Origin: Betaproteobacteria bacterium
GTDB lineage: Bacteria; Pseudomonadota; Gammaproteobacteria; Burkholderiales; Eutrophovitaceae
Reading direction: 5' to 3'
Assembly: GCA_020346185.1 (NCBI GenBank)
Contig: CP070775.1
Location: 2,437,234 to 2,474,010, forward strand
DNA length: 36,777 bases
How positions within the stretch are numbered: position 1 is the first letter of the stretch; each line of letters starts with the position of its first letter. Below, piece after piece: positions 1 through 36,777 of this stretch. A program made the position numbers and the translations under genes. Below the pieces are notes generated by a model. That model did no database searches. It was not told the DNA's origin and was given only the letters and a program-made list of their open reading frames with translations.

Positions 1-114
1 ATTGTGTGGGTATTTTATGCGTTGCAAAGGCAAGGTGTTAGGCTTGCTGGATTCGCGGAGTGCTCGTGGTGTTGGCGACTGGCATCACAAGTGAACAATT
101 AATGGGGAACAGCG

Positions 115-999
115 ATGAATCAACAGACCATCGGTTTTATTGGTCTCGGCGTGATGGGTGAGCCGATGTGCCGCAACTTGCGAACTCGCGGTGGCAATCG
201 TGTACTGGCCTTTGATATCAATCCGGAACCACTGAGGCGCCTCAACGAACACGGCGTTGCGACTGCAGGGAGTGCGGCGCAGGTTGTCAGCGAGAGCGAG
301 GTTGTATTCGTTTCGCTGCCGTCAGGCAAGGAACTGGAAGCTCTGGCACGTGGCAAGGATGGTTTGTTGGAACATGCTCGAAGCGGACAAATCATGATTG
401 ACCTGGGCACGTCGCCGGTTGCCTTGACGCGGGACCTGGCAGTCACATTCGGCGCAAAAGGTGTCGCTTATCTCGATGCACCAGTCGCGCGCACCCGTCA
501 GGCTGCCGAAAGTGGCACGCTGGCAGTCATGGTCGGTGGGGCGGCCGAAGTTTTGGAGAAAGTGCGGCCGTTGATGGAATGTTTTGCTTCGGAGATTACC
601 CACTGCGGGGATATCGGCAGTGGTCAGGTGACAAAAATTCTCAACAACATGGTGCTGTTCCAGACAGTGGTCGCCTTATCGGAAGCGCATGCCATTGCAC
701 AAGGTGCAGGCGTCGAGCCGGTGATGCTTTTTGATGCACTGTCCAAAGGCTCGGCGGACAGCTTTGCTTTACGTAATCACGGCATGAAGGCAATCATTCC
801 GCGCAAGTTCCCGGGACGTGCCTTTCCGGTGGAATATGCAATGAAGGATCTCGGCTACGCTCTGGAGTTGGCGAAAGATGGCGATGTTGACGCTGCAGGG
901 GCGCGTAACGTCCGCGATGTGTTCGAGAAAGCGATAGAAGCAGGGGCAGGGGAGCAGTACTTTCCAGTAGTTAGTCGGATACTCAACGGCGAAATCTAA
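115..999 (+). CDS. NAD(P)-dependent beta-hydroxyacid dehydrogenase (3-hydroxyisobutyrate dehydrogenase family)
   Basis: A 294-residue protein, the usual length of the beta-hydroxyacid dehydrogenase family, which oxidises 3-hydroxy acids or reduces the matching semialdehydes with NAD(P). The N-terminus shows the Rossmann motif GFIGLGVMG (residues 7-15). The catalytic lysine is K174, followed by N178, in the family pattern GxxxKxxxN. The usual substrate-binding stretch DAPVSGG is replaced by DAPVARTR (121-128), so the substrate is probably not plain 3-hydroxyisobutyrate. An Arg-Thr pair at this place resembles sulfolactaldehyde reductase YihU, from memory of that sequence. The ATG at 115 follows a G-rich stretch (AATGGGGAA). 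The gene stands alone on + and converges on the leftward biotin operon. The family is certain; the exact substrate is unknown. Confidence 0.88.
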   Translation: MNQQTIGFIGLGVMGEPMCRNLRTRGGNRVLAFDINPEPLRRLNEHGVATAGSAAQVVSESEVVFVSLPSGKELEALARGKDGLLEHARSGQIMIDLGTSPVALTRDLAVTFGAKGVAYLDAPVARTRQAAESGTLAVMVGGAAEVLEKVRPLMECFASEITHCGDIGSGQVTKILNNMVLFQTVVALSEAHAIAQGAGVEPVMLFDALSKGSADSFALRNHGMKAIIPRKFPGRAFPVEYAMKDLGYALELAKDGDVDAAGARNVRDVFEKAIEAGAGEQYFPVVSRILNGEI

Positions 1000-1142
1000 C
1001 AGACTGTTGAAAAACTACTGCGCGACCTTGATCCTGGCTTGCGCGGTGCTCGCAATCCTCATGTACTCTCTCTGTACACTCCGGTTGCTGCGCTCCTGAC
1101 GCACCAGGCTGAAGGCCGCTCGCAACGTTTTTTAACAGCCTG
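1000..1142. repeat. 143-bp near-perfect palindromic intergenic repeat
   Basis: The ends are imperfect inverted repeats: CAGACTGTTGAAAAAC at the left and, read on the other strand, CAGGCTGTTAAAAAAC at the right. The similarity continues inward through most of both arms (for example CCTTGATCCTGG against CCTTCAGCCTGG). The centre is the hairpin TGTAC-N7-GTACA (1062-1078), whose midpoint coincides with the midpoint of the element. It begins one base after the TAA of the dehydrogenase and ends directly before the TAG of the convergent membrane-protein gene. It looks like a MITE- or REP-type dispersed element and could act as a bidirectional terminator. No second copy was seen in the window. Confidence 0.75.
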
Positions 1143-1502
1143 CTAAAGCGGAGGGGTTCTCGGTACCAAAGTCAGGTTGAACAGGATCGCGAGCAGATTC
1201 ACACCGACAATCAACAGCAGGATTGCACGCGAATATTTGAACGACAATGCGGAGAACGCGCCGGCGGCGAAGATCTGCAATGACTTGCCAATCAGTACAC
1301 CGGGGACGATACCCAGGTTCAATGCCAGCCAGCGCACGACCATGTTTCTTTCCACCGCAATGCCGTATTGGGTCATGAACCTGTACGTCGTCACGAAGTC
1401 GAGAAATGCAGTCACCACCAGCATCGACCATAGAAGCCAGTGCTTCCTGAAAGAGTTCAGCAGGTTCGCTTTGAGCGGGATATCCTGGTCGAGTATGCGC
1501 AT
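1143..1502 (-). CDS. Small multi-pass membrane protein (DUF5658-like)
   Basis: A 119-residue protein of unknown function. I chose the ATG at 1502 because GAGGAG lies eight bases upstream; the frame is open further but that part reads as non-coding. After a short polar N-terminus there are about three hydrophobic segments: roughly residues 22-40 (HWLLWSMLVVTAFLDFVTT), 60-80, and 90-112. The arrangement with an acidic residue in the first helix resembles small DUF5658-type proteins, but this is a weak resemblance. It follows the PIN-domain gene by 19 bp on the same strand and is probably the last gene of the bioA-bioF-bioD transcript. Its stop codon touches the palindromic repeat. Confidence 0.7.
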   Translation of the reverse strand: MRILDQDIPLKANLLNSFRKHWLLWSMLVVTAFLDFVTTYRFMTQYGIAVERNMVVRWLALNLGIVPGVLIGKSLQIFAAGAFSALSFKYSRAILLLIVGVNLLAILFNLTLVPRTPPL

Positions 1503-1521
1503 ATTCAGAACTCCTCGGGCT

Positions 1522-1965
1522 TCAACCGCAGTCGATGCTCTCGGACGATGACCACTGGTCGGGTGTTGCGACACGATAGCTGTCGTTGCCGGATGTCTTG
1601 CGGCGGCGTTTCGAAAGCAGAGCATTGTCCTTGGTGATTAACCAGTCGGCTTCGCTGGCGGCGGCGAGCGCCAGGAATTTGATGTCGTCGGGATCAGAGC
1701 ACCAGGGAAGCTGCTCGGCGGGAGCGTAGCGCAGGTCATCAAGAAAAGTGCAGAGACGATCGGCTTTGCTGAGCATTTTGTGTTGAGCCGCTTTGTCCAG
1801 GCCGAAGCGATCGTAACCAAGCACGCATTCCAGCTCATCGCGGCAGGGCGCGTCGATCACAATTTCGATGGTGCGATTGTGTTTAGCCCGTTTCAGCGGG
1901 CTGACGCCCGGATCATCAAAGTGCAGCCAGTCGAGCCAGACATTGGAGTCGAGCACTAGTCGCAT
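1522..1965 (-). CDS. PIN-domain protein, putative ribonuclease
   Basis: A 147-residue PIN-domain protein of the type often annotated as the toxin of a toxin-antitoxin pair. PIN domains are Mg-dependent RNases with a cluster of acidic residues. The sequence shows MRLVLDSNVWLDWL at the N-terminus (D6 is the first conserved acidic residue), an acidic residue in DELECVLGY in the middle, and CSDPDDIKFLALA followed by ADWLITKD near the C-terminus, which together fit an intact active site. The start at 1965 is seven bases after the bioD stop, so translation is probably coupled. No antitoxin-like gene is next to it, so it may be a stand-alone nuclease. Its target is unknown. Confidence 0.75.
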   Translation of the reverse strand: MRLVLDSNVWLDWLHFDDPGVSPLKRAKHNRTIEIVIDAPCRDELECVLGYDRFGLDKAAQHKMLSKADRLCTFLDDLRYAPAEQLPWCSDPDDIKFLALAAASEADWLITKDNALLSKRRRKTSGNDSYRVATPDQWSSSESIDCG

Positions 1966-1972
1966 CGCGCCG

Positions 1973-2656
1973 TTACGCAACCAGTTCTTCGGGAAGGCGA
2001 AGACGTAAAGCGACCGTCTCCGGCTTCGGCTCGTCAAGATATTCGACGTAGCCGAGGCGTGGCATGTCGAGCAGTGAGTCGAGCGCCGCGATGTTTTGCT
2101 TGAGCCGTTCCATCTGTGGATCGATCTGGTTCGCAACCCAGCCGATGCATGTCAGCGCGCGCGCGCGGATGGCCTCGGCCGTGAGCAGGGCGTGATTTAT
2201 GCAGCCGAGACGCAGGCCGACCACCATCACCACTGGTAGTGCCAGCTTGGTGGCAAGGTCAGCGGTATCAAATCCGTTTGACAAGGGAACGCGAAAGCCG
2301 CCGACGCCCTCGACGACGACGATATCGGCCATGGCCGAGAGTTGCCGATAACAATCAGCAATACGGCTCGCGTCAATCTGTTCGTTCGCTTCTTCGGCGG
2401 CAATATGCGGAGCAATCGGTGGTGAAAAAAGATACGGATTGACAAGCGCCCCGTCGGCGGCGATGCTCGATGCAGAGACCAGTGCTTCGACGTCTTCATT
2501 GGTCTGTTGCCCGTTGACCTCGATTGCACCGGCGGCAACCGGCTTCATGCCGACTGCAGACAACTCATGCCTGCGGCAGGCGAGGAGCAAAGCGGTGCTG
2601 ATCAGCGTCTTGCCGATTTCGGTGTCAGTGCCAGTGACGAAACAGCCGCGTGCCAT
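1973..2656 (-). CDS. bioD: Dethiobiotin synthetase
   Basis: A cytoplasmic, ATP-dependent enzyme that closes the ureido ring of dethiobiotin from 7,8-diaminopelargonate and CO2, the penultimate step of biotin synthesis. The 227 residues match the family length. The P-loop is GTDTEIGKT (residues 9-17), and the typical KPVAAG and EGVGGFRVPL motifs are present. The gene starts eight bases after the bioF stop in the order bioA-bioF-bioD and is followed closely by the PIN-domain gene. No bioB, bioC or bioH lies in the window, so the first and last steps must be encoded elsewhere. Confidence 0.95.
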   Translation of the reverse strand: MARGCFVTGTDTEIGKTLISTALLLACRRHELSAVGMKPVAAGAIEVNGQQTNEDVEALVSASSIAADGALVNPYLFSPPIAPHIAAEEANEQIDASRIADCYRQLSAMADIVVVEGVGGFRVPLSNGFDTADLATKLALPVVMVVGLRLGCINHALLTAEAIRARALTCIGWVANQIDPQMERLKQNIAALDSLLDMPRLGYVEYLDEPKPETVALRLRLPEELVA

Positions 2657-2664
2657 GTGTGTCG

Positions 2665-3828
2665 CTAGTGTGCAGCGGATTCTGCGCGATGCAGCGCATC
2701 GATAAGACGATCGACATGCGCGTCAGTATGGGCGGCTGAGAAGGAAATGCGCAGCCGCGACGAGCCGGCTGGCACGGTCGGCGGGCGGATGGCCGGCGCC
2801 CATAGCCCCTCATTCATCAGCGTGTCGGCGACCCGCAGCGTTTCATCGTTGCTACCGATGATCAGCGGCTGGATAGCCGTTTGTGAATCGAGAAGTTGCC
2901 AACGACTCGTGTGCAGTGTTGTGCGAAACCGCTCGATGATGCGCTGCAAATGCGTGCGCCTCTGGTCGCCATGTTCGACAAGGTCGATGGCCTTGATGAG
3001 GGCCGCAGCAAGCGGCGGCGGCGCGGCGGTGGTGAAGATGTAGGTGCGCCCCTTCTGCAGCAGCCATTCGACCAGATTCGTCGAGCCGCCGACGAATGCA
3101 CCGGCTACGCCCGCCGACTTGCCCAGCGTGCCCACGTAAACGATGCGTGGCGATTCGATGCCAAAGTGCGACAAGGTTCCGCGGCCGTCGTCGCCGAGCA
3201 CGCCGAACCCGTGAGCATCGTCAATGACCAGCATCGCGTCGTGGCGTTCGCACAGTTCGAGCAGTTTGGCTACCGGCGCAATGTCGCCATCCATGCTGAA
3301 TACAGCGTCGGTCACAACCAACTTGCGAGGCGCACTGCTTTGGGCCATCTGGTTGGCCAGTGCAGCCACGTCGCAATGTGGATACTTATGAATTTCGGCG
3401 CGCGACAGTCGGCAGGCATCGATCAGCGATGCGTGGTTGAGTGCATCGGAGAACACGGCATCTCCCCTGCGGGCAAGCGCCGCTATCACTGCCATGTTGG
3501 CCATATAACCGGTGGAGAAAGTCAGGGTGCGCGCCAGGCCGGAGAATTCGGCAAGGCGCGTTTCGAGTTGCTCGTGTAAGCGGTGATGGCCGCTGATCAG
3601 ATGCGACGCGCCCGAGCCGACACCATGCTTTCGAGCCGCTGTGGCCAATGTCTCGGCGATCTCGGGCGCTGCAGCCAGACCCAGATAGTCGTTGCTGCAA
3701 AACGCCAGCACCGGTTTGCCATCGACGATGACTTCTGGGCCGCAGGCGGAGTCTGCGATTTTTCGACGCCGCAGTAGCGACTTTTCGCGTAGTGAGTCGA
3801 GTTCGAGTTCGAAATCGAAGGCGCTCAT
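2665..3828 (-). CDS. bioF: 8-amino-7-oxononanoate synthase
   Basis: A PLP enzyme that condenses pimeloyl-ACP (or pimeloyl-CoA) with alanine to give 8-amino-7-oxononanoate. From the ATG at 3828 the protein has 387 residues and begins MSAFDFELE, like other BioF proteins. A start at 3864 is possible but would overlap bioA by 35 bp. It carries CSNDYLGL (44-51), the PLP-contacting DDAHGFG (203-209), and the Schiff-base lysine K237 in GTLGKSAG. The start lies one base after the bioA TGA, so it is translationally coupled. Confidence 0.95.
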   Translation of the reverse strand: MSAFDFELELDSLREKSLLRRRKIADSACGPEVIVDGKPVLAFCSNDYLGLAAAPEIAETLATAARKHGVGSGASHLISGHHRLHEQLETRLAEFSGLARTLTFSTGYMANMAVIAALARRGDAVFSDALNHASLIDACRLSRAEIHKYPHCDVAALANQMAQSSAPRKLVVTDAVFSMDGDIAPVAKLLELCERHDAMLVIDDAHGFGVLGDDGRGTLSHFGIESPRIVYVGTLGKSAGVAGAFVGGSTNLVEWLLQKGRTYIFTTAAPPPLAAALIKAIDLVEHGDQRRTHLQRIIERFRTTLHTSRWQLLDSQTAIQPLIIGSNDETLRVADTLMNEGLWAPAIRPPTVPAGSSRLRISFSAAHTDAHVDRLIDALHRAESAAH

Positions 3829-3829
3829 C

Positions 3830-5173
3830 TCATGCCACGGTCTCACGCAGGGCGCGCCACGCACCGTTCACCATGTGTTCAATGTCGCCGTCGCTGAGCA
3901 CGTACGGCGGCATGAAGTAGACAGTATTGCTGATCGGCCTTAGCAACAAACCTTCTTCGAGTGCGGCAAGGTGGTAGCGACGGGAAAACAGCGGGTCGTC
4001 GGTGTCGACATCGAAGGCGGTGATCATGCCGGTCTGCCTGAGATGACTTACATCAGGATGCTCGTTGAAGACTTGCGCGGCTTCGAGGATTTTGCGGGCT
4101 CGTTCGCAATTGGCTGCAAGCACGTCGTCCCGTTCGAAAATATCCAGCACCGCAAGTGCCGCGCTGCACGCCAGCGCGTTGCCGGTGTAGGAATGCGAAT
4201 GCAGAAAACCGTGCGTGATCTCATCGGCGTAAAACGCTTGATAGATATCATTGCGACACAGCACAACGGACAATGGCAGATAACCGCCGGTGATGCCTTT
4301 GGACAGCGTCATCAGATCAGGTGCGACGCCGGCACCCTGGTGGGCAAAGAAACTGCCGGTCCGGCCGAATCCGACCGCGATTTCGTCCGCGATCATATGA
4401 ACTGAATGGCGATCGCATGCCGCGCGTACCAGACGCAGGTATACAGGGTCGTGCATTGCCATTCGGTTGGCACATTGCACCAGCGGCTCAACGATCACCG
4501 CAGCGGTCTGTGCTGCGTGCGTGTCAAGGTGCTGTTCAAGCGCCTGCGCGGCCCGAGCGGCGCAATCGGTAGTGGATTCTTCTTGTCTGGCATCGCGCCA
4601 GTCAGGACTTGGTACTGTACTGCTTTCCCTGAGTAATGGCGCGTAGGCATCGCGAAACAGGGCCACGTCAGATACCGAAAGGGCGCCAAGTGTTTCTCCA
4701 TGGTAGCCACCGCTCACCGTTACGAAGCGAATCTTGTCCGGCTGCCCGATATTGCGCCAGTAACGCATGCTCATTTTCAGCGCGATCTCTACTGCCGAAG
4801 AGCCATCCGAGGCGTAGAAACAGTGACCGAGCAGATTGTCAGTAAGCGCGCCGAGCCGCTCCGACAATGCCACCACCGGTTCGTGGGTGAAACCGGCAAG
4901 GATGACGTGCTCGAGCCGTTCGAGCTGATCACGCAGCGCGGCATTGATGGTTGGATTCGAGTGGCCGAACAGGTTGACCCACCATGAACTGATGCCGTCG
5001 AGATAACGGTGACCGTCGGCGTCGATCAGCCACGCACCTTCACCACGCGCGATTGGCAATGGCGGAAACGTCTCGTGCGTTTTCATCTGGGTGCACGGAT
5101 GCCACACGGAGGCGAGCGTGCGCTCGATCATCGAGCGGTTTAACGGCGATTTTTCGGATGGGCGCGACGCCAT
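3830..5173 (-). CDS. bioA: Adenosylmethionine-8-amino-7-oxononanoate aminotransferase
   Basis: A PLP class III aminotransferase that makes 7,8-diaminopelargonate, using S-adenosylmethionine as amino donor. It has 447 residues. Seen in the sequence are WHPCTQMK (24-31), the substrate-pocket DGISSWWVN (59-67), YHGETLGALS, IADE (261-264), and the PLP lysine K292 in LSKGITGGY. The SWW tryptophans are typical of BioA rather than other aminotransferases. It is the first gene of the leftward biotin operon. An ATG at codon 15 is an alternative start; neither has a strong ribosome binding site. No clear BirA operator palindrome was found upstream. Confidence 0.95.
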   Translation of the reverse strand: MASRPSEKSPLNRSMIERTLASVWHPCTQMKTHETFPPLPIARGEGAWLIDADGHRYLDGISSWWVNLFGHSNPTINAALRDQLERLEHVILAGFTHEPVVALSERLGALTDNLLGHCFYASDGSSAVEIALKMSMRYWRNIGQPDKIRFVTVSGGYHGETLGALSVSDVALFRDAYAPLLRESSTVPSPDWRDARQEESTTDCAARAAQALEQHLDTHAAQTAAVIVEPLVQCANRMAMHDPVYLRLVRAACDRHSVHMIADEIAVGFGRTGSFFAHQGAGVAPDLMTLSKGITGGYLPLSVVLCRNDIYQAFYADEITHGFLHSHSYTGNALACSAALAVLDIFERDDVLAANCERARKILEAAQVFNEHPDVSHLRQTGMITAFDVDTDDPLFSRRYHLAALEEGLLLRPISNTVYFMPPYVLSDGDIEHMVNGAWRALRETVA

Positions 5174-5278
5174 GGTTGCAACGCTAACAGAGACAAAGTG
5201 TTTCGACGCACAAGCCTACTACAGTGAGCTTGTCCGGCGCAGCAATACATTTGAAAAGTTCGGTTCAGAAAACTGCGC

Positions 5279-6076
5279 TCAGAAAGTTTCCCGCTCACCC
5301 AGATAACGCCACTGACCCGCCGGCAACTTGCCAAGTTTGACGCTGCCGATACGCACGCGCTTCAGTCCGGTCACTTTCAGGCCGACTTGCTCACACATGC
5401 GGCGAATCTGACGCTTGCGCCCTTCGCGCAGCACGAAGCGCAGCTGATCCTCGTTGAGCCATGATACTTTTGCAGGCTCGAGCGGCTTGCCGTCGAGCTT
5501 GAGGCCGTGATTGAGCAGCCGCATGTCCTTGTCGCTGAGATTTCCCTGAACACGTACCAAGTACTCTTTTTCTATGGCGGAATCCCGGCCAATCAGGCGC
5601 TTTGCAATCCGGCCATCCTGAGTCAGTACCAGCAGGCCGGTCGAATCGATATCGAGCCGGCCGGCGGGCGCGAGGCCTTTCAAATGCTGACGTACTAATC
5701 GCGTCTTCGAAGAATCCTGCGCGTAATGGTTACCCGGCGTGACAAGCGCAATTGCCGGTCGATATCCGCTCTCGGCTTGGCCCGATACGTATCCCATCGG
5801 TTTGTTAACCAGAATGGTTACTTTGTGAATTGCAGCTGTACGCTTGTCGAGCGTAATTCGCGCCGTCGGTGCGGCACGGGTACCCAGTTCCTGGACTCTT
5901 TGCCCGTCGACATAGACCCAGCCGCGTGAGATGTATTCGTCGGCTTCGCGGCGCGAGCACATGCCGCGTTCGGACATCAGCTTCGAGACGCGAACGCCTG
6001 CATCGGCCACGGAAGTCTTGACGCCACCGCCGCGAGGGCGCCCTGCATCAGATCCGCTTGCCGACGCTGCCGACAC
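5279..6076 (-). CDS. RsuA-family rRNA pseudouridine synthase (RluB/RluE/RluF type)
   Basis: A 265-residue enzyme that isomerises a uridine of 23S rRNA to pseudouridine. The N-terminus holds an S4 RNA-binding domain ([22 protein letters not shown] region, residues about 28-50). The catalytic aspartate lies in [12 protein letters not shown], and the C-terminus shows the family motif [11 protein letters not shown]. The first about 27 residues are low-complexity and poorly conserved. The start is a GTG two bases after the acnA stop, so the gene is probably coupled to acnA and is the last gene of the mdh-to-acnA arm. KPMGYVS and VTPGN hint at RluF (position 2604), but the subfamily is not certain. 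Confidence 0.85.
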
Positions 6077-6078
6077 GC

Positions 6079-8781
<2,703 letters not shown>

Positions 8782-8847
8782 GGAGATGTCCTTATTGAAC
8801 AGTATCGGCGCCTGAACTGCGTTCTGCGCATACCGGTAACGTGCGTT

Positions 8848-9270
8848 TCACGAGCAGCTGCCGAGGTAACGCCCCTCGACGGTGGATTCGACTTCGGTTC
8901 GGCCGTACAACGGCGGCGAGTAGTTCTTGATGACTACGCCCTGATAAGCCGTTTCCAGATCGCCGCTCAACGTTCCGGTAGCGGTGACCGTGGAGTTGCC
9001 CTGCTTGCACACGGAACGGATGCTGATGCCTTGGGCGCCGGATTGCGTGCTGCTCTCCTCGCAGCCGCTTTGCGCAGCGCCGCCACCGGCCGCCGCAGCG
9101 ATGTCATCGCTGGCGGAATCGATGCAGATCTTGGAGGTAAAGGTGCTCTGGCCCTTGACCGTGACCGAGATTTCCCACTCACCCGATTTGCGTGCGCCAT
9201 CTCCGGCAGCGGCCAGGGCAGGGGCCGTGAGCAGAATTAACATGGCTGTCAGACGAAGTAAGTGTCGCAT
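8848..9270 (-). CDS. Exported DUF3617-like protein
   Basis: A 140-residue protein with a clear Sec signal peptide (MRHLLRLTAMLILLTAPALA, cleavage near residues 20-22). The mature part begins around GARKSGEWEISV and carries CIDSA and a GCEESS segment, which fits the DUF3617 family of small periplasmic proteins of unknown function. Four cysteines in the mature part could form two disulfides. The ATG at 9270 has AGAGGA upstream at a good distance. It lies between prpD and acnA on the same strand with gaps of 44 and 66 bp. A periplasmic protein here is odd; its role in propionate or TCA metabolism, if any, is unknown. Confidence 0.75.
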   Translation of the reverse strand: MRHLLRLTAMLILLTAPALAAAGDGARKSGEWEISVTVKGQSTFTSKICIDSASDDIAAAAGGGAAQSGCEESSTQSGAQGISIRSVCKQGNSTVTATGTLSGDLETAYQGVVIKNYSPPLYGRTEVESTVEGRYLGSCS

Positions 9271-9314
9271 CAGTTTCGTTCCTCTCGCAGTTTTACTCAG
9301 CAAGCATAGGCTTG

Positions 9315-10766
9315 TTAGATGATAAACATGTCGACGAATTCGTTCACCGGCGTCGCGGCCAGTTTGGTCGGCGTCATGCACAAGTCAAGGATTGCCTTTT
9401 GTTGTTTGGCCGGGAAGCTGCGCGCCAGGTTGGTCTTGAACTTCTCGACCAGCACCGGCATGCCCTCCTTGCGGCGGCGCTTGTGGCCGATGGGGTATTC
9501 GCAGACAAATTCGCCGAGCGACTTGCCATCCTTGAATTCGACCTTAAGTGCATTGGCAATCGAGCGCTTGCCCGGATCGTGATAGTCCTTGGTAAACTGT
9601 TTGTCCTCGACGCAAACAATCTTGTCACGCAGCTTGTCGATGCGCGGATCGCCCGCAACATCGTCTTCGTAGTCCGCTGCGGTAAGCCGCCCGAAGATGA
9701 TCGGCACCGCGACCATGTACTGGATGCAATGATCGCGGTCGGCAGGATTGTTGAGCGGCCCTTTCTTGTCGATGATCCGAATGCAGGCCTCGTGCGTGCG
9801 GATGGTGATCTTCTTGATGTCCTCGGGCTTGCGCCTGGCTTTCCTGAGTTGTTCGTGTATATCCATGGCGCACTCGACTGCTGTCTGCGAATGGAACTCG
9901 GCCGGGAAGGAAATCTTGAACAACACGTTCTCCATCACGTAGCTGCCATAGGGGCGCTGGAACTTGAACTGCTTGCCCTTGAACAGGACGTCGTAGAAAC
10001 CCCAGGTCTTGGCACTGAGCACCGACGGATAACCCATTTCACCGGTTCTGGTCATCAGTGCCAGGCGTACCGCGCGACTGGTCGCGTCGCCCGCTGCCCA
10101 GCTCTTGCGCGAGCCGGTATTCGGCGCATGACGGTAGGTGCGCAGCGACTGGCCGTCCACCCAGGCAAGCGATACAGCATCGATGATCTCTTCTTTGCTC
10201 AATCCAAGCATGTTGGCAACAACCGCAGTAGAGGCTACCTTGACCAGCACGACATGATCGAGGCCGACCTTGTTGAAGCTGTTCTCCAACGCGATGCAGC
10301 CCTGGATCTCGTGTGCCTTGATCATGCCGGTGAGAACATCCTGCATGGTCAGCGGCTTCTTGCCGGCTGCGACGGCATTGCGCGACAGCCAGTCGGCGGT
10401 GGCGAGAATGCCGCCAAGGTTGTCTGAAGGATGTCCCCATTCCGCGGCCAGCCAGGTGTCATTGAAGTCGAGCCAGCGGATCATGGCGCCGATGTTGAAG
10501 GCCGCCTGGACGGGATCGAGCTGGAACTGCGTACCGGGAACCCTGGCGCCGTTCGGTACAACGGTGCCGGGCACGATGGGCCCGAGCAGCTTGGTGCAAG
10601 CGGGATATTCGAGTGCTTCCAGCCCGCAACCGAGTGTGTCCATCAGACAGTAGCGAGCTGTTTCATATGCCTCCTTGCTGACAATTCTGCTTTTGGAGAC
10701 GTAGTTGGCAATATCGATCAGTACCTTGTCGGGCTTCGGGCGGACGTTGGAGATGCGTGCGGACAT
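9315..10766 (-). CDS. prpD: 2-methylcitrate dehydratase
   Basis: A cytoplasmic MmgE/PrpD-family enzyme without an iron-sulfur cluster that dehydrates 2-methylcitrate to 2-methyl-cis-aconitate. Its 483 residues equal the usual PrpD length. Typical segments are [14 protein letters not shown] (about 39-52), [18 protein letters not shown] and [13 protein letters not shown]. The start ATG has AGGAAAA upstream. It follows prpC after 142 bp, the widest gap in this arm, so it may also have its own promoter. Presence of PrpD, with no acnD/prpF in the window, points to the PrpD version of the methylcitrate cycle. Confidence 0.95.
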
Positions 10767-10863
10767 GAGCTGGTTTTTCCTGTTGAAACTGTGGTTGACA
10801 GTCTGATTGGCTGGACTGTAGCGGGCTCTAAACGTCGATAACGAAGTGACGAGCAGCTGAGTA

Positions 10864-10899
10864 ATTAAGTGGCGTGTTGGTTGTCACTGTTTACTTAAT
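10864..10899. promoter_or_regulatory. Inverted repeat between prpC and prpD
   Basis: ATTAAGT (10864-10870) and ACTTAAT (10893-10899) form a perfect 7-bp inverted repeat with a 22-base spacer in the AT-rich part of the 142-bp gap. It could be an operator or a processing hairpin. It lacks a GC-rich stem followed by T's, so it is not a good terminator. Support is weak. Confidence 0.25.
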
Positions 10900-10908
10900 C
10901 TCCCATTA

Positions 10909-12063
10909 CTATTTTCTCTTTTCAATCGCTTGCCACTTGAGGTTTTCCGGACCGGTGTAGTTGGCACTCGGACGAATGATCTTGCCGTCCTGCCGCTGTT
11001 CGATCACATGCGCCGCCCAGCCCGAGGTGCGTGAAATGACGAAGATGGGTGTGAACATCGCGGTCGGTATACCCATTTGGCTATAGCTGACCGCGGAGAA
11101 CCAGTCGAGGTTCGGAAACATTCTCTTTTGCTCCCACATCACCGCTTCGATTCGCTCGGCGATGTCGAACAGGTTCATGTTGCCGGTGTCAGCGCAAAGC
11201 CGCCGCGATACTTCCTTGATGACTTCGTTGCGCGGATCGGCGATGGTGTAGACGGGATGGCCAAAGCCGATGACGATTTCCTTGTTGGCGACACGTTCCT
11301 TGATGTCCTTCTCGGCGTCATCCGGCGTGTGATAGCGCTGCTGGATATCGTAGGCAACTTCGTTGGCGCCGCCATGCTTCGGCCCACGCAGCGCGCCGAT
11401 GGCGCCGGTGATTGACGAGTACATGTCGGAGGCGGTGCCAGCGATCACGCGGCCGGTAAAGGTCGACGCGTTGAATTCGTGCTCGGCATAGAGAATTAGG
11501 GAAGTGTGCATGGCACGCTCCCACAGTTCCGAAGGTTCTTCACCGTGCAGCATGTGCAGGAAATGTCCGCCGATGGAGTCGTCATCGGTTTCGGTTTCGA
11601 TGCGTCGGCCATTGTGGCTCCAGTGGTACCAGTAAAGCAGCATCGAACCGAGCGAGGCGATCAAGCGATCGGCGATATTGCGCGCACCCTGTACGTTGTG
11701 ATCGTCCTTCTCTGGCAGCACGGTCCCAAGCGCCGAGCAGCCGGTGCGCAACACGTCCATAGGGTGTGCCGATGCCGGCACCCATTCGAGTACCGCCTTG
11801 ACGTTGGTGGGAAGGCCGCGCAGCGCCTTGAGCTTGCGTTTGTAGTTGAGCAACTCGGCACGCGTCGGCAGCTTTCCGTGGATCAGAAGATAGGCAATCT
11901 CTTCGAATTCGGCGTCCTCGGCGAAATCGAGAATGTCGTAACCGCGATAATGCAGATCGTTGCCGGTACGGCCCACTGTGCACAATGCGGTGTTGCCAGC
12001 CGGCACACCCGACAGCGCGACCGACTTCTTCGGTTTCGGTTTTACTTCGGCGGCAGTCGTCAT
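10909..12063 (-). CDS. prpC: 2-methylcitrate synthase
   Basis: Condenses propionyl-CoA with oxaloacetate to 2-methylcitrate, the entry step of the methylcitrate cycle. From the ATG at 12063 the protein has 384 residues, the length of short citrate synthase/PrpC proteins, clearly shorter than GltA at 19597. Catalytic motifs are [19 protein letters not shown] (active-site His) and [13 protein letters not shown], where the P and the shorter spacing are typical of PrpC. The start overlaps the prpB stop as ATGA, with AAGGAAA upstream inside prpB, so the two are coupled. Confidence 0.95.
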
Positions 12064-12950
12064 GATTGCTTTTCCTTTGCGAAGAGTTCGTCGAGCTTGC
12101 ACTCGAAGTTGTGATAATCCAGGTGCTCGTAAAGCTCTGCGCGCGTCTCCATCGTGCCAACGACATTTTTCTGGGTGCCTTCCTTGCGCACGGTTTGATA
12201 GACGTTTAACGCCGCTTTGTTCATGGCGCGGAACGCGGAGAGCGGATACAGCACTAGCGAAACATTCACCGAACGCAGTTCCTCAACGGTAAACAACGGC
12301 GTATGGCCGAATTCGGTAATGTTCGCGAGGATCGGTACTTTAACCGCATCGGCGAACTTCTCGTACATCGACAACTCGGTCATCGCTTCCGGGAAAATCA
12401 TGTCGGCGCCTGCTTCAACGCAAGCGACGGCACGTTCGATGGCGGCGTCCAGTCCCTCGACAGCAAGGGCGTCAGTGCGCGCCATGATGACGAAGCCGGG
12501 ATCGACGCGCGCGTCTGCGGCTGCCTTGATGCGATCGACCATTTCTTCTTGCGGAACGATTTCCTTGCCTGGGCGGTGACCACAGCGCTTGCTCTGCACT
12601 TGATCCTCGATGTGCATGGCACCGGCGCCGAATTTGATCAGAGACTTGACGGTGCGCGCGATGTTAAAGGCGCCGCCAAACCCGGTGTCGACATCGACCA
12701 GCAATGGCAGCGAGCACCCGTCGGTGATGCGCCGCACGTCAGTCAGCACGTCATCGAGCGTCGAGATGCCGAGGTCAGGCACGCCAAGGGAGCCGGCGGC
12801 GACACCTCCGCCAGAGAGGTAGATCGCCTTGTAACCGGTCTGCTCGGCAAGGCGCGCGTGATAGGCATTGATGGCGCCAATCACCTGCAGCGGTTGCTCA
12901 GCGGCGACTGCGTCACGGAATTTCTGACCTTGGGATGGAATAGGTGTCAT
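12060..12950 (-). CDS. prpB: 2-methylisocitrate lyase
   Basis: Cleaves 2-methylisocitrate to pyruvate and succinate, the last step of the methylcitrate cycle. It belongs to the isocitrate lyase/PEP mutase superfamily. The 296 residues match PrpB. The signature [10 protein letters not shown] (121-130) carries the catalytic cysteine C123; metal ligands lie in VDVDTGFG (85-92) and HIEDQ (113-117). It is the first prp gene of the leftward arm, 37 bp after the CitE-like gene. The ribosome binding site is modest (GAGGA about eleven bases upstream). Confidence 0.95.
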
Positions 12951-12987
12951 ATGGTGGGGGTCCTCGAGTGTCTGGATCGGCCGTGAC

Positions 12988-14010
12988 TCAAAGATTCATG
13001 GCCGAGGATTTGCCCTGCGTCGGAAAATCTCTGGGAAAGAAACTCTCTTCGGCAACGCGTGGCAGTTCGGCGCCGGTCGCGCGGGCGCGCTTCAGAAGGT
13101 CCCAGAAGTAGCGATAACTGGCGCGGTCATGCATGTCACCGTCATGTGATATCGGCCCCCATTTGGCTGCTTGCGCCGCGAGCAAGATATTGGCAGCGCG
13201 CGCTATGTCCTCCGCACGCGGCTGCATTGCTTCGACGATTGGTTTGATCTGTGACGGGTGAATACTGTACATGCGCAGGTAGCCGAATTCGGAGCGCGCA
13301 ATGCGTGCATCCGCCCCGGCCGCTGCCGGATCTCTGAAGTTTAGACACGGGTTGTGCGTCGGTACCAGACCGTGGGCCAGCGCGGCTGCAGCGACTTCGA
13401 CTTTGGCTCGCACGATCAGGCGGTGCTGGAACTGCCCGGGGGACCGCATCGCCGTTTCCGGAATCGCACCTTGGTGATCGCTGACGAAATCGAGCAGGCC
13501 GAATACCAGGCCCTTCAGGCCGGGAATGGCCGCAATGCGGAACACCTCAGCGAGCGCGCTCTGCGTCTCAAGCAATATATGTATAGCCGGCGTGGCGATG
13601 CCGGCGCCATTGGAGCAAGTGTGGATATAGTCGACGGCCTTTGCCGCTTGATCGTAGGAAAGCGGTTTCGGGATCGTCAGGTAGCGAACATTTTCGCCGC
13701 TTTCGCCAATCAGAATGTCGACGTCTTGCTTCCAGGCCGCGTGAGACGGGTCGTGGATACGCACGCCGGAGCGCCTGGATGTGTTGTCAGGGTCGGTCAA
13801 CAGCCGGGCAACCATCTGTGCGTGCTCGCGCTCCTCGCCGGTGGGCGCACCGTCTTCACAGTCGCAGGTGATGTCGAAGACGGCGCCATATTCAGCCTGC
13901 AGCGCAAACGCCTTGCGGATGAATTTCTCGTTACCGGCGATATGTTCGCAAGCCGGCAGGGCGGGCAATGGCCTTTTCGCCGAAAACAGAACCGTGTCCG
14001 GGTGTTGCAT
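12988..14010 (-). CDS. CitE-like CoA-ester lyase (HpcH/HpaI aldolase family)
   Basis: A 340-residue TIM-barrel protein of the citrate-lyase-beta/malyl-CoA lyase group, which cleave or form malyl-CoA, methylmalyl-CoA or citramalyl-CoA with Mg. Visible motifs are CDCEDGAP (about 49-56), YLTIPKP, the Mg-ligand glutamate in ILLETQSAL and aspartate in [10 protein letters not shown], and YSIHPSQI. Citrate lyase subunits CitD and CitF are not adjacent, so it is not part of citrate lyase. It starts with a good site (GGAGG eight bases before ATG) and sits between mdh and prpB. The substrate cannot be told from sequence; a malyl- or citramalyl-CoA lyase or thioesterase is most likely. Confidence 0.85.
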
Positions 14011-14052
14011 TGGCGAAGCCTCCAGTTAGTCCGGTATACCCGCAGACATGGG

Positions 14053-15033
14053 TCAGCCAAACAGGTGCTTGATCGCGTCGCGCTCTTCTTCCAGTTCCTT
14101 AAGCGTTGCGTTCATTCTTTGACGGCTGAACGCGTCGATTTCGAGGCCCTCGATTAACTGGTACTCGCCGCCAGCGCAAGTGACCGGGAAACCGTAAATG
14201 ATGCCCTCCGGTATGTCGTAGGCACCGTCGGACGGGACACCCATCGTGGTCCACTTCCCGTCGGTGCCGAGAACCCAGTCATGCATATGGTCAATGGCGG
14301 CATTGGCGGCCGAAGCCGCCGAGGATAATCCGCGCGCCTCAATAATCGCCGCACCGCGCTTGCCGACGGTGGGGATGAAGGTATCGCGGTACCAGGCTTC
14401 ATCGTTGAGCGCGTTTGCTGCCGGCTTGCCAGCGATGGTGGCGAAACGGTAATCCGGATACATGGTTGGCGAATGGTTGCCCCACACAACAAGCTTCTCA
14501 ATCGATTCGACCGGTTGGCCGGATTTGCTGGCAAGCTGGGACAGTGCGCGGTTGTGGTCGAGACGCAGCATGGCAGTGAAGTTTTCCCTCGGCAGGTCCG
14601 GCGCACTTTTCATCGCGATGTAGGCGTTAGTATTTGCCGGGTTTCCCACTACCAGTACCTTGACCGAGCGGCTGGCCACTTCGTTGAGCGCCTTGCCCTG
14701 TACCGTGAAGATGGCGCCGTTTGCCTCAAGCAGGTCCTTGCGCTCCATGCCCTTGCTGCGCGGCCGTGCGCCGACCAATAGGGCGATGTCGGCGTCTTTG
14801 AACGCGACCTTGGGATCATCTGATTGGATTACATCGGCGAGCAGGGGAAAGGCGCAATCATCGAGTTCCATCACGACGCCCTTGAGGGCGTTCAGTGCCG
14901 GGGTGATCTCGAGCAACTGCAGTATTACCGGTTGATCGTGGCCGAGCATTTCACCGGATGCAACGCGAAATAGCAGGCTGTAACCAATCTGGCCGGCGGC
15001 ACCGGTGACTGCAACGCGGACGGGGGATTTCAT
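14053..15033 (-). CDS. mdh: Malate dehydrogenase
   Basis: Cytoplasmic NAD-dependent enzyme that oxidises malate to oxaloacetate. The 326 residues and the N-terminus ([21 protein letters not shown]) are of the class related to eukaryotic cytosolic MDH that is usual in betaproteobacteria, not the 312-residue enteric type. R92 and R98 lie in the substrate loop ([15 protein letters not shown]). The catalytic pair is D159 (LDHNRA) and H187 (VWGNHSPTM). It is the first gene of the leftward arm, divergent from gntR, with a convincing promoter at 15151-15179. Confidence 0.96.
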
Positions 15034-15150
15034 GGCAGCTCGCTCCCTTCGAAAGTGATTAAGAGGTACTGTGCGTCGGCGCTGGACCGCCGCTGCTTGA
15101 TGCCTGATATGTTTTCGCGACTAAAACGAAGGACCGCAGATCCGTCGCGA

Positions 15151-15179
15151 ATGTTAAAGAAGGGCAGTTTCCGTGTCAA
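15151..15179 (-). promoter_or_regulatory. Sigma70-type promoter for mdh and the leftward arm
   Basis: On the minus strand TTGACA (15179-15174) is followed by a 17-base spacer and TAACAT (15156-15151). The -35 is a perfect match and the -10 matches four of six. Transcription would start near 15144, giving a leader of about 110 bases before the mdh ATG at 15033. The palindrome at 15184-15195 begins five bases upstream of the -35. Confidence 0.65.
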
Positions 15180-15183
15180 TAAT

Positions 15184-15205
15184 TCTTATATAAGACATAA
15201 GACAT
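15184..15205. promoter_or_regulatory. Probable GntR operator between mdh and gntR
   Basis: TCTTATATAAGA (15184-15195) is a perfect 12-bp palindrome. It overlaps two direct copies of ATAAGACAT (15190-15198 and 15197-15205) spaced seven bases apart. It lies in the divergent region beside a GntR/HutC-type regulator gene, directly upstream of the mdh -35 box and where a gntR promoter would be expected. Autoregulation and control of both arms is inferred from this position. Confidence 0.55.
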
Positions 15206-15255
15206 ATCATACTGATGGACGTTGTCGATTTATTTCGCTTAGAATCGTGAGGGTC

Positions 15256-15993
15256 ATGAAGACACAAACCGAGAATGGGCCTGCCTACCAGCCTTTATAT
15301 CGGCAAATCAAATACTTGATTACCGAGTCACTGGTCTCCGGAGAGTGGCGTCCGGGAGAGTCGATTCCCAGTGAAGTCGAGCTGGCAAATCGCTACAGCG
15401 TCAGCCAAGGAACCGTGCGCAAAGCCGTCACGGAACTCGCCGATCAGAAACTGCTGGTCCGCCACCAGGGCAAAGGCACGTTTGTCGCGTCTCATTCGGA
15501 GGAACGGACCAAGTTCCCGTTTCTGCGAATCCGCCCAGATCGTGGCGACGTAGAATCGCTTTCCGCGTCTTTGTTGGACGTATGGCGCATCAAACTCGAC
15601 AAGGAATCCGCTGCCGCGCTGGGCCTCACCGAGGGCGCGAGCGGCTGGCTGATCCGGCGCCTATTGTCCCCCGCCGGCGAAGCGGCCGCGTATGAAGAGA
15701 TTCGCTTGCCGGTGTCGCAGTTCGAAGCTATCTCTGAGTCTATTATCGAGAAGCACGATTGCATGCTTTACAGCATGTACGAGGCTGCATTCGGCGTTCG
15801 CATTCTATTTGTCGAGGAACGCCTCAAGGCGCAGCAGGCCGAAGGCGAGGTCGCTTCCAAGCTCAGTGTCAGCGCAGGATTTCCGTTGCTGGTTATCGAC
15901 CGGGTGTCTTACACCTACGGCGAGCGACCCGTCGAGTTGCGGCGCAGCTATTGCAACACAGCCGAGCATCACTATCGAAATCGGATTCTGTGA
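15256..15993 (+). CDS. GntR-family transcriptional regulator (HutC subfamily)
   Basis: A 245-residue DNA-binding regulator. The N-terminal winged helix-turn-helix spans about residues 10-78, with PSEVELANRYSVSQGTVRKA as the recognition region and the wing RHQGKGTFVA. The rest is a UTRA ligand-binding domain ending in VELRRSYC. The ATG at 15256 follows GTGAGGG closely; the frame is open further upstream, but that part overlaps the promoter region. It is the first gene of the rightward arm, 47 bp before sdhC, and divergent from mdh. The likely job is control of the TCA genes in both directions. The effector is unknown; a TCA or propionate-related acid or CoA ester is a guess. Confidence 0.9.
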   Translation: MKTQTENGPAYQPLYRQIKYLITESLVSGEWRPGESIPSEVELANRYSVSQGTVRKAVTELADQKLLVRHQGKGTFVASHSEERTKFPFLRIRPDRGDVESLSASLLDVWRIKLDKESAAALGLTEGASGWLIRRLLSPAGEAAAYEEIRLPVSQFEAISESIIEKHDCMLYSMYEAAFGVRILFVEERLKAQQAEGEVASKLSVSAGFPLLVIDRVSYTYGERPVELRRSYCNTAEHHYRNRIL

Positions 15994-16040
15994 AGCAGCA
16001 TGGAATCTGGCTCAACAATAAGGACTACCTTCAAGTGGCA

Positions 16041-16412
16041 ATGAGCAGCCGTCCCAAGCACCTGAATCTTTACCAGATTCGTCTTCCGCTTCCTGGTTTT
16101 GTGTCGATCCTCCACCGTATCAGCGGTTTTGGAATGTTCGCCTTTGCGTGGGCCATTCTTTGGCTACTGCAGATTTCACTGCAGTCACCAGAGAGCTACG
16201 AGCAAGCTCGGACATTCGTGCATAGTTGGATAGGCAAGCTTTTCCTGATCGGTATGAGCTGGGCGTTTTTGCATCACTTTTTTGCCGGACTACGGTTCTT
16301 GCTGCTCGATACGCATGTCGGCGTTGATCTGCAGGGCGCGCGCCGCACTAGTTGGGTGGTGCTGGCCCTGAGCATTGTCGGGACAATGATGGTAGGGACC
16401 AGCATATGGTAG
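16041..16412 (+). CDS. sdhC: Succinate dehydrogenase cytochrome b556 subunit
   Basis: A 123-residue membrane anchor of succinate dehydrogenase (complex II) that helps bind haem b and ubiquinone. MSSRPKHLNLYQIRLPLPG and SILHRISG at the N-terminus are typical. Three transmembrane helices lie at about 28-50, 67-88 and 100-121. The haem-ligand histidine lies in LHHFFAGLR; the second histidine of the usual GIRH motif is phenylalanine here. I chose the ATG at 16041 by homology, as the frame is open further upstream and the ribosome site is weak. Its end overlaps the start of sdhD by 7 bases. Confidence 0.92.
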   Translation: MSSRPKHLNLYQIRLPLPGFVSILHRISGFGMFAFAWAILWLLQISLQSPESYEQARTFVHSWIGKLFLIGMSWAFLHHFFAGLRFLLLDTHVGVDLQGARRTSWVVLALSIVGTMMVGTSIW

Positions 16413-16753
16413 CGAGGATCATTACCGGCGCTCACTACGGCCTGAAGGATTGGCTCGTCCAACGCATTACCGCACTGGTCATGGCCGTCTATGTGTTGCT
16501 GTTTGCAGGGACGGTGTTGGTGTGTTCACCGGCCAGCTTTGTTGAATGGCAGGCATTGTTCGCACCTCAGTGGATGCGGCTGGCGAGTCTGCTATTTTTT
16601 CTGAGCCTGTTCTGGCATGCATGGATCGGCATGCGTGACATTCTGATGGACTACATCAAGCCGACAGCGTTGCGGCTCGGCTTGCAGGTTGTGGTGATCT
16701 TGCTGTTGGTGGCCTATGCGGCGTGGGCGATTCAAATACTCTGGAGCAACTGA
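16406..16753 (+). CDS. sdhD: Succinate dehydrogenase hydrophobic anchor subunit
   Basis: A 115-residue second membrane anchor of complex II. It begins MVARIITGAHYGLKDWLVQR, a normal SdhD start. Three transmembrane helices lie at about 19-41, 54-74 and 87-112. The haem-ligand histidine is in WHAWIGMRD, followed by DYIKP. It overlaps sdhC by 7 bases and its TGA directly abuts the ATG of sdhA, so all three are translationally coupled. Confidence 0.93.
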   Translation: MVARIITGAHYGLKDWLVQRITALVMAVYVLLFAGTVLVCSPASFVEWQALFAPQWMRLASLLFFLSLFWHAWIGMRDILMDYIKPTALRLGLQVVVILLLVAYAAWAIQILWSN

Positions 16754-18520
16754 ATGGCGTTACCGGTGAGAAAGTTTGATGCGGTGATCGTCGGCGCGGG
16801 CGGGGCAGGAATGCGAGCGTCCCTGCAGCTTGCCGAAGCCGGTTTCCGAGTGGCGGTACTGTCAAAAGTGTTCCCGACACGCTCCCACACGGTTGCTGCC
16901 CAGGGCGGCATTGGCGCCGCGCTGGGCAACATGGGCGAGGATAGCTGGCACTGGCATATGTATGACACCGTCAAAGGCTCGGACTGGCTAGGCGATCAGG
17001 ACACGATCGAGTTCATGTGCCGCGAGGCGCCCCGAAGTGTGATCGAGCTCGAGCATTTCGGCATGCCATTCGACCGCAATGCCGACGGCACCGTATACCA
17101 GCGGCCGTTTGGTGGGCACATGCAGAACTTTGGAGCTGGGCCCGCGGTGCAGCGTTCGTGCTCCGCTGCTGACCGCACCGGGCATGCCATGTTGCACACG
17201 CTCTATCAGCGCAACGTGCGCGCAAACACCCATTTTTTCGTCGAGTGGATGGCGCTGGATCTCATCCGAGACCCATCGGGACAGGTGGTTGGCGTCACCG
17301 CGATGGAGATGGAAACCGGCGAGGTGTACACGTTTCACGCGCGTGCCGTGCTGTTCGCGACGGGCGGGGCTGGTCGAGTCTTTGCCTCCAGCACCAACGC
17401 GTATATTAATACGGGTGACGGACTGGGTATGGCAGCCCGGGCGGGCATCCCGCTGGAGGATATGGAGTTCTGGCAGTTCCACCCGACAGGCGTTGCCGGT
17501 GCCGGCGTGCTGATCACGGAAGGGGTGCGCGGCGAGGGTGGCTATCTGTTGAACAAGGACGGCGAGCGTTTCATGGAACGCTACGCGCCCAATGCCAAGG
17601 ACCTGGCGTCGCGTGACGTAGTGTCGCGTGCGATGGCCACCGAAATCAAGGAAGGGCGCGGCTGCGGGGACTCAGCCGACTACGTGCTATTGAAACTTGA
17701 TCATCTCGGTGAAGAGTTGATCGAGAGCAAACTGCCAGGCATTCGCGAGATTGCCCGCAAGTTCGCCAACGTCGACCCGGTGCGCGACCCGATTCCGGTG
17801 GTTCCGACTTGTCACTATATGATGGGTGGCATTCCGACCAACTACCGTGGCGAAGTGGTCGCAACCGCTGGCGGCGGGCGCGAGGCAGTGGTGCCTGGTT
17901 TCTACGCCGCCGGCGAGTGCGCCTGTGCTTCGGTGCACGGCGCGAACCGGCTGGGTACCAATTCGCTGACCGACTTGCTGGTGTTCGGCAAGGCTTCGGG
18001 CGACACGACGATCCGCTTCTTGAAAGAGAACCCGACGTTCAAGGAGCTTCCCGGCGACGCCGCCGACGTGACGATGGAAAGGCTATCACGCCTCGACGCG
18101 CGCGATTCAGGCGAGAGCGTTTACGATGTCGGCAATGAACTGCGCCAAGTGATGCAAATGCATTGCGGGGTTTTCCGCTTCCCCGACCTGCTCGAGCAAG
18201 GGGTGCGCAGGATCAAGGAAGTCGAGGAACGCGTAGCACGTATTGCCATTGGCGACAAAAGCAAGGTTTTCAACACCGCTCGGGTCGAGGCACTCGAGGT
18301 CGAGAACCTTATCGAAGTAGCCGTGGCCTCACTGGTTTCCGCGCATGCGCGCAAGGAGAGCAGGGGGGCACATGATCGTTCCGACTTTCCGGAGCGCGAC
18401 GATGAGAACTGGATCAAACATTCCCTTTGGCTCAAGGAGGGCAGTCGGCTCGAATACAAGGCAGTTCACATGACGCCGCTTAGTGCCAAGACAATCGAAC
18501 CAAAAGTACGAACCTATTAA
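16754..18520 (+). CDS. sdhA: Succinate dehydrogenase flavoprotein subunit
   Basis: The catalytic subunit of complex II, which oxidises succinate to fumarate with covalently bound FAD on the cytoplasmic face of the membrane. It has 588 residues. The dinucleotide motif [12 protein letters not shown] is at residues 10-21; the covalent FAD histidine lies in [21 protein letters not shown] and the C-terminal [12 protein letters not shown] are standard. It starts directly on the sdhD stop codon. Confidence 0.97.
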
Positions 18521-18557
18521 GCTAGCACGTCGGCAGACCTTAAGGAAGATAGCACTG

Positions 18558-19253
18558 ATGCTTTTCAGAATTTATCGTTTTGATCCGGAAAAAGATGCAA
18601 AGCCCTACATGAAAGACTATCAAATCGAGCTGCAGGCAACGGATCGTATGCTGCTCGATGCGTTGATCCGGATCAAGGCAATCGATGATTCGCTCTCATT
18701 GCGCCGCTCCTGCCGCGAAGGCGTGTGCGGTTCGGACGCCATGAACATCAATGGCAAGAACGGCCTGGCATGTGTCACCAGGCTGGCCGATCTGCAATCC
18801 CCGGTCGTGCTGCGGCCATTGCCTGGCCTGCCCGTCATTCGTGACCTGGTTGTAGACATGTCCCAATTCTTTAAGCAGTACCACTCAGTGATGCCGTACA
18901 TGGTCAACAACGACCCGCCGCCGGATACCGAGCGTCTGCAGTCGCCGCAAGACAGGTCGGAACTGGACGGCTTGTACGAGTGTATCTTGTGCGCTTGCTG
19001 CTCGACCTCATGTCCGTCGTTCTGGTGGAATCCAGACAAATTCGTCGGTCCGGCAGGCTTGCTTCAAGCGTACCGTTTTCTTGCCGACAGTCGCGATCAG
19101 GCCACAAGTCAGAGGCTCGACGATCTGGAGGATCCGTATCGTCTGTTTCGTTGCCACTCGATAATGAACTGTGTCGATGTCTGTCCGAAAGGGCTAAACC
19201 CGACCAAAGCAATCGGAAAAATCAAGGACATGCTGGTAAAGCGTATGGTCTAA
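18558..19253 (+). CDS. sdhB: Succinate dehydrogenase iron-sulfur subunit
   Basis: The electron-transfer subunit of complex II, 231 residues from the ATG at 18558, which has AAGGAAG about ten bases upstream. A longer frame from 18483 would overlap sdhA and is not needed. The [2Fe-2S] cysteines lie in RRSCREGVCGSDAM and NGLAC. The [4Fe-4S] and [3Fe-4S] cysteines lie in CILCACCSTSCPSFWWN and CHSIMNCVDVCPKGLNP. It follows sdhA by 37 bp. Confidence 0.96.
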   Translation: MLFRIYRFDPEKDAKPYMKDYQIELQATDRMLLDALIRIKAIDDSLSLRRSCREGVCGSDAMNINGKNGLACVTRLADLQSPVVLRPLPGLPVIRDLVVDMSQFFKQYHSVMPYMVNNDPPPDTERLQSPQDRSELDGLYECILCACCSTSCPSFWWNPDKFVGPAGLLQAYRFLADSRDQATSQRLDDLEDPYRLFRCHSIMNCVDVCPKGLNPTKAIGKIKDMLVKRMV

Positions 19254-19259
19254 GAGCCA

Positions 19260-19487
19260 ATGAGCGAGCGTGACCGTATTCGCTGGCGCTGCAGAAGGGG
19301 GCTACTGGAACTGGACCTGGTATTGAATGAGTTTCTCGAGAGCCGTTTCGAGCAACTGACGACGCAGCAAAAAGTCGCGCTGACGCAGCTGCTTGATCTT
19401 TCGGACAATGATTTGTGGGACTTGGTAATCGGTCGCGCTGAAATTGAGGACGCCGGGTGTGCAGAGATCGTCACAATGCTGCGCTGA
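19260..19487 (+). CDS. sdhE: FAD assembly factor SdhE
   Basis: A 75-residue cytoplasmic factor that promotes covalent attachment of FAD to SdhA. It shows the RGxxE signature (RRGLLELD, residues 12-19), followed by a small helical fold ending EIVTMLR. It starts six bases after sdhB without its own clear ribosome site, so it is probably coupled to sdhB. Position after sdhB and before gltA is the usual one in this class. Confidence 0.92.
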   Translation: MSERDRIRWRCRRGLLELDLVLNEFLESRFEQLTTQQKVALTQLLDLSDNDLWDLVIGRAEIEDAGCAEIVTMLR

Positions 19488-19596
19488 CGATGGAGTGCTA
19501 ACTGCGAACGATCGGACGTTGCGGGCCTGTTTGCTTGCCGTAGGTCGTGAGCCCCGGGCAACGGAACTGGAACCAATTCGATAAAGAAAGCACATT

Positions 19597-20898
19597 ATGG
19601 CAAATGAAGAGAACGCATCACTGTCTTTTGCAGACGGATCAACTGGGGGCGATTTCCCGGTGCTTTCGGGCACCCTCGGACCGCAGGCTGTGGACATCCG
19701 GTCGCTGCTTGGAACGACCGACAAGGTTACTTATGACCCGGGATTTCTTTCAACAGCGAGTTGTCGGTCCTCGATCACCTTTATTGATGGTGACGAAGGC
19801 GTTTTGCTCTACCGGGGCTACCCGATCGAGCAATTGGCAGAGCAGTGTGATTTTCTGGAGGTGTGTTATCTGCTGATCTACGGCGAATTACCCAACGAAG
19901 AGCAAAAGGCGAAGTTCGACAACACGGTTACGCGCCACACAATGGTGCATGACCAGATCAACAATTTCTTCCGCGGTTTCCGGCGCGATGCTCACCCAAT
20001 GGCAGTTCTCGTCGGTACAGTGGGTGCGCTGTCCGCGTTCTACCATGACTCGCTCGACCTGAACGACGAGTCGCACCGTGAGATCTCCGCGTACAGGCTG
20101 ATCGCCAAGCTTCCTACGTTAACGGCAATGGCGTACAAGTACACCATGGGGCAGCCTTTCATTTATCCGCTCAATTCGCTGTCCTATACGGCGAACTTCA
20201 TGCGCATGCTGTTCGGCGTGCCAGCCGAGGAGTACCAACTCAACGATGTGCTGGTGCGGGCACTCGACCGAATTTTCATTCTCCACGCCGACCATGAGCA
20301 GAACGCCTCAACGTCGACGGTCAGGTTGGCGGGCTCTTCTGGCGCCAACCCGTTCGCCTGCATAGCCGCGGGAATCGCCTGCCTGTGGGGGCCGGCGCAC
20401 GGGGGCGCCAACGAAGCGTGCCTCGAAATGCTCGAGGAAATCGGCGATGTCTCACGGGTCGGTGAGTACATCAAGAAAGCCAAGGATCGGAACTCCGGTT
20501 TCCGCCTAATGGGATTCGGACACCGCGTCTACAAGAACTACGATCCGCGTGCGAAGCTCATGCGTGAGACCTGCCACGAGGTGCTCGGCGAACTCGGGCT
20601 GCAGCATGATCGCTTGTTCAAGCTGGCAATGGAGCTGGAACGGATTGCACTTGAGGACGAGTATTTCGTCGAGCGCAAGTTGTACCCCAACGTGGACTTC
20701 TACTCCGGCATCGTGCAGCGCGCCATGGGCATCCCCAATAACATGTTTACGTGCATTTTTGCGTTGGCCCGAACGGTCGGCTGGCTGGCGCAGTGGAGCG
20801 AGATGATCGCAGACCCGGAGCAGAAAATCGGCCGGCCGAGACAGCTCTACACGGGAGAGGTGCAGCGCGACGTCGTGCCTATGTCGCTGCGCGATTGA
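19597..20898 (+). CDS. gltA: Citrate synthase
   Basis: Condenses acetyl-CoA and oxaloacetate to citrate. The 433 residues match the long, hexameric, NADH-regulated type of Gram-negative bacteria. Active-site regions are [25 protein letters not shown] and [14 protein letters not shown], with [11 protein letters not shown] near the C-terminus. It differs from the shorter PrpC in this window in length and in the KNYDPRA motif. It lies 109 bp after sdhE, and that gap could hold an internal promoter. The ribosome site is weak. Confidence 0.96.
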
Positions 20899-20944
20899 TG
20901 GCAGTAGCGGCTGATTTGGACCAACCGGCTCGGGAGACAACGCC

Positions 20945-23773
20945 ATGATGAAAGAGATGCAGAGTAGTTCGTATCTGTTCGGTGCCAACGCGCCGTTCGT
21001 CGAGGAGCTGTACGAGGCATATCTGGACGATCCGGAGACGGTGGCACCCGAATGGCGCCGTTATTTCGATCGGTTGCAGCAGGAGGAAGGCGGGCGCGAT
21101 GTGGCTCACACGCCCATCATCGAGTCGTTCATTCGGCTCTCCAGAAGCGATGCCAGTTCCACAGCCGGCGTGGCCGGTACCCAGGCGGTGGCGCTGGAGA
21201 AGAAGCAGGTGGCCGTGCTCCAGATGATCAATGCGTATCGCTTCCTTGGCGTACGCACCGCCAACGTCGATCCGCTCAAGCTATTCGACAAGCCGGTGGT
21301 TCAGGAACTGGATCCTGCCTTCTACGGCTTTACTGATGCGGACATGGATCAGACGTTCAACAGCGGTTCGCTGGTCGGACCAGAGCAGATGAGTTTGCGC
21401 GATATCCTGCGCGCTATCCGCGAGACCTATTGCGGCTCCGTTGGCGCCGAATACATGTACATCAGTGACGTACAGCAGAAGCGGTGGATACAGGCACGAT
21501 TTGAAGGTCCGCGTAGCCAACCGAACTTTGCGAACGATGTGAAGATCCATCTGCTGGAGAGAGTGACGGCGGCCGAAACCCTCGAGAAATACCTGCATAC
21601 ACGCTATGTGGGGCAGAAGCGGTTCTCGCTCGAGGGTGCAGAAAGCCTCATTGTCGCGCTCGACCACTTGTTGCAGAAGGCAGGAACGGCGGGGGTACAG
21701 GAGGCGGTAATCGGCATGGCGCATCGCGGCAGGCTGAATGTTCTGGTGAATATCATGGGCAAGATGCCGAAGGATCTGTTCTCCGAATTCGAGGGTAAAC
21801 CCGTGGAGCAATTGCCAGCTGGTGATGTCAAGTATCACCAAGGATTCTCGTCCGACATCATGACAGCGGGCGGGCCGATGCACGTCTCGCTGGCTTTCAA
21901 TCCGTCCCATCTGGAGATTGTCGATCCGGTTGTGGAGGGTTCGGTCCGCGCCAGGCAGCATCGTCGCAAGGACCGTGTCGGCAAGCAGGTGCTGCCAGTG
22001 TTACTGCACGGTGATGCCGCATTCGCCGGCCAGGGCGTGGTCATGGAGACGCTTAACCTGTCGCAGACTCGCGGCTACGGCACCGGCGGGACGGTGCATG
22101 TCATCGTTAACAACCAGATTGGCTTTACCACTTCAGACGCGCGCGACGTGCGATCGACCTTGTATTGCACCGATATCGCGAAGATGATCGATGCACCGGT
22201 TTTTCACGTCAATGGAGACGATCCGGAGGCGGTCGCGTTTGTTACCGAGATCGCCCTAGACTACCGCATGGAGTTTTCCAAGGACGTGGTCATCGATCTG
22301 GTTTGCTTTAGGAGACTGGGTCACAACGAGCAGGACGAACCGATGGTGACGCAACCGAGGATGTATCGACAAGTGCGCCAGCACTCAGGTACCCGCAGCC
22401 TGTATGCGGACAAATTGCAGAAGCAGGGCGTGATTGGCGACACCGAAGCCGAACACATGATTCGCGTCTACCGTGAAGCACTGGATGCTGGATATCACAC
22501 CAACAAGACCATCCTTTCCAATTTCAAGCCGCCGTACACGGCCAACTGGGCGCCGTTCTTGAATATCCCCTGGACCTATAAAGCTGCTACCGGCGTTCCG
22601 ATCGAAGACCTCAGGTTCTTGGCGGAACGGCTTACCACAATTCCGCCAGATTTTGAGCTGCATCCGCGAGTCGAGAAGATCATTTCGGACCGGCGCGCGA
22701 TGAGTCAGGGAAAGTTGCCACTCGACTGGGGCATGGCCGAGAACCTTGCTTACGCGTCGCTGCTGAAGGATGGCTATCCAATTCGGATCTCCGGGCAGGA
22801 CTCGGCTCGCGGCACGTTTTTCCATCGTCATGCAGTTTTGCATGATCAGAAACGTGAGAAAGGAGAGGAGGGGATTTACGTTCCTCTGCGTCACATTGCC
22901 GACGGGCAGCCGGATATCGCGGTGATTGACTCCATCTTGTCGGAAGAGGCTGTGCTTGGTTTCGAATATGGATATGCGACCGCCGAACCTAACGAACTGG
23001 TCGTGTGGGAAGCACAATTCGGTGATTTTGCCAATGGCGCGCAGGTTGTCATTGACCAGTTCATTGCTTCGGGTGAAGTGAAATGGGGGCGTATCTGTGG
23101 CCTGGTGATGATGCTGCCGCACGGTTACGAGGGGCAGGGGCCAGAGCATTCGTCGGCTCGTATTGAACGCTATATGCAGTTGACTGCCGATTACAACATG
23201 CAGATCTGCGTTCCATCGACACCAGCGCAGATGTTCCATGTTTTGCGGCGTCAGATGGTGCGTCCCTATCGTAAGCCACTTATCATTATTAGTCCGAAGA
23301 GCCTGCTTCGTCACAAAGAGTCGGTTTCTACTCTCGAAGATCTGGCAGAGGGCGAGTACAGGACAGTCATTCCGGACGACGAAATGGCGGATCCGTCGAG
23401 GGTCAAACGAGTCGTGTTCTGCAGTGGCAAGATTTACTTCGAGCTTACGGCGGCACGACGTGAGCGGGGCATAGACGATATCGCCATTGTGCGCCTCGAA
23501 CAGTTGTACCCTTTTCCTCATGATGCGTTCAGGGAAGAAATTGACCGGTACAAAGACGCGAAGGAAGTCATTTGGTGCCAGGAAGAGCCGGGCAATCAGG
23601 GGGCATGGCACCGTATCCAGCATTACATTGAACGCCACTTGTTGTCGCACCAGAAACGCAGTTTCTTCGGCGCATTGCGCGCGTCTTCAGCTTCGCCTGC
23701 TGGCGGTTATGCCGCGTTGCACCTGCAGCGGCAGCGGGCAGTAATTGAGGCTGCGCTCGGTAGCGGAGGTTGA
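20945..23773 (+). CDS. sucA: 2-oxoglutarate dehydrogenase E1 component
   Basis: The thiamine-diphosphate decarboxylase of the 2-oxoglutarate dehydrogenase complex (also called odhA). It has 942 residues. The N-terminal segment SSSYLFGANAPFVEELYEAYLDDP is the E2-binding type. AHRGRLNVLVN and the ThDP/Mg motif region HVNGDDPEAV are present, as are RRLGHNEQDEP and LPHGYEGQGPEHSSAR. GGGAG lies upstream of the ATG; the second ATG at 20948 is an equal alternative. Next in the operon are its E2 and E3 partners. Confidence 0.97.
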   Translation: MMKEMQSSSYLFGANAPFVEELYEAYLDDPETVAPEWRRYFDRLQQEEGGRDVAHTPIIESFIRLSRSDASSTAGVAGTQAVALEKKQVAVLQMINAYRFLGVRTANVDPLKLFDKPVVQELDPAFYGFTDADMDQTFNSGSLVGPEQMSLRDILRAIRETYCGSVGAEYMYISDVQQKRWIQARFEGPRSQPNFANDVKIHLLERVTAAETLEKYLHTRYVGQKRFSLEGAESLIVALDHLLQKAGTAGVQEAVIGMAHRGRLNVLVNIMGKMPKDLFSEFEGKPVEQLPAGDVKYHQGFSSDIMTAGGPMHVSLAFNPSHLEIVDPVVEGSVRARQHRRKDRVGKQVLPVLLHGDAAFAGQGVVMETLNLSQTRGYGTGGTVHVIVNNQIGFTTSDARDVRSTLYCTDIAKMIDAPVFHVNGDDPEAVAFVTEIALDYRMEFSKDVVIDLVCFRRLGHNEQDEPMVTQPRMYRQVRQHSGTRSLYADKLQKQGVIGDTEAEHMIRVYREALDAGYHTNKTILSNFKPPYTANWAPFLNIPWTYKAATGVPIEDLRFLAERLTTIPPDFELHPRVEKIISDRRAMSQGKLPLDWGMAENLAYASLLKDGYPIRISGQDSARGTFFHRHAVLHDQKREKGEEGIYVPLRHIADGQPDIAVIDSILSEEAVLGFEYGYATAEPNELVVWEAQFGDFANGAQVVIDQFIASGEVKWGRICGLVMMLPHGYEGQGPEHSSARIERYMQLTADYNMQICVPSTPAQMFHVLRRQMVRPYRKPLIIISPKSLLRHKESVSTLEDLAEGEYRTVIPDDEMADPSRVKRVVFCSGKIYFELTAARRERGIDDIAIVRLEQLYPFPHDAFREEIDRYKDAKEVIWCQEEPGNQGAWHRIQHYIERHLLSHQKRSFFGALRASSASPAGGYAALHLQRQRAVIEAALGSGG

Positions 23774-23827
23774 ATTGAATAGCGTTTCGGCTTTGCGCGC
23801 CCGAGTGCTCCACACAGGAAAGCGAAC

Positions 23828-25060
23828 ATGTTAGTCCAGGTGAAAGTGCCGGCATTGTCGGAATCGGTCTCTGAGGCCACCCTGTTGTCATGGCATAAGA
23901 AAGAGGGGGAATTCGTCAAACGTGACGAAAACCTCATTGATATCGAGACGGACAAGGTTGTGCTTGAACTGCCGGCACCAGATGCTGGCGTGCTCACAAG
24001 GATCGTCAAGAGTGACGGTGAAGCTGTGGTAGCCAACGAAGTCATTGCTGAAATCGATACTGAGGTGATGGCACCGGCGGCAACTGCGAAGGCGCCCGAG
24101 GCGACGCAAGCGGCAAAGCGGCAAGCCGCGCCTGCCACTGCAGCAGCGGTGACCGAGAACGTAGTTGTGATGCCCGCAGCACGCAAGTTGGCTGCCGAGA
24201 AAGGACTTGACGCAACCGCACTGAAAGGCACCGGCCGTGGCGGTCGAGTGACTAAGGAAGATGTGATGACAGCCGAAAAAGCGGTACCCGCGGCACAACC
24301 GGAAGGCAAACCGGCCGCCCGTGCCCCGTCGCCAGTGAGCGTCGAGAAGGTTCTCGGAGACCGGCCTCAACAGCGCGTGCCAATGTCGCGGTTGCGCAAG
24401 CGCGTCGCCGAGCGATTGATCGAATCACAGGCGACTGCTGCGATTCTGACGACCTTCAATGAAGTGAACATGCAGCCGGTGATCGATCTTCGGCGCAAGT
24501 ACCGCGAGCGGTTCGAGAAAGAACATGGTGTGAAGTTGGGGTTCATGTCATTCTTCGTCAAGGCGGCGGTTGCGGCGCTGAAGAAGTTTCCGGTGGTCAA
24601 CGCCTCGGTTGACGGTGGCGACATCGTCTACCATGGCTACTTCGATATCGGCATGGCGGTGGGCAGTCCACGGGGGCTGGTGGTGCCGATCTTGCGCAAT
24701 GCCGACCAGATGAGTTTCGCGAAAATCGAAAAACAAATCGCGGATTTCGGCAAACGTGCACAGGACGGGAAGCTGACGATCGAAGAACTGACCGGCGGCA
24801 CGTTTTCGATCTCCAATGGCGGCGTGTTCGGTTCAATGCTATCGACTCCGATTATCAATCCTCCGCAATCGGCGATCCTGGGCATCCATGCAACCAAGGA
24901 GCGACCAGTGGTGGAGGACGGCCAAATAGTGATCCGACCGATGAACTTCCTGGCACTCTCTTATGATCATCGCATCATCGATGGACGCGAGGCGGTGCTT
25001 TTTCTGATCGCGATCAGGGATGCACTGGAGGATCCATCGACACTGTTGCTTGACCTCTGA
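23828..25060 (+). CDS. sucB: 2-oxoglutarate dehydrogenase E2 component (dihydrolipoamide succinyltransferase)
   Basis: Transfers the succinyl group to CoA in the 2-oxoglutarate dehydrogenase complex (also odhB). Domains in order: one lipoyl domain (1-77) with the lipoylated lysine in IETDKVVLE; an Ala/Pro-rich linker; the E3/E1-binding domain ([13 protein letters not shown] to GRVTKEDV, about 115-150); a second linker; and the catalytic acyltransferase domain ending with [13 protein letters not shown] (His and Asp active site). Total 410 residues. AGGAAA lies well placed before the ATG. It has a single lipoyl domain, as usual for SucB rather than AceF. Confidence 0.96.
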
Positions 25061-25154
25061 TCGTAGCCTGTGTCGCTGGCAAGTCCGCTCAAACGCAATG
25101 GCGCTACCTGTGGGGTGTTTGTCGTGGCATGTTCGTTGATTGGACACTCTTTCT

Positions 25155-26582
25155 ATGGCTAAAGACTTCGATGTTGCGGTAATTGGTGCGGGTCCGGGTG
25201 GCTACATCGCGGCCATCCGCGCCGCACAGCTCGGGTTGAACACGGTCTGTATCGATGACTTTGAGTCACCCGATGGCAAGCCGAGCCTCGGTGGTACCTG
25301 CCTGAACGTCGGATGCATTCCCTCCAAGGCACTGCTCGAGTCTTCCGAGAATTACGAGCGTGTGCTCCACAAGTTTCAAGACCACGGTATCAAGGCGCAG
25401 GGTGTCTCGCTCGACGTGGCGGCAATGCTGGCGCGTAAGGACAAGATTGTGCAGCAGTTCACGGGCGGCATTGGATTGTTGTTCAAGAAGAACAAAGTCA
25501 CTTCAATGCACGGCCACGGGCGCCTAATAGAGGGTGGAGAGTCCTATCTGATCGAGGTGACAGGCAAGGACGGCAGTGAAACGATTGGAGCCGCTAATGT
25601 CATCATTGCTACCGGCTCGGTAGCGAGACAGATTCCGGATGTGAAGGTGGATAACCTTCGCGTTTGCGACAACGTCGGTGCCCTGTCTTTCGAGGAAGTT
25701 CCCTCAAAGCTCGGTGTTGTCGGTGCCGGCGTGATCGGCCTGGAAATGGGCAGTGTCTGGAGACGGCTCGGAGCAGAGGTGACCGTCCTCGAGGCATTAC
25801 CGACATTTCTGGGTGCCGCTGATGAGGGGATCGCCAAAGAGGCGTGGCGCATTTTCACCAAGAGCATTGGCCTGGACATCAGGCTCCGCTGCAAGATCAG
25901 CGCGGTCGAGACTCGAAAAAAGGCGGTAACGGTGCAATTCGAAAACGATGGTTCTGTCACCAAGATGGAGTTTGATCGACTGGTTGTCGCAATCGGGCGT
26001 GTTCCGAACACGACTGATCTGGGGCTGGAAAGCGTTGGCGTCAAAGTTGACGGGCGTGGTTTCATTGAGGTCGACGATCGCAACCGCACCGCCGTGCCGA
26101 ATATCTATGCCATAGGCGACGTGGTCCGAGGTCCCATGCTGGCGCACAAGTCATCCGAGGAAGGGGTGGCGGTGGCGGAAACGATCGCCGGACAGCACGG
26201 GCATGTCAATCTGGAACATATTCCATGGGTGATCTATACCTCGCCGGAAATCGCTTGGGTCGGACGCACCGAACAGCAACTGAAAGCTGATGGTGTCGGA
26301 TATCGCAGCGGGCAATTCCCGTTTATCGTCAGCGGCCGCGCACGCGCACTTGGGGAAACCGCCGGTTTCGTGAAAATGCTCGCCGACGCACAGACCGACC
26401 GTATTCTCGGTGTGCACATCCTGGGCCCCTTCGCGTCAGAACTGATTTCCGAGGCCGTCATCGCAATGGAATTTGGTGCCACGGCGGAGGATATCGCACG
26501 CATCGTCCACGCTCATCCGTCCCTTTCCGAAGCCATGCATGAAGCGGCGCTGGGAGTTGATAATCGGTTTCTGAGCCTTTGA
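25155..26582 (+). CDS. lpdA: Dihydrolipoamide dehydrogenase (E3)
   Basis: FAD enzyme that reoxidises dihydrolipoamide of the 2-oxoglutarate dehydrogenase complex and makes NADH. From the ATG at 25155 it has 475 residues; a TTG five codons earlier is less likely. It shows the FAD motif VIGAGPGGYIAA, the redox disulfide GGTCLNVGCIPSK, the NAD motif VVGAGVIGLEMGS, and the C-terminal active-site HAHPSLSEAMHEAA with His-Glu. The 94-bp gap after sucB has no strong ribosome site. Confidence 0.96.
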   Translation: MAKDFDVAVIGAGPGGYIAAIRAAQLGLNTVCIDDFESPDGKPSLGGTCLNVGCIPSKALLESSENYERVLHKFQDHGIKAQGVSLDVAAMLARKDKIVQQFTGGIGLLFKKNKVTSMHGHGRLIEGGESYLIEVTGKDGSETIGAANVIIATGSVARQIPDVKVDNLRVCDNVGALSFEEVPSKLGVVGAGVIGLEMGSVWRRLGAEVTVLEALPTFLGAADEGIAKEAWRIFTKSIGLDIRLRCKISAVETRKKAVTVQFENDGSVTKMEFDRLVVAIGRVPNTTDLGLESVGVKVDGRGFIEVDDRNRTAVPNIYAIGDVVRGPMLAHKSSEEGVAVAETIAGQHGHVNLEHIPWVIYTSPEIAWVGRTEQQLKADGVGYRSGQFPFIVSGRARALGETAGFVKMLADAQTDRILGVHILGPFASELISEAVIAMEFGATAEDIARIVHAHPSLSEAMHEAALGVDNRFLSL

Positions 26583-26588
26583 TGGCAT

Positions 26589-27704
26589 ATGTCATCCGCG
26601 GTGCACGCGAAGATGGCACAGCAGGATTCGTTTCTCGCGCATGCCAAGAGCTCTGCGAAGCAGCACAATTACCAGCTGGATGACGCGCAACTGCGTGCCA
26701 GCAACGAACTCGACCGTCTTTATCAGGAACTGATCCAGGCGCAACGCAGGGCGGGCTCGTTCGGCCGTTTCTTCCGGCGTGAACCACAACTGCGCGGCAT
26801 CTATTTCTGGGGTGGCGTTGGCCGCGGAAAAACGTTTCTAATGGACGTGTTCTATGAATCCGTGCCGTACCAGAGCAAACAGCGGATTCATTTTCACCGT
26901 TTCATGCAGGGTGTGCACTATCGGCTGCACGACTTGCAGGGACAGGCTAATCCATTGCGCGTTGTGGGACATGAAATTGCCCAGCAGAGCAAGCTGCTCT
27001 GCCTGGATGAGTTTCATGTCACCGATATCGGCGATGCAATGATTATGCGACTGTTGCTCGAGTCCTTATTGGAGCGCGGCGTGGTGCTGGTCACTACTGC
27101 CAACTGGCATCCCGAGTCGCTCTACGAGCACGGTTTGCAACGTGCCCAGTTTCTGCCGGCGATCGATCTGATCATGCAACACATGAGCGTCGTCAATATT
27201 GATTCCGGTACGGACTACCGCCTTGCTTCGTTGGAAAAAGCTGGCGTGTTTCACCCAGCGGCGGATACGCGCGCCGAAGAAGCGATGCTGAAGACCTTCT
27301 GTGACGTGAGTGGTGAGCCTGGTGAGTGCGCGTATGCAGTCGAAGTTGAGGGTCGCGAAATCGGCACCAGGCGCCTGAGCCAGGGTGTGGTCTGGTTTGA
27401 TTTCCGTGATATCTGTGATGGGCCGCGCGGAAAGAACGATTACATCGAAATCGCGAAGCGCTTCCACACGGTACTGGTTTCCAACGTTCCGTCGTTCAGC
27501 AGGAATAACGATAACGCGCGCCGGCGCTTTACCTGGCTTGTCGACGAGTTCTACGATCGGCGTGTCAAACTCGTTATCTCGGCACAAGGCGATTGGGATG
27601 CAATTTTCTCCGCCGCCGGGGGTGGCACGGAAACAGATCGCACACGCTCGCGATTGATCGAGATGCAGACCCGCAGCTACCTTGGCGAGGCCCACTTGCC
27701 GTAG
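26589..27704 (+). CDS. zapE: Cell division ATPase ZapE (AFG1-like)
   Basis: An AAA-type ATPase of the AFG1/ZapE family; in E. coli ZapE acts on the Z-ring during constriction, and the mitochondrial relative helps quality control of respiratory proteins. The 371 residues show the Walker A GGVGRGKTFL, HFHRFMQ, the Walker B LLCLDEFHVTD, the sensor-like TTANWHPESLY, and RFTWLVDEFYDRRVKL. It starts six bases after lpdA and is the last gene of the rightward arm. A zapE behind the odh genes is known in betaproteobacteria. Confidence 0.92.
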   Translation: MSSAVHAKMAQQDSFLAHAKSSAKQHNYQLDDAQLRASNELDRLYQELIQAQRRAGSFGRFFRREPQLRGIYFWGGVGRGKTFLMDVFYESVPYQSKQRIHFHRFMQGVHYRLHDLQGQANPLRVVGHEIAQQSKLLCLDEFHVTDIGDAMIMRLLLESLLERGVVLVTTANWHPESLYEHGLQRAQFLPAIDLIMQHMSVVNIDSGTDYRLASLEKAGVFHPAADTRAEEAMLKTFCDVSGEPGECAYAVEVEGREIGTRRLSQGVVWFDFRDICDGPRGKNDYIEIAKRFHTVLVSNVPSFSRNNDNARRRFTWLVDEFYDRRVKLVISAQGDWDAIFSAAGGGTETDRTRSRLIEMQTRSYLGEAHLP

Positions 27705-27910
27705 ACGTATGCCAGGCGGGCGTTTTGGTCACGTTGGTGATGCGGGTATCATTGCACGGTTACCAGCCGCGCGGCAGGATCGATCGCCTCAGTTAGGTCG
27801 AAACGCGGCAACATTTGCGGCCAGGCTCTGATTGTCTCGTTCGCACCGGATGGCCATCGCCAAGATTGGCCTGTACCGCTAATAACAATTGAACCGAACA
27901 CGGGAGGAAT
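27705..27910. other. 206-bp intergenic region between zapE and acuI
   Basis: It separates the TCA arm from the acuI-prpE unit and should contain the end of the zapE transcript and the acuI promoter. I see no convincing terminator hairpin with a T run and no promoter with both boxes. The only clear signal is the strong ribosome binding site GGGAGGA just before the acuI ATG. Confidence 0.5.
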
Positions 27911-28903
27911 ATGAGCACGCTCAAGGCGTATCGCATCTTCGAGGAAGACGGCAAAGTAGCCAGCCGGTTTGTCGACATGAAGCTCGACGAACTCGATGCC
28001 GGTGACGTGGTGATCAAGGTTGCTTATTCCAGCGTCAATTTCAAGGACGCGCTGGCGGCGACCGGAGCCGGCAAGATCATCCGACGCTTTCCGTGCAATG
28101 GCGGTATCGACTTGTCGGGCACGGTCGAGAAATCGAAGGATCCTCGTTTCAAACCGGGCGATCAGGTGATTGCCACCAGTTACGACATCGGTGTCTCGCG
28201 AGACGGCGGGTATGGCGAGTACAGCCGCGTTCCTGCCGACTGGGTGGTACCGATGCCGACCGGGCTCGACCTGTATTCATCAATGGTGCTCGGCACAGCC
28301 GGCTTTACTGCCGGGTTGGCAGTCGTGCGCATGGAGCACGAGGGCCTGAAACCGGCCAATGGTCCGGTCATTGTCACCGGTGCGACCGGCGGTGTCGGTA
28401 GTGTGGCAGTGGATATTCTCTCGGCCTGCGGCTACCACGTCGTGGCGCTGACCGGCAAGGAAGCGGAAACCGGCTACCTCGAGAAACTTGGTGCGGCCGA
28501 AGTGATGCTGCGCTCGAGTCTCGAGCTGTCGAAGATCCGGCCGCTTGGCAGGGAGACCTGGGCTGGTGCGGTGGATAATCTCGGTGGCGATGTACTGTCC
28601 TGGATCGCCAGCACAATGAAGGTAGGCGGGACGTTGGCATCGATCGGACTGGCCGCCAGTCATGAGTTCAGGACCACCGTGATGCCATTCATTCTGCGTG
28701 GTGTCAGTCTGGTGGGTATCGACTCCGTCAATGCCGTAATGGATGTCAGGAAACAGGTATGGCAGCGGCTTGCCACCGACCTGAAACCGCGTCATCTGGA
28801 TGCTATGGGCTCGACGGTCGAGTTTACAGAATTGCCGGGTGTTTTCGACAGGTTGCTCAAGTCGCAAATCAAGGGTCGTACCGTCGTGAAAATCGGCGCT
28901 TGA
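27911..28903 (+). CDS. acuI: Acrylyl-CoA reductase-like oxidoreductase (AcuI/YhdH family)
   Basis: A 330-residue medium-chain reductase without the zinc sites of alcohol dehydrogenases. AcuI/YhdH proteins reduce acrylyl-CoA to propionyl-CoA with NADPH. Typical segments are YSSVNFKDALAATG, NGGIDLSGTV, SYDIGVSRDGGYGEY, the nucleotide-binding VTGATGGVGSVAVD, and GIDSVNAVMD. The start has an excellent site (GGGAGGAAT). The adjacent prpE makes the same product from propionate, which supports a role in acrylate or 3-hydroxypropionate use or detoxification. The YhdH-type name is certain; the physiological substrate is inferred. Confidence 0.88.
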   Translation: MSTLKAYRIFEEDGKVASRFVDMKLDELDAGDVVIKVAYSSVNFKDALAATGAGKIIRRFPCNGGIDLSGTVEKSKDPRFKPGDQVIATSYDIGVSRDGGYGEYSRVPADWVVPMPTGLDLYSSMVLGTAGFTAGLAVVRMEHEGLKPANGPVIVTGATGGVGSVAVDILSACGYHVVALTGKEAETGYLEKLGAAEVMLRSSLELSKIRPLGRETWAGAVDNLGGDVLSWIASTMKVGGTLASIGLAASHEFRTTVMPFILRGVSLVGIDSVNAVMDVRKQVWQRLATDLKPRHLDAMGSTVEFTELPGVFDRLLKSQIKGRTVVKIGA

Positions 28904-28985
28904 TTTGTCGACGCTTAATCTGCTGGCGCCGGGTCGATCAGCACGGTGTCGATCATTACTAGTTGATCGCTTAGGGGAGGCCCAA

Positions 28986-30899
28986 TTGGAACAGAACCGA
29001 GTGGGAAAAAAATACAAGCAGTTCTACCGAAGGTCAATTGAAGACCGGGACGGTTTCTGGACCGAACAGGCTGCGCTGATTGATTGGTACAAACCGTTTG
29101 ATCGGGTCCTCGAGTACGACAATCCGCCTTTTGCGCGCTGGTTCGTAGGGGGCGAGACCAATCTTTGCCACAACGCGATCGATCGTCATCTGGCAGCACG
29201 CGGCGACCAAAAGGCGCTGGTTTATATCTCGACCGAGACCGGCGCTGAGCAGGCCTACACCTACGCCGAACTGCATAGAGAGGTGATGCGCTGCGCGGCG
29301 GTGTTACGCGATCTCGGTGTCGGCAAGGGCGATGTCGTCCTGATCTACATGCCGATGATTCCCGAAGCCATCTTTGCCATGCTCGCCAGCGTGCGGCTCG
29401 GGGCTATCCACTCGGTGGTATTTGGCGGCTTTGCCCCTGCGAGCCTGGCTATGCGCATTGACGATGCACGACCGAAAGTCATGATGACGTCTGATGCCGG
29501 TATGCGTGGCGGGCGGGTGATTCCGTACAAACATCTCGTTGACGAGGCGATGGGTCTGGCACAGATGCCGCCGGAGAAAGTCGTCATTGCCAATCGTGGA
29601 CTCGACAAGGATATGCCGCTCACCGAAGGGCGTGACCTTGACTATGCGACTCTGGCCGCCGGGCACGACGGTGCGGAAGTGGCGGTCACCTGGCTCGAGT
29701 CGAGTGAACCAAGCTATGTCATGTACACCTCCGGAACCACGGGCAAGCCGAAAGGGGTGCAGCGCGATACCGGCGGGCATGCGGTGGCGCTGGCGGCGAC
29801 GATGAAGCATATCTACTGCGGTGATCCGGGAGAGACCATCTTCACCACCTCGGACATCGGTTGGGTTGTTGGTCACTCGTACATTGTGTACGCGCCTTTG
29901 CTCAGCGGCATGACGACAATTGTCTATGAAGGCTTGCCGATTCGTCCCGACCCGGGAATCTGGTGGAAGATCGTTCAGGACTACAAAGTCAATGTCATGT
30001 TTTCCTCACCCACCGGTGTTCGTGTCCTGAAGAAACAGGATCCTGAATACATGACCAAGTATGACCTGTCGTCACTGAAGCACGTATTTCTGGCTGGCGA
30101 ACCGCTCGATGAACCAACCCATACCTGGCTGACCGAGTCGCTGGGCAAGCCGGTGATCGATCATTACTGGCAGACCGAAACCGGGTGGCCAATCCTGACA
30201 TCATTGCCTGGTGTTGAAGAAACACCCATCAAGTTTGGCAGTCCGTCGTTTCCGGCATACGGTTATGACTTGAAATTGCTGCGCGAGGCGGATGCAAGCG
30301 AAGCGGACGCAGACGAAAAGGGTGTGGTGGCGATTATTCCACCGCTGCCGCCGGGCTGCATGTCCACCTTATGGGGCGATGACGAGCGATTCGTCAAAAC
30401 GTATTTCTCTACGTTCAGCACAAAACTTGTTTATTCGACGTTTGATTGGGGGGTTCGCGACAAGGATGGTTACTACTTTATCCTGGGCAGAACCGACGAT
30501 GTGATTAACGTCGCAGGCCACCGTCTCGGTACACGGGAGATCGAAGAGGCGGTTCAGGCGCATCCAAATATCGCCGAAGTGGCGGTAGTTGGTGTCAATG
30601 ACCAACTCAAAGGGCAGATGCCGCTCGCGTTCGCCGTAGTGAAAGATCCGGCGCAAATTTCGACCGCTGAGACCAAAGCGGCGCAGGAAAAGGACGTGAT
30701 GGCGAAGGTCGACGCGCAGCTTGGTGCGATCGCCCGCCCGCGCCGCGTCTATTTCGTCTCGATGTTGCCCAAGACGCGCTCCGGCAAGATGCTGCGCAGG
30801 AGCATACAAGCGTTGGCAGAGGGCCGTGATCCGGGCGATCTGACTTCGCTCGAGGACCCCGGTGCGCTGGAGCAGATCAAGCAAGCGGTGGACACCTAG
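28986..30899 (+). CDS. prpE: Propionyl-CoA synthetase
   Basis: An AMP-forming acyl-CoA ligase that activates propionate, supplying propionyl-CoA to PrpC. I propose the TTG at 28986 as start, because AGGGGAGG (28973-28980) lies five bases before it and there is no ATG near; this gives 637 residues, close to the usual about 630. The frame is open further upstream to 28905. Motifs are YTSGTTGKPKGV (ATP loop), DHYWQTETGWP, FILGRTDDVINVAGHRLG and the C-terminal KTRSGKMLRR, whose lysine is the one acetylated in this family. PrpE is favoured over Acs by length, DIGWVVGHSYIVYAPL and the propionate context. Confidence 0.92.
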   Translation: MEQNRVGKKYKQFYRRSIEDRDGFWTEQAALIDWYKPFDRVLEYDNPPFARWFVGGETNLCHNAIDRHLAARGDQKALVYISTETGAEQAYTYAELHREVMRCAAVLRDLGVGKGDVVLIYMPMIPEAIFAMLASVRLGAIHSVVFGGFAPASLAMRIDDARPKVMMTSDAGMRGGRVIPYKHLVDEAMGLAQMPPEKVVIANRGLDKDMPLTEGRDLDYATLAAGHDGAEVAVTWLESSEPSYVMYTSGTTGKPKGVQRDTGGHAVALAATMKHIYCGDPGETIFTTSDIGWVVGHSYIVYAPLLSGMTTIVYEGLPIRPDPGIWWKIVQDYKVNVMFSSPTGVRVLKKQDPEYMTKYDLSSLKHVFLAGEPLDEPTHTWLTESLGKPVIDHYWQTETGWPILTSLPGVEETPIKFGSPSFPAYGYDLKLLREADASEADADEKGVVAIIPPLPPGCMSTLWGDDERFVKTYFSTFSTKLVYSTFDWGVRDKDGYYFILGRTDDVINVAGHRLGTREIEEAVQAHPNIAEVAVVGVNDQLKGQMPLAFAVVKDPAQISTAETKAAQEKDVMAKVDAQLGAIARPRRVYFVSMLPKTRSGKMLRRSIQALAEGRDPGDLTSLEDPGALEQIKQAVDT

Positions 30900-30999
30900 G
30901 GGGGCGCAGCTTCTCCGGGTGAAACTGGGGTTGTTCGTTGCGCCCGGAAACGACTCATGGCAGAGCGACCCCGAAGATGCGCCAGGCACGGAGGTTTGA

Positions 31000-31365
31000 A
31001 TGAAGTGGTTGTTTCGGGTAAACGTAGCGGCGGTGATTGTCTATGCGTCCTTCGTTGCAGCCTTTTTGGTGGCCGACGTGTGGATATTCCCCGAGCTGAG
31101 TGCGTTGACGCCGCCTCCCGAAGCGGTTGGCGTGGCGATACGTCAGGGCGACGATGCAGACGGATTGCGCGAGATAGCACTGGTTTTGTACGACCATGTT
31201 GCCGAGCAGGGGCAAGCGGTCAACGCATTGGTAGACAGCACGGTGTTTTGGGCGCGGCTGCATTTTTTGCTCGCTCTTGGTCTCGCCTGCTTCAACGTCG
31301 CGATGCTGATAAGGATACGCCGGTTGTTGGCCAAGCCCGGTTCCGGTGAGGCAGTCGGGCTGTGA
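31000..31365 (+). CDS. Small membrane protein of unknown function
   Basis: A 121-residue protein I do not recognise. It has two hydrophobic helices, about residues 5-28 (VNVAAVIVYASFVAAFLVA) and 85-106 (LHFLLALGLACFNVAMLI), separated by a polar segment of about 55 residues, and a basic C-terminus. The start is well supported by GGAGG six bases upstream. It follows prpE by 100 bp and precedes the ccoI group. It may be a DUF4149-like membrane protein, but that is only a guess. Confidence 0.7.
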   Translation: MKWLFRVNVAAVIVYASFVAAFLVADVWIFPELSALTPPPEAVGVAIRQGDDADGLREIALVLYDHVAEQGQAVNALVDSTVFWARLHFLLALGLACFNVAMLIRIRRLLAKPGSGEAVGL

Positions 31366-31430
31366 CGGCGAGTCGGCGACGCATGGGTACTGTGTGTGGT
31401 GGCACTGCGGCGCTTGGCAAAGCCGGGTTG

Positions 31431-31471
31431 TTGACGAACATCAAACGTGGTGAACACTCTCTCCATAGACT
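31431..31471 (+). promoter_or_regulatory. FNR/ANR-type box with -10 upstream of the DUF2892-ccoI-ccoS genes
   Basis: TTGAC-GAAC-ATCAA (31431-31444) differs from the FNR/ANR consensus TTGAT-N4-ATCAA at one base. A possible -10, TAGACT, lies at 31466-31471. This places the box centre about 41 bases before the expected start near 31479, the position of class II FNR-activated promoters. The next gene starts at 31520 and leads to ccoI and ccoS, which in many proteobacteria are controlled by low oxygen. Confidence 0.6.
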
Positions 31472-31519
31472 GGGAACTTTCTGTTAACTGTTTTTTCGAC
31501 AATCGCGGGAGGAAACAAA

Positions 31520-31720
31520 ATGACTTCAAATATGGGAAACGCAGATCGGGTGATCCGCCTAATTGCGGGAATTGCCTTGTTCAGCCTGTTCTTCGTGTTG
31601 GAAGGCGGCGCACGCTGGCTCGGGCTGGTTGGCGTCGTTCTTATCTTGACGTCCTCGGTGAGTTTCTGTCCCCTTTACAAACTGCTTGGCTTGAGCACGA
31701 CCGGAACCAAGGCGTCGTAG
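31520..31720 (+). CDS. DUF2892 (YgaP-like) membrane protein
   Basis: A 66-residue protein with two transmembrane helices (about 13-29 and 32-48) and the DUF2892 signature: MGNADRVIRLIAGI at the start and SFCPLYKLLGLST at the end. The cysteine in the CPLYKLLG motif is typical of the family. Function is unknown; such proteins are found alone or fused to rhodanese domains. A good ribosome site (GGGAGGAAAC) precedes the ATG. It lies 43 bp before ccoI, downstream of the FNR-like box. Confidence 0.85.
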   Translation: MTSNMGNADRVIRLIAGIALFSLFFVLEGGARWLGLVGVVLILTSSVSFCPLYKLLGLSTTGTKAS

Positions 31721-31763
31721 TATCAGAAGCGGTGAGATCCAGGCCTGCGGGCTCGACAATCTG

Positions 31764-34232
31764 ATGACCGCGCCGGATAGGGCCACTTTCTCCGAGACGA
31801 ACGCGAAAGACTGCTACCACTGCGGACTGCCGGTTCCGCCTCGAGTCGAATATCAGGTTGTCATTGGCGGACGTCCCCGCGTGATGTGTTGTGCCGGTTG
31901 TGAGGCTGTCGCATCGGCCATCGTGGCGGCGGGGCTCGACGATTATTACACTCGCCGCGACAACTACCCGCAATCTCAGCGCGAGGCGCTACCTCAGATC
32001 GTTAGTAAACTGGAGGTATTTGATCGGCCGGAGATTCAGGACCGCTTCGTCACGCAGCCGGCGGCGCATGAGCGGGAAGCGTCGCTGATACTCGAAGGCA
32101 TCACCTGTCCGGGTTGCGTCTGGTTGAACGAGACGCATCTGATGCGGCAGACCGGTGTTGTCGCAGTCAATGTCAACTACACGACCAATCGCGCCACTGT
32201 TCGCTGGGACACGCGGCGCACTTCACTTTCGCAAATTCTGGCGACGATCAACGCCATCGGTTATCGCGCCTATCCTTATGATGCACAGTCGCTGGAGGCC
32301 AGCCGCAAGCGCGAGGCGCGCAGCCTGTTGGCTCGATTCGCCATTGCCGGCTTGGGCATGATGCAGGTGATGATGTATGCGTTGCCGCGCTATCTTGCCG
32401 AAGGCGGCATCGATCAGAGCCTTTACTCACTCATGAACTGGGCGGCACTGATTCTGACCGCGCCGGTGGTGTTTTATTCGTCGCTGCCGTTCATGTCCGG
32501 TGCCTGGCGCGATATTCGGAACTGTCGGATCGGAATGGATGTGCCGGTGGCGGCGGCAATCATCATCGCCTTCACTGCCAGTGTGCTTGCCACCGTCACA
32601 GGTGAGGGCGAAGTGTATTTCGATTCGGTGGCGATGTTTGTCTTCTTCTTGCTCGGTGCCAGGTATCTCGAGTTGAGGGCACGCCAGAAGGCCGCCTCGC
32701 ATCTCGAATCCCTTTCACATGCGATGCCGGCTACCGCACACAAGCTTGCGGGATTCCCGCAGTCGGATGAAACTGATGTGGTTCCCGCAGGTGCACTGAC
32801 TGTGGGCGATCGCGTTCTGGTCAGGCCCGGAGAAGCGATACCGGCGGACGGAATAATTGAGCAGGGTGATTCGGAAATCGACGAATCGCTCCTGACGGGC
32901 GAGAGCATGCCGGTGAAAAAGGTGCAGGGGCAGTCGGTTGCCGGCGGGTCAATCAATCGTGGCAATCCGTTGGTTGTGCGTGTGCAGCGGGTTGGCGATC
33001 AGACGGTCCTCTCGGCGATCGTCAAGCTGATGGAACGCGCCTCGGCGTCGCGACCGCGTCTGCAGCAAATCACGGATCGAGTGGCGGCACGATTCGTGTC
33101 CGTGATTCTGGTATTAGCGGCGGCAACGGCAATCTGGTGGTTGGACCAGGATGCGGCGCGCACCTTGCCCATCGTGGTTTCTGTTCTGATTGTCACCTGC
33201 CCGTGTGCACTCGCACTGGCGACGCCGATGGCGATGGCGGTGGCAACCAGTTCGGCGGCCAAGCGGGGTTTGCTGGTGACCAGATCTCATGCGCTGGAGA
33301 CACTGGCACGAGCAACGCATTTCGTGATCGACAAAACAGGTACATTGACCCTTGGCAAACCGAGCGTACAAGCTGTCTACCCGCTGAATGCCGACAGAGA
33401 GAACGTGCTGTTGCTGGCCGCGGCACTCGAGCAGGGCTCCGAGCATCCGGTTGCGACCGCGATGCGCGAGGCGGCACGCAGCGCGCTGCATGCCGAACAG
33501 GTGCGTAACGTGCCGGGATATGGTGTCGAAGGTGTGGTGGCGGGCAGAAAGTTTCGCATTGGAACTGAAGCATTCGCTGCAGAACTCGCCGCCAACGCCG
33601 ATACTGGGGAAATCGAAGCACAGATTTGGCTAGCGGATGAAGAAGGGATGCTCGCCGGTTTTGACTTGCAGGATCAGCTCAGGCCGGATGCAGCGGGATT
33701 CGTCGCTGCACTGCGCGCGCAGGGTGGACAGATTAGCCTGTTGTCGGGAGACCGGCAATCAGTCGTGCGGGATACCGCCGTGCAACTTGGCATCGAAACA
33801 TGGCGGGCGACGATGTCGCCCGAACAGAAGCTCGACTACGTCAAAGCCCTTCAGGCGCAGGGGGCGGTGGTTGCGATGATTGGCGACGGTGTAAACGACG
33901 CGCCGGTTCTGACGCAGGCACAGGTGGCGATCGCTCTCGTGAGTGGCGCGGCACTTGCGCAGGGTGCGGCCGACATGGTGCTGCTGACCGGTCGCTTGTC
34001 GGATCTCACAAGATCAATCGAGTATTCACGACGTACATTGCGGATCGTGAGACAGAATCTCGGATGGGCGATTGCTTATAATGTGCTTGCCATTCCGCTC
34101 GCAATGACCGGCTACATCACACCCTGGATGGCAGCGATCGGTATGTCTGGCAGTTCGTTACTGGTGGTCGGGAACGCGGCGCGGCTTGCTGGCGAGCGGC
34201 GTGCGCATCGGGTGGTGCTGGTCAGTGATTGA
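31764..34232 (+). CDS. ccoI: Copper-translocating P-type ATPase of cbb3 oxidase assembly (CcoI/FixI)
   Basis: An 822-residue inner-membrane P1B ATPase that exports copper to the periplasm for building cbb3-type cytochrome oxidase. Order of parts: N-terminal cysteine-rich domain (C17, C20, C42, C43, C46: CYHCGLP and MCCAGCEAV), heavy-metal domain with GITCPGC (113-118), eight expected transmembrane helices with the CPC metal site (479-481), TGES, the phosphorylated D523 in DKTGT, an SEHP motif and GDGVND (707-712). The extra N-terminal domain and the following ccoS separate it from CopA. The ccoNOQP oxidase genes are not in the window. Confidence 0.93.
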   Translation: MTAPDRATFSETNAKDCYHCGLPVPPRVEYQVVIGGRPRVMCCAGCEAVASAIVAAGLDDYYTRRDNYPQSQREALPQIVSKLEVFDRPEIQDRFVTQPAAHEREASLILEGITCPGCVWLNETHLMRQTGVVAVNVNYTTNRATVRWDTRRTSLSQILATINAIGYRAYPYDAQSLEASRKREARSLLARFAIAGLGMMQVMMYALPRYLAEGGIDQSLYSLMNWAALILTAPVVFYSSLPFMSGAWRDIRNCRIGMDVPVAAAIIIAFTASVLATVTGEGEVYFDSVAMFVFFLLGARYLELRARQKAASHLESLSHAMPATAHKLAGFPQSDETDVVPAGALTVGDRVLVRPGEAIPADGIIEQGDSEIDESLLTGESMPVKKVQGQSVAGGSINRGNPLVVRVQRVGDQTVLSAIVKLMERASASRPRLQQITDRVAARFVSVILVLAAATAIWWLDQDAARTLPIVVSVLIVTCPCALALATPMAMAVATSSAAKRGLLVTRSHALETLARATHFVIDKTGTLTLGKPSVQAVYPLNADRENVLLLAAALEQGSEHPVATAMREAARSALHAEQVRNVPGYGVEGVVAGRKFRIGTEAFAAELAANADTGEIEAQIWLADEEGMLAGFDLQDQLRPDAAGFVAALRAQGGQISLLSGDRQSVVRDTAVQLGIETWRATMSPEQKLDYVKALQAQGAVVAMIGDGVNDAPVLTQAQVAIALVSGAALAQGAADMVLLTGRLSDLTRSIEYSRRTLRIVRQNLGWAIAYNVLAIPLAMTGYITPWMAAIGMSGSSLLVVGNAARLAGERRAHRVVLVSD

Positions 34233-34327
34233 TTGCCAGTTTCTCGGTCACCCGACAGGTCTGGACCGGGAACATGGACGCTTTAATGGTTTGCAACCGG
34301 CTTATGACATTTGAAGCATAACGGCCG

Positions 34328-34483
34328 ATGGAAATTCTTTTCCTGCTGATCCCGCTGTCGGTGGCACTGGTGATTCTGGTTGGACTGGCGTTCTGGTGGT
34401 CGGTGCTTAGCGGCCAATTTGATGACCTGGAGGGCCCGGCCCATCGTATTCTCGATGACGATGACGCCCCTGAAGAACAGTGA
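34328..34483 (+). CDS. ccoS: cbb3-type oxidase assembly protein CcoS
   Basis: A 51-residue protein found by reading the gap after ccoI. One transmembrane helix (about 4-26, FLLIPLSVALVILVGLAFWW) is followed by the CcoS signature SGQFDDLEGPAHRIL and an acidic tail DDDDAPEEQ. CcoS is needed for haem and copper insertion into cbb3 oxidase. It lies 95 bp after ccoI. The ribosome site is weak, but the sequence match leaves little doubt. Confidence 0.92.
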   Translation: MEILFLLIPLSVALVILVGLAFWWSVLSGQFDDLEGPAHRILDDDDAPEEQ

Positions 34484-34584
34484 ATCAGCGCTACAGGACA
34501 ACATTTTCCGTGGATGAAGCAGCCTGCCCCGAACTTACTGTACACGTTGCATCATATACTAGCGAAGTGCGTTGAAAGTTTCGG

Positions 34585-35427
34585 ATGGAGAGAATGAATC
34601 GGCGTTTGTTTCTGTACCTGTCGGCTCTGTTGGTCGGAAGTCTGTCCAAAATTACCAAGGTGCTCGCGCGGGTTTTGCCGAAAGCATCCGCGGTGCCGGG
34701 CGGAGTGGCGATTGTTCCGCTGGGCCCCTCGGGTCACCCCCCCGTGGTACACCTTGCGGAAAAACGCGTCATGGTCGTTGGCGACGAGAAGCGCTGGCAA
34801 GCGATTGTCGGAATCGCGTTGGCAACGAAAGAAAACAGCACCCTGCGTATCTCGATCGAGTGGCCTGATGGTGATGATCTGACGCTTCCCATCCCGGTGG
34901 GCAGCAAGCGTTATGCGACGCAGGAGCTAACAGTCAAACCTGGCCAGGTGAATTTGTCGGAAAAGAATCTTCAGCGATACCGGCGCGAGAGTGCGCATCT
35001 GAAGAGGATACGCGGGACGTTTTCCATGCCATTGGTCGGATCACTGGCGTTGATGCAGCCATGTCCAGGGAAGCGATCGAGTTCATTCGGGTTGCGGCGC
35101 GTATTCAACGGCCAGTCGCGCAATCCACACAGCGGGATGGATCTGGCTGCACCCGAGGGCACATCGGTCGTCGCAGCCGCGGCGGGAAGAGTTATCGACC
35201 GTGGCGACTATTTCTTTTCTGGCAATATGCTGTTGCTCGACCACGGCCAAGGTCTGCTGACGCTCTACGCGCATCTCAGTGCTATGGACGTAGAGGTCGG
35301 TGAGCGCGTCGAGCAGGGTTCACCTATCGGGAAGGTTGGCGCGACCGGCCGGGTGACCGGGGCGCACCTGCATTTTGGCGTCTACCTCAATGCCGTGCCG
35401 GTTGATCCGGCGCTGTTCCTGGCGTGA
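34585..35427 (+). CDS. M23-family metallopeptidase (LytM domain)
   Basis: A 280-residue probable periplasmic peptidoglycan endopeptidase. The N-terminus is basic, then hydrophobic (RLFLYLSALLVGSL), a signal peptide or anchor. The middle (about 40-120) is a beta-rich region with HLAEKRVMVVG. The LytM zinc domain follows, with HSGMDLA (His and Asp ligands), YAHLS, and GAHLHFGV (HxH); all key residues are present. The segment RRVFNGQSRNPHSGMD is typical of this proteobacterial subgroup. A second ATG at 34594 is possible. Its stop overlaps the GTG start of the cupin gene. Confidence 0.88.
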   Translation: MERMNRRLFLYLSALLVGSLSKITKVLARVLPKASAVPGGVAIVPLGPSGHPPVVHLAEKRVMVVGDEKRWQAIVGIALATKENSTLRISIEWPDGDDLTLPIPVGSKRYATQELTVKPGQVNLSEKNLQRYRRESAHLKRIRGTFSMPLVGSLALMQPCPGKRSSSFGLRRVFNGQSRNPHSGMDLAAPEGTSVVAAAAGRVIDRGDYFFSGNMLLLDHGQGLLTLYAHLSAMDVEVGERVEQGSPIGKVGATGRVTGAHLHFGVYLNAVPVDPALFLA

Positions 35428-36140
35428 CATCAACACCTGGAGCAACGAGTAGAAATGGCGATTTGACGGCGTTTTGCGCCGTTGATACGAACGGTATGCA
35501 GTGGCAATCAAGCCCGAGCGGCACGGTGTGGCGCAAGCGCGTGCATCTGGTTGGCCCGGCAGAATCCGGTCAAGTGACATCAGTGGTTCGCTACGATAGC
35601 AACGCGAGTTTCCCGGAGCACGACCACCCGCAAGGCGAGGAGATTCTGGTGCTGGACGGAGTATTTTCAGACCAGCAGGGCGATTGGCCGGCGGGGACTT
35701 TCCTTCTCAACCCCGAGGGGTTTCGGCATGCGCCGTTCTCCCAGCCCGGCTGTGTGCTGTTCGTAAAATTGCGCCAGTTTCCCGGACTCGACCGGCGTCA
35801 CGTCGCAATCGACACCAACGCCCTCGAATGGCAGGATGGAGAGGTGTCCGGTCTGGCGCGCAAGCCGCTCTATTCGCAGGAAGGCTACGCCGACAGTGTC
35901 GAGCTGCAGAAATGGCAAGCCGGGGCAGATTCTGGTGAGATTGCTTACCCGGAAGGCGCCGAGATGTTTCTCATCGACGGCTCGTTCCAAGATCAGCACG
36001 GCAGCTACACCAAAGGTTACTGGTTACGTTTCCCCGCGGGGGCGACTCATCGTTTGCAAACCGATACCGGTTGTACCGCCTACCTCAAAAAAGCAGGACT
36101 GAAATATCTCATTTCGGAAACCGAAATAGCGCATCAATGA
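35424..36140 (+). CDS. Double-cupin protein (ChrR-like cupin)
   Basis: A 238-residue protein of two cupin domains in tandem, like the cupin of the anti-sigma factor ChrR but without its zinc-binding anti-sigma part. The first cupin (about 20-120) keeps metal-ligand residues: FPEHDHPQGEEI and the later H in FRHAPFS. The second (about 130-225) has YPEGAEMFLIDG in place of the His-rich motif and probably binds no metal the same way. The start is a GTG overlapping the M23 stop as GTGA, so the two are coupled. Function unknown; cupins of this group may sense oxidants or act as small enzymes. Confidence 0.82.
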   Translation: MTSTPGATSRNGDLTAFCAVDTNGMQWQSSPSGTVWRKRVHLVGPAESGQVTSVVRYDSNASFPEHDHPQGEEILVLDGVFSDQQGDWPAGTFLLNPEGFRHAPFSQPGCVLFVKLRQFPGLDRRHVAIDTNALEWQDGEVSGLARKPLYSQEGYADSVELQKWQAGADSGEIAYPEGAEMFLIDGSFQDQHGSYTKGYWLRFPAGATHRLQTDTGCTAYLKKAGLKYLISETEIAHQ

Positions 36141-36143
36141 TCG

Positions 36144-36175
36144 CCGTTACGCAGTTAAAATGCCGTGCGTAGCGG
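36144..36175 (+). terminator. Stem-loop after the cupin gene
   Basis: CCGTTACGCA (36144-36153) pairs with TGCGTAGCGG (36166-36175) as a 10-bp stem with one G-U pair in RNA and a 12-base loop. It begins four bases after the cupin stop codon. No T run follows, so it is not a classic intrinsic terminator; it may mark or protect the 3' end of the M23-cupin transcript. Confidence 0.45.
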
Positions 36176-36609
36176 ACCCGAATCAAAGCGTCGAACATGC
36201 AAGCTTGCCGTCTGGGCTTGGTTCGGTCGACTCACTGATTCGGGCAGACGACTTTTGCAGCAATTCATAATTACGCAAACCACAGGAAATGTCATGCCCC
36301 TCGCAATTTTGCGGGTGGCAGATCCCGTCACCTTGATGCTTCTTCATGACGCCATCCCAATGACAACTGAGGCAAATTCAGGGAAAGTGGGTACTGTTTG
36401 GTGTGCGGTTGGGGTTTGAGACAGTGTTACATCATGATGACAAAGGATTGGCTTGCAAGCGGTATGTCGCAGTGCGTTTGTTGCCCGGAGATCAAATGGA
36501 TGAGCATAGTAGATCAGCTGAAGTGAGCGCGTTTTGCGAGACCACTTGGCGACAAAGCGCAAGCCTTGTGTGGTGTCGAACAGCCGGGTGTGCAGTTACC
36601 GCATGAAGT
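36176..36609. other. Intergenic region with no convincing gene
   Basis: About 430 bp in which short open frames exist on both strands, but none has a recognisable protein, good length and ribosome site together. The best short frame is at 36294-36419 on +, 41 codons with AGGAAATGTC before the ATG, and it resembles nothing I know. No tRNA, IS end or repeat of other parts of the window was seen. It may hold the promoter of the gene starting at 36610. Confidence 0.5.
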
Positions 36610-36777
36610 ATGTTCGGTGAACTGGCTGAAAAGCGCATAACGAAGGGACGGAAAGGCGTCGCGTTGCGACTGGCGTGTGCCTGTTCCGTCCTCTTGCTGT
36701 CCCTTCAGACGCATGCCAGAGATGTATTGCTCATGGGAGAGCACGCTGGCTACGGTGTGACTCGCGCACACGCGGAC
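36610..36777 (+). CDS. N-terminus of a probable exported protein, cut by window end
   Basis: An open frame of 56 codons runs from ATG at 36610 to the end of the window; an in-frame TGA lies just upstream. Residues about 12-38 read as a signal peptide: basic KGRKG, then a hydrophobic core (LACACSVLLLSL), then QTHA before RDVLLMGE. The mature protein begins near residue 37 and is too short to identify. No strong ribosome site precedes the ATG, so a later start is possible. Confidence 0.45.
   Translation, partial: MFGELAEKRITKGRKGVALRLACACSVLLLSLQTHARDVLLMGEHAGYGVTRAHAD

Follow-up and report, generated by a model that had tools for sequence, protein, structure and literature searches.

A 143-bp palindromic element, probably an IS5-type MITE, with an sX9-related hairpin core that probably acts at the 3' ends of genes

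The 143-bp palindrome that fills the space between two convergent genes in the window (the whole stretch of 36,777 nucleotides analysed here) is probably a non-autonomous MITE of the IS5 type (YTAR subgroup), which lies in a duplicated YTAR target at a gene end and combines terminal arms for transposition with a conserved core acting as a 3'-end RNA (Table 1). Such an element would have inserted at a YTAR tetramer (CTAA or CTAG) forming the end of the left gene and would have left one stop codon on each side; the duplication of the 4-bp target is observed, while its maker would be an IS5-type transposase. The terminal arms would serve transposition, matching different IS5-type insertion sequences in different hosts. 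The core would be transcribed by read-through from the upstream gene into a large 3'-end hairpin, which may protect or process the transcript, and in Xanthomonas its 3' half would be the RNA catalogued as sX9. That the core works as RNA is the most likely reading of its covariation, placement and orientation.

Table 1. Positions within the window of the palindromic element, its parts and its neighbouring genes
Feature	Position	Strand	Basis
Left neighbour, 3-hydroxyisobutyrate-dehydrogenase-like protein	115..999	+	PF03446, PF14833; NCBIfam matches below cut-offs
Left target-duplication copy, CTAA; holds the left gene's TAA stop (997-999)	996..999	no strand	same tetramer at 1143-1146
Whole element, 143-bp palindromic mobile element	1000..1142	+ (strand bearing sX9)	copies and fold
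Left terminal arm, CAGACTGTTGAAAAAC	1000..1015	+	14/16 complementary to right arm
Hairpin core, common to related elements with other terminal arms	1016..1126	+	alignments
Apical, most conserved part, TGCTCGnAATCCTCAyGTAC-loop-GTACryTCCGGTTnCTGCGCTCC type	1047..1096	+	alignment, coordinates by eye
Rfam RF02228 (sX9) match, 45.5 bits (gathering score 44)	1061..1137	+	
Right terminal arm, complement of CAGGCTGTTAAAAAAC	1127..1142	+	
Right CTAA copy; its bases 1-3 (CTA, 1143-1145) are the right gene's TAG stop on the - strand	1143..1146	no strand	
Right neighbour, 160-aa protein	1143..1625	-	no Pfam or NCBIfam match at E 0.01

The boundaries proposed in the initial annotation proved right, as did the exact fit between two convergent stops, TAA on the left and TAG on the right. 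Its wording of a near-perfect palindrome holds for the full-length extent, which is beyond chance, and is too strong for the match itself: with one half aligned to the other, 49 of 75 aligned positions are identical (score 42; mean 26.2 and maximum 35.5 over 500 shuffles), and the terminal ends agree at 14 of 16 positions (CAGACTGTTGAAAAAC versus CAGGCTGTTAAAAAAC). The element is an imperfect, non-random palindrome over its whole length, for which an ungapped repeat finder run on the window reported no inverted repeat. It folds as a single long hairpin with 104 of its 143 bases paired, and the minimum free energy as RNA is -59.0 kcal/mol on the plus strand (z -5.7) and -67.1 kcal/mol on the minus strand (z -7.3), none of 200 shuffles being as stable in either case; the DNA fold gave -28.6 (z -4.1). 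The right neighbour (160 aa) found no match in Pfam and NCBIfam at E 0.01.

The description of the element as mobile, dispersed and MITE-like was borne out by its copies, target-site duplications, IS-like ends and a relative without it. A single genomic copy had been named as the outcome against this idea; instead, 18 blast pieces in the window's own genome (G000; 3.6 Mb, one contig) merge by eye into about 14 places, namely five of 143-158 bp, four long ones (about 180-280 bp) that have an additional module in the middle, and five that are partial. Matches are present in 18 of 61 genomes, G000 included, and a plasmid search with the window copy gave none. At the orthologous site of a genus relative (G002), both genes are present, the element is absent and the spacer gives no clean match; this is a site without the element and not a clean pre-insertion site. 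The corresponding site in G003 bears only a relic, the last bases of the right end, in a spacer that is not identical.

A direct CTAA repeat flanks the window copy. Among 30 loci entered with CAGGCTGTTG-type ends, both ends were located in 27 copies, 10 of which have identical 4-bp flanks and 17 do not, and YTAR stands on at least one side in 22 of the 27, against a background in which YTAR starts at 0.22% of window positions. Each YTAR word (CTAA, TTAG, CTAG, TTAA) holds TAA or TAG on both strands, so that a 4-bp YTAR duplication gives each flank its own stop, and the exact fit between two stops follows from the target sequence itself because that target was duplicated at a gene end. Among the fetched genus copies, 23 were examined for stop adjacency, and a stop codon lies at gap 0 in nine of them, on both sides in L001 and L084. 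The label REP-like was not supported, and the REP family was not adopted for the element, since the element has 143 bp and duplicated targets and REPs are described in a published abstract as 20-40 bp long.

A candidate mobiliser was found in G054, where a 1335-bp insertion sequence with the ends CAGGCTGTTGAAATTCG / CAGGGTGTTGAAATTCG and CTAA on both flanks encodes an IS5 transposase (NCBIfam NF033581, 291 bits, cut-off 140); the only copy of the palindrome detected in that genome is without clear CAGGCTGTTG arms. An IS5 element in G035 has the similar ends CAGGCCGTTGAAAAACC and CAGGCCGCTGAAAAACC with unequal flanks, and in G041 one end of the element's type lies beside a piece of an IS5 gene. 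YTAR is given as a known IS5 target motif in PMC10359306. These matches point to an IS5-type transposase as the enzyme that inserted the window copy. Neither G000 nor G003 was found to have an insertion sequence whose ends are exactly those of the element, and NF033581 scored over its cut-off in 3 of 10 element-bearing genomes, G000 and G003 not among them. The sole inverted CTGTTGAAAAAC pair in G000 is that of an IS1182-family element with a masked right flank; its outer bases differ, and the IS1182-type enzyme was therefore set aside as the mobiliser and kept as a mere possibility. The mobiliser of G000 may have been lost, or an IS1182-type enzyme may act. G036 (Chitinimonas sp., the genome of L233) has an IS5 element with GGGCACCTCGAATAACC ends, and its palindromes have GAACCTGTT ends instead; among the places listed for G036 and G355, no inverted GAACCTGTT pair stood at the distance of an insertion sequence.

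Beyond the genus, a pattern search of public genomes with the apical part returned at least 118 stretches, and 80 loci were fetched. The hosts among the matches listed include Burkholderiales, Gallionellaceae, Thiobacillus, Xanthomonas, Aeromonas, Yersinia, Serratia, Pectobacterium, Citrobacter, Enterobacter, Kluyvera and others, as well as bins labelled Chlorobiaceae (five loci in two bins) and Pedobacter, where the binning may have gone wrong. For alignment, 78 usable named segments were reduced to 60 cluster representatives; L231, L235, L239 and the second copy of L195 (insertions or truncation) were left out, as were L176, L191, L208, L241 and the second copy of L232, and the retained representatives with the window copy, L104 and L109 made 54 aligned copies. 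Among these, the arms share a mean pairwise identity of 31%, the middle 51% and the apical part 83%, the last value being partly built in, since the search pattern that picked out the named loci was taken from there. Of the 16 arm pairs, 13 or more are kept in 31 of the 54 copies and 5 to 12 in the other 23.

The ends change around this core. Two copies in one Gallionella bin have cores that are 97% identical and left arms that are 37% identical; in other within-genome pairs the arms are similar. In Xanthomonas hortorum, the arms (GAGCGGCTAACAAAAC) are matched exactly over 16 bp at both ends of a 1693-bp element in the same genome, whose protein is of IS5 type (NF033581, 342.5 bits). Twelve Xanthomonas copies of 139-142 bp were read by eye; their 3-bp flanks are identical in four, and TNA stands at the right flank in 10 and at the left in four. 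Further end types, also read by eye, are GAACCTGTT, GGGCACCTC, CATAGCGACATAAATC, GAGCCTATCCCA and GAGAGGCTGAGAACTTTT. We infer an exchange of ends rather than slow co-divergence.

The structure-forming character proposed in the initial annotation was supported, as was conservation of the fold, by pairing and covariation above shuffles. RNAalifold on the 54-copy alignment gave 40 pairs, 29 of them with changes on both sides; 87.8% of the 2160 cells are paired, against 69.2% when shuffled and at most 44.0% when slid, and the covariation score is 0.482 against 0.161, with none of 500 shuffles as high. Column 65, for instance, which is free in the search pattern, pairs with column 100 in all 54 copies (G-C in 28, C-G in 13, A-U in 13). 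Covariation alone is no proof of RNA function, because one alignment served both to derive the structure and to score it, and template switching can keep palindromes complementary. Across the alignment there is hardly any variation in the apical sequence or in the mismatched internal loop, and the constancy of a mismatched loop argues for recognition. Two further approaches to the functional strand were abandoned: folding energy gave the opposite of what was expected, the antisense core being on average 2.1 kcal/mol more stable and the sense core more stable in 20 of 54 copies, and an argument from wobble pairs depends on two positions; once these are set aside, 9 G-U and 19 A-C cells are left in the core.

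The placement of copies was counted among 83 matches, 70 of which entered the neighbour count and 74 the orientation count. Copies had been expected mostly between convergent genes, and this arrangement is enriched, with 25 convergent, 33 tandem and 12 divergent neighbour pairs against 39, 110 and 48 in 197 background gaps (convergent excess, Fisher p 0.009; divergent not significant); adjacency to stop codons is the stronger pattern. A facing stop lies within 100 nt in 53 of the 70 copies and within 15 bp in 38, counts that stand without a distance background. Among 74 copies, a stop adjoins the sX9-sense side only in 30, the other side only in 8, both in 15 and neither in 21 (p 0.0005); with the groEL and hydroxyacyl-CoA-dehydrogenase contexts counted once each the bias is 26 versus 8 (p 0.003), these counts depending on a crude gene caller that misplaced some genes. 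This mostly one-sided adjacency suggests a 3'-end RNA element. The genes upstream of copies include groEL (in two Rhodoferax genomes and one Sideroxydans genome), a YbaB-like gene, a thiolase and fatty-acid oxidation genes. The three copies behind groEL are without clear terminal arms, and they lie inside the 3' untranslated stretch, because a terminator-like hairpin comes after the element in each case.

The only Rfam match in the window is to sX9, a model to which the element belongs by score. The likeness is that its right half exceeds the gathering score; the difference is that sX9 was modelled as a gene of 76 positions, whereas here it makes up one half of a mobile palindrome of 143 bp. 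The RNA begins in the loop of the hairpin, near the A of AUGUAC. When 299 genomes of the phylum were searched under strict filtering, with the model scored on 15 candidates in each, six genomes had E up to 0.001 and two were over the cut-off, and none of three X. hortorum relatives (the insertion sequence, the 447-bp element L293 and the 65-bp element L296) matched the model. IS5-family MITEs share with the element its short length and lack of a transposase gene, inverted ends (14/16), YTAR duplication (CTAA on both sides here), dispersed copies with filled and empty sites (about 14 places; G002 without the element) and ends like those of IS5-type elements of related bacteria; they differ in that here conservation of the interior reaches far outside a single IS lineage and the ends change. 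The apical core is also present in 5214 of 5426 E. coli genomes, at a median of two places, none of which covers 80% of the query; these places may correspond to the RSA repeat, a name for which a literature search gave nothing useful. The YPAL element of Yersinia was reportedly found by De Gregorio in 2006 to lie just after stop codons. YPAL, or RU-2, is likewise described as mobile, palindromic and miniature, with a length of about 168 bp (PMC2759123, PMC2229807). The printed RU-2 sequence matches the window copy weakly (score 27, shuffle mean 16.9, none of 300 as high) and two other copies no better than chance (55 and 86 of 300 shuffles as high), and YPAL was not taken up as the family of the element, the match being weak, short and confined to the window copy. 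A precedent for small RNAs from MITEs is given by the QMITE-derived small RNAs of Coxiella (PMC10969869), which are likened here by description only, their sequence and host being different.

It is possible, and on balance rather doubtful, that the element is a purely selfish MITE whose core has no host function, with stop adjacency reflecting the YTAR target plus the loss of insertions within genes, and complementary arms reflecting template switching. YTAR targets do predict stop adjacency, the recent copies L001 and L084 abut stops on both strands, and in genus copies alone the one-sided bias (6 versus 1) is not significant (p 0.125). Template switching would, however, erase mismatches, yet the mismatched internal loop is kept nearly unchanged along with the apical sequence; the 30 versus 8 orientation bias among 74 copies and the armless copies after groEL also speak against it. 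Alternatively, sX9 could be a dedicated sRNA gene spread by transposition and acting in trans on mRNAs. sX9 was discovered in X. campestris pv. vesicatoria and ranks among the 20 most prevalent bacterial sRNAs (PMC9029176). The gathering score is reached by the window copy and by all 14 Xanthomonas loci given that have the 139-142-bp element (47.6 to 96.9; 13 distinct copies, L181 and L298 being the same), but among the 15 G000 loci given only four reach it and 11 fall below. A scan of positions 850-1300 of the window found no promoter-like site, and a structure-only hairpin core offers little single-stranded sequence, which makes a trans-acting gene unlikely.

The initial annotation had read the palindrome as a double terminator for the two convergent genes. 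A bidirectional intrinsic terminator would suit the over-representation of convergent neighbours and a hairpin that is long and stable on either strand, with a run of A in the left arm and a run of T in the right. The geometry is against it: the T-run lies within the stem and does not directly follow a GC-rich stem, and no terminator-like site was found at 850-1300. A gene stop lies on the sense side of 45 copies, and 44 of these were scanned (L190, with a doubtful left gene, was removed); one has a terminator-like site inside the element, and eight have a separate terminator-like hairpin downstream, as do 22 among 440 shuffled stretches. Termination by a stem of such length is still conceivable and would be invisible to the scans used; we regard this role as improbable. 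Far less probable still is that a recombinase uses the element, as structured single-strand DNA, for its target or origin (attC-like or IS200/IS605-like); the strong DNA fold and an IS110-type transposase gene inside GAGCGG arms in X. hortorum might point that way, but 4-bp duplications and IS5-type ends indicate a DDE transposase.

If the reading as an IS5-type MITE with an RNA core at gene ends is true, sX9 would be half of a transposable element, and its copy counts would track transposition and not an RNA gene. The YTAR rule would likewise mean that a transposon can land at gene ends, sparing both convergent genes, and internal loops nearly invariant across such distances would lend themselves readily to the search for a nuclease or a binding protein. 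The class of IS5-type MITEs is already known; exchangeable ends, the link to sX9 and the stop-codon logic appear to be new; a literature search that covered few subscription journals returned neither a link between sX9 and a mobile element nor an account of exchanged ends. A wider picture can be put forward tentatively, at somewhat less than an even chance: the RNA hairpin core might be exchangeable cargo across beta- and gammaproteobacteria (perhaps Chlorobiaceae), mobilised by different IS5-type transposases through terminal repeats of host insertion sequences that it acquires, tending to settle behind stops and domesticated in places at the 3' ends of housekeeping genes (groEL, ybaB-like, fatty-acid oxidation) as a strand-specific element, sX9 being the one part so far named.

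Several variant forms were seen along the way. L051 (G000:C1:1254500-1255600) is a derivative of about 45 bp that consists of only the element's two ends and lies directly behind a gene. The long forms L006, L008, L010, L014, L090-L093, L096 and L097 carry a middle module of about 100 bp, in which there are additional hairpins such as CCGCCTTCGGCGG, and also a 20-bp insert of the GGTTCnnATCnnnACGG type that is repeated. Nested elements, with an inverted-repeat insert in the apical loop region, are present in L095 (G003) at 1542-1933 and L122 (G050) at 1364-1607, with arms beginning AGAACCTATCTCATGATTG and CCCAGATTATCCATTAGG. In L137 (G035; 1019-1245 and 2592), a copy of the palindrome that is extended by additional internal sequence adjoins an IS5-type gene whose far end bears TTAGCAGGCCGCTGAAAAACC. 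G036 contains 164 sites of GAACCTGTTYRNGAYC (at most one mismatch) against four of the reversed pattern, which suggests about 80 elements. In X. hortorum, L293 and L294 (447-452 bp) and L296 (65 bp) are other miniature elements with GAGCGGCTAACAAAAC ends and TAA on both sides, and at L288 (G354:C1:3812119-3813732) an ORF that by eye resembles an IS110-family transposase lies between GAGCGGCTAACAAAAC arms and may have been inserted into a palindromic element.
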